DNA from: Microvirga vignae
GTDB lineage: Bacteria > Pseudomonadota > Alphaproteobacteria > Rhizobiales > Beijerinckiaceae
NCBI RefSeq assembly: GCF_001017175.1
Contig: NZ_LCYG01000015.1
Coordinates: 62,001-126,000 of the forward strand
Length of the DNA: 64,000 bases
Direction of reading: 5' to 3'
Part shown: positions 1 through 64,000 of the stretch, piece after piece
Numbering within the stretch: position 1 is the stretch's first letter
How the letters are laid out: each line of letters opens with the position of its first letter
The notes under the pieces: model-generated
What the model was told of the DNA's origin: nothing
Seen by the model: the letters and a program-made list of their open reading frames with translations, nothing else
The model's database searches: none
Program-made: the position numbers and the translations under genes

Positions 1-373
1 CCAGGATGTTGCGACCCTCCGCGGCAATGGTGGAGAAGCTCTGCGTATCGGATCTTGCCGCCTGCGCGCAGGTGAAAGATGCCGGCATGTTGCGGGTCGG
101 AGAGCGCAGGTCCTCCCCGTCGCAATAGCCGATCGCGAGAACCCGCTCGTCGGACGCGATACGCTCGAATAGGCCGGCGAGCCGCCCGACGTCGTCACGG
201 GCCAAAAGGCTGACGACCTGATCGCGGGCCGAATTGAACACGAGCTGGGACCGCAGCTCCACATCGCGCCGGGTCCACTGCTCTACGAAGGATGTGGCAA
301 ACGGAAGAACGGCCAGAATGACAATGGCCGCGACAAGCAACGCAATACCGCCGAAGCGAAAGATAATCCTCAA
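1..373 (-). CDS. N-terminus of a membrane-anchored protein, possibly HAMP/trehalose-6-phosphate synthase (truncated by window edge)
   Basis: The open frame runs off the left edge and has about 124 visible residues. The best start is TTG at 373, preceded by an AGAGG-like ribosome site; no ATG lies in frame nearby. The protein opens with one strong membrane segment (residues about 5-27) followed by EQWTRRDVELRSQLVF and a soluble stretch with ERIASDERVLAIGYCDGED. From memory, this resembles the extracytoplasmic sensor-like N-terminus found on trehalose-6-phosphate synthases of Rhizobiales, where HAMP and glycosyltransferase-20 domains follow. Those domains are outside the window, so a sensor kinase or cyclase remains possible. 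That it is a gene is fairly safe; the product name is an inference. Confidence 0.55.
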   Translation of the reverse strand, partial: MRIIFRFGGIALLVAAIVILAVLPFATSFVEQWTRRDVELRSQLVFNSARDQVVSLLARDDVGRLAGLFERIASDERVLAIGYCDGEDLRSPTRNMPASFTCAQAARSDTQSFSTIAAEGRNIL

Positions 374-513
374 ACCTCTGCTTCCCAGAACATTTCAGAC
401 ATGTCGAAGGCTGAAGCCTAAAACTCGGGAAAACCTCGATGCTTGGCCTCTTACCCGAGCGCCGCACTCGAGGGACGCTCGTCCCGGTTATGGGGTTCCA
501 TTCTGAACTTTCT

Positions 514-666
514 AGAGCGTCGGACCCAAAAGTGGACTTGCACTTCTGGGATTGATCCGATGCTCCCTTCATAGAGCAGCGCCTCGTGCGGACCCGAAGG
601 TCCGCGTCAGCGACCCGATGGGCCACGTCAGTGAAAACCGGATTCACTTTTCCGCACGATGCGCTC
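514..666 (-). repeat. Family 1 double-hairpin repeat, long form (copy A)
   Basis: Inverted relative to the other intergenic copies. It carries the CGGACCCAAAAGTGG arm pair, a short AT-richer linker, then a second palindrome ending TTTTCCGCACGATGCGC. About 40 extra bases (GGTCCGCGTCAGCGACCC and neighbours) sit inside the second palindrome, as in copies D and E. Together with the following terminator it fills the 385-base gap between the left-edge gene and the adaptor gene; nothing else is seen there. Confidence 0.85.
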
Positions 667-701
667 GGTTTGGGGCTCCTGCCGAGATCTCGCCAGGCAA
701 T

Positions 702-735
702 AAAAAACCGCAGCCGGCACAAGGTCGGCTGCGGT
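702..735 (-). terminator. Rho-independent terminator of the type I secretion operon
   Basis: A 10-bp stem, ACCGCAGCCG (707-716) against CGGCTGCGGT (726-735), with a 9-base loop. On the minus strand it is followed by six T, as expected for transcripts ending just past the adaptor gene stop at 759. Confidence 0.85.
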
Positions 736-758
736 CCGAACGCTAACCTCTGGATGAT

Positions 759-2084
759 CTAGTGCTCGCGGAAGGCGCGGGCGATCTGGTCCTTCATGGG
801 CTTGAAGAAATATTCGAGAGGTGTGCGCTCGTTCACCTCGACGAAGACCTCTGCCTGCATGCCGGCGATCAGATGCAGGTTTCCGAGCCGCTTGATCTCG
901 TCCTGCGGCAGCTCCACACGGATCGTGTAGAAGGTCATACCCGATTGCTGGTCGCGGGACACGTCGGCCGAGATGCGGCTGACGGTGCCATGGAGGTCGG
1001 GCATGTTGCGCGCATTCGAAGCATGCACCTTCACGGTCGCTTTCTGCCCAATCTTCACTTGATCGATCTCGTTGGGGAGAACCTTGGCCTCGAGCTCGAG
1101 CTTATCGTTCGTGGGAACGATGAGCATGACAGGCTCGGCCGGCGAAATGACGCCGCCGATGGTATGGACATTCAGCTGGTGCACATAGCCGTCGCTCGGG
1201 GCGCGGATGTCGATACGCTTCAGCTGATCCTCAGCCGCCACGCGACGCTCCGTGTACTCGGCGATCTTGCTCTGCATTTCGCGCAGCTCCTGCATGGCTT
1301 CCGCGCGCATCTGCTCGTCGATCTGGATGATCTGGAACGAGGTTTCGGCAATGCGGCTTTCAGCCTGCGCCACGGATGCGATCAGCTGGCCACGCTGGCC
1401 CTCGATGCTGGCGGCATCACGCTCGAGAGCGTTCAGGCGCGGAAGCTGCACCAGGTTCTTCTGGTAGAGATCGCGGACGCCTTTGAGTTCCTCGGTAATC
1501 AGCGCCGCCTCGCGGGCCTTCGCTTCCTGCTGAGCCCTCAGACCCGTGATCTCATCCTGAGACTGGGCAATCCGCTTCTTGAGCTGATCCTTCTGCGCAT
1601 CACGCGTGGCGCGGCGGGCATCGAAGAGGGTACGCTCGGAAGAAACGATCTTCTGAACGGCCGGATCGTTGAGGCGATTGGCAAATTCCGGCGGCATCTT
1701 GATCTCGGAGGCACCGTCGCGCTCGGCCTCGAGGCGCGCCAGTCGGCCGAGATACTCGTCGAGCTGTTTTGTAATCACCTGAAGGTTGGCGCGGGTCACC
1801 GTCTCGTCCAGACGGACCAGGAGATCGCCCGCCTTGACGCGGTCGCCATCCTTCACCTTCAGCTCACCGACGATACCGCCAGTAGCGTGCTGGATCTTCT
1901 TGACGCTGCTGTCGACGACGAACTGACCGCCGGCGACGACGGCACCCGACAGGGTCGAGGTGGCGGCCCACAGGCCGATCGTGCCGGCGAATAGAGCGAT
2001 CATGGCGATGCCGGCAACGCGCGACTGGCGCAGAACCTTCTCGTGCAGCGAAGGCTTTTGGGGCTGCTTCTGTAGGACGATCAT
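759..2084 (-). CDS. HlyD/PrtE-family type I secretion periplasmic adaptor
   Basis: 441 residues. This is the membrane-fusion subunit that links an inner-membrane ABC exporter to an outer-membrane TolC-type channel. A short cytoplasmic tail is followed by one membrane segment (about 23-45), then a lipoyl-like half with AGDLLVRLDETVT, a long alpha-helical coiled coil (about 100-290), the second lipoyl half (IRAPSDGYVHQLNVHT) and a C-terminal beta-barrel region. The length is typical of PrtE/PrsE. It begins directly after the stop of the upstream ABC gene, so the two form one operon closed by the terminator at 702-735. No TolC gene or obvious RTX-type substrate lies in the window. Confidence 0.93.
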   Translation of the reverse strand: MIVLQKQPQKPSLHEKVLRQSRVAGIAMIALFAGTIGLWAATSTLSGAVVAGGQFVVDSSVKKIQHATGGIVGELKVKDGDRVKAGDLLVRLDETVTRANLQVITKQLDEYLGRLARLEAERDGASEIKMPPEFANRLNDPAVQKIVSSERTLFDARRATRDAQKDQLKKRIAQSQDEITGLRAQQEAKAREAALITEELKGVRDLYQKNLVQLPRLNALERDAASIEGQRGQLIASVAQAESRIAETSFQIIQIDEQMRAEAMQELREMQSKIAEYTERRVAAEDQLKRIDIRAPSDGYVHQLNVHTIGGVISPAEPVMLIVPTNDKLELEAKVLPNEIDQVKIGQKATVKVHASNARNMPDLHGTVSRISADVSRDQQSGMTFYTIRVELPQDEIKRLGNLHLIAGMQAEVFVEVNERTPLEYFFKPMKDQIARAFREH

Positions 2085-3860
2085 TTAACCAACCTCCCGC
2101 AGGTTCGAGGCCTGCGCCGGCGCCGGCTGCACCCGTATCGTCGGGGTCTGCGCCGGGACCGTATTGCGTTTCATCACACTCTGCAGGACTTCGTCCCGCG
2201 GGCCGAAGGCCTTGATGCGGCCCTCTTCCATGATGGCGACCTGATCGACCTGTCCGAGAGCGGCAGGACGATGGGTAATGACGACGACGATGCCGCCACG
2301 CTGCCGAACCGACAGGATCGCCTGATTGAGCGCCTCGTCGCCGGCGCCGTCGAGGCTGGCATTCGGCTCGTCGAGCACGACCAGGAACGGATTGCCGTAG
2401 AGGGCGCGGGCCAGAGCGACACGCTGGCGCTGACCACCTGAGAGGGAGGCGCCGGCCTCACCGAGAACCGTATCGTAGCCGTCCGGCAGGTTGAGGATCA
2501 GCTCGTGAGCGCCAGCCGCCTTCGCCGCGGCGATGATGTCCTCCGGCTTGGCCTTCGGCTGGAAGCGGGCGATGTTCTCGGCAACGGTGCCTTCGAACAG
2601 CTCCACATCCTGCGGCAGATAGCCGATGTGACGGCCGAGAGCATCCGGCTCCCACTGGTCGAGTGCCGCACCATCGAGGCGGACTTCGCCGCGCATGGCC
2701 GGCCACACGCCGACGAGGGCGCGGGCGAGGGTCGACTTGCCCGAGGCGCTGGGGCCGATCAGGCCCAGACCCTGGCCGGCCTGGAGCCGCAGCGACGCGG
2801 CCTGGACGATCGGGAGCTGAGCTCCCGGAGCGGCCACAAAGACCTCCTCCACGGACACCGCTGCTTTCGGAGCGGGAAGCGGCATGCGCTTTCCCTGGGC
2901 CGGGACGAGGGTCATGATGTGCTGAAGACGGCGATAGGCCTGACGGGACGCGGTAAAGCCCTTCCAGTGCGCCACGGCGATTTCAATCGGCGCGAGAGCG
3001 CGGGACATCAGGATCGAGCCGGCGATCATGAGACCGCCCGACATCTGCCCCTCGATCACCAGGAGAGCGCCGAGACCCAGGATGCCCGACTGGAGAACCA
3101 TGCGGAACACCTTGGCGAAGGCGCTGATGCCGGCAGAAGATTCACTGGCCGCGAGACCATCGTTGACGTGGCGGACATGCACCTCGTCATAGCGCTTGCC
3201 GAGGTGGCCGAGCATGCCGAGCGCGCGGATTGCTTCCGCATTGCGGCGGCTGGTCTCGGCCAGAGCGTGGCGCTCGGCGCCGCTCTTCGTCACTTGGAAG
3301 GACGGCTCCTTGCTCTTGGCGTCCGTGTAGATCGTCAGGAAGATGATGCACACGCCGCCGATCACGGAAAAGACGCCGATCCAAGGATGGATCATGAAGC
3401 AGCCGATGAGGAAGATCGGCATGAAGGGCATATCGAAGAGAGCCGTGGGGCCAAGGCTCGAAAGGAAGCCGCGGATCGTGTCCACGTCCCGGATCGGCTG
3501 CATGCTCTCGGCCTGCTTGGCACCCTTCAGCGGCATGGTCGCAACGAGATCGAACACGCGCGGCGCGAGGATCTCGTCGAAGCGGGCGCCGATGCGGGCC
3601 AGCATCCTGCCGCGCAGCATGTCGAGGCCGCCCGAGAGGGCATAGGCCGCCAGGACAATGAGGGAGAGACCGATCAGGGTCGGGATGCTCCGGCTCGACA
3701 GCACGCGGTCATAGACCTGCAGCATGTAGATCGAACCAGTCAGCGCCAGAATGTTCACGACAGCCGAAAAGCCAGCCACGCTGGTAAAAGAAGGTAAGCA
3801 CGATTTCAGAGCGTCTTGGACCTCTGTGCTCTCTTCCCGATGTTTCGATGCCTGCTTCAT
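2085..3860 (-). CDS. Type I secretion ABC permease/ATPase (PrtD/PrsD family)
   Basis: 591 residues from the ATG at 3860, which has a good GGAAAG site upstream; a longer frame to 3920 exists but has weaker support. It is a fused exporter: membrane segments in roughly residues 20-310, then an ATPase domain with Walker A (GPSASGKST), signature LSGGQRQRVALARAL, Walker B LVVLDEPNASLDGAG and a switch histidine (VVITHRP). There is no N-terminal C39 peptidase domain, as in the PrtD/PrsD group that exports unprocessed proteins with C-terminal signals. It is co-transcribed with the adaptor gene. The substrate is unknown from this window. Confidence 0.93.
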   Translation of the reverse strand: MKQASKHREESTEVQDALKSCLPSFTSVAGFSAVVNILALTGSIYMLQVYDRVLSSRSIPTLIGLSLIVLAAYALSGGLDMLRGRMLARIGARFDEILAPRVFDLVATMPLKGAKQAESMQPIRDVDTIRGFLSSLGPTALFDMPFMPIFLIGCFMIHPWIGVFSVIGGVCIIFLTIYTDAKSKEPSFQVTKSGAERHALAETSRRNAEAIRALGMLGHLGKRYDEVHVRHVNDGLAASESSAGISAFAKVFRMVLQSGILGLGALLVIEGQMSGGLMIAGSILMSRALAPIEIAVAHWKGFTASRQAYRRLQHIMTLVPAQGKRMPLPAPKAAVSVEEVFVAAPGAQLPIVQAASLRLQAGQGLGLIGPSASGKSTLARALVGVWPAMRGEVRLDGAALDQWEPDALGRHIGYLPQDVELFEGTVAENIARFQPKAKPEDIIAAAKAAGAHELILNLPDGYDTVLGEAGASLSGGQRQRVALARALYGNPFLVVLDEPNASLDGAGDEALNQAILSVRQRGGIVVVITHRPAALGQVDQVAIMEEGRIKAFGPRDEVLQSVMKRNTVPAQTPTIRVQPAPAQASNLREVG

Positions 3861-4256
3861 TATCTTCTTTCCATCGATGGTCCGGTTGCCCGGCACACCG
3901 TCCAGTTGCAGTGCCGCCATGCAGGGTTATATCCTAGCATGGCGTTTGCCACCTTGCGATGGCTTCGATGTCGGGCTTGGGACCGTAAGAGCATCTTATC
4001 AGGACCAGGCGGGAGCGCCCGGCTTTTTCATGGCTCTTATGGATATGAGATGCCCCCAAAGTTAGCGCCTTCCGTTACGCCACCTTTGATGTAACCCTAT
4101 TTCATGTATCTATGTCAACTAAAACTCTTGGCAATTGTTGGGCAAGATTTTCCCACCCTCTATCTGGAGAGGGAGCGTAACGCGGCCCCTCATCCAAACG
4201 TAACTCTTTAGTAAAATTTTATGGTTAACCCTGTGGCCTCCAAATGAGGTCGCAAT
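3861..4256. other. Divergent promoter region between the secretion operon and an unknown membrane protein gene
   Basis: 396 bases, AT-rich compared with its surroundings, especially 4040-4240. It must hold promoters in both directions, but no convincing -35/-10 pair stands out. No gene or repeat of the window's families is seen. Confidence 0.5.
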
Positions 4257-5105
4257 ATGGACACGCCCAACATTTCTCGCCCGCTCCCCGCAGACCACGG
4301 CCGCAGCGGCGAAGCGGCACCAAGCTCCAGCCAGATCAATTCGACTGCCAGTGCAGCCTTAGCCGAAGCGGTCAGGAGCGCCCGCCAGGAACTGAGGGCA
4401 ACACCGTCCCCCACTCAGCTGAAAAGCGCAGAACGCGAGATGGTTACCGGAAAATCATCTTTGAAGAGGTCGTTCCTGGCACAGGCCGCGACGGCTCTCC
4501 TGCTGATCGGAACCGGATGGTTTGCTTCCTACATGGGAACCTTGGCCAACCGGGATGCCATTCACCGCGTGGAGGCCGAGACCGCGCGCAGCCAGGAGAT
4601 CCTGTCCAAGCTCACGGACGATCTGGCGGCGCTGAAGAGCACCATGGCGGCGACGCGGGACGTCGCGTATACCGCGTCCACCTCCAAGGTTTCCGATCAG
4701 GCTAAGCTTGCAGAAAAGGTCGACCGCCTCGCCGTTGCGGTCCAGGAGCCTGGCAAGAAGATGTCTGCTCTCGAGGAACGGCTCAACCGCATGGAAAGCC
4801 AGATCATGGCGAGCCTGAACGGCTTGAGCGCGAGCAAGCCTGCCGCGACGGCGGCGGCCCCTGCCGGCGAGCCCGATCGCGAGAGCGCCCCTGCTGCGAA
4901 GCAGGCGAAGACCGAACCGGTCGAGGGCTGGGTGCTGCGCGAGGTCTATAACGGTTCGGCTCTCGTGGAGAGCCGCAACCGCGGCATCTACGAGGTGATG
5001 CCCGGCAATACCATTCCAGGCGCAGGCCGTGTGGAAGCCATCGAGCGACGGGGTGGCCGCTGGGTCGTGGTGACCGACAAGGGTCTTATCAGCACCTACC
5101 GCTGA
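4257..5105 (+). CDS. Unknown membrane-anchored coiled-coil protein
   Basis: 282 residues; the ATG at 4257 has GAGGT upstream. The first 70 residues are low-complexity Ser/Ala/Thr-rich. One membrane segment (about 74-96) follows, then a heptad-like helical region (about 97-190) suggesting a coiled coil, an Ala/Pro linker, and a compact C-terminal beta-rich domain (about 222-282) beginning EGWVLREVYNGSALVESR. A cytoplasmic N-tail with periplasmic remainder is likely. It is divergent from the type I secretion operon, so a link to secretion or the envelope is possible but only an inference. The stop TGA abuts the opposing DUF2474 stop (TGATCA), leaving no intergenic space. I do not recognise the family. 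Confidence 0.8.
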   Translation: MDTPNISRPLPADHGRSGEAAPSSSQINSTASAALAEAVRSARQELRATPSPTQLKSAEREMVTGKSSLKRSFLAQAATALLLIGTGWFASYMGTLANRDAIHRVEAETARSQEILSKLTDDLAALKSTMAATRDVAYTASTSKVSDQAKLAEKVDRLAVAVQEPGKKMSALEERLNRMESQIMASLNGLSASKPAATAAAPAGEPDRESAPAAKQAKTEPVEGWVLREVYNGSALVESRNRGIYEVMPGNTIPGAGRVEAIERRGGRWVVVTDKGLISTYR

Positions 5106-5348
5106 TCAGTGCGGGATGATGAACCGCAGCCCATAGACGAGAACGGCGAAAGCCGCGAGGCTTGCGAGATAGATGAGCACGAACCAGAGCAGGCGCGTGC
5201 ATCGGACCCAAAAGTGGAATCCACTTTTGTGACCAATCCGATGCTCATTTTCTAGAATAGCGCATCGTTTGCTGCGAAAAACCGGATCCACTTTTTCGCA
5301 CGTTGCGCCGGAGCGCCTCTCCGGCGGACGATGGGTATCGGCTTGCAT
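5106..5348 (-). CDS. DUF2474-type cytochrome bd accessory microprotein with in-frame repeat insertion
   Basis: 80 residues. The ATG overlaps the cydB stop as TGATG, so it is the third gene of the cyd operon. The C-terminal 29 residues (LLWFVLIYLASLAAFAVLVY and on) form the single membrane helix typical of DUF2474, a family usually around 40 residues long and encoded next to cioAB. Residues about 15-50 are encoded by a family 1 palindromic repeat (5199-5306, 108 bases, exactly 36 codons) inserted without breaking the frame. No ATG or GTG lies between the repeat and the helix, so a product must read through the repeat. Whether the enlarged protein still works is unknown; it could be a decaying gene. 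Confidence 0.7.
   Translation of the reverse strand: MQADTHRPPERRSGATCEKVDPVFRSKRCAILENEHRIGHKSGFHFWVRCTRLLWFVLIYLASLAAFAVLVYGLRFIIPH
5199..5306 (-). repeat. Family 1 double-hairpin repeat inside a coding sequence (copy B)
   Basis: Read on the minus strand: GTGCGAAAAAGTGGATCCGG and its partner arm, a linker, then CACAAAAGTGGATTCCACTTTTGGGTCCGATGC. It is the same architecture as the intergenic copies, with a length divisible by three, and lies wholly within the DUF2474 frame. Confidence 0.9.
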
Positions 5349-6397
5349 CAGTGATATCCGTAGCCGCCGCCCTGGATTTCCTCGGCCACCTTTCCGCGGA
5401 ACACGTAATAGGCATAGGCCGTGTAGGCGAAGGTGATCGGCAGCACGATGGCAAAGCCCACGAGCGCGAAGAGCTGGGAATGCACGGTGTTCGCCGTGTC
5501 CCAGATCGTCAGGTTCGGCGGCACGTTATAGGGGAAGAGGCTGACGCCGAGGCCGAGATAGCCAAGGAGGAAGAGCGTAATCGCCAGAAAGAACGGTCGA
5601 TAGTGACGCCCCTCCTCGAGATCGCGAAACAGCCGATAGGCCGCGTAGGCCGTGATCAGCGGAATCGGCGCGAGAAAGGCGATATTGGGCCAGGAGAACC
5701 AACGCGTTTCGATCTGTCGTCCGAGGAACGGAACCCACAGGGACACGACGCCCATGGCGATGATGGTCGCGATCAGAAAGCGGACCGCTATGCGCCGCGC
5801 CCAGATCTCCAGCTCGCCCGTCGTCTTCATCACGCACCAGGTGGAACCGAGAAGCCCGTAGCCGCAGATGAGACTGATGCCGGTGACGACGCTGAAAGGT
5901 GTGAGAAAATCGAACGTACCGCCGGTGAACTGGCGCCCGTCATTGGCAAAACCCTGCACGAAGGCGCCGAGCACCATGCCCTGAAAGAAAGTGGCGAGCA
6001 GCGAGCCGAAGAAGAACGCATTGTCCCACAAGAACTTCGAACGCTCCGATTTAAAGCGGAATTCGAAGGCCACACCGCGAAAGATCAGCGCGATGAGCAT
6101 GAGGATGATCGGCACGTAGAGCGCCGGCATGAGCACTGCATAAGCCACGTGGAACACGGCGAAAAGGCCGCCGCCGCCGAGGATGAGCCAGGTTTCGTTG
6201 CCGTCCCAGATAGGTGCCACGGAAAACATCATCCGGTCGCGCCAGTTCTCGCTGCGCGCGGCCTTGAAGAGGATGCCGACGCCGAGATCGAAGCCGTCGA
6301 CGATCACATACATGGCCACCGCCACCGCGATCAGCCCCGCCCAGATCAGCGGCAGCCAGAAGGCGAGACCTTCGTATTCGTTGCCAAACCCGAACAT
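5348..6397 (-). CDS. cydB: Cytochrome bd-type quinol oxidase subunit II (CioB-like)
   Basis: 349 residues from the ATG at 6397, preceded by a strong GGAGGGAG site; longer upstream frames lie over cydA and are rejected. Subunit II pairs with CydA to form the membrane quinol oxidase that reduces O2 to water with high affinity and without proton pumping. The N-terminal FWLPLIWAGLIAVAVAMYVI VDGFDLGVGI block is diagnostic, and about eight membrane helices follow. There are 10 bases between cydA and cydB, and its stop overlaps the start of the DUF2474 gene, so translation is probably coupled through all three. Confidence 0.96.
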   Translation of the reverse strand: MFGFGNEYEGLAFWLPLIWAGLIAVAVAMYVIVDGFDLGVGILFKAARSENWRDRMMFSVAPIWDGNETWLILGGGGLFAVFHVAYAVLMPALYVPIILMLIALIFRGVAFEFRFKSERSKFLWDNAFFFGSLLATFFQGMVLGAFVQGFANDGRQFTGGTFDFLTPFSVVTGISLICGYGLLGSTWCVMKTTGELEIWARRIAVRFLIATIIAMGVVSLWVPFLGRQIETRWFSWPNIAFLAPIPLITAYAAYRLFRDLEEGRHYRPFFLAITLFLLGYLGLGVSLFPYNVPPNLTIWDTANTVHSQLFALVGFAIVLPITFAYTAYAYYVFRGKVAEEIQGGGYGYH

Positions 6398-6407
6398 GCT
6401 CTCCCTC

Positions 6408-7844
6408 CTATTTCGCCGGCTGCGCCCGATGGCCGGGCCTGCCTTCGATGCCTTCGTCCGGCACGGAGAGCGGACGCTTCGGCTTCTTGGCGATATCGTC
6501 GCCGCGTATGTCTTCGACCGGATCGGGCCCGCGCCGCAGGAGCTTGGCGAGATAGTAGGAGCCGAAGCCGAAGATGAAGGCATAGACGACGAAGAAAGTG
6601 ACAAGCGATGTCGCGACTGCGCCCGCGGCCACGGGCGACACCGCATCCGCCGTGCGCAAGTGTCCATAGACCACGAAGGGCTGGCGACCGATCTCGGCGG
6701 TGAACCAGCCGAAGAGCACTGCGCCGAATCCCGAAGGAGTCATGAGCATCGTGGCGGTGAGAAACGGCCTGTTCGTGAACAGCGTGCCCTTGAGACGCAG
6801 ATAAAGACTCCAGAGACCGATGCCGAGCATCGCGAAGCCCAAGCCCACCATGATGCGGAAGGAGAAGAAGACGGGCCAGACCGGCGGACGATCCTCCTTC
6901 GGTACGTCCTTGAGACCCGGAACGACGCCATCATAAGCATGGGTGAGAATCCAGCTGCCGATCTTCGGAATGCCGATCTCGTAATGGTTCGTCTCCGCCA
7001 CTTCGTCGGGAATGGCGAAGAGGCGAAGCGGCATGTTCGACATGCGATCCCAGTTGCCTTCGATGGCCGCGAGCTTCATCGGCTGGTATTTCAGGACGCC
7101 GAGGCCATGCAGGTCGCCGATCACGATCTGGACCGGCACGAAGATGGCGGCGAACCACAGAGCCATCGAGAGAGAGCGGCGCGAACCTGCAAGCTTTGCC
7201 TCCGGTGCATCATGCGGATGACGCAGCAGCATCCACGCCGACATGCCGGCCACCGCGAAGGCCGTGGTGATGTAGCAGCCCATCACCATATGCGCGTAAC
7301 GCAGGGGGAAGGATGGATTGAAGACGATCTTGAACCAATCGACCGGCACCATCTTGCCGTTCTCGATGGCAAACCCCGTCGGCGTCTGCATCCAGGAATT
7401 CGTGGAGAGAATCCAGAAAGCGGAAATCAGCGTGCCCAAGGCCACCATGCAGGTGGCGAAGAAGTGCAGCCTGTCACCCACCCTCTCCCAGCCGAAGAGC
7501 ATGATGCCGAGGAAGGCCGCCTCGAGAAAGAAGGCCGTGAGGACCTCGTACGCCATCAACGGCCCTACGACGTTTCCGGCAATCTCGGAAAAGCGCGACC
7601 AGTTGGTGCCGAACTGATAGCTCATGACGATGCCCGACACGACGCCGAGGCCGAAGGAGACCGCGAAGACCTTCACCCAGAAACGGAAGAGGTTACGATA
7701 AAGCGGATTGCCCGTGCGCAGCCAGTTGAATTCCAGCGCCGCGAGCCAGCTCGCCAAACCGATGGTGAAGGCGGGAAAGATGATGTGGAACGCAATCGTG
7801 AACGCAAACTGGATGCGTGAGAGCATCAGGGCATCGAGTTCCAT
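6408..7844 (-). CDS. cydA: Cytochrome bd-type quinol oxidase subunit I (CioA-like, short Q-loop)
   Basis: 478 residues. It binds hemes b558, b595 and d and oxidises quinol at the periplasmic Q-loop. Visible ligands are His20 (AFTIAFHIIFPAFT) and His185 (RYAHMVMG), with the acidic pair Glu100 and Glu108. The signature GRQPFVVYGHLRT is present with Phe where E. coli has Trp. It is shorter than E. coli CydA (522), consistent with the truncated Q-loop of the CIO (cyanide-insensitive) class. It is first gene of the cydA-cydB-DUF2474 operon; no CydDC assembly genes are present. Confidence 0.96.
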   Translation of the reverse strand: MELDALMLSRIQFAFTIAFHIIFPAFTIGLASWLAALEFNWLRTGNPLYRNLFRFWVKVFAVSFGLGVVSGIVMSYQFGTNWSRFSEIAGNVVGPLMAYEVLTAFFLEAAFLGIMLFGWERVGDRLHFFATCMVALGTLISAFWILSTNSWMQTPTGFAIENGKMVPVDWFKIVFNPSFPLRYAHMVMGCYITTAFAVAGMSAWMLLRHPHDAPEAKLAGSRRSLSMALWFAAIFVPVQIVIGDLHGLGVLKYQPMKLAAIEGNWDRMSNMPLRLFAIPDEVAETNHYEIGIPKIGSWILTHAYDGVVPGLKDVPKEDRPPVWPVFFSFRIMVGLGFAMLGIGLWSLYLRLKGTLFTNRPFLTATMLMTPSGFGAVLFGWFTAEIGRQPFVVYGHLRTADAVSPVAAGAVATSLVTFFVVYAFIFGFGSYYLAKLLRRGPDPVEDIRGDDIAKKPKRPLSVPDEGIEGRPGHRAQPAK

Positions 7845-7920
7845 ACCGCTTCCCCATTAACGTCCTGCCCTGCTTTTAGGGCGTCAGGGGCGCTGGGACC
7901 AGAGGCTCTGCGCATTAGGA

Positions 7921-8793
7921 TTATTGCATATAAGGGATGGATTCAGCTCTCAGCGGCCGCCACCCTGTGCTGAGGCGCTGCAAGGCTTCGAGTTCCACCG
8001 GATCGTGGCTGCAGAAGATTCTCACGTCGCTGTAAGGGTCGTTGGCCAAGGCTCTGAGGCGCTCCTGGTTGTGGAGACGCAGGGGCCGGTCCTCCTCCAT
8101 CATGCGCTGATAGGCAAGAAGCCCCGGGGTGCAGGACGGCTCCTCGTCCATCTCATGACGATGGAAATAGGCATCGCCCGCATTGAGCAGCCAGCCTTCC
8201 GGCGTGTCGATGGCAATGCCGGCGTGGCCCATCGTGTGGCCGGGCAACGGAATCATCAGGATCTCGGGCGGCAAGCCGTTGAGATCGCGCACGGAGCCGA
8301 AGCCGAACCATTGCTCTCCCGACGGATCGTAGAAGTGCCAGTCGCGTACGCCATCCCATTGTTCGGGACGGTAGCGACGGCGATGAATGAAGCCTTGGCG
8401 CACCTCGGCCTCTTCCACTTCGGCGCGCAGCACATGCACCGTCGCCTCGGGAAAATCCTCCAGGCCGCCCGCATGGTCGAAGTCGAGATGCGTGAGCACG
8501 ATGTGACGCACATCCCGGGGCGAGAATCCCAAGCTCCTGACCTGCTCCAGGGCGGTGTAGCGATGATCCAGCTGGATGCGATTGACACGGACGAAAAGCG
8601 GGCTGATCCGCTCGTAAGGATCCTCCACGTCGCGGGAGCCGATCCCCGTATCGACGAGGACAAGCCCGTGGCGGTCCGTCTCGATCAGCTGGCAATGACA
8701 CACGAGCTGCCCGGTCAGACCTCGGCTCACGCCATCCCAGAGCTTGCCGCCCAGGGGGCACATGCAACCGCAATTGAGATGGTGAATGCGCAT
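7921..8793 (-). CDS. Metallo-beta-lactamase-fold hydrolase (AHL-lactonase-like)
   Basis: 290 residues. The dizinc motif THLDFDHAGG (His102, Asp104, Asp106, His107) and a later PLPGHTMGHAG histidine mark the MBL fold. The overall layout, with ligands after an N-terminal LVDTGIG strand, resembles the N-acyl-homoserine lactonase group (AttM/AiiB), but many members of that group hydrolyse other esters or lactones, so quorum quenching is only a possibility. The N-terminus MRIHHLNCGCMCPLGG is Cys-rich. It stands alone, with no luxI/luxR genes nearby. Confidence 0.85.
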   Translation of the reverse strand: MRIHHLNCGCMCPLGGKLWDGVSRGLTGQLVCHCQLIETDRHGLVLVDTGIGSRDVEDPYERISPLFVRVNRIQLDHRYTALEQVRSLGFSPRDVRHIVLTHLDFDHAGGLEDFPEATVHVLRAEVEEAEVRQGFIHRRRYRPEQWDGVRDWHFYDPSGEQWFGFGSVRDLNGLPPEILMIPLPGHTMGHAGIAIDTPEGWLLNAGDAYFHRHEMDEEPSCTPGLLAYQRMMEEDRPLRLHNQERLRALANDPYSDVRIFCSHDPVELEALQRLSTGWRPLRAESIPYMQ

Positions 8794-8864
8794 GGCGGGC
8801 CTCGCTGACAGGACAGAGCGAAACCCTAACGCCGGAGTTGAGGAGAATGTTCGAATCCCTCCGC

Positions 8865-9200
8865 CTAGCGCTCCTTGCGGCAGGCGAAAGGCGGGAAGGT
8901 GCTCGCGGTTCCGGCATTCATGGCGGCGACCACCATCATGTTCGCGAGCGCCAGTTCCTCAGAGGACCGGGGACACACATCGGCCTTAGTCGTGCAGCCG
9001 GAGGACAGGAAGGCTTCGTGCCGGTCGAGGAATTCCTGTCCCAGCCCCTTCCTGCCCGTCCGCGCAAGAGCGTCGGACCAGGCTTTCTTATAGCGGGCGC
9101 ATTTGACCTCGGGCCAGCTCGGCTCCTGCGCGGAAGCGCCGACATTCAAGCCGGCCAGCATCCCTATGAGAACAACAAGTGCTGTGATCGAGCGGCCCAT
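8865..9200 (-). CDS. Small exported protein of unknown function
   Basis: 111 residues from the ATG at 9200 (GAGG upstream). A Sec signal peptide (GRSITALVVLIGMLAGLNVGASA, cleavage near residue 24) is followed by a soluble domain with three cysteines (VKCARYKKAW, SSGC, VCPRS) and one near the C-terminus (PFACRKE), suggesting disulfides in the periplasm. Spacing to the upstream topoisomerase gene is only about 55 bases on the same strand, so they may share a transcript. I do not recognise the family. Confidence 0.75.
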   Translation of the reverse strand: MGRSITALVVLIGMLAGLNVGASAQEPSWPEVKCARYKKAWSDALARTGRKGLGQEFLDRHEAFLSSGCTTKADVCPRSSEELALANMMVVAAMNAGTASTFPPFACRKER

Positions 9201-9256
9201 CTCATCCTCACCTTCGCCGATGCGATGGAGCATGGAGAAGGATGAGGGTCAAGGTG

Positions 9257-10426
9257 TCACGCGCGCATCTCGGACTGGCTTGTGCCCTGCTTCTTGGCCG
9301 CCGTCGTGCGGCGGCTCTTCGCGGGCTTCTTCGCCTGCTGCTCGACCTCACGGGACAACCGCTCCTGCAGCAGGGTCAGCACCGCCGCTTCCTCCGGCCT
9401 CAGGGACGGCAGATCCTCGCGCAGCTCGGTCTCGATCTCCTCCTTGATCTCGAGAAGCAGGCTGCCTTCGAGATAGCAGGAGAACACCTCCGGATGCACA
9501 TAGCACTTGCGACAGATCGTGGGCGTGTTGCCGAGGCGCGCGGAGACCTGCTCGATGGCCGCACGAATGTTCTTCTTGGCCTTGGCCTCGCTGTCGAACT
9601 GCTCGAACTCGGCGAGCGCCAGGGCCGCGAGCACGGTGCCCGCCCAGGTGCGGAAATCCTTGGCCGTGATGTCGCGCCCCGTGATCTCCTTGAGGTAAGC
9701 GTTCACGTCCGAGGACGTGATCGATTGCTGCTCGCCGTTCTCGTCCAGATACTGGAACAGATCCTGCCCCGGCAGGTCCTGGCAGGCCTTCACGATCTTC
9801 GCGACACGACGATCCTTCACTCGCAGTTTCCAGGTCTTGCCGCTCTTGCCCTTGAACTGGAAGCGCAGCTCGCTGCCATCCACCGTCACATGCGGATCGC
9901 GCAAGGTGGTGAGGCCATAGCTCTTGTTCTGTTTGGCGTAGTCTTCGTTGCCGACGCGGATCAGCGTGTTTTCGAGAAGATGCACCACCGTCGCCAGCAC
10001 CTTCTCGCGCGGCAGGCCACGCCGGCTCATATGCTCGTCGATGGTGTTGCGGATCTCAGGCAGGCCTTTGGCGAATTCGAGCATGCGCTCGTATTTCGTG
10101 CCCTCCCGCACTTCGCGGAAAGCAGGGTGATAGCGGTATTGCTTGCGCCCCTTCACGTCACGCCCCGTCGCCTGGATGTGACCGTTCGCCTTGGGGCAGA
10201 TCCACACATCCGTATAGGCGGGCGGAATGGCGAGCGACCTGATGCGATCGAGCGTCTCCTTGTCCTCGACCTTCTTCCCGTCGGGATGCAGATAGGTGAA
10301 TCCCTTGCCGGACTTCCTGCGCCGGATGCCGGGCTCCTCGTCGGAGACATAAATCAACCCCGCCGTTTCGGCGGCGTCGCGCGGATCGACGATCGTGTCG
10401 TTGGAGGAGTTCGGGTCCAGCAGCAT
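9257..10426 (-). CDS. DNA topoisomerase IB (poxvirus/eukaryotic type)
   Basis: 389 residues from the ATG at 10426; a TTG at 10456 would overlap the preceding stop and add ten residues. Type IB enzymes relax supercoils through a 3'-phosphotyrosine intermediate. The N-terminal DNA-binding part (GKGFTYLHPDGKKV, IPPAYTDVWICP) precedes the catalytic core with RVGNEDYA, the KDFRTWAGT block and the active tyrosine in RKCYVHPEVF (about residue 309). The C-terminus is Lys/Arg-rich. It lies directly after the SemiSWEET gene on the same strand, a pairing without obvious functional logic. Confidence 0.93.
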   Translation of the reverse strand: MLLDPNSSNDTIVDPRDAAETAGLIYVSDEEPGIRRRKSGKGFTYLHPDGKKVEDKETLDRIRSLAIPPAYTDVWICPKANGHIQATGRDVKGRKQYRYHPAFREVREGTKYERMLEFAKGLPEIRNTIDEHMSRRGLPREKVLATVVHLLENTLIRVGNEDYAKQNKSYGLTTLRDPHVTVDGSELRFQFKGKSGKTWKLRVKDRRVAKIVKACQDLPGQDLFQYLDENGEQQSITSSDVNAYLKEITGRDITAKDFRTWAGTVLAALALAEFEQFDSEAKAKKNIRAAIEQVSARLGNTPTICRKCYVHPEVFSCYLEGSLLLEIKEEIETELREDLPSLRPEEAAVLTLLQERLSREVEQQAKKPAKSRRTTAAKKQGTSQSEMRA

Positions 10427-10452
10427 GGTTTGCCTTGCTTGAGAAGCAGAGG

Positions 10453-10782
10453 TCAACCGGACTGCGCCATGCCCGGTTCCCTGCGTGATGCGGACGCATC
10501 TCTTCCCGCGCGGGCGTCCTGCCGGTCGTTACGGATCTTCAGGGCAAGAATGGCGCCGCTTAAAGCCAGACTCAGCAGGTTGAAGACGATGAGCGGCATG
10601 GCGCCGATAAGAAAGCCGTAAGTCGACCATAGAACGAAGGCGGTGACGGTCACCATGTACATCCGCTTGGAGATCGCCGCCGTATCGCGCTCCCGCCAGG
10701 CCTTGAGCACCTGCGGAACGAAACTCGCCGTCGAGAGAATTCCCGCAACGGTGGCCAGGATCGTCGGCAACCACTCACTCAT
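10453..10782 (-). CDS. SemiSWEET-type PQ-loop small sugar transporter
   Basis: 109 residues with three predicted membrane helices. The PQ motif (TASFVPQVLKAWRERDTAAIS) and the FVLWSTYG segment are those of bacterial SemiSWEETs, which dimerise to form a passive sugar channel. The tail after residue 90 is charged and dispensable-looking. Its stop touches the start region of topoisomerase IB, suggesting one transcript. Substrate cannot be read from the sequence. Confidence 0.88.
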   Translation of the reverse strand: MSEWLPTILATVAGILSTASFVPQVLKAWRERDTAAISKRMYMVTVTAFVLWSTYGFLIGAMPLIVFNLLSLALSGAILALKIRNDRQDARAGRDASASRREPGMAQSG

Positions 10783-10887
10783 TCGCGCCTCCTTTCCAGG
10801 CCGAGTGCAACGGGCTCACGAAATGGGTGGTTCCCTCGGAGGGCCCGGACCGTTAGAACGGCACGGCTTATTCATTTTAGGTTTCCC

Positions 10888-12033
10888 TTGCCCGATCCTT
10901 CCAACCTCTCAGGCCGCAAGCTCGTCTTCATCGTCACCGAGGACTGGTTCTTCGCCTCCCATTTTCTGCCGATGGCGCGGGCCGCGCGCGAGCTGGGGCT
11001 CGAGGTTGCGGTCGTCACCCGCGTGCGTGCGCATCAGGAGGTGATCGAGGCCACGGGCGCACGGGTGGTTCCGCTCGAGGCCGAACGGCGCAGCATCAAT
11101 CCCATGAAGGCCGGATATGCCGCAGGCCAGCTCGCCGCGATCCTGAAGGACGAGAGGGCCGACATCGTCCATTGCATCGCATTGAAGAGCATCCTGGTCG
11201 GAGGCTTTGCCGCAACGCTCGCCGGAATCGGCCGCCGGGTTTATGCGCTCACGGGCCTCGGCTTCCTCGGAGCCAGAACGGACCACATCGGACGCCTGTC
11301 GCAACGAGCCGTCCGGCTGCTGGTCCGCGGCCTCGAAACGAAGAAGACCCGTTATCTCTTCGAGAACACGGACGACCCCAGGCTCCTCGGCCTCGATCCG
11401 ACCGGCCCCAACGTCACCGTTGTCGGAGGCGCGGGTATCGACCCTGAAGCTCTCAAACCCTCGCCCCTGCCCCCGCAGCCGCCGCTGAAGATTGCCCTCG
11501 TCGCCCGCATGCTCTGGTCGAAAGGCGTCGATCTCGCCGTCGAGGCTTTGCGCGCGGCCCGAGCGAAGGGAGCGGCCATCGAGCTGTCCCTCTATGGCGC
11601 GCCCGATCCGTCCAATCCGAAGGCCATTCCGGAAGGAACCCTGAGGGCCTGGAGCGCGGAACCGGGCGTCTCCTGGCATGGCGCGACGCGGGACATTTCC
11701 GCCGTCTGGCGCGATCACCACGTCGCCTGCCTGCCCTCCCGAGGCGGCGAGGGCCTGCCTCGCATGCTCCTCGAAGCGGCCGCTTGCGGCCGGGCCATCG
11801 TCACCACCGATGTCCCCGGCTGCCGCACCCTGGTGCGCAACGGCGTGGAGGGTTTCGTCGTCGCGCCCAATGATGCGACGGCGCTGAGCGAAGCCTTTCT
11901 GTCCCTCGCCAACGATCCGGCACTCGCCGCACGCATGGGCGAGGCGGCGCGCACCCGCGTTCTCGATGGCTTCACGGAACGGGATGTGATGGAAAGCGTC
12001 AAACGGCTTTACGCCTCGATGCTGAGCTCATGA
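10888..12033 (+). CDS. Glycosyltransferase family 4 (group 1)
   Basis: 381 residues, TTG start at 10888. The two-Rossmann GT-B layout is visible: an N-terminal acceptor domain (KLVFIVTEDWFFASHFLPMA) and a C-terminal nucleotide-sugar domain with KIALVARMLWSKGVDLAVEA and the donor-binding SRGGEGLPRMLLEAAACG motif with its conserved Glu. Such enzymes add sugars to lipid carriers or polysaccharides; donor and acceptor are not evident. Its stop overlaps the start of the methyltransferase gene (ATGA), so the two are translationally coupled. No other polysaccharide genes are adjacent. Confidence 0.88.
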   Translation: MPDPSNLSGRKLVFIVTEDWFFASHFLPMARAARELGLEVAVVTRVRAHQEVIEATGARVVPLEAERRSINPMKAGYAAGQLAAILKDERADIVHCIALKSILVGGFAATLAGIGRRVYALTGLGFLGARTDHIGRLSQRAVRLLVRGLETKKTRYLFENTDDPRLLGLDPTGPNVTVVGGAGIDPEALKPSPLPPQPPLKIALVARMLWSKGVDLAVEALRAARAKGAAIELSLYGAPDPSNPKAIPEGTLRAWSAEPGVSWHGATRDISAVWRDHHVACLPSRGGEGLPRMLLEAAACGRAIVTTDVPGCRTLVRNGVEGFVVAPNDATALSEAFLSLANDPALAARMGEAARTRVLDGFTERDVMESVKRLYASMLSS

Positions 12034-12680
12034 TCACGGATTCTTTCGCCTTCATCCGCGCCGAAACACGGCTTCTGCCCGTACCTCACACGCCGGAACT
12101 CTCGCTCTACGTGGCCGACGAGGCGACGGAGCTGTGGCACCGTACGGAGGAGGAATTGGGCGAGATCGGCCTGCCTCCGCCCTTCTGGGCCTTCGCCTGG
12201 GCCGGCGGACAGGCACTGGCCCGCTACATCCTCGACCATCCCGAAACCGTGCGCGGACGACGCATTCTCGACTTCGCATCAGGCTCGGGCCTCGTGGCGA
12301 TCGCGGCCATGAGGGCGGGCGCCGCCGAGGTCATCGCCTGCGATATCGACAGCTTCGCCATCGCCGCAATCCAGCTCAACGCCGAGGCGAACAGCGTCAC
12401 CGTCACGCCCGTTCAGACGGATCTGATCGGGCAGGATCAGGGATGGGACACCGTTCTGGCGGGCGACATCTGCTACGAGCGCGATCTCGCGGAACGGGTC
12501 ACGGATTGGCTGTTCGCCTTGAGCCGGAAGGGCGCCACCGTTCTCATCGGCGATCCGGGCCGCAGCTACCTTCCCAAGGAGCGGCTCGAAAGGCTCGAGG
12601 TCTACGAGGTTCCGGTCACGCGGACCCTCGAGGATGCCGAGATCAAGAAAACCAGCGTCTGGCGATTCCGGGACGGGTAA
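12030..12680 (+). CDS. Class I SAM-dependent methyltransferase, ETFB-lysine-methyltransferase-like
   Basis: 216 residues. The SAM motif is DFASGSGLVAIAA, with the acidic ribose-binding segment ACDID and a post-motif LAGDICYE. The upstream LPPPFWAFAWAGGQALARYI block is typical of the group containing protein lysine methyltransferases acting on the beta subunit of electron-transfer flavoprotein, which has alphaproteobacterial members. Assignment to that exact substrate is inference by similarity from memory. It overlaps the glycosyltransferase by four bases. Confidence 0.8.
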   Translation: MITDSFAFIRAETRLLPVPHTPELSLYVADEATELWHRTEEELGEIGLPPPFWAFAWAGGQALARYILDHPETVRGRRILDFASGSGLVAIAAMRAGAAEVIACDIDSFAIAAIQLNAEANSVTVTPVQTDLIGQDQGWDTVLAGDICYERDLAERVTDWLFALSRKGATVLIGDPGRSYLPKERLERLEVYEVPVTRTLEDAEIKKTSVWRFRDG

Positions 12681-12709
12681 CCATCCTCGGCCGGAGCGCT
12701 GCTCCTTCC

Positions 12710-12820
12710 CGTCATGGCCGTCCCCGGACTCGATTCGGGATCAGTCCCGGCCATCCACGTCTTTGGCAACCGTCGCGGCGGAAGACGTGGATCCCCGGCC
12801 CAAGGCCGGGGATGACGGGG
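12710..12820 (+). repeat. Family 2 palindromic repeat (copy a, full)
   Basis: GTCATGGCCGTCCCCGGACT ... CCACGTCTT, a short centre, then GACGTGGATCCCCGG ... CCGGGGATGACGG. The two halves are inverted relative to each other and each contains a smaller palindrome. It lies in the gap before ispG, which otherwise holds no gene. Confidence 0.85.
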
Positions 12821-13001
12821 CGGATGTCGCTCCCGGCCGGAGCGTCAGCGGAGGGGAGGAAATCCATAGCATTGTGGTTGTGAGCGGATCCCCTTCCCCG
12901 CCTCTGCAGGCCTGCTGATCATGCCGCGCTTGACGCGAAGGGCTTTTGGCATCAGCTAAACGGCGACGGCCTGATCCCGAACGGCCGCCGTGGATTGCAG
13001 C

Positions 13002-14279
13002 ATGTCCTTGATGTCCCCTTCCCCTGAAGCCGCTCCCCTCGCAGGCCCCGCCCCGCGCCACCGCACAATGGGCGTGCGGGTCGGCTCCGTGACGGTCGGC
13101 GGCGGCGCACCGATCGTCGTCCAGTCGATGACCAACACGGATACGGCGGATGTGGATTCCACCGTCGCCCAGGTGGCGGCGCTCAGCAGGGCCGGTTCGG
13201 AACTCGTGCGCATCACGGTGGATCGGGACGAGGCGGCGGCGGCGGTGCCGAAGATCCGCGAGCGCCTCGACCGCCTGGGCGTGACCGTGCCGCTCGTGGG
13301 CGATTTCCACTATATCGGCCACCAGCTGCTGGCCGATCATCCGGCCTGTGCGGAAGCCCTCGACAAGTACCGCATCAATCCCGGCAATGTGGGCTTCAAG
13401 GAGAAGAAGGACCGTCAGTTCGGGACAATCGTCGAAATGGCAATCAGGCACGGCAAGGCCGTGCGCATCGGTGCGAACTGGGGTTCTCTCGACCAGGAGC
13501 TTCTCACCCACCTGATGAACGAGAACGCGGCTTCCGCGAACCCGCGCGACATGCGCTGGGTGACGCGCGAGGCGATGATCCAGTCCGCCCTACTCTCCGC
13601 GGCCCGCGCGGAGGAGATCGGTCTGGGCAAGGACCGCATCATTCTGTCCGCCAAGGTCTCGGCGGTGCAGGACCTGATCGCCGTCTATCAGGAACTGGCC
13701 CGCCGTTCCGATTACGCGATTCATCTGGGCCTCACCGAAGCCGGCATGGGGACGAAGGGTATCGTGGCCTCTTCCGCTGCCATCGGCATCCTGCTGCAGC
13801 AGGGCATCGGCGACACGATCCGTTATTCCCTCACGCCCGAGCCGGGCGGCGACCGCACGCTCGAGGTGAAGACGGCGCAGGAATTGCTCCAGACCATGGG
13901 TTTTCGCACCTTCGTGCCGCTGGTCGCGGCCTGTCCGGGCTGCGGGCGCACGACGTCGTCCGTGTTCCAGGAGCTCGCGCGGGATATCCAGAACTGGATT
14001 TCCACCTCCATGCCCGAGTGGCGGCGCATCTATCCCGGCGTCGAGAACCTGAACGTGGCCGTGATGGGCTGCATCGTGAACGGTCCCGGCGAGTCGAAGC
14101 ACGCCAATATCGGCATTTCACTGCCCGGTACGGGCGAGCAGCCAGCCGCGCCCGTCTTCATCGACGGAAGGAAAGCTATGACGTTACGCGGTCCGACGCT
14201 CGCCCAGGATTTCCAGAAGATCGTGCTCGACTACATCGAGAAGACCTATGGTCAACCGGGACGCGATGCTGCCGAATAA
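13002..14279 (+). CDS. ispG: 4-hydroxy-3-methylbut-2-enyl-diphosphate synthase
   Basis: 425 residues from the ATG at 13002; a GTG at 12990 is an alternative. IspG converts methylerythritol cyclodiphosphate to HMBPP in the MEP isoprenoid pathway using a [4Fe-4S] cluster fed by flavodoxin or ferredoxin. The N-terminal TIM-barrel begins [20 protein letters not shown]; cluster ligands are in [11 protein letters not shown] and [16 protein letters not shown]. The longer length than E. coli (372) reflects the usual alphaproteobacterial insert. It supplies the precursors used by the polyprenyl synthase at 18972-19898. Confidence 0.96.
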
Positions 14280-14374
14280 GGTGCATGGAACCCGGATCGA
14301 AATTCCGTTTTAAGCTCAAGCGCGATATGCTAGATGAGCCGCCGCGCCGGCGCTGACGGCCGCTGCACTCATTG

Positions 14375-14484
14375 GCGCATCGGGCGGAAAAGTGGATCCG
14401 GTTTTCCGCCCCGAACGATGCGCTCCCTGAGGAAGAGAGCATCGGATGGATCCCAAAAGTGGTGTCCACTTTTGGGTCCGAGAC
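14375..14484 (+). repeat. Family 1 double-hairpin repeat (copy C)
   Basis: GCGCATCGGGCGGAAAAGTG with its partner arm GTTTTCCGCC...CGATGCGC, linker, then CATCGGATGGATCCCAAAAG against CACTTTTGGGTCCGAG. It lies between ispG and kup. Confidence 0.88.
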
Positions 14485-14487
14485 TTA

Positions 14488-14541
14488 AAGAAGGGGCCGC
14501 CCTTCAAGAAGGGGCCGCCCTTCAAGAAGGGGCCGCCCTTC
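14488..14541 (+). repeat. Three perfect tandem 18-bp palindromic units
   Basis: The unit AAGAAGGGGCCGCCCTTC occurs three times without mismatch, immediately after the family 1 repeat. Each unit is itself a palindrome (GAAGGG / CCCTTC around GCCG). It sits 65 bases upstream of the kup start and could form alternative hairpins in the leader. Confidence 0.9.
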
Positions 14542-14605
14542 GTCGTTATTGCAGAGTGACTTGGAACAAGGGCGTCCGCGGGCTATCCGCAGCAGAAAAG
14601 CACCC

Positions 14606-16543
14606 ATGGCAGAACAACAAGCTGTCGCTCCCCGGCACGCCGATTCCGCGGCTCCGGAGGCTACCCTCCCCGAAGCTCATGCCCATACCCCCGGGGGCTT
14701 TTGGACGCTCATGCTCGGCGCCATCGGCGTCGTGTTCGGTGATATTGGCACGAGCCCGCTCTACGCCTTCAAGGAATCCGTCGCTGCCGCTGCGGCCGGT
14801 GCCCCTGTCACGCGAGACATCATTCTTGGTGTTCTGTCACTGATCCTGTGGTCGCTCGTTCTGGTGGTGACCATCAAATACGTCGTGATCCTGCTGCGTG
14901 CCGACAACAAGGGCGAAGGCGGAACCTTGACTCTTGTCGCCCTGGCGCAGCGCGCCGTCCGGCACAGGGGCGGCCTCGTGCTTGCGCTCGGCATCATGGG
15001 TGCCGGCCTCTTCTATGGCGACGCGGTTCTCACCCCTGCCATCTCGGTTCTCTCCGCAGTGGAAGGCCTGAAGCTCGTCGCACCCGATCTCGAATCCTAC
15101 GTGGTGCCGATCACTCTCGGAATTCTCGCGGCCCTCTTCGTCGTCCAGAGTCGCGGAACGGGCAAGGTCGCCTCCTTCTTCGGCCCCATCATGCTCGTGT
15201 GGTTCGCGGCGCTTGCCATCGCAGGCGGGATGCACATCGCCGACGATCCCACGGTTCTGACGGCCATCAACCCGCTTCACTGCATCAGCTTCTTCATCAA
15301 TCATCCGGCCGTATCGCTCGCCGTTCTGGGCGCCGTCTGTCTGTCGGTGACTGGCGCCGAGGCGCTCTATGCGGATCTCGGTCACTTCGGTGCCAAGCCG
15401 ATCCGCAGCGCATGGCTCTATCTCGTCTTCCCCGCGCTCGTGATCAATTACTTCGGCCAGGGCGCGATGGTGCTCGCCCATCCCGAAACGGCCGAGTCGC
15501 CGCTCTTCCACCTCGTGCCGGAATGGGCGCTGGTGCCCATGATCATCCTGGCGACGCTCGCCACCATCATCGCGAGCCAGGCCGTGATCACCGGCGCGTT
15601 CTCACTCACCCGTCAGGCGATCCAGCTCGGCCTTCTGCCGCGCTTCGAGATCCGCTTCACGTCGGAAACGCATCAGGGCCAGATCTATCTTCCGCGCGTC
15701 AACTGGATGCTGTTGTTCGGCGTCATCGTTCTCGTCCTGATCTTCGGCTCGTCGAGCAACCTGTCGCACGCTTACGGCGTGTCCGTGTTCGGTTCGATGT
15801 CGGTGGATGCGATCCTCGCCATCATCGTGATCTGGAAGGGCTGGCGCTGGTCGCTCGGCCTGACGCTCGCGATGATGCTGCCCTTCCTCTTCATCGATCT
15901 CGCCTTCTTCGGCGCCAACCTGCTGAAGCTGTTCACGGGCGGCTATGTGCCGGTGATCCTCGCTTCGGTTCTCATCGTCACCATGTGGACCTGGGTGAAG
16001 GGCACGAACATCCTCTTCGAGAAGACCCGCAAGATCGACGTGCCGCTGCTCGAGCTGGTGCAGATGCTCGAAAAGAGCCCGCCGCACCGGGTCAAGGGCA
16101 CCGCCGTCTTCCTCACGAGCGATCCCGACACCGCACCCGCAGCCCTTCTGCACAACCTCAAGCACAACAAGGTGCTGCACGAGAAGAACGTGATCCTGAC
16201 CGTGCGCAGCGAGGACATTCCGCGCGTGGAGGACGACGACCGTGTCGCCATCGAGCATGTGGGCGACTCGTTCTGGCGCATCCGCCTGAGCTACGGCTAC
16301 ATGGAAACGCCCAACATCCCGCGCGGTCTCGCAATCCTGCGCAAGCAGGGCTTCAAGTTCGACATCATGGCCACGTCGTTCTTCCTCTCGCGGCGCTCGA
16401 TCCGCCCGGCCAGCCAATCCGGCATGCCGCTCTGGCAGGACAAGGTGTTCATCAGCCTCGCCAAGTCGGCGAGCGACGCCACGGACTTCTTCCAGATCCC
16501 CACGGGGCGCGTGGTGGAAGTGGGCACGCAGGTCACCGTGTAA
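14606..16543 (+). CDS. kup: Low-affinity potassium uptake protein Kup
   Basis: 645 residues from the ATG at 14606; the frame extends upstream to TTG 14549 but that stretch ([11 protein letters not shown]) does not resemble the family. Kup is a K+/H+ symporter. A hydrophilic N-tail is followed by about 12 membrane segments in residues 25-440 and a cytoplasmic C-terminal domain. The diagnostic block [19 protein letters not shown] and [11 protein letters not shown] are intact. It is preceded by a repeat-rich leader and is apparently monocistronic. Confidence 0.96.
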
Positions 16544-16588
16544 CGCTTGCAAGTTGCCATTCCATCTCCGGAGTGGCAGCTTCCCGGC

Positions 16589-17137
16589 ATGACGATCACG
16601 CTCCTCCGTCCGTGCCTCGAATGGTTGCCGGCCTATGAACAGGCGCTCGTGCGAGGTTGGTCTCCCAATGCGGACAGCAACAATGGGCCGGAGCAATTGA
16701 TGGCACTCAGAGCCGACCCTGAGCGCTTTCTTGAAAAACTCTACGATAGCCCAACCGTCCGTCGGCCCGACGGGCGCGAAGTGCCGCGATTGCCTGCGCA
16801 TGATTTCTGGATCAGCGACGGCGAACTCTGCGGGCGGATCAGCTTCCGCTTCGAACGAGGCGTGAAGGAGCTCAAGCCGACGTCCTACGGCCATATCGGC
16901 TATTCCGTCGTGCCCTGGAAACGTCGTCGCGGCTATGCGACCGAGGCTCTGCGACAGATTCTCTTTGTTGCTTATGACGAGGGTTTCGCGCGGGTTCAGA
17001 TCACCTGCGACGATGATAACGAAGGCTCTCGCAAGGTGATCCTCGCCAATGGCGGCATTCCGGATGGCACCTTCCCGCACCTCACGCGACCGGGCCACCG
17101 GAAGCTCTCCTTCTGGGTGTCCACGCAGGCGCGCTGA
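16589..17137 (+). CDS. GNAT-family N-acetyltransferase
   Basis: 182 residues from the ATG at 16589; an in-frame TTG at 16547, just past the kup stop, is an alternative start. The acetyl-CoA pyrophosphate loop appears as VPWKRRRGYATEALR, with a following helix and a final beta strand (RKLSFWVSTQ). The length and layout match the RimJ/RimL-like or YjdJ-like small GNATs. Substrate unknown. It lies 45 bases after kup and 79 before the EamA gene on the same strand. Confidence 0.8.
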   Translation: MTITLLRPCLEWLPAYEQALVRGWSPNADSNNGPEQLMALRADPERFLEKLYDSPTVRRPDGREVPRLPAHDFWISDGELCGRISFRFERGVKELKPTSYGHIGYSVVPWKRRRGYATEALRQILFVAYDEGFARVQITCDDDNEGSRKVILANGGIPDGTFPHLTRPGHRKLSFWVSTQAR

Positions 17138-17216
17138 TCCCGGCATGCCTCGCAGCTTGCTTGACCGGGAATGCGATTGCCCCTAACCGACGCGCATTCC
17201 GTCGAGGACATCTCTC

Positions 17217-18128
17217 TTGAGCACCGCCCCTTCTTCGTCCGTCTCCCCCTTCACTCTCAGCCGCAGCGAGGCTGTGCTGGTGTTCGTGACGATGATCTGG
17301 GGCGCGACCTTCCTCACCGTCCAGACCGCGCTGAGCGTCAGCGGTCCGCTGTTCTTCGTGGGTCTTCGCTTCGGCACCGCCGCCCTGATGATGGCGCTCG
17401 TCGCCGCGCCGGTGTTGCGCGGGCTGACGTGGAAGGAGATCAAGGCGGGCGTGATGATCGGCATTGCGATCTTCTTCGGCTACGCGCTGCAAACATACGG
17501 ACTGCAACACATCCCCAGCAGCAAATCGGCCTTCATCACGGCGCTCTATGTGCCCATCGTGCCGCTGCTGCAATGGCTGGTGCTGAAGAAGCCGCCGAGC
17601 ATCATGGCCTGGACGGGCATCGCCTTTGCCTTTGTCGGACTTGCGCTGCTGGCGGGTCCTGATGGAACCTCCATCGGTCTTGGGCTCGGTGAACTGCTCA
17701 CACTTCTCTGCGCCATCGCGATTTCTGCCGAGATCATTCTCATCGGTGGTTTCGCAGGAAAGGTCGATGCGCGTCGCGTCACCGTGGTGCAGCTCGCGAC
17801 GACGTCGCTCCTCGCCTTCGGCCTCATGGCGCCGCTCGGCGAGCCGCTGCCGGAACCGTCATGGCTTCTCATCCTCAGCGCCGTCGGTCTCGGACTTGCC
17901 AGCGCCGGCATTCAGCTTGCGATGAACTGGGCGCAGAAGACGGTGTCACCCACGCGCGCCACCGTGATCTACGCGGGCGAGCCCGTGTGGGCCGGGATCG
18001 TCGGCCGCCTCTATGGCGAGCGGTTGCCTGCCGCCGCCCTGATCGGCGCAGCGCTGATCGTTGCCGGCGTGATCGTCAGCGAGATGAAGCTGCCGCGCTG
18101 GCTGAAGACACGGCAGGCAAGTGCCTGA
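17217..18128 (+). CDS. EamA/DMT-superfamily transporter
   Basis: 303 residues, TTG start at 17217 with GAGGA nine bases upstream. Ten membrane helices form two EamA repeats; the first carries AVLVFVTMIWGATFLTVQTAL and the second follows GLGELLTLLCAIAISAEIIL. Members usually export amino acids or other small metabolites at the inner membrane. Substrate unknown. It is one of three EamA-type exporters in the window, which are distinct in sequence. Confidence 0.88.
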   Translation: MSTAPSSSVSPFTLSRSEAVLVFVTMIWGATFLTVQTALSVSGPLFFVGLRFGTAALMMALVAAPVLRGLTWKEIKAGVMIGIAIFFGYALQTYGLQHIPSSKSAFITALYVPIVPLLQWLVLKKPPSIMAWTGIAFAFVGLALLAGPDGTSIGLGLGELLTLLCAIAISAEIILIGGFAGKVDARRVTVVQLATTSLLAFGLMAPLGEPLPEPSWLLILSAVGLGLASAGIQLAMNWAQKTVSPTRATVIYAGEPVWAGIVGRLYGERLPAAALIGAALIVAGVIVSEMKLPRWLKTRQASA

Positions 18129-18143
18129 AAAATGACTCACTCG

Positions 18144-18252
18144 ACGTCATCCCCGGCACAAGGCCGGGGATGACGTCTTTTCGTGCGGTGGTTCCCAAGA
18201 CGTGGATGGCCGGGTCTGATCCCCGGATCGAGTCCGGGGACGGCCATGACGA
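18144..18252 (+). repeat. Family 2 palindromic repeat (copy b, full)
   Basis: ACGTCATCCCCGGCACAAGG ... GATGACGT hairpin, then GACGTGGATGGCCGGG ... GGGGACGGCCATGACG. It is the same element as copy a with the halves in the opposite order. It starts 16 bases after the EamA stop. Confidence 0.85.
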
Positions 18253-18320
18253 TGGAGGGGCATGACGCGCGGGGGGCCATAGCCCCATTAACCCTGCACC
18301 CCTGTTGCATGTTATCTCGC

Positions 18321-18515
18321 CCCTGGAGCCGGACGCATCCGGCTCTGGGGCTTCATAACCCCGACACGAGGCGGCCAGTATCGGCCGTCAACGATGCCTT
18401 CCCAACCTTACGGTCGGGGAGGCGATGGCGCATGTCCAGGGCGAAAGCCTAAAGGTCATCGCGGTTGTCCTTCGGCGGCTTGTCAACTCCCCGACCACCA
18501 GCGCTGCTGGTGGTC
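18321..18515 (+). promoter_or_regulatory. Candidate structured RNA leader with mutually exclusive stems
   Basis: A non-coding stretch rich in perfect stems upstream of a small membrane protein gene. Seen: a 13-bp hairpin at 18321-18350 (loop CGCA); a 7-bp hairpin at 18370-18389; hairpin A, GCCTTCCC (18396-18403) with GGGGAGGC (18416-18423); a GAAA-tetraloop stem at 18440-18449 nested in GCGATG (18422-18427)/CATCGC (18457-18462); a perfect 10-bp long-range stem GGTCGGGGAG (18412-18421)/CTCCCCGACC (18487-18496); and a perfect 10-bp hairpin GACCACCAGC (18493-18502)/GCTGGTGGTC (18506-18515). The long-range stem competes with both hairpin A and the last hairpin, which stands just before the GAGGGGG ribosome site. 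That is riboswitch- or attenuator-like, but no known class was recognised; a small RNA gene is an alternative. Confidence 0.45.
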
Positions 18516-18542
18516 GCTTCACCTTGAGGGGGCGTTGTTGCG

Positions 18543-18875
18543 ATGGACCAGCCGTATTCCCTTTGGGCCGATCTGCTCAGCAAGTTTCACACCGCACCCG
18601 AGCTGATCCAGGCGCTGCGGCTTGTCATGGTGCCGCTGACCCTGCTCGGTCTCACCTGGCTGGCGCTGCGCGGCCTGACCGAGAGCCTCGCGCTCATCTC
18701 CCGCCGCCACTGGCGCGGGCGCCTGATTGACGGCGTGTACCAGGATGAACAGGGCCGCTGGATGATCTATCGGCACGGCCGAAAGCCGCAGGAGCTCGAC
18801 TGGGCCAATCCTCCGCCGGAGCTGATCGGGCGTGTGCATGTGATCCGAGGCGTGTTCCGCCGTCCGGACGAGTGA
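18543..18875 (+). CDS. Small single-span membrane protein of unknown function
   Basis: 110 residues; the ATG at 18543 has a strong TTGAGGGGG site upstream. One membrane helix (about 25-48: LRLVMVPLTLLGLTWLALRG) is followed by a cytoplasmic Arg-rich segment and a small domain with DEQGRWMIYRHGRKPQELDW. I do not recognise the family. Its leader contains the structured element at 18321-18515, which suggests regulated translation. It is followed by a half copy of repeat family 2. Confidence 0.75.
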   Translation: MDQPYSLWADLLSKFHTAPELIQALRLVMVPLTLLGLTWLALRGLTESLALISRRHWRGRLIDGVYQDEQGRWMIYRHGRKPQELDWANPPPELIGRVHVIRGVFRRPDE

Positions 18876-18890
18876 GAATCATACTCCGTA

Positions 18891-18930
18891 CCGTCATGCC
18901 CGGACTTGGTCCGGCCATCCACGTCTTCCA
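18891..18930 (+). repeat. Family 2 palindromic repeat, half copy (c)
   Basis: CCGTCATGCCCGGACTTGGT followed by CCGGCCATCCACGTCTT; the second half seen in copies a, b and e is missing. It lies between the small membrane protein and the polyprenyl synthase stop. Confidence 0.75.
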
Positions 18931-18971
18931 CCCTGGCCCTCGCCACAAGGGTCAGAGAAGAAACGGGAGCC

Positions 18972-19898
18972 TCAAACCTCCCGCTCGACGACGAAGCGAA
19001 CCGCCTCGCGCAAGGTCTGCGCCCTGTCGCCGAAACCCTCGAGCGCTGCATCCGCCTTCTCGACGAGCTGACGGGATTCGCGCTTGGCGCCATCGAGTCC
19101 GAGCAGATCGACCAGCGTCGCCTTGCCTTTTTCCTGATCCTTGCCCGTGCGCTTGCCGAGCGCCTCAGGCGTTGCCTCGCGGTCGAGGATGTCATCGGCC
19201 ACCTGGAAAGCAGCACCGAGAGCGCGCCCGTACTCCATGAGACTTCGGCGCGCGCCCGCATCGGCTTTTCCAAGGATCGCGCCGGCTTCCACCGCGAAGG
19301 TGAGGATCGCGCCCGTCTTCATCATCTGAAGCTGGCGCACCGCCGCTTCACTCATGGTCACAGCGCCATAGCGGCCCTCCGCCGAGAGATCGAGCAGCTG
19401 CCCGCCCACCATGCCGCCGAGGCCGGAAGCGCGGGCAAGCCCCAGCACGAGATCGGAGCGTACGGCAGGATCCGGATCGGTTTCAGGATCTGCGAGCACC
19501 TCGAAGGCCAGCGTCTGCAGGGCATCGCCCACGAGGATCGCAGTCGCCTCGTCATAGGCCCTGTGCACCGTAGGACGGCCCCGGCGCAGATCGTCGTCAT
19601 CCATGGAGGGCAGATCGTCATGCACCAGGGAATAGCAATGCAGGAGCTCGACGGCCGAACCTGCCCGCAACGGGCCCTGCCCCTCGACGCCGAAGAGGCG
19701 GGCCGCCTCGATGGTGAGGAAAGGCCTCAATCGCTTGCCGCCTCCGAGTGCAGCATGCCGCATGGCTTCCATGAGCCGGGCGGGCCGGGCAATCTCGCCG
19801 TGGCGGAGATTGTCTGCTAGCAAGGCTTCGAGACTGGCTTCGACAAGCCTTGCGGCCTCGTCGAGTCGCGCGCTGAAAGTGCTGGTGGATGGCGTCAT
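18972..19898 (-). CDS. Polyprenyl diphosphate synthase (farnesyl/geranylgeranyl type)
   Basis: 308 residues from the ATG at 19898; the frame upstream of this point is low-complexity and overlaps mtgA. The enzyme condenses IPP with allylic diphosphates. First Asp-rich motif DDLPSMDDDDLRRGRPTVH and second DDILD are intact, with GGGKRLRP for IPP binding and the GDALQTLAFE block. The length and motif spacing fit the IspA group. In this order it probably makes FPP or GGPP for quinones, undecaprenol or carotenoids. It is divergent from mtgA. Confidence 0.9.
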   Translation of the reverse strand: MTPSTSTFSARLDEAARLVEASLEALLADNLRHGEIARPARLMEAMRHAALGGGKRLRPFLTIEAARLFGVEGQGPLRAGSAVELLHCYSLVHDDLPSMDDDDLRRGRPTVHRAYDEATAILVGDALQTLAFEVLADPETDPDPAVRSDLVLGLARASGLGGMVGGQLLDLSAEGRYGAVTMSEAAVRQLQMMKTGAILTFAVEAGAILGKADAGARRSLMEYGRALGAAFQVADDILDREATPEALGKRTGKDQEKGKATLVDLLGLDGAKRESRQLVEKADAALEGFGDRAQTLREAVRFVVEREV

Positions 19899-20001
19899 GA
19901 TGAGCCCGAATTCGGAAGGGGCAGCCGCTCCCTCCGAGGAGAATGTTGGTGGACGAACGGGCCGGCGATGGACGCTGCGGTGGGAGCGTGCGCGCGAGCC
20001 G

Positions 20002-20688
20002 ATGACGGCTGCCCGCTTCTTCCGCCGTCTCGCCCAGATCGGCCTTGGCGCCATTCTCTTATGGGTTGGCGCCGTCATTTGGCTAGGGCTTTTGTACTGG
20101 GTCGTGCCCCCGGTCTCGACCCTCATGCTCGGTCGCTGGCTTTCCCTCCAGGGCGTGGAACGGGACTACGTGCCCCTTGACGAGATCTCCCCTCACCTGC
20201 CGCTCGCGGTCATGACCTCGGAGGACAGCCGGTTCTGCGAGCACAGCGGCGTCGACTGGACCGCCCTGCGCGAGGTGGTGGAGGAGGCCGACGAGGACGG
20301 GCCGACGCGCGGGGCCTCGACCATTCCCATGCAGGTGGCCAAGAACCTGTTTCTCACCCCGAGCCGCTCCTACATCCGCAAAGGGCTGGAGATCCCCGTC
20401 GCCCTCTATCTCGACCTGATCTGGTCCAAGCGGCAGATGATGGAGGTCTACCTGAACATTGCCGAATGGGGCGAAGGAGTCTTCGGGGCCGAGGCTGCGG
20501 CACAGAAATACTTCCGGAAATCGGCCAGGAACCTGACCCGCCGGGAGGCGGCTCTGCTTGCCCGGGCGCTCCCCAACCCGCTCAGGCGCAATCCGGCCCG
20601 GCCGACCGCCCGTCTGAGTGGTCTGGCTGGCCAGCTTCAGGCGCGGATGGCAGGGGCTGCCCCTTACAGCGAATGCCTGAAGCCCTGA
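20002..20688 (+). CDS. mtgA: Monofunctional biosynthetic peptidoglycan transglycosylase
   Basis: 228 residues from the ATG at 20002, matching the family length; an in-frame ATG at 19897 would overlap the divergent polyprenyl synthase start and is less likely. MtgA polymerises lipid II into glycan strands. One N-terminal membrane segment (about 16-40) precedes the GT51 domain with SEDSRFCEHSGVDW (catalytic Glu), GASTIPMQVAKNLFL and RKGLEIPVALYLDLIWSK, followed by EVYLNIAEWGEGVFGAEAAA. All five GT51 motifs look complete. Confidence 0.94.
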   Translation: MTAARFFRRLAQIGLGAILLWVGAVIWLGLLYWVVPPVSTLMLGRWLSLQGVERDYVPLDEISPHLPLAVMTSEDSRFCEHSGVDWTALREVVEEADEDGPTRGASTIPMQVAKNLFLTPSRSYIRKGLEIPVALYLDLIWSKRQMMEVYLNIAEWGEGVFGAEAAAQKYFRKSARNLTRREAALLARALPNPLRRNPARPTARLSGLAGQLQARMAGAAPYSECLKP

Positions 20689-20832
20689 CCTGCGGCCACG
20701 AAAAACCCTTTTGGTGCAGGAAAGGGCTAGATATTTCCTCGAAGACCTTGTATGAGGCGCAACCTCATCAAGTTTGAGATGTGAGCGTTCCCCGGTTGAG
20801 CGGGCGCTCCGCTTTTTGACCGGAGACGAGAA

Positions 20833-21018
20833 ATGGCCGTTCCTAAGAGAAAAACGTCGCCCTCGCGGCGTGGCATGCGTCGCTCCGCCGATGCCTTGAA
20901 GGCCCCGACCTACATCGAGGACAAGGATTCCGGCGAGCTTCGCCGTCCTCACCACATCGACCTGAAGTCCGGCATGTACCGTGGCCGTCAGGTTCTGAAG
21001 GTGAAGGCTGAAGCGTAA
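20833..21018 (+). CDS. rpmF: 50S ribosomal protein L32
   Basis: 61 residues, [20 protein letters not shown], the standard bL32 N-terminus. The zinc-ligand cysteines of some L32 proteins are absent, as in many alphaproteobacteria. GGAGACGAG precedes the ATG. The 144-base leader includes an imperfect stem (20783-20809) followed by CGCTTTTT, which might act as an attenuator. A strong terminator follows at 21040-21071, so it is probably monocistronic here; plsX/fabH, the partners in other bacteria, are absent. Confidence 0.97.
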
Positions 21019-21039
21019 GTTTTACGCGGCATGCGAAAT

Positions 21040-21071
21040 AAAAAACCGGCGCGCGATGCGCCGGTTTTTTT
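21040..21071 (+). terminator. Rho-independent terminator after rpmF
   Basis: Stem CCGGCGC (21046-21052) with GCGCCGG (21058-21064), loop GCGAT, flanked by AAAAA on the left and TTTTTTT on the right, extending the pairing. It may work on both strands. Confidence 0.92.
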
Positions 21072-21232
21072 ATGCCCGCAATCCCCAAAACCCCTGATTT
21101 TCCTTACGCTTTTACAGTTCGTTAAGCCTGAAGGCCGATCCTTGAGCCTCGATTTTGAACGGGGCCGGAGCCTTCCGGCGCATCATGCGCCTCCCGCCCC
21201 CACCGTGTTTTGCGTATCCGAGGGTGAGAGTG

Positions 21233-22855
21233 ATGGCGACGAAGCGGCCGGGCCGGGCGGGGATTTTCGAAGGAACACCCCGGACGCCGCGCAAGCGCCA
21301 AGGCCCTGAGGCCTCTCCGACCTCCCATTCCGGCGCCGCCTATTCCTGGGACATTTTATCCGATGCCCTGACCTGGAGCCCCCATGCTGCGGCTCTGCTG
21401 GGCCTTTCGGCCCGCGATCTGCCGCGAACAGGCAAAGCCTTCGCCCAGCTCGTCGAGCCGGGAAGCGGCGCCTCCCGCCTCGAGGCGATCGCCGCTGAAG
21501 GCGACGGCGGCTTCGAGACCCGCTATGCCCTGCGCCTCGGGCCCGATCAGATTCTCATGGTGGAGGATGCGGGCCGCTGGCAGCCTGATATCCACGGCCG
21601 CCCCGCTTTCCTCCGCGGCCTGCTACGCGCCGATCGGGGCCTGCCCCCCCAAGCGTTGCCCGCCCGGATCCAGGCCCGGTCCGGTCTGCTGCGGCAGATC
21701 CAGAACGGCATCAACGAGGCCCTTCGCCTCTCCCAGACCTGCACCCTGATCGCCGGCTCTCTCGACGGGGACGATGCGGATGCGCTCGATGTCATCGCCC
21801 GCAAACTCCGCCCGATGATGCGGCGGCACGACCATTTCGGGGCCTTGAGCCCGAGCCGATTCACCCTGACCCTGACCGGCTGCCCAGCCTCGGAGGCCGC
21901 GAGCGCCATGAAGCGGGTGACGGGCTTCCTGAAGGATTGCCCAGGCCGGCTGACTCTCGCCGCCGCCTGCGCGCCGGACCATACGTTCAAGGCCGCCAAG
22001 CTTTTGCGCTTTGCCGAGCAGGCCCTCGAGGCTGCGCTTGCGGGCCATGAGTCCTTCAAGCTCTACGATTCCCGGCCCACGCCCCGTTCCGCAGCGGCCG
22101 AGAAGGCCCCCTTCGACGTGGTGGCCGCGCTCAACGACCGCAGCCTGACCCTGGCCTGCCGACCCGTGGTCGATGCCTACAATCGCGGGCCCGTTCTGAT
22201 GCAGGCCGTGGCTGCCCTGACCGGCCAGGATGGACGGATGATCCCTCTGGGCCCCCTTCCGGCTCTGGACGATGCGAACCTGAGCCTCCTCGTGGACGGA
22301 CGCATGCTGGAACTGGCGGCGGATTACCTCGCCCGCCACCGCCAGGAGCGCCTCGCCCTGCCGGTCTCCCCCGCAACCTTGAAGGATGCGGAATGGCTGC
22401 CGATGCTCGCCGCCCATCTCGGCGCGCGGCCCGGTATCGAGTCGCGCCTCGTGATCGAGGTGCCGGAGGTTGTGCTGGCCAAGGACCCGCCGGTTGTCGG
22501 ACGCCTCCATGCCATGAAGGCCATCGGCATCGGCCTGTCGCTGTCCGGCTTCGGCCTCGGGCATGTCTCGCCGGCATCTCTGCGCCACATGCCCTTCGAC
22601 ATGCTCAAGATCGACGGCGTCTTCATCCAACCTCTCAAGCGCTCGACGGATGATCGCCTGTTCGTGCGCGCTCTCGTGGACCGGGCCCAGACCATGGGTA
22701 TCGCCATCGCTGCCGAATGGGTGGACGACGATGCAAGCGCGCGGCTGCTGACCGCCTGGGGCGTGGATTACCTGGAAGGCGCTCTGTTCGGCGAGCCGGA
22801 AGCTGTCGTGCAGCCGCAGAACCTGCAGCAGATGCTGAAGAAGGCCAGCGCGTAA
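21233..22855 (+). CDS. Degenerate GGDEF-EAL domain protein
   Basis: 540 residues from the ATG at 21233 (GAGGGTGAG upstream). A PAS-like N-terminal part (SWDILSDALTWSPHAAALLG) is followed by a GGDEF-like region in which the GGDEF position reads FGALSPSRF, and an EAL-like region (about 300-535) recognisable by MKAIGIGLSLSGFGLGHVSP and MPFDMLKIDGVFI. The EAL tripeptide itself is replaced (VLMQAVAAL) and the usual DDFGTG/E ligands are changed to SGFGLG. It should therefore neither make nor hydrolyse cyclic di-GMP; a binding or scaffold role is the simplest reading. It is monocistronic and no other c-di-GMP genes lie nearby. Confidence 0.85.
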   Translation: MATKRPGRAGIFEGTPRTPRKRQGPEASPTSHSGAAYSWDILSDALTWSPHAAALLGLSARDLPRTGKAFAQLVEPGSGASRLEAIAAEGDGGFETRYALRLGPDQILMVEDAGRWQPDIHGRPAFLRGLLRADRGLPPQALPARIQARSGLLRQIQNGINEALRLSQTCTLIAGSLDGDDADALDVIARKLRPMMRRHDHFGALSPSRFTLTLTGCPASEAASAMKRVTGFLKDCPGRLTLAAACAPDHTFKAAKLLRFAEQALEAALAGHESFKLYDSRPTPRSAAAEKAPFDVVAALNDRSLTLACRPVVDAYNRGPVLMQAVAALTGQDGRMIPLGPLPALDDANLSLLVDGRMLELAADYLARHRQERLALPVSPATLKDAEWLPMLAAHLGARPGIESRLVIEVPEVVLAKDPPVVGRLHAMKAIGIGLSLSGFGLGHVSPASLRHMPFDMLKIDGVFIQPLKRSTDDRLFVRALVDRAQTMGIAIAAEWVDDDASARLLTAWGVDYLEGALFGEPEAVVQPQNLQQMLKKASA

Positions 22856-22886
22856 GAGCGCAGAGAACCTTGCTGCAGCCTCTCGA

Positions 22887-22994
22887 ACGTCATCCCGGCC
22901 TTGCGCCGGCGATCGACGTCTTGGGACCCGCACCGGGTTGAAGACGTGGATGGCCGTAAACCAAGTGCGTCCATGACGGTGGAAGGCCATGACG
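22887..22994 (+). repeat. Family 2 palindromic repeat (copy d, diverged)
   Basis: ACGTCATCCCGGCCTTGCGC ... GACGTCTTGG, then AAGACGTGGATGGCC ... GGCCATGACG. It is more diverged than copies a, b and e and directly abuts family 1 copy D. Confidence 0.75.
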
Positions 22995-22998
22995 ACCT

Positions 22999-23147
22999 AG
23001 CGCATCGTGCGAAACCAGAGGTCCGCGTCATCGACCCGAAGGGCCACGTCAGCGAAAAGGGGACGCGGTTTTCCGCGATCGACGATGCGCCAGTTAAAGA
23101 GAAGCATCGGACCCAAAAGCGGAATCCGCTTTTGGGTCCGATGCTCT
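22999..23147 (+). repeat. Family 1 double-hairpin repeat, long form (copy D)
   Basis: AGCGCATCGTGCGAAACC, the extra GAGGTCCGCGTCATCGACCC block, the GGTTTTCCGCG...CGATGCGC arm, then CATCGGACCCAAAAGCGG against CCGCTTTTGGGTCCGATGC (perfect 17-bp arms). It ends 15 bases before the phaR stop. Confidence 0.88.
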
Positions 23148-23161
23148 GGCACAGAGGCTCT

Positions 23162-23737
23162 TTACTTGTTCGCCAGCTTGTCGAGCTTGGCCTGCATGTC
23201 GGCCATCTGACGCTTGAGGGTGTCAAGGTCGCTGGGCTCCTCGGCCTGAGGTGGAGCCTTCGGCGCGGGAGCGCCGGTCCCTCCCTGAGGGAACGGCGCG
23301 AACATGCGCATGGCTTCGGTGAAGAAGCTCATGTTCTTGCGCACCTGCTCCTCCATGGCCTGGAACGCCGAAGGGCCGAAGGCCTGGGCCATCTGCTCCC
23401 GGAGCTTCTGCTGCTCCTGGGACAGGTTGTTCATGGAAAATTCGAGATAGCTCGGCACCAGGGCCTGCATGCTGTCGCCGTAGAACCGGATGAGCTGGCG
23501 AAGCACCGTCACGGGCAGAAGGTTCTGCCCCTCCTTGTTCTCCTGCTCGAAGATGATCTGAGTCAGAACGCTGCGGGTGATGTCCTCGCCCGACTTCGCG
23601 TCGTAGACCACGAAATCCTCACCCTGGCGGACCATGCCGGCCAGATCTTCCAGCGTCACATAGGTCGAGGTGCCGGTATGATAGAGGCGGCGGTTGGCAT
23701 ATTTCTTGATGACAGTCGGCTGTTTTTCCGTCGCCAT
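23162..23737 (-). CDS. phaR: Polyhydroxyalkanoate synthesis repressor PhaR
   Basis: 191 residues. PhaR binds both PHA granules and phasin/PHA promoters, repressing until polymer is made. The N-terminal DNA-binding domain is diagnostic (VIKKYANRRLYHTGTSTYVT, then LEDLAGMVRQGEDFVVYDAK), followed by the PHB-accumulation domain, a Pro/Ala linker and a C-terminal coiled coil (LKRQMADMQAKLDKLANK). It is divergent from phaA across 214 bases, the usual rhizobial arrangement, and probably regulates that region. Confidence 0.95.
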   Translation of the reverse strand: MATEKQPTVIKKYANRRLYHTGTSTYVTLEDLAGMVRQGEDFVVYDAKSGEDITRSVLTQIIFEQENKEGQNLLPVTVLRQLIRFYGDSMQALVPSYLEFSMNNLSQEQQKLREQMAQAFGPSAFQAMEEQVRKNMSFFTEAMRMFAPFPQGGTGAPAPKAPPQAEEPSDLDTLKRQMADMQAKLDKLANK

Positions 23738-23951
23738 GTGGACCCGATACGCTCCTGAAAACCGGTGGCCGATGCTCCCAACGGGATCTCAGCGGCCTTA
23801 AACGATTATAAGCCTTATGCTCCACGATCAAAGCGCCAAAAGTCTAAGGGACTCACAGCCCGCTTGTCCTATCCTGTCCTTGACATCGCACCGTCTGGGG
23901 CTTTGATCGAACCAGCACTATCTTTTGAACAGCGACTCATAGGAGAGAGAA

Positions 23952-25130
23952 ATGGCCCAAGACAGCATCGTCATTGTCGGCGCCGCGCGCACGCCGGTCG
24001 GCTCCTTCAACGGCGCTTTCGCCAACACCCCGGCCCATGATCTGGGCGCCATCGCCATCAAGGCGGCGCTGGAGCGCGCCAAGGTGAGCGGCGAAGAGGT
24101 GGACGAGGTGATCCTCGGCCAGATCCTCACCGCAGGTCAGGGCCAGAACCCGGCCCGTCAAGCGGCCCTGGCCGCGGGCGTTCCGCAGGAAAAGACCGCC
24201 TGGGGTCTCAACCAGCTCTGTGGCTCGGGCCTTCGCACGGTGGCCATCGGCATGCAGCAGATCGCCAACGGCGATGCCAGCGTCATCGTGGCCGGCGGCC
24301 AGGAATCCATGTCGCTCGCCCCGCATGCCGCCTATATGCGCGCCGGTACCAAGATGGGCGACTTCAAGCTCGTGGACACCATGCTCAAGGACGGCCTGAT
24401 GGATGCCTTCAACGGCTACCACATGGGCAACACCGCCGAGAACGTGGCGCAGCGCTGGCAGCTGACCCGCGAGGAGCAGGACCAGTTCGCGACCTCCTCC
24501 CAGAACAAGGCCGAGGCTGCACAGAAGGAAGGCCGCTTCAAGGACGAGATCACGCCCGTGACCATCTCGACCCGCAAGGGCGACATCGTGGTGGATCAGG
24601 ACGAATACATCCGCGCCGGAACGACCCTCGAGGCGCTCGCCAAGCTGAAGCCCGCCTTCTCGAAGGACGGCACGGTGACCGCCGGCAACGCCTCGGGCAT
24701 CAATGACGGTGCCGCCGCCATCGTGCTGATGACGGAAGCCGAAGCGCAGAAGCGCGGTCTGACTCCTCTTGCCCGCATCGCCTCCTGGGCGACGGCCGGC
24801 GTCGACCCGGCCATCATGGGCACAGGCCCGATCCCGTCCTCGCGCAAGGCGCTGGAGAAGGCCGGCTGGAAGGTGCAGGACCTCGAGCTCGTGGAAGCGA
24901 ACGAGGCCTTCGCGGCTCAGGCGCTCGCAGTCAACAAGGACATGGGCTGGGATCCGTCCATCGTGAACGTGAACGGTGGCGCGATCGCCATCGGTCACCC
25001 GATCGGCGCCTCTGGCGCGCGCGTGCTCGTGACCCTGCTGCATGAGATGGGCCGCCGCAACGCCAAGAAGGGCCTCGCCACGCTCTGCATCGGCGGCGGC
25101 ATGGGCGTCGCCATGTGCCTGGAGCGCTGA
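23952..25130 (+). CDS. phaA: Acetyl-CoA C-acetyltransferase (beta-ketothiolase)
   Basis: 392 residues, with AGGAGAGAG just before the ATG. It condenses two acetyl-CoA to acetoacetyl-CoA, the first step of PHB synthesis. The nucleophile is Cys90 ([11 protein letters not shown]); His and the second Cys are in [17 protein letters not shown] and CIGGGMGVA. Full family length. It is followed by family 1 copy E and a strong terminator, so phaB has its own promoter rather than being simply read through. Confidence 0.96.
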
Positions 25131-25280
25131 CGCATCCGTGCGGAACCGGAGGTCCGCGTCAGCGACCCGAAGGGCCACGTCAGGGAAAAGGGGATCCGGT
25201 TTTCCGCGCCCAACGATGTGTTGTTTAAAAAGGGAGCATCGGACCCAAAAGTGGATTCCACTTTTCACGTTCGATGCTCT
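25131..25280 (+). repeat. Family 1 double-hairpin repeat, long form (copy E)
   Basis: It begins at the base after the phaA stop. GCATCCGTGCGGAACCGG, the extra AGGTCCGCGTCAGCGACCC block, GGTTTTCCGCG, linker, then CATCGGACCCAAAAGTGGAT with a right arm that diverges at CACGTTCGATGC. Confidence 0.86.
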
Positions 25281-25323
25281 GGAAGCTTCTGCAGCGTCCT
25301 TTCTGCACTGAGCTGATCATCGG

Positions 25324-25358
25324 AACGGCTTGCACCTCAAAAGGTGCAAGCCGTTTTT
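25324..25358 (+). terminator. Rho-independent terminator after phaA
   Basis: Perfect 14-bp stem AACGGCTTGCACCT (25324-25337) with AGGTGCAAGCCGTT (25342-25355), loop CAAA, followed by a T run. A second short palindrome, TTAGGCC-AAAA-GGCCTAA, follows at 25360-25377 and may be an operator upstream of phaB. Confidence 0.92.
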
Positions 25359-25516
25359 GTTAGGCCAAAAGGCCTAAGTGAAATAACGGGCCTACACCCT
25401 TCCCCACCGCGCCACATGTAATAAGCTGTGACTGGAAGTTGCCGGCCAACGGCACTCCACCTCACGAACGGATTCACCCGAGATCCGCCAAGGAAACGCT
25501 TGAGGAAGGAAACAGC

Positions 25517-26242
25517 ATGGCGCGCGTTGCATTGGTCACCGGAGGCACTCGCGGCATCGGCGCCGCGATCTCAAAAGGCTTGAAAGAAGCAGGCTACAAA
25601 GTTGCCGCGAATTACGGCGGCAATGACGAAGCCGCCAACCAGTTCAAGGCGGAGACCGGCATTCCGGTCTTCAAGTTCGACGTTTCCGATGCGGCATCCT
25701 GCGAGAGCGGCATCAAGGCGGTGGAAGCCGAACTCGGCCCGGTCGACATCCTCGTCAACAACGCGGGCATCACCCGTGACGGCATGTTCCACAGGATGAC
25801 CTTCGATCAATGGTCGGCCGTCATCCGCACCAACCTCGATTCGATGTTCACCTGCACGCGTCCCGTGATCGAGGGCATGCGCGAACGCGGCTTCGGGCGC
25901 ATCATCATCATTTCCTCCATCAACGGCCAGAAGGGCCAGATGGGACAGGCGAACTATTCGGCCGCGAAGGCAGGCGTGATCGGCTTCGCCAAGGCGCTCG
26001 CGCAGGAGAACGCGAACAAGGGCGTCACCGTCAACGTGATCGCACCCGGCTACATCGCCACCGAGATGGTGAAAGCCGTGCCGGAAGAGGTGCTGAAATC
26101 CAAGATCCTGCCGCTCATTCCGGTAGGCCGCCTCGGCGAGGCGGAGGAGATCGCCCGCAGCGTGCTGTTCCTCGCCAGCGACGACGCAGGCTTCGTGACC
26201 GGATCGACCCTGTCCGTCAACGGCGGCCAGTACATGGCCTGA
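25517..26242 (+). CDS. phaB: Acetoacetyl-CoA reductase
   Basis: 241 residues from the ATG at 25517 (GAGGAAGGAAACAGC upstream). It reduces acetoacetyl-CoA to (R)-3-hydroxybutyryl-CoA with NADPH. SDR features: nucleotide motif TGGTRGIG, NNAG (VNNAGITRDG), catalytic Ser in IIISSINGQKGQ and YSAAK. The ING-QKGQ-GQ-NYSAAKAG stretch is characteristic of PhaB rather than FabG. The polymerase gene phaC is not in the window. Confidence 0.95.
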   Translation: MARVALVTGGTRGIGAAISKGLKEAGYKVAANYGGNDEAANQFKAETGIPVFKFDVSDAASCESGIKAVEAELGPVDILVNNAGITRDGMFHRMTFDQWSAVIRTNLDSMFTCTRPVIEGMRERGFGRIIIISSINGQKGQMGQANYSAAKAGVIGFAKALAQENANKGVTVNVIAPGYIATEMVKAVPEEVLKSKILPLIPVGRLGEAEEIARSVLFLASDDAGFVTGSTLSVNGGQYMA

Positions 26243-26326
26243 TGGAGCTTGCGCCCCGGACAGAACTCTCGCACCTGTCCGGGGCCGTGCATGCACCCCC
26301 ACCTCGCTCCATCAAGGAACCCATCG

Positions 26327-27073
26327 ATGAATCGGATCGACATGACAGGCCGGACCGTGGTCATCACGGGCGGGGCCCGCGGTATCGGCTACGCCATCGG
26401 CGAGCGGCTCGTTCAGTCGGGCGCGAGGGTCGCCATCTGGGATCTGCATCTTGAGGAGGCCGAGGCGAGTGCCGCCACGCTTTCCAAGGATTGCATCGGG
26501 CTGAGCGTCGACGTGGCGGACACCTTGTCCGTCGAGCATGCCACGCAGCAAACCCGCGCCGCCTTCGACCGCATCGACGGGCTGGTGAACGGAGCCGGGA
26601 TCACGGGCCCGGTGAAACCCCTGGCAGAATACTCGGCCGAGGAATGGCGCAGCGTGGTCGAGGTCAACCTGACGGGCACCTTCAACTGCTGTCGCTCCAT
26701 CGTGCCGATCATGCAGGAGAACAATTACGGCCGTATCGTCAACATCGCGTCGGTCGCCGGCAAGGAGGGCAATCCCAATCTTGCCGCCTACAGCGCCGCA
26801 AAGGCGGGCGTGATCGGTCTCACCAAGTCGCTCGGCAAGGAGCTCGCGAAGACGGGAATCGCCGTCAACTGCATCACGCCTACCACTGCCAAGACCAAGA
26901 TTCTCGACACGCTGACACCGGATTTCATCGAATATATGCGTGTGCGCATTCCGAGGGACCGCTTCGTCGAACTGCACGAGATCGCCGCCATGGTGGCTTG
27001 GCTGCTCTCCGAGGAGAACTCCTTCACGACGGCAGCAACCTTCGATCTCAGCGGCGGGCGCACGACCTATTAG
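26327..27073 (+). CDS. SDR-family NAD(P)-dependent oxidoreductase
   Basis: 248 residues from the ATG at 26327 (AAGGAA upstream). The classical short-chain dehydrogenase layout is intact: TGGARGIG cofactor loop, NGAG, catalytic Ser in NIASVAGKEG and AYSAAKAG. It lies 84 bases after phaB on the same strand and may be co-transcribed, but lacks PhaB-specific residues; it resembles 3-oxoacyl-ACP-reductase-like or sugar/hydroxyacid dehydrogenases. Substrate unknown. Confidence 0.88.
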   Translation: MNRIDMTGRTVVITGGARGIGYAIGERLVQSGARVAIWDLHLEEAEASAATLSKDCIGLSVDVADTLSVEHATQQTRAAFDRIDGLVNGAGITGPVKPLAEYSAEEWRSVVEVNLTGTFNCCRSIVPIMQENNYGRIVNIASVAGKEGNPNLAAYSAAKAGVIGLTKSLGKELAKTGIAVNCITPTTAKTKILDTLTPDFIEYMRVRIPRDRFVELHEIAAMVAWLLSEENSFTTAATFDLSGGRTTY

Positions 27074-27127
27074 GATTGTCTGACAAAGCGCTCCCCTTAT
27101 CCTGAGCGCCGGTTTCTCCAGAGAGCA

Positions 27128-27165
27128 CGTGTCTTCCCCCTGTGGGCGTGTCTTCCCCCTGTGGG
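27128..27165 (+). repeat. Perfect 19-bp tandem duplication
   Basis: CGTGTCTTCCCCCTGTGGG occurs twice head to tail in the gap after the SDR gene. The 372-base gap 27074-27445 otherwise holds family 2 copy e and no recognisable gene. Confidence 0.85.
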
Positions 27166-27218
27166 GAGGAGGGCTGTCAGCGCCATGCTGCTTTGCGGCC
27201 TCGCAGCCACTACTTCCT

Positions 27219-27328
27219 CGTCATGGCCGTCCCCCGGACTTGATCCGGGGATCAGACCCGGCCATCCACGTCTTGGAAGCGCCGCGCCAGAAAGACGTGG
27301 ATCACCGGCACAAGGCCAGGGATGACGG
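27219..27328 (+). repeat. Family 2 palindromic repeat (copy e, full)
   Basis: CGTCATGGCCGTCCCCCGGA ... CCACGTCTTGG, then AGACGTGGATCACCGG ... GGGATGACGG. It is close to copy a in sequence and orientation. Confidence 0.85.
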
Positions 27329-27445
27329 AGAGAGCGTCGAGGGTGATGCGTCACTCCGGAGGCGGCACAGCGGTGATCCGGATCAAACGCAGGCCCTCAC
27401 CCGCGCTTCGCTTTCGCGGGTGTCTCGTGCTAGGTGGCGGGCATC

Positions 27446-28321
27446 ATGACGCCTCGCACCGCCACCACCATCGGCCTCACCGCCATCCTGTTCTGGTCCC
27501 TGCTGGCCCTGTTCACGGCGGCCACGGGCAGGATCCCCCCATTCCAGCTCAACGCCATGACCTTCCTCGTCGGCGGGCTTGTGGGCATGGTGAGCTGGAT
27601 CGCACGCCCCGAAGGCATCGGGGCGCTGCGCCAGAAGCCTGTCGTCTGGGCGCTGGGGATCGGCGGCCTCTTCGGCTATCACGCGCTTTATTTCGCGGCC
27701 CTGCGCTGGGCGCCACCGGCTGAATCGGGGCTCATCAATTATCTCTGGCCGCTTCTGATCGTGCTGTTCTCGTCACTGCTTCCAGGTGAGCATTTGCGCC
27801 GCGCGCATCTGGTCGGCGCGCTTCTGGGATTTGCGGGCGTCGTTGTGCTGATCGCCGGGCGCGGCGGATTCGATGCACGGGCAGAGTACCTGCCCGGCTA
27901 TCTGTGTGCCTTCGTCGCCGCCTTCGTCTGGGGGGCCTACTCCGTACTCTCGCGGCGCTTCGGCCAGGTGCCGACCGATGCGGTGGCCGGTTTCTGCCTC
28001 ATGACGTCGCTGTTGAGCGGGGTCTGCCACTTCGCCTTCGAGACCACGGTGTGGCCGGAGACGACGACGCAATGGCTGGCCGTTCTCGCGCTGGGCCTGG
28101 GCCCCGTGGGTGCGGCTTTCTATGTCTGGGACATCGGCATGAAGCGCGGCGACATCCGCCTTCTCGGCGTCGCATCTTATGCGGCACCCGTGCTCTCGAC
28201 GCTTCTGCTCGTGCTCGCCGGCTATGCGGAACCGACGCTGACGCTCGCGCTCTCCTGCGGCCTCATCGTCGCGGGCGCCCTGGTGGCGACGCTCACCCCT
28301 AAGCGGACCGTCCGGGCATGA
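27446..28321 (+). CDS. YddG-like EamA aromatic amino acid exporter
   Basis: 291 residues from the ATG at 27446 (AGGTGG nine bases upstream); a GTG at 27434 is an alternative. Ten membrane helices. TIGLTAILFWSLLALFTA at the N-terminus and the paired EamA repeats resemble YddG, an inner-membrane exporter of aromatic amino acids; that substrate is inferred from family resemblance. Its 3' end overlaps the convergent GNAT gene by 23 bases. Confidence 0.85.
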   Translation: MTPRTATTIGLTAILFWSLLALFTAATGRIPPFQLNAMTFLVGGLVGMVSWIARPEGIGALRQKPVVWALGIGGLFGYHALYFAALRWAPPAESGLINYLWPLLIVLFSSLLPGEHLRRAHLVGALLGFAGVVVLIAGRGGFDARAEYLPGYLCAFVAAFVWGAYSVLSRRFGQVPTDAVAGFCLMTSLLSGVCHFAFETTVWPETTTQWLAVLALGLGPVGAAFYVWDIGMKRGDIRLLGVASYAAPVLSTLLLVLAGYAEPTLTLALSCGLIVAGALVATLTPKRTVRA

Positions 28322-29057
28322 CCCGGTGGGTGTAGCGATAAGCCGTCTCGAAACCGACCGTCTTATAAAGCGAGAGCGCGACCTCGTTCTCTTCACGCAC
28401 CTGGAGATAGGCGCTATGCGCGCCCTCCTGACAGCCCCAGGCCATGAGGCTTGCGACGACGCGACGGCCAAGGCCGATGCCGCGCAGATCGGGCAACACC
28501 ACGATGTCATAGAGCCCGACATAGCCTCGCTCGACGACGCCCAAGCCCCAGGCCACCGGCTTCTCGTCGAGGTTGAGCGTGGCGAAAGCCGCTTTCGGGC
28601 GGATACGGGAGACGATCTGCATCAGGGTTGCGTCGTCGGCCTTGTCGCCACCATAGGCTTCCGCAGCCTCGCGCACCCAACGCTTGGAGGCATGCGGCTC
28701 CAGGGTGATCTCAGGATCGACTTCGCAGTCGCCGGTCTTGATCGGCACAACGAGCACATGCGTCGGTTCGATATCCCTGAAGCCGCGCATCTTCAGGCGC
28801 TCGTCCACATCCGCAGTCTGCAGCCCGTTCAGGCGGAAAGTCGGGCGCACATTCGCCTCGACGAAGCGGGCGACCATGTAGTCGATGAGCTCTTCATCGA
28901 GAGATGCGTTCGGCAGGAAGGGCGTCGCGGAATTGGCACGCTTGGAATAGCCGTTGGCAAGACGCAGGATCCAGCCGTCATAGGCTTGATAGTCGAACGA
29001 CGGCCAGGCGTTCAGAAGCCGGCTTTCGAGTCCGATGATGAGGCTGTGGTCATTCAT
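28299..29057 (-). CDS. GNAT-family N-acetyltransferase
   Basis: 252 residues from the ATG at 29057; an in-frame ATG at 29078 with GAGGA close upstream is equally plausible. The N-terminal half (LESRLLNAWPSFDYQAYDGW) is a degenerate GNAT-like domain, and the C-terminal half has the acetyl-CoA loop LPDLRGIGLGRRVVASLMAW and a last strand ending ALSLYKTVGFETAYRYTHR, typical of this GNAT group. Substrate unknown. The start lies only 10-31 bases from family 1 copy F, so the promoter must be within or beyond the repeat. Confidence 0.82.
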   Translation of the reverse strand: MNDHSLIIGLESRLLNAWPSFDYQAYDGWILRLANGYSKRANSATPFLPNASLDEELIDYMVARFVEANVRPTFRLNGLQTADVDERLKMRGFRDIEPTHVLVVPIKTGDCEVDPEITLEPHASKRWVREAAEAYGGDKADDATLMQIVSRIRPKAAFATLNLDEKPVAWGLGVVERGYVGLYDIVVLPDLRGIGLGRRVVASLMAWGCQEGAHSAYLQVREENEVALSLYKTVGFETAYRYTHRVMPGRSA

Positions 29058-29087
29058 GGGACGTGCCGCTCCTGCCATGCTGTCCTC

Positions 29088-29205
29088 GAGCACATCGTGC
29101 GGAAAAGTGGTCCCGGTTTTCCGTCATGAACGATGCGCTCCTCTCAAGAATGAGCATCGAATCAATCCCAAAAGTGCAAGTCCACTTTTGGGTCCGATGC
29201 TCGAG
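29088..29205 (+). repeat. Family 1 double-hairpin repeat (copy F)
   Basis: GAGCACATCGTGCGGAAAAG with GGTTTTCCG...CGATGCGC, linker, then CATCGAATCAATCCCAAAAG against CTTTTGGGTCCGATGCTCG. Confidence 0.88.
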
Positions 29206-29250
29206 AGCCGCTTCCACATGCGTGGAATCAGCCCCCTTCTTTGCTCGGTC

Positions 29251-29293
29251 GCATTTTTGAGCGGCAAAGTGGATCCAGTTCGCCGAAAAATGC
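29251..29293 (+). repeat. Family 1 remnant (first hairpin only)
   Basis: GCATTTTTGAGCGGCAAAGT followed by GGATCCAGTTCGCC and AAAAATGC: a diverged version of the first hairpin, with no second hairpin. It ends next to the gloB stop. Confidence 0.65.
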
Positions 29294-29299
29294 TCCCCG

Positions 29300-30067
29300 T
29301 CAGAACCTGTTCTTCCATTCCCGCAAGGATTGGAAGACCTCCTCGGGCGAAGCCCCTTCCTTATGAACGGTTTTCGCGAGCGCAGGCTCCCCGGCTCGCA
29401 AGAAAGGATTGGTGGCCTTCTCCTGTCCGATGGTCGTCGGCACGAGGAAGCGCCCCTCCGCCTTCGCCTGCTCGGCTTCCCGAGCGCGCGCTTTCAGTGC
29501 GCCATTGTCAGGATCGGCCGCCAGCGCGAAGCGCGCATTGGAGAGCGTGTAGTCGTGGCCGCAGTAAACGCGCGTGTCATCGGGCAAAGCGGCAAGCCGC
29601 TGCAGCGTGTGCCAGAAACCGGCATAGGTGCCCTCGAACATGCGCCCGCAGCCGAGGGTGAAGAGCGTGTCGCCTGCGAACAGGGCGCTATCCTCATCGA
29701 ACCAATAGGAGACGTGATCGGCGCAATGGCCTGGCGTTTCGAGAACCCGGGCCTGGAGGGTGCCCACCAGCACCCCATCGCCTTCGCGCACCCAAAGATC
29801 GGCGCCCGGCACCGCCTCGCGGGCCTTGGCAGGCGCCACCACACGGCAGCCGGTGCGGCTCTTCAAGGCATCCACGGCCTGCACGTGATCTCTGTGACGA
29901 TGAGTGACGAGAATGTCGGTGAGCATCCATCCCTTCTCAGCGAGAGCCGAGAGGATCGGTCCCTCCTCCGGCGCGTCGATGGCGGCGCAGGCGCCCGTCT
30001 TGGGATCGTGGATCAGAACACCGATATTATCCTGCAGGCAGAGAAAGGCGTGAATCTGGGCTGACAT
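29300..30067 (-). CDS. gloB: Hydroxyacylglutathione hydrolase (glyoxalase II)
   Basis: 255 residues from the ATG at 30067. It hydrolyses S-lactoylglutathione in methylglyoxal detoxification. The dimetal motif THRHRDH (His56, His58, Asp60, His61) and later GHCADHVSYWF, GDTLFTLGCGRMFEGT and CGHDYTLSNARFA match glyoxalase II, including the C-terminal substrate domain ending EVFQSLREWKNRF. The second motif residue is Arg where many family members have His. It is divergent from a methyltransferase gene. Confidence 0.95.
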   Translation of the reverse strand: MSAQIHAFLCLQDNIGVLIHDPKTGACAAIDAPEEGPILSALAEKGWMLTDILVTHRHRDHVQAVDALKSRTGCRVVAPAKAREAVPGADLWVREGDGVLVGTLQARVLETPGHCADHVSYWFDEDSALFAGDTLFTLGCGRMFEGTYAGFWHTLQRLAALPDDTRVYCGHDYTLSNARFALAADPDNGALKARAREAEQAKAEGRFLVPTTIGQEKATNPFLRAGEPALAKTVHKEGASPEEVFQSLREWKNRF

Positions 30068-30184
30068 CGAGGAACCTTGTCTTGATGTGGTCTGAGCTAT
30101 CATGGAACACTCGAACCCTGAAACCAGATCCCGCTCCAACATGAAACGTTGGCGGACCGGATCGAGAGGCACCCTGACGAGGCC

Positions 30185-30928
30185 ATGAGCATCGACATCA
30201 CCGACCTGCGCAGCTTCTACGCGAGCCCCCTCGGGGCCGTGACGCGCCGTCACGTCGGCCGGGCGATCGATAAATTCTGGGGGCCGCTGCCGGGCCTGCG
30301 CGTGCTCGGCCTCGGCTACGCCCCGCCGTACCTCTCGGGCGTCAAAGGCGATTGCGAGCGGGCTCTTGCGTTCATGCCCGCAAGCCAGGGTGTGGTGAAC
30401 TGGCCGAGCACCGGAGCCTCCGCGTCCGCGCTCGTCGACCCGCTCATGATGCCCCTGCCCGACGCCTCCATCGACCGGGTGCTTGTGGTCCATGCGCTCG
30501 AAACCGTGGAGAGCCCGAGCGAGCTTCTGCACGAGATCTGGCGCATCCTGACCCCCGGCGGGCGCATCATCATGGTCGCCCCCAACCGGCGGGGCCTCTG
30601 GGCACGGATGGATACCACCCCCTTCGGCTACGGACAGCCCTACAGCCGCTCGCAGCTCAAAAGCCTGATGCGGCAGACTTGGTTCTCGCCTGAAGGATGG
30701 GCCGAAACCCTTTATGTACCTCCCCTCACCAACCGGCTGGTGCTCAGCACCGCCCAGGCCTGGGAGCGGATCGGCTCCAGCTTCTCCCTGCCGTTTGCAG
30801 GCCTTCATATCGTGGAAGCCACCAAGCAGCTCTACCGGCCCGGCACCGTCATGGCGGTGCGCCGCTCCCGCCGCGTGGCTCCGGTTTTGGTACCCGCACC
30901 GGCGACCCGGATGGGCGGCCTTCCTTGA
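30185..30928 (+). CDS. Class I SAM-dependent methyltransferase
   Basis: 247 residues from the ATG at 30185 (GAGG upstream). The SAM region is somewhat unusual: LRVLGLGYAPPYLSG replaces the classical glycine-rich loop, followed by MMPLPDASIDRVLVVHALET and LHEIWRILTPGGRIIMVAPN, the typical methyltransferase-11 strand 4-5 signature. It is divergent from gloB, an arrangement common in Rhizobiales. Substrate unknown. Confidence 0.82.
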   Translation: MSIDITDLRSFYASPLGAVTRRHVGRAIDKFWGPLPGLRVLGLGYAPPYLSGVKGDCERALAFMPASQGVVNWPSTGASASALVDPLMMPLPDASIDRVLVVHALETVESPSELLHEIWRILTPGGRIIMVAPNRRGLWARMDTTPFGYGQPYSRSQLKSLMRQTWFSPEGWAETLYVPPLTNRLVLSTAQAWERIGSSFSLPFAGLHIVEATKQLYRPGTVMAVRRSRRVAPVLVPAPATRMGGLP

Positions 30929-31055
30929 TTTCGCCTTGATTTCGCCCGGTTTTAGGGGAGTAAGGCAGGGCTCAACTTGACTTAAGTGCCCTAAATCGCC
31001 AGTGTCCGCCCGTCCCGGCGAGGCTATTCAGTCACGCCGGCTTTCATTTTCCATT

Positions 31056-31167
31056 AGAGCATCGTGCGGAAAAGTGGATCCGGTTTTCCGCATGAACGAT
31101 GTTCTCATTTAAGGAGAAAGCATCGGATTGGCCCCAAAAGTGCAAATCCACTTTTGGGTCCGATGCT
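31056..31167 (+). repeat. Family 1 double-hairpin repeat (copy G)
   Basis: AGAGCATCGTGCGGAAAAGT with GGTTTTCCGCATGAACGATG, linker, then CATCGGATTGGCCCCAAAAG against CTTTTGGGTCCGATGC. It ends 10 bases before the accA start codon, so it forms most of the accA leader. Confidence 0.9.
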
Positions 31168-31177
31168 GTAGAGTCTG

Positions 31178-32131
31178 ATGCGCAGTTATCTCGATTTCGA
31201 AAAGCCCGTCGCCGAGCTTGAGGCGAAGGTCGAAGAGCTCCGGGCCCTTGGTGAGAACCGGGATGCCGTTTCCATCACGGATGACGTCTCGCGCCTGGAG
31301 GCCAAGGCGGCCGAGGCCCTGAAGGATCTCTATTCCAAGCTCACCCCCTGGCAGAAGACCCTGGTCGCGCGCCATCCGCAGCGGCCGCATTTCGTGGATT
31401 ACTGCGCGGGCCTGATCACCGAGTTCACGCCGCTCTCCGGCGACCGCAAGTTCGCCGAGGACGAGGCTATTCTCGCCGGCTTCGGCCGCTTCCGGGGGCA
31501 GCCCGTCTGCGTGCTGGGCCAGGAGAAGGGCCACAACACGGAAACCCGCATCCGGCACAATTTCGGCATGGCCCGTCCCGAAGGCTACCGCAAGGCCGTG
31601 CGCCTGATGGAGATGGCGGACCGGTTCAGCCTGCCGGTGATCTCCTTCGTGGACACTGCCGGCGCCTATCCGGGCATCGAGGCGGAGGAGCGCGGCCAGG
31701 CCGAGGCCATCGCGCGCTCGACCGAGATGCAGCTCGCGCTCGGTGTGCCGAACGTCTCCATCATCATCGGCGAGGGCGGCTCGGGCGGCGCGATCGCGAT
31801 CGCCACCGCCAACAAGGTGCTGATGATGGAGCATGCCATCTACAGCGTGATCTCGCCGGAAGGCGCGGCCTCGATCCTCTGGCGCGACGCGGCGCGCGCC
31901 CAGGACGCCGCCACCAACATGAAGATCACCGCCCAGGACCTCCTGCGGCTCGGCATCATCGACAGCATCGTGACCGAGCCCGTGGGCGGCGCCCACCGGG
32001 ATCCGGAGGCGGCCATCAATGCCGCCGGCAATGCCATCGAGGAAGCCCTCCACGATCTCGGCAATATGGGCCCCGCGGAAATTCGGGATCACCGGGCCGA
32101 GAAGTTCCTCAATATCGGCCGCAAGCTCTAA
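31178..32131 (+). CDS. accA: Acetyl-CoA carboxylase carboxyltransferase subunit alpha
   Basis: 317 residues. With AccD it transfers the carboxyl from biotin to acetyl-CoA, giving malonyl-CoA for fatty acid synthesis. The N-terminal helical region (YLDFEKPVAELEAKVEELRA) and the crotonase-like core with FVDTAGAYPGIEAEERGQAE, GEGGSGGA and PEGAASILWRD are complete. The ribosome site is poor because family 1 copy G ends 10 bases upstream; GTAGAG at the repeat edge is the only candidate. accD is not in the window. Confidence 0.96.
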   Translation: MRSYLDFEKPVAELEAKVEELRALGENRDAVSITDDVSRLEAKAAEALKDLYSKLTPWQKTLVARHPQRPHFVDYCAGLITEFTPLSGDRKFAEDEAILAGFGRFRGQPVCVLGQEKGHNTETRIRHNFGMARPEGYRKAVRLMEMADRFSLPVISFVDTAGAYPGIEAEERGQAEAIARSTEMQLALGVPNVSIIIGEGGSGGAIAIATANKVLMMEHAIYSVISPEGAASILWRDAARAQDAATNMKITAQDLLRLGIIDSIVTEPVGGAHRDPEAAINAAGNAIEEALHDLGNMGPAEIRDHRAEKFLNIGRKL

Positions 32132-32142
32132 GAGCAGCCGAT

Positions 32143-32338
32143 GACCCCCTCCGCACCCCTTCCCCTTGCAGGGAGGGATTGAGTGGTGGCGGAACGTCAG
32201 AGCGCCGGGCCTCATTCGGAAGATGCAAAGGTAATGCAGCGTCATGGCCGGACTTGGTCCGGCCATGACGGGAAGCTATCATGCTCAACTCTCGCACCCG
32301 GTCGCACCACCCCACCCCTCCCGGCGAGGAAGAGGGGA
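32143..32338 (+). repeat. Cluster of short repeats, including a minimal family 2 copy (32240-32271)
   Basis: CCCTTGCAGGGAGGGATTGA (32160s) and CTCTCGCACCCGGTCGCACC (32285-32310) recur in related form at 49434-49681, making a third, looser repeat family. Between them lies GTCATGGCCGGACTTGGTCC / GGCCATGAC, a minimal family 2 palindrome. The 435-base gap 32132-32566 contains no recognisable gene; its last 100 bases have TTAA-rich sequence upstream of the transpeptidase gene. Confidence 0.65.
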
Positions 32339-32566
32339 CAACAAGCGGTCCGTTGCTTCTCGGGCACCTGAATACCTCCGGCGTGGTGTCTCGTCGGGAC
32401 CAAAACCCAGCAATACATTCCCTCCGAAGAGGCGAATTTACCTCTCATTAACAATGACTCCATCACGGCCGCGCTTGCAGTAAGGGGCAGTTAAGGCTAA
32501 CGATTTAAGGGTTAAGGGGAACTGTCAGGCATAACGCCGGCAGATCAGAAGATTGCGGGGTCCCCC

Positions 32567-33853
32567 ATGTTGAAGCGTTTCGCACTGGCTGCGAGCCTGG
32601 CGCTCGCGCTTGCCGCCTGCCAGGACGAGAATCTCGCCCGAGGCTCCACGCGCCACCTTGCACCGATTCCGCCGGCCGCCATGGCGCTCATGTCCGCCAA
32701 GGGCATGTCCAAGGACGATCCCATCCTGATCCGGGCCTACAAGAAGGAATCGGAGCTGGAGGTCTGGAAGCGCGGCTCCAATGGCAAGTACGCCCTGCTC
32801 AAGACCTATCCCGTCTGCCGCTGGTCAGGCCAGCTCGGGCCGAAGACCCGTGAAGGCGACCGTCAGGTGCCGGAGGGCTTCTACACGGTCACCCCGGCGC
32901 AGATGAACCCGAACTCCGCCTATTACCTGTCGTTCGATACCGGCTATCCGAACGCCTACGACCGCTCGCTGGGCCGTAACGGCGGCGACATCATGGTCCA
33001 CGGCTCGTGCTCCTCGCGCGGCTGCTTCGCCATGACGGACCAGAACATCGCCGAGATCTATGCCATCGCCCGCGAGGCTTTCGCCAGCGGCCAGCGCGGC
33101 TTCCAGTTCCAGGCCTATCCGTTCAGGATGACGGCCGAGAACTTGGCCAAGCACCGCCTGGATCCGAACATCGCCTTCTGGAAGAACCTGAAGGAAGGTG
33201 CCGACACCTTCGAGGTGACGAAGGAAGAGGTGCAGGTGGCAGTCGCCAACCACCGCTACCAATTCGGCAGGGACGCCTCCGTGGCTGAGGCTGTGATGCA
33301 GAAGCAGCGCGCGGACGAGCAGGACGTGGCCGAGCTCATCGCCAAGGGCACGAAGCCGATCAAGCTCGTCTACCATGACGGCGACACCCACGAATCCTTC
33401 CGCACGGCGCTCGCCAATGCCTCCGGCGTGTCCGACAGCAAGCTCGGCTACGTGAGCCGCATCGAAGGCATCTCTTCCGGCCCGCAGCAGATCGCGCTCG
33501 ACGACAGCGGCCGCGAGAAGATCGAGACCCCGCCGACGGCGCTCGCCTTCGCTTCCATGAAGGAAGTGCCTGTCGAGGCTCCGCAGCCGAAGGCCGTTGC
33601 AGCGGCCCAGCCGGTAGCCGCCGCTCCCGCCGCGGCCCCGGCCACCACCTCGGAAGAGACGCCCTTCTACAAGAAGATGTTCGGCGGCGTCGCCGACCTC
33701 TTCAGCACCTCGTCTCCGCAGCCCGCAGCCGAGACGGCCCAGGCCGCTCCGGCGATGGCTCCCGCAGCCGCCCCGACCACCAAGGCCCAGGCGAAGCCGC
33801 AAAAGCGCGCCGAGGCGACCACGGGCGTGAAGGTGGCCCAGATCAGGAACTGA
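32567..33853 (+). CDS. L,D-transpeptidase (YkuD domain) lipoprotein
   Basis: 428 residues. A lipoprotein signal with lipobox LAAC (Cys18) anchors it to a membrane. The YkuD catalytic motif is HGSCSSRGC, with His145 and nucleophile Cys153, within residues about 50-165. Such enzymes make 3-3 peptidoglycan crosslinks or attach proteins to the wall. After the catalytic domain come an unassigned region (to about 320) and a long Ala/Pro-rich tail (AAAQPVAAAPAAAPATT). The enzyme class is clear; its exact wall role is not. A strong terminator follows. Confidence 0.92.
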   Translation: MLKRFALAASLALALAACQDENLARGSTRHLAPIPPAAMALMSAKGMSKDDPILIRAYKKESELEVWKRGSNGKYALLKTYPVCRWSGQLGPKTREGDRQVPEGFYTVTPAQMNPNSAYYLSFDTGYPNAYDRSLGRNGGDIMVHGSCSSRGCFAMTDQNIAEIYAIAREAFASGQRGFQFQAYPFRMTAENLAKHRLDPNIAFWKNLKEGADTFEVTKEEVQVAVANHRYQFGRDASVAEAVMQKQRADEQDVAELIAKGTKPIKLVYHDGDTHESFRTALANASGVSDSKLGYVSRIEGISSGPQQIALDDSGREKIETPPTALAFASMKEVPVEAPQPKAVAAAQPVAAAPAAAPATTSEETPFYKKMFGGVADLFSTSSPQPAAETAQAAPAMAPAAAPTTKAQAKPQKRAEATTGVKVAQIRN

Positions 33854-33873
33854 GCAACACAGCCATCAATCGA

Positions 33874-33907
33874 GATAAAAGCCCGCACCTCGGCGGGCTT
33901 TTTATCG
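33874..33907 (+). terminator. Rho-independent terminator after the L,D-transpeptidase
   Basis: AAAAGCCCGC (33877-33886), loop ACCTCG, GCGGGCTTTTT; GAT/ATC extend the stem outward. Confidence 0.9.
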
Positions 33908-33979
33908 CGGCGGCGGATGTGCCGAGACAGAAAGGCAACCTTTCGATCTTCGATCAGGTTAAACGTCGGAGGTTGTGCC

Positions 33980-34897
33980 GTGCTCTTCGCTCCCGACATC
34001 ATCACCCTGCCCGGACCCCTTTACCGTCAGATCGACAGCCTGGCTCTTTCGCTTCTTCAGCCTGTTCAGACATTTGATTTTTCTGTTCCGGCGCTGGAGC
34101 CTGCGCTGGTCTCAGCCGACTCCGTCTCCTGGCGCCTTTTCAAGAACCCCGTCTCAGTCTTCATTGGCGGAGTGACGGCGGTCCTGCTCGAATTCGCCGA
34201 ACCTCGCGTCCGCGACGGCGTCTGGCAGCACAGCACCTTCCGGTCGGATCCGCTGACCCGGTTGCAGCGAACCGGGCTTGCCGCGATGGTCACCATCTAC
34301 GGCCCGCGCAGCAAGGCGAAAGCCATGATTGCCGGCGTCGTCAGAAGACATGAACGCGTTGCCGGGCAAACCAGCGAGGGCGAGCCATACCATGCGAATG
34401 ATCCGGTGCTCCTCGACTGGGTTCAGGCAACGGCAGGCTTCGGCTTTACGGAGGCCTACCACGCATATGTGAGGGAGCTGACCGCAGGGGAGCGCGGCTC
34501 ATTGTTCACGGAGGCCTCACCGATTGCGCGGCTTTACGGGGCTGTCGGGGCCCCTGAATCGCAGCAGGAACTCGACGCCTTGTTTGAGAGCATGCAGCCG
34601 AGGCTCGTCCCCTCGCCTATCGTCTTCGAGTTTCTGGACATCATGGCGCAGGCTCCGATCCTGCCGGGTCCAGCGCGCCCCTTGCAGCGGATCCTGCTCA
34701 AAGCAGCAGTTGAGATCCTGCCGCCTTGGATGCGCGAGCGGCTTGGGCTTGAGGCGGCATGGTCTCTCGATCCGGTCGAGCGGATTCTCGTGCTTGGCAT
34801 CGCCAAGGCGGGCGAACGGCTCGTTCTCCCGTCATTGCCTGCCGTTCAATCATGCCGCCGCCTCGGACTTTCCGACACCTTTCTCTATCAAGGCTGA
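33980..34897 (+). CDS. DUF2236/MpaB-family oxygenase-like protein
   Basis: 305 residues from the GTG at 33980, which has a perfect GGAGG seven bases upstream; earlier ATG options lie in the preceding terminator region. Family blocks visible are HSTFRSDPLTRLQRTGLAAM, a HERVAGQT segment, YHANDPVLLDWVQATAGFGF and a C-terminal LPPWMRERLG. The family includes latex-clearing protein and mycophenolic-acid MpaB, some of which are heme oxygenases, but function in bacteria like this is unknown. Convergent with secA. Confidence 0.85.
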   Translation: MLFAPDIITLPGPLYRQIDSLALSLLQPVQTFDFSVPALEPALVSADSVSWRLFKNPVSVFIGGVTAVLLEFAEPRVRDGVWQHSTFRSDPLTRLQRTGLAAMVTIYGPRSKAKAMIAGVVRRHERVAGQTSEGEPYHANDPVLLDWVQATAGFGFTEAYHAYVRELTAGERGSLFTEASPIARLYGAVGAPESQQELDALFESMQPRLVPSPIVFEFLDIMAQAPILPGPARPLQRILLKAAVEILPPWMRERLGLEAAWSLDPVERILVLGIAKAGERLVLPSLPAVQSCRRLGLSDTFLYQG

Positions 34898-34917
34898 GAA
34901 GCGGTTATCCGCCCAAA

Positions 34918-34950
34918 GCAAAAGCCCGGCGCTATGGCCGGGCTTTCTCG
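34918..34950. terminator. Bidirectional terminator between convergent genes
   Basis: Stem AAAGCCCGGC (34921-34930) with GCCGGGCTTT (34937-34946), loop GCTATG. T-rich on both sides, so it can serve the oxygenase gene and secA. Confidence 0.85.
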
Positions 34951-34970
34951 TTTCGTCTGAGTTTTGCGCT

Positions 34971-37784
34971 TTAAGCCACGAACTGGCCGTGGCAGTGCTT
35001 GAACTTCTTGCCGGAGCCGCAGGGGCAGGGTTCGTTGCGGCTGACCCGGCCCCAGGTGGAGGGGTTGTTCGGATCGCGCTGAGTGCCCGTGGACGGGTTG
35101 ATGGCTGTCGCGGCGAAGCCTTGAGGCCCGCCCTCACCGAAGGCAGCGCCCTGCGGCATGTCGAACTCGTTCTCGCCCGTGGCGGGGTCGAGATGCTGCG
35201 GGAACATGGGCGGCAGCGTCTGGGCCTCGGGCTGCTGGAACACCACCTGAATGCGCATGAGCTGACCCGTCACCTGCTCGCGCAGATGGCCCACAAGCGT
35301 GTTGAAGAGCTCGAAGGCTTCGGACTTGTACTCGTTGAGCGGATCGCGCTGGGCGAGACCGCGCCAGCCGATGACCTGACGCAGATGGTCGAGGGTCACG
35401 AGGTGCTCGCGCCAGAGATGGTCGAGGCTCTGCAGCAGAACCTGCTTCTCGACGTAGTTCATCACCTCTGAGGAATTCGCCTCCACGCGTTGCGCATAAG
35501 CCTCGTCCGCGGCCTTGGTGATGCGCTCGCGGATCTCGTCATCGGCGATGCCTTCTTCCTTCGCCCATTCCTCGACCGGCAGATCGAGGTTGAGGAAGTT
35601 GGCGACGTTTGCTTTAAGGCCCTGAATGTCCCACTGTTCCGCATAGGCGTTCTCGGGGATGGCGCGGGCGACGATGTCCTCGATCACGCCGTGACGCATG
35701 TCGTCGATGGTGTCGCGCACGCTCTCTTCCGCCATGAACTCCTTGCGCTGTTCGAACACGACCTTGCGCTGGTCGTTCATAACGTTGTCGTACTTCAGGA
35801 TGTTCTTGCGGATGTCGAAGTTGCGCGCCTCGACCTTCGCCTGCGCGCGCTCGATGGCCTTGTTGATCCACGGATGGATGATGGCCTCGCCTTCCTTCAG
35901 ACCCAGCTTCTGCAGCATGCCGTCCATGCGGTCGGAGCCGAAGATGCGCATCAGGTCGTCCTGAAGCGACAGATAGAACTTGGAACGGCCCGGATCGCCC
36001 TGACGGCCCGAGCGGCCGCGCAACTGGTTGTCGATGCGGCGGGACTCGTGACGCTCGGTGCCGAGCACGTAGAGACCGCCGGCTGCGAGCGCGCGCTCCT
36101 TGAACGCCGAGACCTCGTCGAGGATGTCCTTCTCGCGGCGTGCACGCTCCTCGCCTTCCACGCCAGCGAGCTCGCGCTCGATGCGCATCTTGGCGTTACC
36201 GCCGAGCTGAATGTCGGTGCCGCGACCTGCCATGTTGGTGGCGATCGTGATTGCGCCCGGCACACCGGCCTGCGCCACGATGAAGGCCTCCTGCTCGTGG
36301 AAGCGGGCGTTGAGCACCGCGAAGTGCTTCGTGCCGCGACCGGCACGCGCATCCTTGTAGAGAGGTTCGAGCGCCTGCGGGTTCTCGAAGTCGATGAGCT
36401 TGTAGCCTTCCTTGATCAGGAGCTCCGCGAGATATTCCGACTTCTCGATGGAGGTGGTGCCCACCAGGATCGGCTGCCCCTTGGCCGAAGACGCCTCGAT
36501 GTCGCGGATCACCGCCCTGTAGCGCTCTTCAGCCGTGCGATAGACCTCGTCGTCATCGTCGACACGGGCGACGGGACGGTTGGTCGGGATCTCGACCACT
36601 TCGAGGTTGTAGATTTCGAGGAACTCGTCGGCTTCGGTGGCTGCCGTACCGGTCATGCCGCCGAGCTTGTCGTAGAGGCGGAAGTAGTTCTGGAAAGTGA
36701 TGGAGGCGAGCGTCTGGTTTTCGGGCTGAACCTGCACGTGCTCCTTCGCTTCGAGTGCCTGGTGCAGGCCTTCCGAATAACGGCGGCCCGGCATCATGCG
36801 GCCGGTGAATTCGTCGATGATGACCACTTCGCCGTTGCGAACGATGTAGTCCTTGTCGCGCTGGAACAGGGTGTGGGCGCGAAGCGCCTGGTTCATGTGG
36901 TGAACGAGGGTGGCGTTCTGCGCATCGTAAAGGTCGCCTTCCGTCAGAAGGCCCTCTGCGCGCAGCAGCTCCTCGATCTTCTCGGTGCCCTCTTCGGTGA
37001 GCGCCACGGAGCGCTGCTTCTCGTCGAGCTCGTAATCGCTCTTGTTGAGACGCGGGATGACCTTGTCGATGGCGTTGTAGAGATCGGAGCGATCGTCGAG
37101 CGGACCGGAGATGATGAGCGGCGTGCGGGCCTCGTCGATGAGGATCGAGTCCACCTCGTCGACGATGGCGAAGTTGTGCCCGCGCTGGACCATCTGCGCC
37201 ATCTCATACTTCATGTTGTCGCGTAAGTAGTCGAAGCCGTACTCGTTGTTGGTGCCGTAAGTGATGTCGGCGGCATAGGCCTGGGCCCGCTCCTCGTCGT
37301 CGAGGCCGTGGACGATCACGCCGACCGAGAGTCCGAGGAAGCGATAGATCTGGCCCATCCACTCGGCGTCGCGCTTGGCGAGGTAGTCGTTCACCGTCAC
37401 CACGTGGACGCCCTTGCCGGCGAGCGCATTCAGGTAGACGGGCAGGGTTGCGACCAGGGTCTTGCCTTCACCGGTGCGCATCTCGGCGATCGAGCCCTCG
37501 TGGAGCACCATGCCACCGATGAGCTGCACGTCGAAGTGGCGCTGGCCGAGGGTGCGCTTGGCGGCCTCGCGGACCGTGGCGAAGGCGGGGACCAGGATGT
37601 CGTCCAGGGTCTTGCCGGCGGCGAGCTGGGCCCTGAACTCTTCCGTACGGGCCCGCAGCTGCTCGTCGGACAGGGCCTCCAGCTCGGCCTCCAACGCGTT
37701 GATGGCCGCAACCTTGGGCCGGTAGGACTTCAGCCGGCGATCGTTGACCGAGCCAAAGATTTTCTTCGCGAGAGAACCGAACAT
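34971..37784 (-). CDS. secA: Preprotein translocase ATPase SecA
   Basis: 937 residues from the ATG at 37784 ([19 protein letters not shown]). SecA drives post-translational export through SecYEG. It has the DEAD motor with [36 protein letters not shown], the second motor half with [17 protein letters not shown] and RSGRQGDPG, a helical scaffold, and the C-terminal zinc motif [14 protein letters not shown] that binds SecB/ribosomes. Full length and intact. It is divergent from a parvulin-type isomerase, a common pairing in this order and sensible for secretion and periplasmic folding. Confidence 0.98.
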
Positions 37785-38040
37785 CGAGAGCCTTCGAAAA
37801 TTCCAGAATTCAGGAGATAAGGGGCGTTTGGGCCGCCTTATAGACCTAATTATGCGGAAGCGCATCTTAAAGGCTGTGCCTGAATGGCGCAGCCTTGGCT
37901 TCCACAGGCAGGCCCTGAGGATAAGGCCAAGCTGTGGGGATGCTGTCGCATAAATATGCCATCGCTTGCAAACGTAAACAGGTTAGGCCATCTCATCGTT
38001 GCAGTCCGTGGGCCGTTCAGTGCCCACCAGAGGAACGTCC

Positions 38041-38937
38041 ATGTCTCACCTTACGGTTCGTAAAAGCCTTCTCGCCCTTGGCGTCGCCCTGCCCCTGATG
38101 GCCGGAGCCGCCCTTGCCCAGACGCCTCCTGCCTCGGCCCCGGCCACTTCGCCGGCCACGGTCCCTGCCGTCGACCCCGCCAAGGTGGTTGCCCGGGTGA
38201 ACGGCGTCGAAATTACGGAAGGGGATCTCTCCATCGCCGCCGAGGACCCGGCCCTCCAGATGCCGAACGTGCCCGACGAGCAGAAGCGCGAGATGCTGAC
38301 CGGCTACCTGATCGACCTGAAGCTCGGCTCCAAGGCCGCCGAGACCGCGAAGATCGGCAGCAGCGCGGATTTCGCCCGCAAGCTCGCCTATAACCGGGAC
38401 AAGACCCTGCTGGACGAATATCTCGACCAGACCGCCAAGAAGGCCGTGACCCCGGAAGCCGCCCGCAAGCTTTATGACGAGACCGTCAAGAGCATCCCGT
38501 CCGAGCAGGAAGTTCGCGCCCGCCATATCCTCGTGGAGAACGAGGACGAGGCCAAGAAGGTCGCTGGCCGTGTGAAGGGCGGCGAGGACTTCGCGAAGGT
38601 CGCGGGCGAGGTGTCCAAGGATCCCGGCTCCAAGACGGACGGTGGCGATCTCGGCTTCTTCACCAAGGACCGCATGGTCGAGCCCTTCGCCGAAGCCGCA
38701 TTCAAGCTCGAGCCCGGCCAGATCTCCGATCCGGTGAAGAGCCAGTTCGGCTGGCACGTGATCAAGGTCGAGGAAAAGCGCACGAAGCCCGCGCCATCCT
38801 ACGAGGAGACCAAGGATCAGGTGGAAGCCTATCTCGGCCGCAAGGCGCAGCAGGATCTCATCATGAGCCTGCGCAAGGATGCCAAGATCGAGAAGCTGGA
38901 CGACAAGGGCAACCTCGTCGAGCAGAAGCAGCAATAA
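38041..38937 (+). CDS. Exported parvulin-type peptidyl-prolyl isomerase
   Basis: 298 residues; GAGGAACGTCC precedes the ATG. A Sec signal peptide (cleavage after ALA, about residue 27) and an Ala/Pro/Thr linker lead to a SurA-like N-terminal helical domain (VARVNGVEITEGDLSIAAED) and a rotamase domain (about 155-245) with RARHILVENEDEAKKVAGRV and DGGDLGFFTKDRMVEPFAEA. It should assist folding of exported proteins in the periplasm. The Lys/Gln-rich end has no membrane anchor. A strong terminator follows. Confidence 0.94.
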   Translation: MSHLTVRKSLLALGVALPLMAGAALAQTPPASAPATSPATVPAVDPAKVVARVNGVEITEGDLSIAAEDPALQMPNVPDEQKREMLTGYLIDLKLGSKAAETAKIGSSADFARKLAYNRDKTLLDEYLDQTAKKAVTPEAARKLYDETVKSIPSEQEVRARHILVENEDEAKKVAGRVKGGEDFAKVAGEVSKDPGSKTDGGDLGFFTKDRMVEPFAEAAFKLEPGQISDPVKSQFGWHVIKVEEKRTKPAPSYEETKDQVEAYLGRKAQQDLIMSLRKDAKIEKLDDKGNLVEQKQQ

Positions 38938-38954
38938 GCGCGTTTCGCAATGCT

Positions 38955-38985
38955 AAAGGGCGGCCTTCAGGGCCGCCCTTTTTTG
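38955..38985 (+). terminator. Rho-independent terminator after the isomerase gene
   Basis: AAAGGGCGGCC (38955-38965), short loop, GGCCGCCCTTT with six T at the end. Confidence 0.92.
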
Positions 38986-39001
38986 CGATTGTCGCTGCCG
39001 A

Positions 39002-39214
39002 CTACTTGTTCGTCCGGCCTACGCGGTTCGGATCGACACCGCCTTCGCGGTTCGTCTGGTTCTCCACGTCGCCCTGAAAGGTCGAGCCGCCGTCGAGATC
39101 GCGCGGATCCTCGCCGGTCATATACGAGCCTTTGGACCGTCCGATCCCCGGATCGACCTCGAGATCGCTGCGCGGCCGTTCCTGAGGTTTCGTCTTGGGG
39201 TGCTTGCCTGTCAT
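39002..39214 (-). CDS. Small hydrophilic protein of unknown function
   Basis: 70 residues from the ATG at 39214, with GGAGG nine bases upstream; the frame further up is not supported. It is rich in Asp, Arg, Gly and Pro with no hydrophobic core (GKHPKTKPQERPRSDLEVD), so it is probably disordered. The motif GSYMTGEDPRDLDGGSTFQG near the middle is the only distinctive part. I do not recognise it. It is divergent from argJ. Confidence 0.6.
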   Translation of the reverse strand: MTGKHPKTKPQERPRSDLEVDPGIGRSKGSYMTGEDPRDLDGGSTFQGDVENQTNREGGVDPNRVGRTNK

Positions 39215-39379
39215 GCGAGGCCTCCATGGTTCAGACCGGGTCAACGAAGACACAGCATGCACGTTCCTTGGTCTGCGCGGCTCCGTTTGCTGCAGCTTTG
39301 ACTTGACAAAAAGCCTTAAAAAACCACAGGTCGCCTTTCCTAAACGGTATTCCATCCGCTCACCTCCGAGACCCCTAAC

Positions 39380-40621
39380 ATGTCCAAAACCGTGTCTCCG
39401 CTCGCGCCCAAGACAGTCCCGGCCCTTCCTCCCATTGAAGGCGTGAAGCTCGCGACCGCGGAGGCCGGCATTCGGTACAAGAACCGAACGGACGTGCTCT
39501 ATGTGACGCTCCCCAAGGAGACCACGGTGGCGGGTGTGTTCACACGCTCCAAATGCCCCTCGGCTCCGGTCGATTGGTGCCGCAAGAGCCTTGCCAAGGG
39601 CACGGCGCGCGCATTGGTGGTCAATTCCGGCAACGCCAACGCCTTTACCGGCAAGAAGGGCGCGGAAGCGGTGAAGCTCACCGCCGAGATCGCTGCGGAA
39701 GCCGCAGGCTGCCGCGCTTCTCAGGTCTTCATCGCCTCCACCGGCGTGATCGGCGAGCCGCTCGACGCCACCAAGTTCCAGGGCGTGCTGGAAGCGTGCG
39801 AGAAGAAGGCGAAGCCCAGCGCGTGGCTCGATGCCGCAAAAGCCATCATGACCACCGACACCTTCCCGAAGGTGGCGACCCGCACGGCGACCATCGGCGG
39901 CGTCGAGGTGACGATCAACGGCATCGCGAAGGGCGCGGGCATGATCGCGCCCGACATGGCGACCATGCTCTCCTTCATCTTCACCGATGCGCCGATCGCA
40001 GCCCCCGTGCTGCAGGCCCTGCTCAAGAAGAGCGCCGACAAGAGCTTCAACTGCGTGACGGTGGACAGCGACACCTCCACCTCCGACACCCTGCTCTTCT
40101 TCGCGACGGGTGCAGCCGCCAACCGCGGCGCTCCGGCCATCTCCCTGCCGAGCGACCGACGCCTCAAGGAATTCCGCGCGGCCCTCGAGGGCCTGCTCTG
40201 CGATCTCGCGCAGCAGGTGGCCCGCGACGGTGAGGGCGCACGCAAGTTCCTGACCGTGAAGGTGACGGGCGCGACGGGTGCGACGTCGGCCAAGCGCATC
40301 GCCATGGCGATCGCCAACTCGCCCCTCGTCAAGACGGCGGTCGCAGGCGAGGATGCGAACTGGGGCCGCGTGGTGATGGCCGTCGGCAAAGCGGGCGAGC
40401 CTGCCGAGCGCGACAAGCTCGCCATCTGGTTCGGCAATATCCGCGTGGCGGTGAAGGGCGCGCGCGACCCGGAATACAGCGAGGCGAAAACCTCCGCCTA
40501 CATGAAAGGCGACGAGATCACGATCCGCGTCGATCTGGGCCTGGGACGCGGCGAGGCCACGGTTTGGACCTGTGACCTCACCAAGGCCTATGTCGAGATC
40601 AATGGGGACTATCGGAGCTGA
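39380..40621 (+). CDS. argJ: Bifunctional ornithine acetyltransferase / N-acetylglutamate synthase
   Basis: 413 residues. It recycles the acetyl group from N-acetylornithine to glutamate in arginine synthesis. The self-cleavage site that yields alpha and beta chains is present at Ala194-Thr195 in [13 protein letters not shown]; Thr195 becomes the nucleophile. [11 protein letters not shown] and the C-terminal glycine-rich [10 protein letters not shown]-like end match the family. In related genomes secA, the isomerase, argJ and mutT are close together; here the island at 40.6-44.9 kb separates argJ from mutT. Confidence 0.96.
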
Positions 40622-40709
40622 TCAGCTCCTGATCAGGGCGCAATGCCAGTGTTTTCCTGATGGGCTGATTGTTGGTGGGCGACGGCTCCGATGCGATCCA
40701 GAGCTGGAC

Positions 40710-41105
40710 CTAGTGCGGAGTGCCTGTGGCGCTTCCGCCGACCGCGTCCCCGCCCCTGGCGTTGCACCCTGTGGCATCTCCTCCCTTGGCGTCGCCGCCC
40801 CGAGCATTAGCACCCACCGCATTCTGGCCTTTGGCTTCAACACCTCTGATGCGTGTCGAGTCGCAGTTTGATTGGCTGCCTTCGCTGCGCCCGGCCATGG
40901 CATTTCCACCGACCGCATTTCCACCGACCGCATCTCCACCCGTGGCGTTGCCACCACGGGCGTTGCCGCCCCGAGACGAGCCGCCTGTTGGCATTCCCGC
41001 ATCCGACTGGGCCTGGGCAAGCGCTCCAATGCTGAAGGTTGAGGAGCATGCAATTACCAACGTCAAAACGATCGAGGAATACTTGATTATGGCGGATCTC
41101 TTCAT
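40710..41105 (-). CDS. Secreted Gly-rich repeat protein (paralogue 1)
   Basis: 131 residues from the ATG at 41105, with GGAGA ten bases upstream. A Sec signal peptide (cleavage near ALAQA, residue about 31) precedes repeats of the form GGNARGGNATGGDAVGGNAV, interrupted in the middle by a non-repeat stretch with two Cys around NCDSTRIRG and ending GGSATGTPH. Codons in the repeats are varied, so it is not a recent expansion. It shares the signal-plus-repeat architecture with the protein at 43436-43888 and the repeat with the tail of the lipoprotein at 44248. Function unknown; a surface or matrix protein is possible. Confidence 0.65.
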   Translation of the reverse strand: MKRSAIIKYSSIVLTLVIACSSTFSIGALAQAQSDAGMPTGGSSRGGNARGGNATGGDAVGGNAVGGNAMAGRSEGSQSNCDSTRIRGVEAKGQNAVGANARGGDAKGGDATGCNARGGDAVGGSATGTPH

Positions 41106-41683
41106 GGAGGGTCTCCCGATGGAGGATCTCTCGGCAAATTTCTTATGCGGATTGCACGATGAAGGAGGAGGAGCTCTGCATGGTATTGGCCATCTGAGAC
41201 AGTTTTCCCGGTCAGCCGAGGACAACATCAACAGCGAGGATGAATCTCCGTTAGAGCGAATATTAGCCCAGACTCAGGACTACTTCGTAAGATCTACATG
41301 TCTTAGCGATCTTCAGAGTGGATACCGATGTAAATAGCCGTCGATCCCTCTGGTCCACTTGGATGAGATCATTGGCCGCAGGCTGGTGCAGGTGCAAGTT
41401 CCAGCCTCGGTCCCGCCCCTTGCTTGCGGTGCGATCTGAGAACGGCTTAGTGTAAGCTTAGGAACATTCGGCTCCATGAATCTCCTCGCTGCTTGATGGC
41501 ACCCATCCTGTGAGGAATTAGCTTGGAGCAAGTGATTGGTTTGCAGCATGTTCTGCTGCTTTGGGAGAAGAGTTCCCTGTTTCCGGGCAGGCATATTGCA
41601 GCAGCACTGCGCCGGATCAGCTTTAAGTAACAAGCGCGTATAGCTTGGTATATTCCATTGCGAATGTCAGGTGTTAGTGCGCC
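41106..41683. other. Non-coding spacer in the accessory island
   Basis: 578 bases between divergent genes, with lower GC than the flanking housekeeping genes. No intact gene, known repeat family or terminator was recognised. Promoters for the Gly-rich protein and the membrane methyltransferase must lie here. Confidence 0.5.
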
Positions 41684-42991
41684 ATGCTTGGTAAGCCGGA
41701 ACCTATTGCACCTACTTTACAGCCTGTCACGTCGGCCCCGCCGCCCTCGGCTGTGGAGCAATCCACTGGATTAGTTGCCCTTGTGTCTCTCATCTCGGCG
41801 GCAGCCAGTCTGAAGCTGGTTGAACTGCCTTCCGAACGGACAGTCTTTGCACTTTGGGTGCTCATCGCTGCAGTCGCAATTCCATGTTTGAGCTTCGAGG
41901 TCGCCAAGATGCCCGTATGGCCGCTGCATGGCGCCATACCGGACCAGCATCGGAGAAATCGCGTCGCTATAAAACTCATCGGCTTGGCGGGCATCTATGC
42001 ACTTCTCGGGCTCGCTTATTGGGTACTGCCGATTTATCAACGGGATTTCCGGCACTTCTTTATCTTTATCACGCCCGCTATCCCAATCATTCTTCTCACG
42101 GCTCCGGTCTATGTCTGGTTGACGGATCGCTCCATGAAGGAGCCTGTCGATGGTTGTTTCATGACAGGGCTCGCATTGATAGGCCGGTGGGGCGACGTCA
42201 GCTGGAAGCTCGTTCGGAACTACGCTGCGGGATGGCTCGTCAAGGGATTTTTCCTTCCGTTCATGCTGGAGGCAGCATTTCACGATGTTCAGTGGTTCCT
42301 CGCGACTGATCTGAAAAGCCAACTCCTGGAAAGCCAATATGGTTGGTACGAGCTTACGTTCCGCACGCTCTACGGCGTCGATGTGATCTGGGGCAGTACC
42401 GGCTATCTCATGACTCTGCGGCTTTTCCAAACACACGTCCGCTCGACAGAAAACACCTTGGACGGATGGCTGATCTGCTTGATCTGCTATGCCCCATTCT
42501 GGGCTTTGATCTATGGAAACTATCTCAACTACGAGGATGGTTTCTACTGGGCTTACTGGCTGTCGGATCAGCCTGTCCTACGGGCTCTTTGGGGAGCTGC
42601 AATCCTGGCTCTCACCGTCATCTATTGCTGGGCCACAATCTCGTTCGGAGCACGGTTCTCCAATCTTACCCACCGGGGCATTCTGACGAACGGTCCCTAC
42701 CGATGGTCGAAGCACCCTGCCTATATTGCTAAGAATTTGAGCTGGTGGCTGATCTCGATGCCTTTCCTGTCGGCGGGCGGCCCTGCCGATGCTGTTCGGT
42801 TCAGTCTCCTGCTGCTTGGCGTCAATGCGATCTACTACTGGCGCGCTAAAACAGAAGAACGTCACCTCTCGGCGGACCCGGTTTATCAGCGTTACACACA
42901 GTGGATAGCTACCTACGGATTGCTGGCAATGCTGAAGGCGCTGTTCATCCGAAGCTACAAAGTCATGCAGGGCCGTAATCTTCCCATCTAG
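41684..42991 (+). CDS. Multi-pass membrane protein with isoprenylcysteine-methyltransferase-like C-terminus
   Basis: 435 residues with about ten membrane helices. The C-terminal part has the ICMT/PEMT pattern: HRGILTNGPYRWSKHPAYIA followed, about 45 residues later, by YYWRAKTEERHL, the elements that bind SAM and the substrate headgroup in isoprenylcysteine and phospholipid methyltransferases. The N-terminal 230 residues (VEQSTGLVALVSLISAAASL, KMPVWPLHGAI, helices) are not assigned. Known bacterial relatives methylate lipids or small lipophilic substrates; the actual substrate is unknown. The ribosome site is weak. It lies in the Gly-rich-repeat island, but no other evidence ties it to those proteins. 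Confidence 0.75.
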   Translation: MLGKPEPIAPTLQPVTSAPPPSAVEQSTGLVALVSLISAAASLKLVELPSERTVFALWVLIAAVAIPCLSFEVAKMPVWPLHGAIPDQHRRNRVAIKLIGLAGIYALLGLAYWVLPIYQRDFRHFFIFITPAIPIILLTAPVYVWLTDRSMKEPVDGCFMTGLALIGRWGDVSWKLVRNYAAGWLVKGFFLPFMLEAAFHDVQWFLATDLKSQLLESQYGWYELTFRTLYGVDVIWGSTGYLMTLRLFQTHVRSTENTLDGWLICLICYAPFWALIYGNYLNYEDGFYWAYWLSDQPVLRALWGAAILALTVIYCWATISFGARFSNLTHRGILTNGPYRWSKHPAYIAKNLSWWLISMPFLSAGGPADAVRFSLLLLGVNAIYYWRAKTEERHLSADPVYQRYTQWIATYGLLAMLKALFIRSYKVMQGRNLPI

Positions 42992-43435
42992 CGCGATTTT
43001 GGGCGCAGGAAGCCGGGACCACTTTTCAACACCACGTGCCAAGTGAAAGAGCTTCTGAAAGAGCTTCCAGGACAAGGTCTGAGCGCGACATTCTTGTTAG
43101 CCCTGCGGCTCAGACTGTGGAAGGGAAGCCATCGGATCGGAACGAGAAGGATCTGACGCCTGATCGTGATGTGCGACCTAGTGTTCGATCAGAGCATGTT
43201 GCGGCGAAGCGGATCAGGTTAGCCACCAAGCGATCTGTGTCGGGTGTTGCCTCAATATTGGCTCAACCCGGTACGGCAATCCTGATCGAGCACGGCACCA
43301 TTGTCATTTGGACACTGGTCGAATGCCAAACATTCGCGGAGCCGTTCGTAAACTCCGGCTTATGCTATCGGTCGCGCGACCTGTATAGCCGCCGAATTAC
43401 TCTGGGCTCCGCGAATGCTTTCTTCTGTTTAGAGA
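42992..43435. other. Spacer with no convincing gene
   Basis: 444 bases. An open frame exists on the plus strand (43036-43452) but it lacks a ribosome site, starts with a non-ATG codon and runs into the opposing Gly-rich gene; its composition (SERASERASRTRSERD) is not protein-like. Possibly degraded transferred DNA. Confidence 0.45.
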
Positions 43436-43888
43436 TCAATTGCGGCTGTTAGAAGGGTCAACAAGGAGAGTGGCGCCACCGCTCGTGGTCCCGCCGCTCG
43501 TGCCGCCACTCGTCGTGCCGCCACTCGTCGTGCCGCCACTCGTGGTCCCGCCACTCGTCGTGCCGCCACTCGTCACTGTAGCATCGCCACCACGGGCGCT
43601 CCCACTCACGGCGGCACCGCCGGTAGCCGTGCCGCTCCCGCTCACGGATGCATTGCCGCCGGTGGCATTACCGCTCCTTGCGCTACCACCAACCGCCGAA
43701 CCGCCACTCGTGGTGCCGCCACTTGTCGTGCCGCCGCCCACGGAAGCGTTGCCGCCCGTAGCGTTGCCGCTTGTCGCGTCTCCACCGCGAGCGGAACTGC
43801 CGCTGGTTGCTTGAGCCAGCACAATTGTCGAACCACCGGCCAGAAAAGCGGCCACTAAACTGTAACGTGCGATCTTGGACAAAGTCAT
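43436..43888 (-). CDS. Secreted Gly-rich repeat protein (paralogue 2)
   Basis: 150 residues from the ATG at 43888 (GGGAGAGAAG upstream). A signal peptide (cleavage after VLA, residue about 25) is followed by GGDATSGNATGGNASVGG-type repeats and, near the C-terminus, a nearly perfect run of GGTTS pentapeptides; the protein ends LLVDPSNSRN. There is almost no residue beyond Gly, Ser, Thr, Ala, Asn and Val, so it is probably disordered or a beta-rich fibre. It is a paralogue of the protein at 40710-41105. Confidence 0.68.
   Translation of the reverse strand: MTLSKIARYSLVAAFLAGGSTIVLAQATSGSSARGGDATSGNATGGNASVGGGTTSGGTTSGGSAVGGSARSGNATGGNASVSGSGTATGGAAVSGSARGGDATVTSGGTTSGGTTSGGTTSGGTTSGGTSGGTTSGGATLLVDPSNSRN
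43477..43574 (-). repeat. 15-bp tandem repeats encoding GGTTS
   Basis: Units like GCCGCCACTCGTCGT (plus strand) recur about six times with few changes, in frame with the Gly-rich protein. One unit is short by three codons' worth of sequence (GGTSGG), suggesting past length change. Confidence 0.8.
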
Positions 43889-44247
43889 AACTTCTCTCCC
43901 TGATAGCTCAGGCAATAGGAATTCCCACCGCCTATAGCATCTGGATGCGAATATCGCCCCCGTCCTTGGAAGATTAGCCCACGTTTGCTGGTGGTATCGG
44001 TCAAGTTAATATCGACTCGACGAACCGAAAACTATCCGCGGTCTTCTTTGTTCGCAACAGAAAGGAGATTAATTATTGAACATTATCTTCTGCCAAGATT
44101 GTTTTGTAATCTCGATTACAATATTTGCGCAACTTAATACTCTGGGGGTAGTAATCAAAAAGGGCTATTCGCTACCCAGGCGTAGTCGTTGGTTGTTCTT
44201 TTACCGCTCAGCTATCCTGTCTCTTTAGTTGGCACAGGAGCATATCG
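43889..44247. other. AT-rich intergenic region of the island
   Basis: 359 bases between divergent genes, clearly AT-richer than the rest of the window around 44000-44220. It contains the palindrome at 44104-44121 and presumably promoters for both flanking genes. No gene is seen. Confidence 0.5.
44104..44121. promoter_or_regulatory. Perfect inverted repeat, candidate operator
   Basis: TTGTAATC-TC-GATTACAA, 8-bp arms with a 2-base centre, in the AT-rich gap between paralogue 2 and the lipoprotein. Regulator unknown. Confidence 0.35.
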
Positions 44248-44634
44248 GTGCGGGACAAAGCAAAACTGAAACCGCGGATTGCAGCTGCGTGCGCCCTGTG
44301 CTTCCTTGCAACCGGCTGCAATTCGATGACCGTGCGCGAAAGTGTCTTGTCGACCAACCAGCGCGTTGCCATGGTCTCCGCGCCCGGCGACGGTGTGACG
44401 CCGCCGACAAATCTGGTGCTCTTTGAGGAGCGTCCAGGCCGTTATGTACCAGTCGCAGCGGGCTTTGCGCAGGCTCCGGTTACCGCATTTCTTGAAGGAG
44501 CTGGCGCAGGAATCGCGACCGGCATCGGGCTTCATGGCGTAAAGTCGAAGGTGACGGTCCAAGGCACGTCGCAGGCGACAGGCGGTTCCGCAACGGGCGG
44601 GACAGGCACGGGTGGTTCGGTCACCGTACGTTGA
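44248..44634 (+). CDS. Small lipoprotein with Gly-Gly-Thr repeat tail
   Basis: 128 residues, GTG start with CAGGAG eight bases upstream. A lipoprotein signal (FLATGC, Cys24) is followed by a short domain (VRESVLSTNQRVAMVSAPGD, LVLFEERPGRYVPVAAGFAQ), a glycine-rich helix-like segment (FLEGAGAGIATGIGLHG) and a tail QATGGSATGGTGTGGSVTVR that repeats the TGG pattern of the two secreted proteins nearby. This common tail suggests the three act together, for example at the cell surface; that is inference. Family not recognised. Confidence 0.7.
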   Translation: MRDKAKLKPRIAAACALCFLATGCNSMTVRESVLSTNQRVAMVSAPGDGVTPPTNLVLFEERPGRYVPVAAGFAQAPVTAFLEGAGAGIATGIGLHGVKSKVTVQGTSQATGGSATGGTGTGGSVTVR

Positions 44635-44960
44635 CCTCCGCGAGCCCGATCAAGGAGTGACGGTCACTTTCCGCTTGATGGATACACGCATTGGTCCGCC
44701 AACTGGTCCGTGCAGGTACAGGTAAACTCATCGGGTCCTAATAATCAGGCTTCGCGACGTAGATGGGGCGCAGGTTCGCCACGCCAGGCCAGCCGCTCTT
44801 GGGAGCTTGGGTGATCCTGACCTGTTGCGTGTCAGCTTCATGCGGATCTCCTCTTTAGGGATCTGTTCTTAATATTGTTAAGAACAATTCTTCCATTGGC
44901 CCGATCTTCAATGGGCCGGAATTGTTTTTTGCTGCCGAATCTGCTGAGGGAGAGCCTGTC
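44635..44960. other. Gap between island and mutT with a possible gene remnant
   Basis: On the minus strand, 44738-44852 reads EADTQQVRITQAPKSGWPGV followed by about 12 more residues to a TAG, which looks like the C-terminus of a real protein but has a stop just upstream and no start codon. It may be the stump of a gene lost when the island was inserted. An inverted repeat lies at 44865-44885. Confidence 0.35.
44865..44885. promoter_or_regulatory. Perfect inverted repeat upstream of mutT
   Basis: GTTCTTAA-TATTG-TTAAGAAC, 8-bp arms. It could be an operator or a weak terminator stem for island transcripts; no T tract follows. Confidence 0.3.
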
Positions 44961-45386
44961 ATGACCACGAACGCTCCCCCTCTCAAGCTCACCCTCGTCG
45001 TCGCCGTCGCTCTCGTCGACGCGGACAACCGGATTCTTCTGGCGCAGCGCCCGGAAGGAAAGCAGCTGGCGGGGTTGTGGGAGTTTCCCGGCGGCAAGGT
45101 GGAGCCCGGCGAGCGGCCGGAAGAGACGCTGATCCGCGAACTGCGGGAGGAGCTTGGCATTACGGTCAAGGAGCCCTGCCTCGCGCCGCTCACCTTCGCG
45201 AGCCATGCCTATGAGAGCTTCCACCTCCTCATGCCGCTCTACATCTGCCGCCGCTGGGAAGGCTTCGTGCAATCCATGGAAGGGCAGGCTTTGAAGTGGG
45301 TGAAGCCGCAGGAGCTGCGCAGCTATCCCATGCCGCCGGCCGACGAGCCGCTGATTCCCTTCCTGCTCGACCTTCTCGGATCGTAA
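44961..45386 (+). CDS. mutT: 8-oxo-dGTP diphosphatase MutT (Nudix)
   Basis: 141 residues from the ATG at 44961 (GAGGGAGAG upstream). The Nudix box is complete, GGKVEPGERPEETLIRELRE followed by ELGI. It hydrolyses oxidised dGTP to prevent A:T to C:G transversions. The C-terminal LKWVKPQELRSYPMPPAD is typical of MutT rather than other Nudix enzymes. It lies nine bases before an EamA gene, which is probably co-transcribed. Confidence 0.93.
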   Translation: MTTNAPPLKLTLVVAVALVDADNRILLAQRPEGKQLAGLWEFPGGKVEPGERPEETLIRELREELGITVKEPCLAPLTFASHAYESFHLLMPLYICRRWEGFVQSMEGQALKWVKPQELRSYPMPPADEPLIPFLLDLLGS

Positions 45387-45395
45387 GGCTCGTCC

Positions 45396-46322
45396 ATGTC
45401 CTCGCAGAATGCCGGGGCCGCCCCGTCGACTCCCGCCCCGACTCCGGCCTTCATCCTGTTCAATCTCCTCATCTGCTCCTTTCTGTGGGGCAGCGCGTTC
45501 CTGTTCGTGAAGCTGAGCGGAGATCTCAATCCCTTCGTCCTGGCTGCCATGCGCGGCGTGATCGGGGGCACGACTTTGGCGATGTGGTTCATGCTCCAGG
45601 GCAAGAGCATCCTGCCGCAGCCCCATGAGGTGAAGGTCTGGGCCTTTCTCGGCACCTTCAACGGCTGGCTGCCGAACGTGCTCGTGGCTTATGCGCTCAC
45701 GCAGATCGCGACTGCGCCGGCCGCGATGATCCAGGCCTCCTCCCCGCTCGTCGTCGCGGTGATGTCACATCTGATGTTTGCGGACGAGCGTCTGAGCCTT
45801 CAGCGGCTGTTCGGCGTTCTCGTCGGCTTCATCGGCATGGGCATTCTCATCGGCCCGGCTGCCCTGCCCGATAGCGGCATCAACCCCCTCGGCATGATCG
45901 CCATGGTGCTGGTGGCCTGCAGCTACGCGGCGGCGAATGTGTATGTGCGCACCGTCAAGACCATGGACCCTGGACGCATGGCGCTGGGCCAGCAGATCGG
46001 CTCCGGTTCTGCTGCCACTGTGCTGGCGCTTCTGGTCGCAGGACCGTCAGCCTTCGCGCCTGTGCCGGTACACGTGGCACCGCTGCTCGCTCTTGGCGCG
46101 ATGTCGACGGCATTGCCGATCCTGTTCTTCATGCACATGATCCGCCGCACGGGCCCGACGCGCGCTTCGATGGTCGGCTATCTCGCGCCGGTCTGGACCA
46201 TTCTCCTGGCGGTTCTGTTTCTGAACGAGAGCGTAGGCTTGCGCGAACTGCTCGGCGGTGCGGTGGTGCTCTCGGGCGTCGCGCTCGTTTCCTTTACGGG
46301 AAGGCTCCGACGAGCGCGTTGA
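45396..46322 (+). CDS. EamA/DMT-superfamily transporter
   Basis: 308 residues, ten membrane helices in two EamA repeats; the N-terminus has FNLLICSFLWGSAFLFVKLS and the second half GMIAMVLVACSYAAANVYVR. Probably an exporter of an amino acid or metabolite; substrate unknown. It lies nine bases after mutT, and its 3' end overlaps the convergent thioesterase gene by 29 bases. Confidence 0.88.
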   Translation: MSSQNAGAAPSTPAPTPAFILFNLLICSFLWGSAFLFVKLSGDLNPFVLAAMRGVIGGTTLAMWFMLQGKSILPQPHEVKVWAFLGTFNGWLPNVLVAYALTQIATAPAAMIQASSPLVVAVMSHLMFADERLSLQRLFGVLVGFIGMGILIGPAALPDSGINPLGMIAMVLVACSYAAANVYVRTVKTMDPGRMALGQQIGSGSAATVLALLVAGPSAFAPVPVHVAPLLALGAMSTALPILFFMHMIRRTGPTRASMVGYLAPVWTILLAVLFLNESVGLRELLGGAVVLSGVALVSFTGRLRRAR

Positions 46323-46740
46323 GCGCCTCGCGTGTTCTGGCCGGAATGTCGACGGGGCGTTGCGTGGCCCGGTCCACATGCACATGAACGAAGTGCCCCT
46401 GGGCTGCCGCAAGCTCCGCGCCTTCCTTGAAGATGCCGATCACATAGCGCACCGATGAGCGGCCGAGGTGCGCCACGCTGATGCCGGCCTGGAGTTTTTC
46501 AGGGAAGGCTACGCTCTCGAAATAGATGCAGCCGGTTTCCACCACGAGTCCGATCACGGGACTATGGGCGATGTCGAGCAATCCCTCGTCGACAAGCCAG
46601 CCGTTCACCGCGGTATCGAAGTAGGAATAGTAATGCACGTTGTTCACGTGCCCATAAACGTCATTGTCCATCCAGCGCGTGGCAACGGGACGAAAGAGCT
46701 TGAAGGCGGAGCGGGAAAGCCGCGCGGAACGTTCGGACAT
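46294..46740 (-). CDS. Acyl-CoA thioesterase (4-hydroxybenzoyl-CoA thioesterase/YbgC-like hotdog)
   Basis: 148 residues from the ATG at 46740; a GTG at 46752 overlaps the preceding stop (GTGA) and is a possible start. The hotdog fold is marked by RWMDNDVYGHVNNVHYYSYF, whose Asp is the catalytic residue of this group, and the long FDTAVNGWL helix. It hydrolyses thioesters of CoA; chain specificity is unknown. Follows the Fe-alcohol dehydrogenase in what looks like one operon. Confidence 0.88.
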   Translation of the reverse strand: MSERSARLSRSAFKLFRPVATRWMDNDVYGHVNNVHYYSYFDTAVNGWLVDEGLLDIAHSPVIGLVVETGCIYFESVAFPEKLQAGISVAHLGRSSVRYVIGIFKEGAELAAAQGHFVHVHVDRATQRPVDIPARTREALNALVGAFP

Positions 46741-46748
46741 GAGGCTTC

Positions 46749-47897
46749 TCACCAGGCCGCTTCGTAGATCGCGCGCACGTCATTCAAAGACAGCGGACGC
46801 GGATTGTTCACAAGAAGACGGGTCTGCTTCATCGCATCCTCCGCCAGCAACGGGAGTGCATCCTGCGGAATGCCGACATCGCGCAGGCGCGGCTGAAGGC
46901 CGACCTGCGTGCAGAGCGTTGCAAGCGCCTCGACGAAAGCGTCGGCGCTCGCGCGACCTTCGAGTTCCGGGAAAGCATGCGGCGCAAGCTCCGCATAAGC
47001 GACCTCGCAGGCGCTCGCATTGAAGCGCAGCACATGCGGCAGAACGAGCGCGTTGGACAGGCCATGCGGCACGCCGAAGTGACCGCCGATGGGGTAAGCC
47101 AACGCATGCACGGCGGCGACGGGCGAATTGGCGAAAGCCTGTCCCGCCAACATCGAGCCGAGCAACATCGCAGCCCGCGCCTCTCCATCCTGGCCGTGAT
47201 GCACGGCGCGCTCGATATTGCGCCCGAGCAGATGGAGCGCTTCTTTCGCGAGCGCCTTTGAGACCGGATTGTTGTTCGCGCTCGTCGAGGTATAGGCCTC
47301 GATGGCGTGAACCATCGCGTCGATGCCGGTCGCCGCCGTCACATGCGGCGGAAGGTTCAAGGTGAGGTCGGGATCGAGCAGCGCGATATCGGGAATGATG
47401 AGGGGCGAGACCACGCCCTTCTTCTCGTGCGCGCCAGTGGTGACGATCGAGATCGGCGTCACCTCCGATCCGGTCCCCGCTGTCGTCGGAACCGCGAGAA
47501 GCGGAAGCCTCGGCCCCTTCGCGACGCCGATACCGTAGATTTCAGCAAGGGTCTCTCCGCTGCGAGCGAGCAGCGCGACGAGCTTCGCCACATCGATGGA
47601 CGAGCCGCCGCCGAAACCGATCACGGCCCGCGCATCGAAGGCACAGGCCTTCTCGACCGCCGCCAGCACAACCGCCTCGGGCGGGTCGGCCACAACGCCG
47701 TCGAACACATCGACCGCAATGCCTGCTTCCTCCAGCGCGTGCAGGGCCTTTCCGAGGAGGCCCGCCTTCACCAGCCCGGCATCGGTGACGAGCGCGATGC
47801 GGGGTCCGAGATGCTGCGCCGCAATCTCGCCGATGCGGGCGATGCTGCCGGAGCCGAAGACGAAAGAGGGGGCGGTGTTGAACGTGAATGGCGTCAT
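46749..47897 (-). CDS. Iron-containing alcohol dehydrogenase
   Basis: 382 residues from the ATG at 47897. Group III dehydrogenase with the nucleotide-binding GFGGGSSIDVAKLVALL and the metal-binding region MDAxxHAIE-type (GIDAMVHAIEAYTS) and HALAYPIGGHFGVPHGLSNA, whose Asp/His residues hold Fe. Substrate could be an alcohol, maleylacetate or similar; the neighbouring thioesterase hints at CoA-linked or aromatic catabolism, weakly. Length is normal. Confidence 0.92.
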   Translation of the reverse strand: MTPFTFNTAPSFVFGSGSIARIGEIAAQHLGPRIALVTDAGLVKAGLLGKALHALEEAGIAVDVFDGVVADPPEAVVLAAVEKACAFDARAVIGFGGGSSIDVAKLVALLARSGETLAEIYGIGVAKGPRLPLLAVPTTAGTGSEVTPISIVTTGAHEKKGVVSPLIIPDIALLDPDLTLNLPPHVTAATGIDAMVHAIEAYTSTSANNNPVSKALAKEALHLLGRNIERAVHHGQDGEARAAMLLGSMLAGQAFANSPVAAVHALAYPIGGHFGVPHGLSNALVLPHVLRFNASACEVAYAELAPHAFPELEGRASADAFVEALATLCTQVGLQPRLRDVGIPQDALPLLAEDAMKQTRLLVNNPRPLSLNDVRAIYEAAW

Positions 47898-48026
47898 GAG
47901 GTCACTCGGTTTTTTCGCAGAGTGGCCCGGAGGCGCGGGGTCAGCAAGCCCCACTAAAAGGCCATTCGCCAGCGGCGCGACCTCGCCCGCCTCACAGGCG
48001 ATGAGCCGAGGCAGGCGTAGGGCTTC

Positions 48027-48392
48027 TCAGTCGCGGAACTCCTCGATGTCGTCGACCTTCTCCGGATAGAAGGCGATGTGTTCCCTGATGGCGGCGACGG
48101 AAGGCGCCGGCTCCTCGTAGCTCCAGGCGGCGTTCTCGCGCACGAGCCCGCCGCCCGAGACGGTGAAGTACGAGGCATCGCCCTTGTAGGGGCAATGGGT
48201 CTGGTGATCGGTGGCATCGAGCAGGTCCATGCGGACATCCTGGCGGGGGATGTACTGCACCGGCGGAAGCGAGGCTTCCTGGAGGGTGAGCGCCTGCGTC
48301 GTCTCGGCGACGATGAAGCCGCCAAGCATGACCCGGATGCGGTGCGGGTTTTGCGTGATGGTGATCGGATGATCCGGGCCGGGCTCTTTCAT
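48027..48392 (-). CDS. DUF427 domain protein
   Basis: 121 residues from the ATG at 48392; upstream frame is not supported and overlaps the next gene's end. The family hallmark CPYKGDASYFTV and the VRMDLLDATDHQTHCPYKG block are present. DUF427 proteins are small soluble beta-barrels of unknown function. It follows the methyltransferase gene at 48473 by 80 bases on the same strand. Confidence 0.85.
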   Translation of the reverse strand: MKEPGPDHPITITQNPHRIRVMLGGFIVAETTQALTLQEASLPPVQYIPRQDVRMDLLDATDHQTHCPYKGDASYFTVSGGGLVRENAAWSYEEPAPSVAAIREHIAFYPEKVDDIEEFRD

Positions 48393-48472
48393 GGCGCAGG
48401 GCTCTCCAGGGGGCTGTCTCGACAACTGAGATAGCGCAGCCCGGTTGCAGCTGAAGGGCTCGATACGAAAGA

Positions 48473-49357
48473 TCATTCCTTTTTCGGCTGAGGCCCGGGC
48501 TTCCCTTCCTTCACGCCTAAGGCATCGGCCAGTCGCATCTTGGCGGAGCCTGGCCGCAGCGGTTTCTGCTGGCTCTCATGCGGCGTCCAGCCGGAAAGCC
48601 AGACGATCTCGAAAGTCGCGGGAACGCGCCCATCCGGGTCGGCGAAGCGCTCTGCATAAATTTCCGCCGCCCGCATCAGCGTGCCGCGCTTGAGCGGCGT
48701 CCGGCGGCGGTCGTTGAGCGCATTGGTCAGACCCATCGCGCGCAGGTCGCGCATGAGCGCGAAGGCATTGGCATAGCGCACACGGATGATGTCCGAATCC
48801 GTGACCGGGAGAGCAAAGCCCGCCCGCTGGAGCAGGCCGCCGATATCGCGCAGGTCGGCGAAGGGCGCCACGCGCGGACTGACCCCGCCTTCCATCTCGG
48901 CCTCGGCCTGGGTCAGGGCCTGGCGCAGTTCGGTGAGGGTGGAGCCGCCGAGCAGCGCCCCGATGAAAAGGCCGTCGGCCTTCAGAGCCCGGCGGATCTG
49001 GATGAGCGCGCCCGGCAGGTCGTTGACGCCCTGGAGCGCCAGGAGCGACACCGCGAGATCGAACTGCTCGCCGGAAAAAGGCAACCGCTCCTCATCGCCC
49101 CACACGCTCCCCGGCTCAGGCGTCGGCGAGAGACGCACGACCTTCTCCGCAAGACCGCTCTGCGACAGAGCCTTGGCCGCAAGCGGCGTCGGCGTTCCCA
49201 CATCGAGGGCGACTGCGAAGGACCGCAGCACCGTCGAGAGCCGTTCCTGCAGATCCTCCACGATCCGAACCAGGAGGAAATCGGCATAGCCGGCCTTCAG
49301 CGCACGCGACAGGCGCTGGCGGGCGAGGGAACGGTCGAAGACTTCAGGTGTGCTCAT
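48473..49357 (-). CDS. SAM methyltransferase of the NDUFAF5/BioC-like group
   Basis: 294 residues. N-terminal VFDRSLARQRLSRALKAGYA and the methyltransferase core (VALDVGTPTPLAAKAL, EERLPFSGEQFDLAVSLLAL, ADGLFIGALLGGSTLTELRQ) match the alphaproteobacterial homologues of human NDUFAF5, which hydroxylates a complex I subunit; BioC is the other close relative. The C-terminal TFEIVWLSGWTPHESQQKP is a conserved end in these proteins. Divergent from comF across a repeat-rich 365-base gap, as in many Rhizobiales. Confidence 0.88.
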   Translation of the reverse strand: MSTPEVFDRSLARQRLSRALKAGYADFLLVRIVEDLQERLSTVLRSFAVALDVGTPTPLAAKALSQSGLAEKVVRLSPTPEPGSVWGDEERLPFSGEQFDLAVSLLALQGVNDLPGALIQIRRALKADGLFIGALLGGSTLTELRQALTQAEAEMEGGVSPRVAPFADLRDIGGLLQRAGFALPVTDSDIIRVRYANAFALMRDLRAMGLTNALNDRRRTPLKRGTLMRAAEIYAERFADPDGRVPATFEIVWLSGWTPHESQQKPLRPGSAKMRLADALGVKEGKPGPQPKKE

Positions 49358-49433
49358 AAGGCGCTCGATATGGCGTGTCGCAGCGCGAGAGCCAAGCGAT
49401 TTTCACAAGCGATTTTCAAAGGAGCAACGTCTT

Positions 49434-49681
49434 TCTTCCCTCTCCCGTTGCGGGGAGGGATTGAGGGTAGGGGTCATAAAGCCAGGGCGCTGCGCCGCAT
49501 CCGGAGATAGCAAGAGCCCTCCAGCGTCATGGCCGCACTTGTTGCGGCCATCCATGTCTTAAACCGCGCAAGACATGGATCCCCGGACTAAGTCCGGGGA
49601 TGATGGAGAGCGGTCTGGTTTCACCTCTCACCCAGTCGGACCACCCCGCCCCCACCCTCCCCTGCAAGGCGGAGGGGAAAC
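49434..49681 (+). repeat. Cluster of third-family repeats flanking family 2 copy g
   Basis: CCCTCTCCCGTTGCGGGGAG and CTCTCACCCAGTCGGACCAC / CCTCCCCTGCAAGGCGGAGG resemble the pair at 32143-32338; both gaps carry the same order of a G-rich block, a family 2 copy, and a C-rich block, suggesting a larger composite element. No gene is seen in 49358-49722. Confidence 0.6.
49525..49606 (+). repeat. Family 2 palindromic repeat (copy g, short form)
   Basis: GCGTCATGGCCGCACTTGTT ... CCATCCATGTCTT, then AAGACATGGATCCCCGG ... CCGGGGATGATGG. Confidence 0.8.
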
Positions 49682-49722
49682 ATTGTCTCGCTCTCGTTGC
49701 CCATATCCGCTAAGCTTGACCG

Positions 49723-50505
49723 ATGAGTGATCTGATCGAGATACAGCCACGCCGGTTCACATCCCGTCTGCGTCACGCGGCACGGGAAGCCTGCCGCTCG
49801 ACCTTGAGCCTCCTCTATCCGCCCACCTGCATCGCCTGCCAGGCTGCCACCGGCGAGGCGCACGGTTTGTGCGCCGCCTGCTGGTCCGGCATCCGCTTCA
49901 TCGAGCGCCCGTTCTGCGAACGCCTCGGGATGCCCTTCCAGGTCGATCTCGGCCAGCCCCTCCTCTCGCCTGCCGCCATCGCCGATCCGCCGGTTTTCGG
50001 GCGCGCCCGGGCGGTCGCCGAGTATGACGGGACGGCGAGCCTGCTCGTGCACCGTCTCAAATACAACGACCGCCTGGAGCTGGCCCGCGCCTTAGGGATC
50101 ATGATGACCCGGGCAGGCGCGGAGCTGTTAGGCGAGGCGGATGTGATCGTGCCCGTCCCGCTTCACCGCTGGCGTCTGTGGCGGCGGCGCTTCAACCAGG
50201 CCATGGCTTTGGCGAAGGTCGTGTCTCGGGAAAGCGGTGTGCCCTGCGATCCCTCGGTTCTCTCCCGCATCAAGCGCACCCGCCGTCAGGTGGGGCTCAC
50301 CAAGGCGCAGCGGCAGGAAAACCTGCAGGGCGCCTTCCGCGTGCCGCCGGAGGCCAAGGCCCGGCTGACGGGCAGAAGGGTGCTCCTCATCGACGACGTG
50401 CTGACCACCGGTGCCACGGCCAATGCCGCCTCGCGGGCCCTTTTGAGAGGTGGCGCGGCCTCGGTGGATATTCTGGCCTTCGCGAGAGTTGTGCAGGAGT
50501 TGTGA
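49723..50505 (+). CDS. ComF-family protein (phosphoribosyltransferase-like)
   Basis: 260 residues. A zinc finger with four cysteines (CIACQAATGEAHGLCAACW) is followed by the phosphoribosyltransferase domain with HRWRLWRRRFNQAMALAKVV and the PRPP loop LLIDDVLTTGATANA. In naturally competent bacteria ComF helps process incoming DNA; in alphaproteobacteria its role is less clear. First of a tight set with grxC (48 bases on) and the nitrilase gene. Confidence 0.92.
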   Translation: MSDLIEIQPRRFTSRLRHAAREACRSTLSLLYPPTCIACQAATGEAHGLCAACWSGIRFIERPFCERLGMPFQVDLGQPLLSPAAIADPPVFGRARAVAEYDGTASLLVHRLKYNDRLELARALGIMMTRAGAELLGEADVIVPVPLHRWRLWRRRFNQAMALAKVVSRESGVPCDPSVLSRIKRTRRQVGLTKAQRQENLQGAFRVPPEAKARLTGRRVLLIDDVLTTGATANAASRALLRGGAASVDILAFARVVQEL

Positions 50506-50553
50506 TCCGGACCCGATTGTTCCTATATCTAGGCCCGAGTCACGGAGACATTC

Positions 50554-50811
50554 ATGCCGTCCATCACGATCTACACCAAGAGCTGGTGCCCTTATTGCAC
50601 GGCTGCGAAAAACCTTCTCGACGAGAAGGGGGCCGCCTTTACGGAGATCGACATCGAGAAGAAGCCCGAAGCGCGGGCGGAGATGATCCAGAAGGCCGGC
50701 GGGCGCACCACCGTGCCGCAGATCTTCATCAACGAAAAGCATGTGGGCGGCTGCGACGACCTCTATGCTCTTGACGACCGGGGCCAGCTTGAGCCCCTTC
50801 TGCAGGCCTGA
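50554..50811 (+). CDS. grxC: Glutaredoxin 3
   Basis: 85 residues. The dithiol active site is CPYC (residues 12-15), followed by the glutathione-binding TVPQIF and GGCDDL motifs. It reduces mixed glutathione disulfides in the cytoplasm. Fifteen bases separate it from the nitrilase-family gene, so they are probably one transcript with comF. Confidence 0.96.
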   Translation: MPSITIYTKSWCPYCTAAKNLLDEKGAAFTEIDIEKKPEARAEMIQKAGGRTTVPQIFINEKHVGGCDDLYALDDRGQLEPLLQA

Positions 50812-50826
50812 CGGAGACAACCTTTC

Positions 50827-51693
50827 ATGAACCCGACCCGCTTTACCGCCGCCTGCATCCAGATGCGCTCTGGCCGCGACGTTCTGAAAAACCGCGATGC
50901 CGCCGTCGCCCTCGTGCGCGAGGCTGCCGAGAAGGGCGCGCATTTCGCCCAGACGCCGGAGATGACCTCCCTTGTCTGCCGCGAGCGGGCGGAAATGTTC
51001 GAGAAGGTCGGGCCGCAGGCGCAGGATCCGGTTCTCGCCGCCTTGCGCGAGGTGGCGCGGGAAAAGGGCATCATGGTCCAGATCGGCTCCATTGCCGTGA
51101 AGGAAGGCGACAAGGTCGCCAACCGCGCCTTCCTCATCGATACGGACGGCGAGATCGTCGCTGCTTACGACAAGATCCACCTCTACGACGTGGATCTGCC
51201 CAACGGCGAGAGCTGGCGTGAATCGGCGACCTATACCGGCGGCAGCAAGGCGGTTCTGGCCGAGACGCCTTGGGGTTATCTCGGCATGACCATCTGCTAC
51301 GACGTGCGCTTTGCCGCGCTCTACAAGGCGCTGGCCGAAAACGGCGCGTCGTACCTCTCGGCTCCCGCCGCCTTCACCAGGCAGACGGGCGAGGCTCATT
51401 GGAACATCCTGCATCGCGCCCGCGCTATCGAGACCGGCTCCTTCATGATCTCCGCCGCGCAGGGCGGGCTGCATGAGGACGGCCGCGAGACCTTCGGCCA
51501 TTCGATCATCGTCGATCCCTGGGGCCGCGTCCTGGCGGAAGGCGGCACGGCGCCCGGCGTGATCCTGGCCGAGATCGATCCTGCCCTCGTGACAGAAGTG
51601 CGCGGGCGCATTCCGACGCTCAAGAATGCGCGCCCCTTCCAGGTGGAGGTCGCGCCAGCTTCTGAAACCCTCGGTCGGGCGGCTACTGCCTGA
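50827..51693 (+). CDS. Carbon-nitrogen hydrolase (Nit1-like, deaminated glutathione amidase type)
   Basis: 288 residues. The catalytic triad of the family is visible: Glu45 (QTPEMTS), Lys116 (YDKIHLYDVDLP) and Cys157 (GMTICYDVRF). The closest described relatives (Nit1/YbeM) hydrolyse deaminated glutathione, a metabolite repair reaction; its position next to glutaredoxin fits a glutathione link, though this is inference. Full length. Confidence 0.93.
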   Translation: MNPTRFTAACIQMRSGRDVLKNRDAAVALVREAAEKGAHFAQTPEMTSLVCRERAEMFEKVGPQAQDPVLAALREVAREKGIMVQIGSIAVKEGDKVANRAFLIDTDGEIVAAYDKIHLYDVDLPNGESWRESATYTGGSKAVLAETPWGYLGMTICYDVRFAALYKALAENGASYLSAPAAFTRQTGEAHWNILHRARAIETGSFMISAAQGGLHEDGRETFGHSIIVDPWGRVLAEGGTAPGVILAEIDPALVTEVRGRIPTLKNARPFQVEVAPASETLGRAATA

Positions 51694-51729
51694 CCGGCTT
51701 TGTTGCGTTTGTGAAACCCTAACAAGGAC

Positions 51730-52173
51730 ATGATCAAATACGCCCTGGCCTGCGAGCAGGCCCACGAATTCGAGAGCTGGTTTCCTTCGAGTGAGGCGTT
51801 CGAAACGCAGCGCCAGCGCGGGCTCGTCACCTGCCCATTCTGCAACTCGTCAAGAGTGGACAAGCAGATCATGGCGCCCTCCGTTGCGCGCACGGACAAG
51901 GCGCCCGCCGCACAACCGGAGGCGCAGCCCGTTGCGGTCCTCTCCGACCAGGAGAGAGAACTTCGCGCCGCCCTTCGCGCCCTGCGTGAGCACGTGATGA
52001 AGAATGCGGAGAATGTCGGCAAGGATTTCGTCGATGAAGCCCGCAAGATGCATTACGGCGAGGCGGAGGAACGTTCGATCTACGGCGAGGCCGACCTTAA
52101 GGAAGCACGCGCTCTGCTGGAAGAAGGAATCGACGTCCTGCCGATTCCCGTCGTGCCGGACGACCGGAACTAG
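51730..52173 (+). CDS. DUF1178 family protein
   Basis: 147 residues. MIKYALACEQAHEFESWFPS and the zinc-like TCPFCNSSRVDKQIMAP are the family hallmarks; an Ala/Pro linker leads to a helical C-terminal half (LRALREHVMKNAENVGKDFV, YGEAEERSIYGEA). Function unknown. Last gene of the comF-grxC-nitrilase-DUF1178 set, an order common in Rhizobiales. Its stop codon coincides with the start of family 1 copy H. Confidence 0.92.
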   Translation: MIKYALACEQAHEFESWFPSSEAFETQRQRGLVTCPFCNSSRVDKQIMAPSVARTDKAPAAQPEAQPVAVLSDQERELRAALRALREHVMKNAENVGKDFVDEARKMHYGEAEERSIYGEADLKEARALLEEGIDVLPIPVVPDDRN

Positions 52174-52289
52174 CGCATCGTGCGAAAAAGTGGACCCGGT
52201 TTTTCGCGTCTCACGATGCGCTATTCTAAGAAGGGAGCCTCGGATCGAATCCCAAAAGTGCAAATCCACTTTCGGGTCCGAGGCTCTAG
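52172..52289 (+). repeat. Family 1 double-hairpin repeat (copy H)
   Basis: AGCGCATCGTGCGAAAAAGT with GGTTTTTCGCG...CGATGCGC, linker, then CTCGGATCGAATCCCAAAAG against CTTTCGGGTCCGAGGCTC. It begins within the DUF1178 stop codon. Confidence 0.9.
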
Positions 52290-52342
52290 CCGCAAGCTCG
52301 CGAATGGCGCCGTCCCTGACCTTTTGAAAGGCACACCTCTCC

Positions 52343-52864
52343 TTGGCGATCTTCTTCACGAGCGACACCCATTTCGGCGATTCACGCGTGCTGCGGATCG
52401 ACAAACGTCCCTTCAGGACGATCCCCGAACATGACGAGGCGCTCATCGCCAACTGGAATGGAACGGTCTCGGCCGACGACGAGGTCTGGCATTTGGGCGA
52501 CTTCGCCCTGCATGTGCGACCTGAGCGCATCGACGAGCTTCTCGGTCTTCTCAACGGGCGCAAGCACCTGATTATCGGCAACAATGACGGCCAGGGGACT
52601 CTCGCCGCAAAGGGCTGGGAGAGCGTGCAGGCCTATGCAGAGCTCAATGTGGATGGCCGCGCCGTCGTCATGTGCCATTACGCCTTCCGGACCTGGAAGA
52701 ACATGAGCCGCGGCTGGATCGATCTGCACGGCCACTCGCATGGCAAGCTCAAACCCCAGACGCGGCAATACGATGTGGGCGTCGATCTATGGGATTACCG
52801 GCCCGTGACCCTCGACACGATTCTGACCTCCCGGCTGCGTCGCCGGAAGGTCAGTTCTCCATAA
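52343..52864 (+). CDS. Calcineurin-like metallophosphoesterase
   Basis: 173 residues, TTG start at 52343 with GAAAGG upstream. Metal ligands are visible as TSDTHFGD (Asp8, His10), HLGDFA, GNND and MCHYAF plus GHSHGK. The size and GNNDG motif match small phosphoesterases of the YfcE-like kind. Substrate unknown. It lies behind family 1 copy H, 53 bases from it, and converges with an MFS gene. Confidence 0.9.
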   Translation: MAIFFTSDTHFGDSRVLRIDKRPFRTIPEHDEALIANWNGTVSADDEVWHLGDFALHVRPERIDELLGLLNGRKHLIIGNNDGQGTLAAKGWESVQAYAELNVDGRAVVMCHYAFRTWKNMSRGWIDLHGHSHGKLKPQTRQYDVGVDLWDYRPVTLDTILTSRLRRRKVSSP

Positions 52865-52885
52865 GGCCGAGAGGCGGAAAGCCCC

Positions 52886-54067
52886 TCACACTTGTCCGGG
52901 GCGAAGCCTCAAAGACATCTCGGCCTGATCGAGTCTGCGGCTCCAGAGCGCGATTAAAAGTCCGGATGCGGGCAGCAGAGCCGCGACCCATGTGACGGCA
53001 CCAAGCCCGGGTCCGTGGTCGATCACGAAGCCGCCGAGCCAAGCTCCCAGGGCATTGCCCAGATTGAACGCGGCAATGTTGAGGCTCGACGCAAGGCTCT
53101 GACCTGCACCATCGGCCTTTTCGAGAACCCACATCTGCAGCGGCGGAACGGTCGCGAAGGCAGCAGCTCCCAACAGCGCAATGAAAGCGATTGCAGTCAC
53201 AGGATGGCGAACGCCAATCGTCATTGCCGCAAGAACGAGAGCCAGCAGGGCAAGACTTCCCAGCAGCGTCGCCATGAGGTGCCGATCGGCGAGCCTGCCG
53301 CCGACGAGATTGCCCAGCACAAGTCCTGCGCCGAACACGAGAAGGATCGGCGACACGGCCGCTTCGGAGAAGCCGGTGATTTGCGTCAGAATCGGCGCGA
53401 CATAGGTGAAAACGGCAAAGACGCCTGCATAGCCGAGCACGGTAGTGAGCAGCCCCAGCAGCACGGGACGGCGCAGGAGTACCTTGAGCTCTTCCTTGAT
53501 ACCGCTCTCGGCAAGATCGGGACGATCCTTCGGAACGAAGAGCGCGATCACAGCCAAAGCAACGAGCCCGACGAAGGTCACGGCCCAGAAGGTCGCACGC
53601 CAACCGTAAGCCTGGCCGAGCCATGTGCCGAACGGGACGCCAAGAATGTTGGCCACCGTCAGGCCCGTGAACATGATGGCGATGGCGGAAGCCTTCTTGT
53701 CGGCAGGCACAAGGCTTGTGGCGACGACCGAGCCGACGCCGAAGAAGGTACCATGCGCAAAAGCCGTCAGCACGCGTGCCGCCATGAGCATCGCGTAATC
53801 CGGCGCAACGGCACAGGCCAGGTTGCCGAGCGTGAACACGATCATGAGGCCGAGCAGAACGGTCTTGCGGGACCAGCGGCCCGTCACGGTCGTCAGGAGC
53901 GGTGCTCCCACGACGACGCCGAGCGCATAACCGGAGATGAGCAAACCTGCCGCCGAGATCGTGACGCCGAGATCGGCGCTCACCTGGAGCAGCAGGCCCA
54001 TGATGACGAATTCGGTGACGCCGATGCCAAAGGCGCCGGCCGTCAAGGCATAAAGAGCAAGAGGCAT
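52886..54067 (-). CDS. MFS efflux transporter (AraJ/sugar-efflux-like DHA group)
   Basis: 393 residues, twelve membrane helices. The N-terminus MPLALYALTAGAFGIGVTEF and the motif A-like GAPLLTTVTGRWSRKTVLLG are typical of the AraJ/YdhP-type drug and sugar efflux proteins. It is divergent from a LysR regulator across 125 bases, the usual regulator-target arrangement, so its expression is probably controlled by that protein. Substrate unknown. Confidence 0.9.
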   Translation of the reverse strand: MPLALYALTAGAFGIGVTEFVIMGLLLQVSADLGVTISAAGLLISGYALGVVVGAPLLTTVTGRWSRKTVLLGLMIVFTLGNLACAVAPDYAMLMAARVLTAFAHGTFFGVGSVVATSLVPADKKASAIAIMFTGLTVANILGVPFGTWLGQAYGWRATFWAVTFVGLVALAVIALFVPKDRPDLAESGIKEELKVLLRRPVLLGLLTTVLGYAGVFAVFTYVAPILTQITGFSEAAVSPILLVFGAGLVLGNLVGGRLADRHLMATLLGSLALLALVLAAMTIGVRHPVTAIAFIALLGAAAFATVPPLQMWVLEKADGAGQSLASSLNIAAFNLGNALGAWLGGFVIDHGPGLGAVTWVAALLPASGLLIALWSRRLDQAEMSLRLRPGQV

Positions 54068-54192
54068 GGGGCAGTCCTTGAAGGAAGTTCTTCGGGGAAG
54101 CGGCAGCCGCCGCGTGGTTGCTGCAAGATGGACGCCATCCCGTCGATGAACTAGCCTGCCGGCTGGAACAGCATTTATGAATTGAAGTCACA

Positions 54193-55098
54193 ATGGCACG
54201 GGTGGACATCAACCGATTTGGCGAAATGGATGTCTTTGTCAGGGTGGTCGATCTCGGCGGCTTCTCCGCAGCGGCGCGGGCCTTGCGGATGACGCCCTCG
54301 GCGGTCAGCAAGCTCATCGCCCGGCTGGAGGCCCGCCTGGGCGCACGCCTCATCAACCGCTCGACCCGCAAGCTCCAGCTGACCCCTGAGGGAACTGCCT
54401 TCTACGATCGCTCCTTGAGCATCCTCGCCGATCTTGAGGAAGCCGAGCGCGATGCCGCGGCCGGCGCTGCCCCTCGCGGCTACCTGCGGGTGAACACCAG
54501 TGTTCCCTTCGGGATGCACTATCTCATTCCTCTCCTCCCTGGTTTTCTCGCCCGGCACCCGGAGGTGACCGTCGACGTAACCCTGACGGACAAGGTGGTC
54601 GATCTGCTGGAGGATCGGGCCGACATCGCCATTCGGGTCGGCCCTTTGCGCAGCTCGCAGCTCGTGGCGCGCAAGCTGAGGGAGAGCCGGATGGTTCTCG
54701 TGGCGGCCCCCTCCTATCTGGCAAAGCATGGCGCCCCTCGTCATCCCGATGATCTGACCCGGCACAACCTGTTGGGCTTCGGTTTTGCGCGGCAGAGCAA
54801 CGGCTGGCCCTTCAAAGACGAACACGGCAACGTCACTGCCGTGGTGCCGACAGGCAACGCCTTGGTCAGCGACGGCGAATCGATGAGGCTCCTCGTTCTG
54901 AGCGGCCTCGGGATCAGTCGCCTCTCAATGTTCCATATCGGCCCCGATATCGAAGCGGGACGTCTTGTTCCCGTGCTCGAAAGCCATAACCCTGGTGATA
55001 CGGAGAGCATCCACGCCGTTTATGTCGGCGGCGGTCACTTGCCCGCGCGGGTTCGTGCCTTTCTGGATTATCTGGTTGAGACGGTCGATCCGGCATGA
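54193..55098 (+). CDS. LysR-family transcriptional regulator
   Basis: 301 residues. An N-terminal winged helix-turn-helix (MDVFVRVVDLGGFSAAARAL, then SAVSKLIARLEARLGARLIN) is followed by the two-lobed effector domain. The RSTRKLQLTPEGTAFYDR sequence places it with the CrgA/AaeR-like subgroup. It is divergent from the MFS gene and likely regulates it; no clear T-N11-A site was picked out in the gap. Confidence 0.93.
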   Translation: MARVDINRFGEMDVFVRVVDLGGFSAAARALRMTPSAVSKLIARLEARLGARLINRSTRKLQLTPEGTAFYDRSLSILADLEEAERDAAAGAAPRGYLRVNTSVPFGMHYLIPLLPGFLARHPEVTVDVTLTDKVVDLLEDRADIAIRVGPLRSSQLVARKLRESRMVLVAAPSYLAKHGAPRHPDDLTRHNLLGFGFARQSNGWPFKDEHGNVTAVVPTGNALVSDGESMRLLVLSGLGISRLSMFHIGPDIEAGRLVPVLESHNPGDTESIHAVYVGGGHLPARVRAFLDYLVETVDPA

Positions 55099-55228
55099 AG
55101 CCCTTCCTCATGCGAAACCTTCATCCGGCAGAGTTCCTCCTGTTTTCGTGATCCGAAACTGGACCATTCGTCCTTCAACTCAGAACCTTTCGTCTTCATA
55201 ACCGGTTTCGGTCAGGGAGGATGGATGC

Positions 55229-56443
55229 ATGGATCAGCCTAAAAGCAGCTCGAAGCCGAAGAGGCGCGTCTCATTGATGCGCCGGTTCTTCGACAGCGAA
55301 GCCTCGGGCGGCATGATCCTGATGGGCGTGACGGTGATCGCCCTCGTTCTCGCCAACTCTCCATTGGCTGACGCCTATTTCGGTGCCTTGAAGACGTACG
55401 TCTTCGGTCTCAGCATTCTTCACTGGATCAACGATGCGCTGATGGCCGTGTTTTTCCTGCTGGTGGGGCTTGAGATCAAGCGCGAGATGCTGGATGGCCA
55501 GCTCTCCACCTGGCCGCGGAGAATCCTGCCGGGCATCGCCGCTCTGGGCGGCATGATCGTGCCCGCACTGGTGTATCTCGCGATCACGCGCAATGAGCCG
55601 CATCTCTACGACGGCTGGGCCATTCCGGCTGCGACCGACATCGCCTTTGCGCTCGGTGTCCTGGCGGTCCTCGGCTCGCGTGTGCCGACGTCCTTGAAAA
55701 TCTTTCTGACGGCGCTCGCCATTCTGGATGATCTCGGCGCGATCATCATCATCGCCCTGTTCTACACGAGCGATCTCTCGCTCACGATGCTAGGTGCTGC
55801 GGCTGTGTGCCTTCTCGTGCTCGTCGCCTTCAACCGTTTCAGCATCACGAGCCTTGTGCCCTATCTGCTCGTGGGCGCGGTGCTGTGGTTCTGCGTACTG
55901 CAATCGGGCATTCATGCCACGCTGGCGGGCGTCGCTCTGGCCCTCGCCATTCCGCTCCATCCCAATCCGAAGAAGACCCGCGCGGAGGATGCACCGCTGC
56001 ACCGCCTAGAGCATGCCCTCCACGCCCCGGTCGCCTACGGCATCATCCCGATCTTCGGCCTCGCCAATGCGGGTGTGTCACTATCGGGCCTCTCGCTCGA
56101 TGCACTGCTCAGCCCCCTGCCGCTCGGCATCGCCATGGGCCTTTTCATCGGCAAGCAGGTGGGCGTCTATGCCTTTTCCTGGATCGCGATTCGCCTCGGC
56201 TTCGCCGACGTGCCCGCCGGTGCGTCACGGCTGCAATGCTACGGCGTCGCCCTGCTCTGCGGCATCGGATTCACCATGAGCCTGTTCATCGGCGCGCTCG
56301 CCTTTCCCGGCGCGCCGGAGCTCTCCGATGCCACCAAGATCGGCGTGCTCATGGGCTCAGGCTTATCGGCGCTGGCAGGCTATATCCTGCTCAGCTTCGC
56401 TCCGCGTGAAAAACGTCAGGTGCGCGAGGCCAGGAGCATGTAG
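55229..56443 (+). CDS. nhaA: Na+/H+ antiporter NhaA
   Basis: 404 residues; the ATG at 55229 is eight bases after GGGAGG. NhaA exchanges Na+ or Li+ for two protons, protecting against salt and alkaline stress. The ion-binding aspartates are in [13 protein letters not shown] and [18 protein letters not shown] (the Asp pair equivalent to E. coli 163/164). The N-terminal [14 protein letters not shown] is characteristic. Its end overlaps the convergent ubiG by 28 bases. Confidence 0.96.
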
Positions 56444-57159
56444 TTGACCGAGAGGTCGTGGGAGAGAGACCAGCTGTCCCGCAACGGATTGTAGCCGACG
56501 CCCGTGATGTCGTTGACCCCGAAGCCCGCCTGTCGGAGGGCATCCATCAGCTCGTCGGGCGTGACGAACCTGTCCCATTCGTGCGTGCCTCTCGGCAGCC
56601 AGCCGAGGATGTATTCGGCGCCCACGATGGCGGAGGCGAAGGAGCGCAGGGTCCGGTTGATCGTGGCCATGACGAGGACACCGCCCGGCTTCACGGCCTG
56701 GACGCAGGCATTCACGAAGGCCTGCACGTCCGCCACATGCTCCACCACCTCCATGGCGAGCACGATGTCGAAAGCGTCGCCCCGGGCCACCACCGCCTCG
56801 ACGGTCTCGTTGCGGAAATCGATCGCCACCCCCGCACGCTCCGCATGGAGCCGGGCCACCGAGATATTCGTCGGGGCGGGATCGAGCCCCGTCACCGTGG
56901 CGCCGAGCCGGCCCAAAGGTTCCGAGAGCACTCCGCCGCCGCAGCCGACATCAAGGATCGTCAGCCCCTCGAGAGACCGGGCCGAGCGCGGGTCGCGTCC
57001 GAACCGGCGGCAGGCCTCGTCGCGAATATAGGCCAGGCGGACGGGGTTGAACTTGTGCAGGACCTTCATGGGGCCGCTCGGGTCCCACCACGTTTCGGCG
57101 ATCTTCTCGAAGCGGGCGACTTCGGCCGGGTCGATGGTCGTGGAGGCGGCGTCTGTCAT
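56416..57159 (-). CDS. ubiG: Ubiquinone O-methyltransferase UbiG
   Basis: 247 residues from the ATG at 57159 (GAGGAA upstream). It performs both O-methylations in ubiquinone synthesis. [20 protein letters not shown] is the hallmark N-terminus, followed by the SAM loop [14 protein letters not shown] and the [18 protein letters not shown] block. Divergent from lysC, an arrangement shared widely in Rhizobiales. Confidence 0.97.
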
Positions 57160-57200
57160 GAGATCCGATTCCTCAGGCATAAAGAATTCGTTTCCGCGCG

Positions 57201-57232
57201 TTGACAGCGCGCGGCCCTACGGTCATGTATAC
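57201..57232 (+). promoter_or_regulatory. Possible sigma70-type promoter of lysC
   Basis: TTGACA at 57201-57206 followed, 18-20 bases on, by ATGTATAC. The spacing is at the long end and the -10 is not ideal; it lies 57 bases before the lysC start in the ubiG-lysC divergent gap. Confidence 0.4.
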
Positions 57233-57288
57233 GCGCCTTTTCGCGTCGCGAAGGGCAAAAATTTCCCTTAACCCACGGCCTTCTTCGC

Positions 57289-58527
57289 ATGCCCCGTCTT
57301 GTCATGAAGTTCGGCGGTACATCCGTCGCCAATGTAGAGCGCATCCGCAACGTGGCGCGGCATGTCAAACGCGAGGTCGAGGCCGGCTACGACGTGGCCG
57401 TGGTGGTCTCGGCCATGGCCGGCAAGACCAACGAGCTGGTCGGCTGGGTGAAGGAGGCCAACGCCCTCTACGATGGCAAGGAATACGACGTGGTCGTCGC
57501 CTCGGGCGAGCAGGTGACCTCGGGTCTCCTGGCCATCGCCCTGCAGGAAATGGGGCTCAAGGCCCGCTCCTGGCAGGGCTGGCAGATCCCGATCATGACC
57601 TCGGACGCCCACGGCTCGGCCCGGATTGCCGATATCGACGGCTCCGGCATCAGCGAAGGCTTTGAAAGGCATAAGGAAGTTGCTGTCGTCTCCGGCTTCC
57701 AGGGTGTCCACAAGGAAACGGGACGCATCACGACCCTGGGTCGTGGCGGCTCGGACACCAGCGCCGTGGCGCTGGCCGCCGCCATCAGGGCTGAGCGCTG
57801 CGACATCTATACCGACGTGGACGGCGTCTACACCACCGATCCGCGCATTGTGCCGAAGGCCCAGCGCCTGGATAAGGTTTCTTACGAGGAAATGCTGGAA
57901 ATGGCCTCCCTGGGGGCCAAGGTGCTCCAGGTGCGCTCGGTCGAGCTCGCCATGATGTACCGGGTGCCGACCTATGTGCGCTCCAGCTTCGACGATCCCG
58001 CCGATCCCAAGCTCGGCACCCTCATCTGCGACGAGGAAGACATCATGGAACAGCAGGTTGTCACGGGCATCGCCTATTCGCGCGACGAAGCCCAGATTAC
58101 GTTGCGGAATGTGGCCGACAAGCCGGGCATCGCCGCCTCGATCTTCGTGCCCCTGGCCGAGGCCAACATCAACGTGGACATGATCATCCAGGTGGTCTCG
58201 GACGACACCACCACCACGGATCTCACCTTCACGGTCCCGTCCGCCGAATACGAGCGGGCCTGCGCGGTGCTGAACGCCCACAAGAACGAGATCGAGTTCC
58301 GGGACCTTCAGGGCGCCACCGATGTGGTGAAAGTCTCCGCCATCGGCGTCGGCATGCGCAGCCATGCAGGCGTCGCGGCGAAGGCCTTCAAGGCCTTGGC
58401 CGAAAAGGGCATCAACATCCGGGCCATCACCACTTCCGAGATCAAGTTCTCGGTTTTGATCGACTCGGCCTATACGGAGCTTGCCGTCCGCACGCTCCAC
58501 TCGCTATACGGCCTGGATAAGGCCTAA
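57289..58527 (+). CDS. lysC: Aspartate kinase
   Basis: 412 residues. It phosphorylates aspartate, the entry to lysine, threonine, methionine and diaminopimelate. KFGGTSVANVERIRN and the FTTLGRGGSDTSAVAL-like block (ITTLGRGGSDTSAVALAAAI) define the kinase domain; two ACT domains follow from about residue 270 (VADKPGIAASIF, GVGMRSHAGVAAKAFKALAE), so it is a feedback-sensitive monofunctional enzyme. Upstream gene order ubiG|lysC-ptsP-prfA is conserved in the order. Confidence 0.97.
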   Translation: MPRLVMKFGGTSVANVERIRNVARHVKREVEAGYDVAVVVSAMAGKTNELVGWVKEANALYDGKEYDVVVASGEQVTSGLLAIALQEMGLKARSWQGWQIPIMTSDAHGSARIADIDGSGISEGFERHKEVAVVSGFQGVHKETGRITTLGRGGSDTSAVALAAAIRAERCDIYTDVDGVYTTDPRIVPKAQRLDKVSYEEMLEMASLGAKVLQVRSVELAMMYRVPTYVRSSFDDPADPKLGTLICDEEDIMEQQVVTGIAYSRDEAQITLRNVADKPGIAASIFVPLAEANINVDMIIQVVSDDTTTTDLTFTVPSAEYERACAVLNAHKNEIEFRDLQGATDVVKVSAIGVGMRSHAGVAAKAFKALAEKGINIRAITTSEIKFSVLIDSAYTELAVRTLHSLYGLDKA

Positions 58528-58629
58528 TCGAGGGTCGGCCGATTGACGTCCGGTCAGTCGGGCTGCAACACTCGTTGGACAACCGCCGGTTCGGCTCGCC
58601 GGCTCCGAAGGACGGGAACCTGAAAGCTC

Positions 58630-60897
58630 ATGCCAAGTGCTCCCGGCGGTCCGCGCCTTCTGCTGCGCCGCCTCCGCGAGATTATGGCGGAGCCGGTAGG
58701 AGCGCAGGACCGCCTCGACAAGATCGTCAGGCAAATCGCCGCCAACATGGTGGCGGAGGTGTGCTCCGTCTATGTGATGCGCGGCGATGGGGTCCTTGAG
58801 CTGTTCGCCACGGAAGGCCTGAACCGGGAGGCCGTCCACCTGACCGTCATGCGTTCGGGGGAAGGTCTCGTCGGCCTCATCGCCTCCACGGCCGAGCCGC
58901 TCGCCCTCTCCGACGCCCAGAGCCATCCGGCCTTCTCCTACAAGCCCGAGACAGGCGAAGAGATCTACCACGCCTTCCTCGGCGTGCCGCTGCTGCGGGC
59001 CGGCAATACGCTGGGCGTCCTCGTCGTCCAGAACCGCACCTACCGGATCTATACGGAAGAAGAGGTCGAGGCGCTTCAGACCACGGCCATGGTGGTCTCC
59101 GAGATGCTGGCCGCCGGCGAACTGCAGGCGCTTGCTCCCGTGGACACCGGAATCGCCCTGCGCCGCCCTGTCTACCAGAAGGGCACGGCGCTGGCCGACG
59201 GCGTGGGCCTCGGTTACGTGGTGCTGCATGAGCCGCGGGTCGTCATCAAGAACCTGATTGCCGAGAACGTCGAGGCGGAACTCCAACGCCTGGACAAGGC
59301 CATCGGCGAGGTGCGCGTCTCCATCGACGAGCTGATCGAGCGGGGCGACGTGGCCCATCACGGCGAGCACCGCGAGGTGCTGGAAACCTTCCGCATGTTC
59401 GCCCATGATCAGGGCTGGCTGCGCCGCATGCGCGAGGCCGTGGCTTCGGGCCTCACCGCCGAAGCGGCCGTGGAACGGGTGCAATCCGACAACCGCGCCC
59501 GCATGCTGCGCCAGACGGATCCCTACCTACGCGAGCGCCTGCACGATCTCGACGATCTCGCCAACCGCCTGCTCTTCCGCCTCGTAGGGCGCGACATGGT
59601 GGCCGAGCGCAGCTCATTGCCCGACAATGCCATCATCGTCGCCCGCTCCATGGGCCCGGCCGCGCTCCTCGATTACGACCGCTCGCGCCTGCGGGGCCTG
59701 GTGCTGGAGGAAGGCGGTCCGACAAGCCACATCGCCATCGTGGCGCGGGCGCTGGGCATTCCCGCTGTGGGCGAGGTGTCGAACGCAACCTCGCTCACCG
59801 AGCCGGGCGATGCCATCATCGTCGATGGCGCGGCGGGCGAGGTGCAGATCCGGCCCAATGCCGACGTGGAAGCCGCCTATGCCGAAAAGGCACGGCTTCG
59901 CGCCAAGCGCCAGGAGCAGTATCTCAAGCTGCGCAACGTGCCCTCCGTCACCAAGGATGGCGTCGAGATCACGCTGCAGCTGAATGCGGGCCTTCTCGTC
60001 GACCTGCCTCATCTCGCCGAGACGGGGGCTGCCGGCGTCGGACTGTTCCGCACCGAGCTGCAGTTCATGATCGCGGAGAAGATGCCGTCCGCCTCCGATC
60101 AGCAGGCGCTCTACAGCGCCGTGTTCGCAGAGGCCGGCGAGAGACCCGTCACCTTCCGCACCCTCGACATCGGCGGCGACAAGATCCTGCCCTACATGCA
60201 GGCGGTCGAAGAAGAGAACCCGGCCTTGGGCTGGCGCGCGATTCGCATCGGCCTCGACCGTCCCGGCCTGCTGCGCGCGCAGGTGCGCGCGCTCCTCAAG
60301 GCTGCCGCCGGGCGGCCCTTGAAGCTCATGTTCCCGATGGTGGCGACCTGCGACGAGTTCGAGCGCGCCAGAACCATCGTGGAGCGCGAAAAGAGCTATC
60401 TCTCGCATCACGGCCACACCCTGCCCTCGGATCTGAAGCTCGGCGTGATGCTCGAGGTGCCCTCGCTCCTGTTCCAGCTCAAGGAAATCTGCGAGCGGGC
60501 CGATTTCATTTCCATCGGCTCCAACGACCTGATGCAGTTTCTCTTCGCCATCGACCGCGAGAACCGGCGCGTGGCGGATCGCTTCGATCCGTTGAGCGCG
60601 CCGATGCTGCGCGCCCTGAAGCTCGTGGCGGAACAAGCGCAGACCTCGGGCTGCCAGGTGACCCTGTGCGGCGAAATCGGCGGCCGTCCCCTCGAAGCCA
60701 TGACGCTGCTCGGCCTTGGCTTCCGCTCGCTCTCCATGTCGCCGGCCGCCATCGGACCGGTGAAAGCCATGCTGCTCGCGCTCGATATCGCCGAGCTCAA
60801 CGCCTTCCTTCATGACGAACTGGAAAATGCCGGAAGCGGCGATACGCTGCGCCCGAAACTTGCTCAATTTGCCGAAAGCCGTGGTATCCCGGTCTGA
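58630..60897 (+). CDS. ptsP: PtsP, GAF-domain enzyme I of the nitrogen phosphotransferase system
   Basis: 755 residues. EINtr passes phosphate from PEP to NPr, controlling nitrogen/potassium and metabolic regulation rather than sugar uptake. An N-terminal GAF domain (about 20-165, sensing glutamine in relatives) precedes the enzyme I part; the phosphorylated histidine is His367 in [20 protein letters not shown]. The C-terminal PEP-binding barrel has FRTELQFMI and GEIGGRP. Its TGA overlaps the prfA ATG (TGATG), so the two are translationally coupled. Confidence 0.97.
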
Positions 60898-61985
60898 TGA
60901 CGATTGCCCCTCCTTCCGACCGCTTGAACGCTATTCTTGCCCGCCATGACATCATCACGGCGACGCTCAATGCCGGCCCCGATCCGGAAACCTTCGTCGC
61001 ATTGTCGCGCGAGCTCGCGGAGCTCGACGGCGTCGTGGGCGCGATCCGCGCCTATCGCGCGATGGAAGACAACCTGCATGGTCTTCAATCGCTGATCGAG
61101 GATCCTTCGACCGATACCGAGATGCGCAAGCTCGCCGAGGAAGAGCTGCCGCAGGCGCGCGAGGACCTTGAGAAGGCGGCGCAGGATCTGCGCATCATGC
61201 TGCTGCCGAAGGACGAAGCCGACGAAAAGAGCGCGATCCTCGAAATCCGCGCCGGCACGGGTGGTGACGAAGCCGCGCTGTTCGCGGGCGATCTGCTGCG
61301 CATGTATACGCGTTATGCGGACCTCAAAGGCTGGAAGGTCGAGATCGTCTCCGAGAGCGAAGGCACGGCCGGCGGCTACAAGGAAGTGGTGGCCGAAGTC
61401 AAAGGGCGCGGCGTGTTCGCGCGGCTCAAATTCGAGAGCGGCGTGCACCGCGTGCAGCGCGTCCCCGACACGGAAACGCAAGGGCGTATTCACACCTCCG
61501 CCGCCACCGTCGCCGTGCTGCCGGAAGCGGAAGATGTCGATATCGTCATCAACGATGCGGATCTGAAGATCGACACCATGCGTGCGCAGGGCGCCGGCGG
61601 TCAGCACGTGAACAAGACCGAGTCGGCGATCCGCATCACGCATATCCCGACAGGCACCGTGGTGTTCGTGCAGGACGAACGCTCGCAGCACAAGAACCGT
61701 GCGCGCGCCATGGCGCTCCTGCGCTCGCGTCTCTACGACGCCGAGCGCACGGCGAAGGATGCGGCACGTGCCGCCGACCGCAGATCCCAGGTTGGGTCCG
61801 GCGACCGCTCCGAGCGCATCCGCACCTACAACTTCCCGCAAGGGCGCGTGACGGATCACCGGATCAACCTCACGCTCTACAAGCTTGAGGAAGTGATGGC
61901 CGGCAATGCGCTCGACGAATTGATCGATGCGCTGATCACCGAGCATCAGGCAGCCCAGCTCGCCGATCAGGATCAGGCCGCATGA
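60897..61985 (+). CDS. prfA: Peptide chain release factor 1
   Basis: 362 residues. RF1 recognises UAA and UAG and triggers peptide release. The GGQ motif is at 234-236 ([20 protein letters not shown]) and the stop-codon tripeptide lies in [12 protein letters not shown]. Complete. Start overlaps the ptsP stop, and its own stop overlaps the fosX start (ATGA), giving a chain of coupled cistrons. PrmC, which methylates the GGQ glutamine, is the gene after fosX. Confidence 0.98.
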
Positions 61986-62407
61986 CCGAGGGCAAGATCG
62001 AAGGATTGAGCCATATCACGCTCATCACCAGCGATCTCGCATGCATGACCGCGATCGTCGAACAGGTGCTCGACGGCAAAGAGATCTACTCGTCCCGCGA
62101 CGAGACCTTCTCGCTCTCGCGCGAAAAGTTCTTCATCGTCGGCGGACATTGGATTGCCGTGATGGAAGGCGAGAGCCTGCCCTCGCGCACCTACAATCAC
62201 ATCGCCTTCAAGATTCCGGCCTCGGCTATCGATGATTATCGCGCACGCATCGAAAAGCTCGGGCTGGAATTCCGCGAATCACGTCCCCGCGTCGAGGGCG
62301 AAGGGCACTCGCTCTATTTCTACGATCACGACAACCACCTGTTCGAGCTACACACCGGCACGCTGGAAGAGCGTCTCGAACGCTATCGGCAGGGCATTCC
62401 GGCGTGA
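61982..62407 (+). CDS. fosX: FosX-type fosfomycin epoxide hydrolase
   Basis: 141 residues. A vicinal-oxygen-chelate protein; from memory it closely follows the Mesorhizobium and Listeria FosX layout. Metal ligands His11 (LSHITLI), His73 (YNHIAFKI) and Glu122 (LFELHTGT) and the general base Glu48 (SLSREKFF) are all present. FosX enzymes open the fosfomycin epoxide with water using Mn2+, without a thiol. It overlaps prfA by ATGA and prmC by GTGA, so it is embedded as a middle cistron of the release-factor operon. That it confers resistance is inferred from intact catalytic residues; relatives in soil bacteria vary in activity. Confidence 0.9.
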
Positions 62408-63258
62408 GCGCCCTCACCCGCGCCCAGGCCCTCAGGAACCTGCGCCGGACACTCTCCGAAGCGGGTTTCGAAACGGCTGCCCTGGACGCGCGCCTCCTCC
62501 TTCTGTCGGTTCTGCACGTCCCGGCAACAGAGCTCATCACCAACCCCGATGTGCCGCTGACCACCGATGAGGCCGATCGGTTCGAGGCCGTCACCCGCCG
62601 CCGACTCGCCCATGAGCCGGTGGCGCGAATCGTCGGGGAGCGGGAGTTCTGGGGCCTGCCCTTTGCCCTTTCACCTGAGACTCTCGTGCCGCGCCCGGAC
62701 ACGGAAACCGTGGTGGCGACGGCGCTCGACCTCCTGCCTGATCGGCAAATACCTCTGCGCATGGCGGATTTCGGCACCGGCTCGGGCTGCCTGCTCGTCG
62801 CCCTCCTGCACGAGCTGCCCCAGGCCACCGGACTTGGGGTGGATCTCTCGCCCGGCGCCCTCAGGACCGCCCGGCGGAACGCCTGGGCCAACGGCGTGGG
62901 CCGGCGCAGCTTTTTCGCCTTGTCCCACTGGGCGGATGCGATTGCGGGCCGCTTCGACCTGATCGTCTCCAACCCGCCCTATATCGCGTCCCCGGTCATT
63001 CCGACCCTTGACCAGGAGGTGCGGGAGCATGATCCGGTCCTTGCTCTCGATGGCGGCCCCGATGGACTGGAGCCTTATCGAATCCTGCTCGGCGAGGCGA
63101 AGCGCCTCCTGGTTCCCGGCGGGCTTCTGGTGGTCGAGATCGGCTATGACCAAGCCGAAGATTTACGAAGCTTGGCCGCAACTCATGGCCTTGAAATCCT
63201 CAAAGTCGCACACGATCTATCTAACAACCCCCGATGTGTTGCCATGAGGCATCCTTGA
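62404..63258 (+). CDS. prmC: Release factor glutamine N5-methyltransferase
   Basis: 284 residues, GTG start overlapping the fosX stop. PrmC methylates the GGQ glutamine of RF1 and RF2. The SAM loop DFGTGSGCLL (122-131) and catalytic SNPPYIAS (NPPY at 190-193) are intact, with the N-terminal release-factor-binding helical domain and VPRPDTETVV. Normally it directly follows prfA; here fosX lies between. Confidence 0.97.
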   Translation: MSALTRAQALRNLRRTLSEAGFETAALDARLLLLSVLHVPATELITNPDVPLTTDEADRFEAVTRRRLAHEPVARIVGEREFWGLPFALSPETLVPRPDTETVVATALDLLPDRQIPLRMADFGTGSGCLLVALLHELPQATGLGVDLSPGALRTARRNAWANGVGRRSFFALSHWADAIAGRFDLIVSNPPYIASPVIPTLDQEVREHDPVLALDGGPDGLEPYRILLGEAKRLLVPGGLLVVEIGYDQAEDLRSLAATHGLEILKVAHDLSNNPRCVAMRHP

Positions 63259-63334
63259 CCATGCAGGGTGAGGCATTCTTGCCTCAGGCGGGGGTAAAAG
63301 CTGAAAAATGGCTTGTTGGACCGGGAGGAACCCG

Positions 63335-63565
63335 CTAGATTCGATCATAGAGATCGTCCTCGGTCGTAAGAAAACGGTAGCTCCCGAGGGGAGCATGCCG
63401 GAAGACCAAACGATATCCATCGCGCAGGCAGGGGCTTTTGAACAGCCGGGCGCGATCATCTGAACCCGATACTGAAGGATAGTCAGGCGCACGATTGAGC
63501 GTCTTGACTGAACGACAGACGGTTTGCCACGCGAACGGTGGGCGTCGAGCCCGTTCGGTGAACAT
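63335..63565 (-). CDS. Doubtful small protein
   Basis: 76 residues. The C-terminal part (DGYRLVFRHAPLGSYRFLTT) looks protein-like, but there is no ribosome site at the ATG 63565 and no recognised family. It is opposite in direction to its neighbours. The 360-base gap 63259-63618 also contains a 7-bp hairpin TGAGGCA/TGCCTCA at 63269-63286 just past prmC, without a T tract. Confidence 0.25.
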   Translation of the reverse strand: MFTERARRPPFAWQTVCRSVKTLNRAPDYPSVSGSDDRARLFKSPCLRDGYRLVFRHAPLGSYRFLTTEDDLYDRI

Positions 63566-63618
63566 TGGCTTGCATATCGCGTGGGCTTTAAGAACCAGCG
63601 AGGCTCGTAGAGCAAAAA

Positions 63619-64000
63619 ATGAGACCAGGACAAAACAGGCGTATGCGCGGTCGCAACCGCAACAACGGAAACAAGGGGCCGAATCCCCTGACCAAGAGCT
63701 ATGAGTCGAACGGCCCGGACGTGAAGATCCGCGGCACGGCTCAGCATATCGCCGAGAAATACAGCCAGCTCGCCCGAGATGCTCAGGCCAGCGGCGATCC
63801 GGTGGCGGCGGAAAACTATTTCCAGCATGCCGAGCACTATTACCGCATCATCGCCGCCGCCCAGGAGCAGCTGCGTGAGCAGTATGGCTACCAGCAGCGT
63901 TTCGACGAGGAAGGCGACGAAGAGGGCTTTGCTCAAGGCGAGCGCCCGAGCTTCGAGCGCGCCGGTGCCGGCAATGGCGAGGACACGGATTTCGGCTCCC
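63619..64000 (+). CDS. DUF4167 domain protein (truncated by window edge)
   Basis: At least 127 residues, running off the right edge. MRPGQNRRMRGRNRNNGNKG is a basic, Asn/Arg-rich start followed by the DUF4167 core (KIRGTAQHIAEKYSQLARDA and NYFQHAEHYYRIIAAAQEQL), after which it becomes acidic and low-complexity. Basic N-terminus suggests nucleic-acid binding; function unknown. The position after prmC is conserved in Rhizobiales and supports the taxonomic reading. Confidence 0.9.
   Translation, partial: MRPGQNRRMRGRNRNNGNKGPNPLTKSYESNGPDVKIRGTAQHIAEKYSQLARDAQASGDPVAAENYFQHAEHYYRIIAAAQEQLREQYGYQQRFDEEGDEEGFAQGERPSFERAGAGNGEDTDFGS

Follow-up and report, generated by a model that had tools for sequence, protein, structure and literature searches.

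Background

Among the repeats with which the element described here can be compared, RIME (the Rhizobium-specific intergenic mosaic element) is built of palindromes. In Rickettsia and Wolbachia, palindromes of about 100-150 bp (RPE and WPE) lie in frame inside protein genes, in several genes and several species, according to the accessible text of three reports (PMC2229807, PMC3767692, PMC4224334). For RPE, the accessible text of one of them gives 19 reading frames (PMC2229807). The same text describes the CcrM-associated intergenic repeats (CIR) of Caulobacter: these are about 110 bp long, with two arms and a linker, GANTC at one loop and TA at the ends, are not intragenic, and have stops in all six frames (PMC2229807). 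A 2024 review, in its accessible part, calls CIR strictly intergenic and finds it conceivable that proteins have evolved by means of such inserts in other prokaryotes too, as they are known to have done in Rickettsia (PMC10969869). Other small non-autonomous repeats, namely ERIC, RU and Correia, have open frames fused to genes (PMC2229807, accessible text).

The gene concerned here encodes a microprotein linked to cytochrome bd. CIO-type cytochrome bd has a DUF2474/cydX-like subunit with a single helix, whose gene lies directly 3' of cydB (PMC5322542, accessible part). In Microvirga vignae, this gene carries a palindromic repeat. We consider it quite likely, judging from sequence, that a CIR/RIME-like repeat was inserted into the N-terminal tail of the microprotein, is read through and is tolerated.

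A repeat copy inside the microprotein gene

The window is the whole stretch of M. vignae DNA that was analysed, 64,000 nucleotides long. The features concerned are as follows.

6408..7844, minus strand: cydA, cytochrome bd subunit I (PF01654, E 8.3e-169)
5348..6397, minus strand: cydB, cytochrome bd subunit II (PF02322, E 2.1e-89); its stop overlaps the microprotein start
5106..5348, minus strand: microprotein ORF with insert, DUF2474/cydX-like, ATG start, 80 aa
5307..5312, minus strand: left junction TCCGGC (typical copies have the CTAGC end here)
5199..5306, minus strand: palindromic repeat copy, 108 nt, read as ATCEKVDPVFRSKRCAILENEHRIGHKSGFHFWVRC (profile match, model positions 1-106)
5262..5306, minus strand: arm 1 hairpin (RNA fold)
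5245..5261, minus strand: linker between the arms (RNA fold)
5199..5244, minus strand: arm 2 hairpin with GATTC near its apex, about 5217-5221 (RNA fold, GANTC survey)
5196..5198, minus strand: right junction ACG (TCTAG in typical copies; AAG in G038, AAA in G017 and AGG in G021, three related species)
5109..5195, minus strand: conserved membrane helix, residues 52-80 (AlphaFold2 helix 44-77, and constraint)

The ORF at 5106-5348 begins in a TGATG overlap with the stop of cydB. Its name rests on a weak Pfam match backed by the place of the gene directly 3' of cydB: PF10617 (DUF2474) is matched over residues 50-77 with 18.8 bits, below the curated cut-off of 26.6, and at E 0.01 the model is matched by 10 of the 25 proteins of our microprotein alignment (A1). 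The curated score for DUF2474 is thus not reached, while the single helix and the position behind cydB agree with membership. AlphaFold2, run on 25 sequences, gives the helix mean pLDDT values of 91 (residues 51-60) and 97 (residues 61-70); the blocks of the insert have 51-58.

The copy lies between the N-tail and the membrane helix of the 80-aa ORF; its gap-free alignment with the majority consensus of 54 copies of its own genome has 13 mismatches in 108 positions. Folded as single-stranded RNA it forms two hairpins and a stretch between them, with z -4.35 (-7.09 for the consensus). An in-frame palindromic repeat in a microprotein gene linked to cydB, as the initial annotation had it, is borne out by the ORF, the profile match and the relatives treated below. 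Compared with the 43-aa form of the gene, the net insertion is 111 nt or 37 codons, that is, the 108-nt copy and 3 nt more; a loss of 3 nt on the right side, common to the carriers, would account for the total. The YTAR signature of typical copies is absent from the junctions of the microprotein copy, which is a point against our explanation.

The repeat family

With high copy number in its own genome, the repeat is not a matter of chance. At least 50 matching rows came from scoring 40 of 194 first-look candidates, and at least 139 peptide matches in one frame from scoring 150 of 247. The consensus set holds the 54 copies that cover at least 85 model positions, taken from the window and from 36 stretches surrounding the closest matches; it consists of best matches to the microprotein copy and is not a random sample. 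Besides the copy in the microprotein gene, the window has seven more profile matches:

517-662, minus strand: repeat copy
14377-14481, 23054-23144, 25184-25277, 29093-29200, 31059-31166 and 52175-52284, plus strand: repeat copies

The majority consensus is 108 nt long and the 54 copies span 91-146, so that a length divisible by 3 is expected about once in three. Typical copies have YTAR-like flanks on both sides (CTAGC-GCATCG ... CGATGC-TCTAG). Terminal TA is common among the 54 (T/A at L-4/L-3 in 74/78%, at R2/R3 in 67/74%) and is absent from the microprotein copy. GANTC occurs in 26 of them, with a density of 5.1 per kb (the window has 1.84), and also in the consensus and in the microprotein copy; the apex pattern of arm 2 is seen in 18, and about half of the copies lack GANTC.

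Is the repeat built to be readable? This suggestion found no support, since on each strand one frame is depleted of open copies, one is raised and one is near chance. Counted with 5-nt flanks, 20 of the 54 copies are open in frame '+0' (shuffles 16.8) and 14 in '-0' (17.7), both near chance. Depletion is seen in '+1' (6 of 54, shuffles 17.6) and '-1' (9 of 54, shuffles 18.0), and the raised frames are '+2' (24, shuffles 17.5, maximum 25) and '-2' (27, shuffles 18.0, maximum 29). With 20 of 54 copies open in '+0', the frame fit of a single copy is ordinary, and this too counts against our explanation.

The repeat is matched in 45 of 48 Microvirga genomes. A draw across Rhizobiales, in which up to 4 candidates were scored for each genome, gave matches in at least 17 of 199 genomes, M. 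vignae included; apart from one in G241, the matches listed outside M. vignae extend over no more than about one arm. Seventeen plasmid records match, ten of them from Microvirga, and those from Agrobacterium and Bosea match over one arm. Lone single arms occur in other Rhizobiales genomes (L236-L240) and on plasmids of Agrobacterium, Bosea, Sphingobium and Sphingomonas, in a mosaic-like manner. An Rfam scan of the 64-kb window at gathering scores gave zero matches.

The same site in related species

Orthologous cydB was found in 44 of the 48 Microvirga genomes, and the gene that follows it could be read in all 44; the TGATG overlap is present in 38. The next gene is free of an insert in 40 of the 44 species, 43 aa being its commonest length. 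In thirty-seven of these 40 the gene starts with ATG and encodes 39-49 aa, with exactly 43 aa in 22 of them; three (G018, G024 and G031) lack an ATG at the expected place. An uninterrupted homologue of about 45 residues, which the initial annotation expected in relatives, is therefore the ordinary state. The 49-aa protein of G001 was considered as a carrier and set aside, the repeat being absent by eye.

Four species carry an insert: M. vignae itself (G000, 80 aa), G038 and G017 (73 aa each) and G021 (54 aa). Their net inserts (111, 90, 90 and 33 nt) are each divisible by 3 and contain no stop; all four genes keep TGATG, and nothing interrupts the frame between this start and the last residue of the helix. 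The related species hold shorter, probably worn versions of the insert. The arm that is left in G021 (L007) carries changes that match each other on its two sides and it still forms a strong hairpin, as if it had been corrected or inserted as such. A separate copy lies between cydB and the microprotein gene of G039 (L034), where it alters the last CydB residues and abolishes the TGATG overlap; the microprotein of this species is 43 aa long and starts at an ATG of its own.

One insertion or two

The insert may have entered this gene once, or it may have entered at least twice at the same nucleotide, in G000 and in the lineage of G017, G038 and G021. This is a question of history, not of mechanism. 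We take a single ancestral origin to be the more probable history; at least two independent insertions have an appreciable, smaller chance.

An rpoB tree of 12 genomes (G038, which gave no rpoB match, was left out) speaks for two gains. It places G000 and G030 with the insert-free G012, G028 and G036 (100/99), so that a single gain needs three losses. The distance to the consensus is 12% for the G000 copy and 32% for those of G017 and G038. Moreover, when the 54 own copies are ranked by similarity to the inserts of G038, G017 and G021, the G000 copy comes only 8th, 6th and 9th; with such ranks, likeness of the insert sequences is not decisive as proof of common origin.

On the other side, the inserts of G000, G017 and G038 share position and spacing, given that a 21-nt gap is placed as aligned. 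All four carriers have A directly after GATRC, where the 54 own copies, the microprotein copy among them, have T (that of TCTAG) in 80% and A in 7%. Shared position and spacing together with this A favour one origin. A cydAB tree, which is linked to the site, joins G000 and G030 with the other carriers (87/90), and two losses are then needed. Loss is itself plausible: the kinase insert described below is missing in G036 within the rpoB clade, unless recombination is responsible.

The rpoB and cydAB trees conflict on the placement of G000 and G030, which hints that cydAB may have recombined. In G030 the sequence of the empty site is CGT ATC AAA CGC; in place of ATC, G012 has TCG, G028 GGG and G036 GGC. 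The GTATC of G030 is like the left terminus of the G038 insert, perhaps as a scar.

Selection on the insert and on the helix

We compared the nonsynonymous share of the differences (N share) with its neutral expectation; the counts are rounded and small, the pairs are not independent, and the rows of G039 were left out. In the insert, the N share is 69% for G038-G017, 79% for G000-G038 and 78% for G000-G017, where neutral values are 74, 77 and 76%. In the helix, where the neutral share is 73-74%, it is 33% for G038-G017 (p 0.05, borderline), 39% for G000-G038 (p 0.002), 29% for G000-G017 (p 0.0007) and 25% for G000-G030 (p 0.0006). When insert and helix are compared directly in their N:S counts, they differ in G000-G038 (p 0.011) and G000-G017 (p 0.006); in G038-G017 the difference is not significant (p 0.17). 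Pairs of the insert-free G012, G028, G030 and G036 have helix N shares of 40-56%, with p <0.05 in five of six, and cydB is constrained as well (dS 0.18 and dN 0.010 for G038-G017). The helix of G021 has N shares of 60, 56 and 62% against G000, G038 and G017 (p 0.21, 0.16 and 0.36), not different from neutral.

By these counts, the residues of the insert drift neutrally and the helix behind it is constrained in three of the four carriers, G000, G038 and G017. A neutral insert before a constrained helix means that the frame is probably translated and that the insert is tolerated, rather than that the gene decays. The simplest reading is probably that ribosomes read through the insert.

The initial annotation had left two courses open, a mobile element tolerated by the protein and the first step of gene decay. 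The former is upheld by the open frame and the helix constraint. The latter supposes that the insert disables the microprotein, which then drifts towards a pseudogene. An insert that nearly doubles the protein and places two hairpins in its coding mRNA might do so, and the helix constraint of G021 is not significant. Against this, the frame is open from TGATG to the end of the helix in four of four insert-bearing genes, and the helix is constrained between G000 and each of G030, G038 and G017 (25, 39 and 29% against 73-74%). Decay is thus unlikely as a general account: it is improbable for G000, G038 and G017, and possible in G021, whose helix shows no significant constraint.

Alternatively, translation might begin within or past the repeat, and the protein would then contain little or no repeat-encoded sequence. 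Candidate starts do exist in frame: a GTG at residue 20 in G000, a GTG at residue 41 in G017, close before the helix, and an ATG at residue 12 in G021. With the GTG of G017, translation in that species could begin past most of the insert, which again counts against our explanation. Yet these codons are not common to the carriers, and TGATG is kept in all four. G038 has zero ATG, GTG or TTG from the repeat to the helix. The same three codons are absent from G000 between the end of the repeat (residue 50) and the helix (from residue 52), in agreement with what had been noted initially, and its GTG lies inside the repeat, so that a start there still leaves about 30 repeat-encoded residues. We give a late start little credence. 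That the insert was co-opted, its added segment regulating or stabilising the oxidase, is highly improbable: four species have an insert, but its residues drift neutrally, its lengths differ, and G030 and G039 are without it.

In-frame copies in other genes

The microprotein gene is not the only one of its kind. In a Ser/Thr kinase (PF00069) a copy lies in the N-lobe, between GGMAQIWSVE and VMKFP (L161-L164), with 52 extra codons in G000, 35 in G030, 19 in G028 and 17 in G012; G036, G021, G017, G038 and G039 have no insert there. A close match to the kinase body was found in 37 of 48 genomes; the flanking pieces abut within a codon in 30, among them the five genomes just listed as having no insert, and are separated by the insert in 4, the N-terminal piece lying outside the matches listed for G042, G025 and G041. 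The kinase insert of G030 has CTCG at both ends, and CTCG also stands at the empty site of G021; on this comparison the repeated CTCG is a 4-bp target duplication. The copy in the kinase of M. vignae is a further intragenic one in the same genome, of the sort that the initial annotation proposed to look for. In G039, an in-frame copy lies between the CbiA and GATase_3 domains of CobB (L214, 1751-1858). It is absent in G000, G030, G011 and G017, which with G039 are all those with a listed CobB match among the ten genomes searched.

A coding measure applied to the 54 copies of the M. vignae genome gave coding sequence on either side for the kinase copy alone; for the microprotein copy it did so on the downstream side only, and this copy is called intragenic because of the comparison with relatives and not because of this measure. 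Twenty further stretches were chosen for their long open frames and hence yield no intragenic rate. We did not class as intragenic those copies that border on a probable coding stretch or lie at one of its ends (L050, L056, L063, L065, L066, L067, L071 and L076, and also L205, L211, L213:3253, L214:499, L219 and L221). Near a contig end of G000, L203 1679-1807 could be a repeat-encoded C-terminal extension of a protein. In sum, by comparison of sequences, at least three genes of the genus (those for the microprotein, the kinase and CobB) have in-frame copies that are absent from relatives.

A possible course of events

On our reading of insertion, read-through and tolerance, a mobile two-arm repeat of a CIR/RIME-like kind, present in high copy number, would have placed a copy in that part of the cytochrome bd microprotein gene which encodes the N-terminal tail, this copy being open and fitting the frame by chance. 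Ribosomes starting at the TGATG overlap would read through it and make the 80-aa protein, in which the 37 extra residues are predicted to form a disordered linker before the unchanged membrane helix; in the cell, too, this linker may be disordered and without effect on the oxidase. Selection would maintain the frame and the helix alone and leave the sequence of the extra residues free. In time, the insert would shed blocks of whole codons, as G038, G017 and G021 suggest if the length changes run in that direction, and it may vanish (G030).

More broadly, we lean towards the view that two-arm repeats of the CIR type, which have been described as strictly intergenic, repeatedly give rise to in-frame insertions in proteins of Rhizobiales, an order other than Rickettsiales. 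Their cycle would consist of insertion at YTAR-like sites with a 4-bp duplication, neutral drift of the linker, erosion by whole codons and sometimes loss.

The bacteria of the genus in which insertion of this sort is now seen can be cultured, and the build of the repeat is one that has been described as staying outside genes. The gene is so short that the insert nearly doubles its length, and its orthologues hold inserts of different lengths. The cost and fate of such inserts become testable, as the accessory protein belongs to an enzyme whose activity can be measured.

Comparison with known systems

As a DUF2474/cydX-like CIO subunit, the microprotein has the same single helix and the same gene place; it differs in the 37 extra residues N-terminal of the helix and in its sub-threshold Pfam match.

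In build the repeat resembles CIR. The consensus of 108 nt, the two hairpins with a linker and the TA at the ends are the same; GANTC is a less even likeness, with 26 of 54 copies having it and 18 showing the apex pattern of arm 2. Two things are different: the Microvirga repeat is intragenic in three genes, and 6 to 27 of its 54 copies are open per frame. The element is hence CIR-like in build and different in location, the two being compared by description. RIME, likened by description alone, is likewise a repeat of Rhizobiales, and single arms of the Microvirga repeat are also met elsewhere in the order. With ERIC, RU and Correia, again by description, the in-frame fusions are common to both, whereas build and hosts are other. 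In the literature searched, from which subscription papers were mostly out of reach, no intragenic copies of this element are reported in Microvirga or Rhizobiales.

In behaviour, the likeness is to RPE and WPE, and the parallel with Rickettsia drawn at the outset has held. The Microvirga repeat is palindromic and of high copy number (54 copies, hairpins, 45 of 48 genomes), and its copies lie in frame in genes that are unrelated and have orthologues without an insert (microprotein, kinase and CobB), and in several species. Order and genus are other, the genomes larger and the build two-armed. Against the 19 RPE frames given in the accessible text on Rickettsia stand at least three verified genes of one genus, Microvirga. 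In-frame palindromes are thus known from Rickettsiales; what would be new, if the analogy is sound, is their occurrence in a genus outside Rickettsiales and in another class of repeat.
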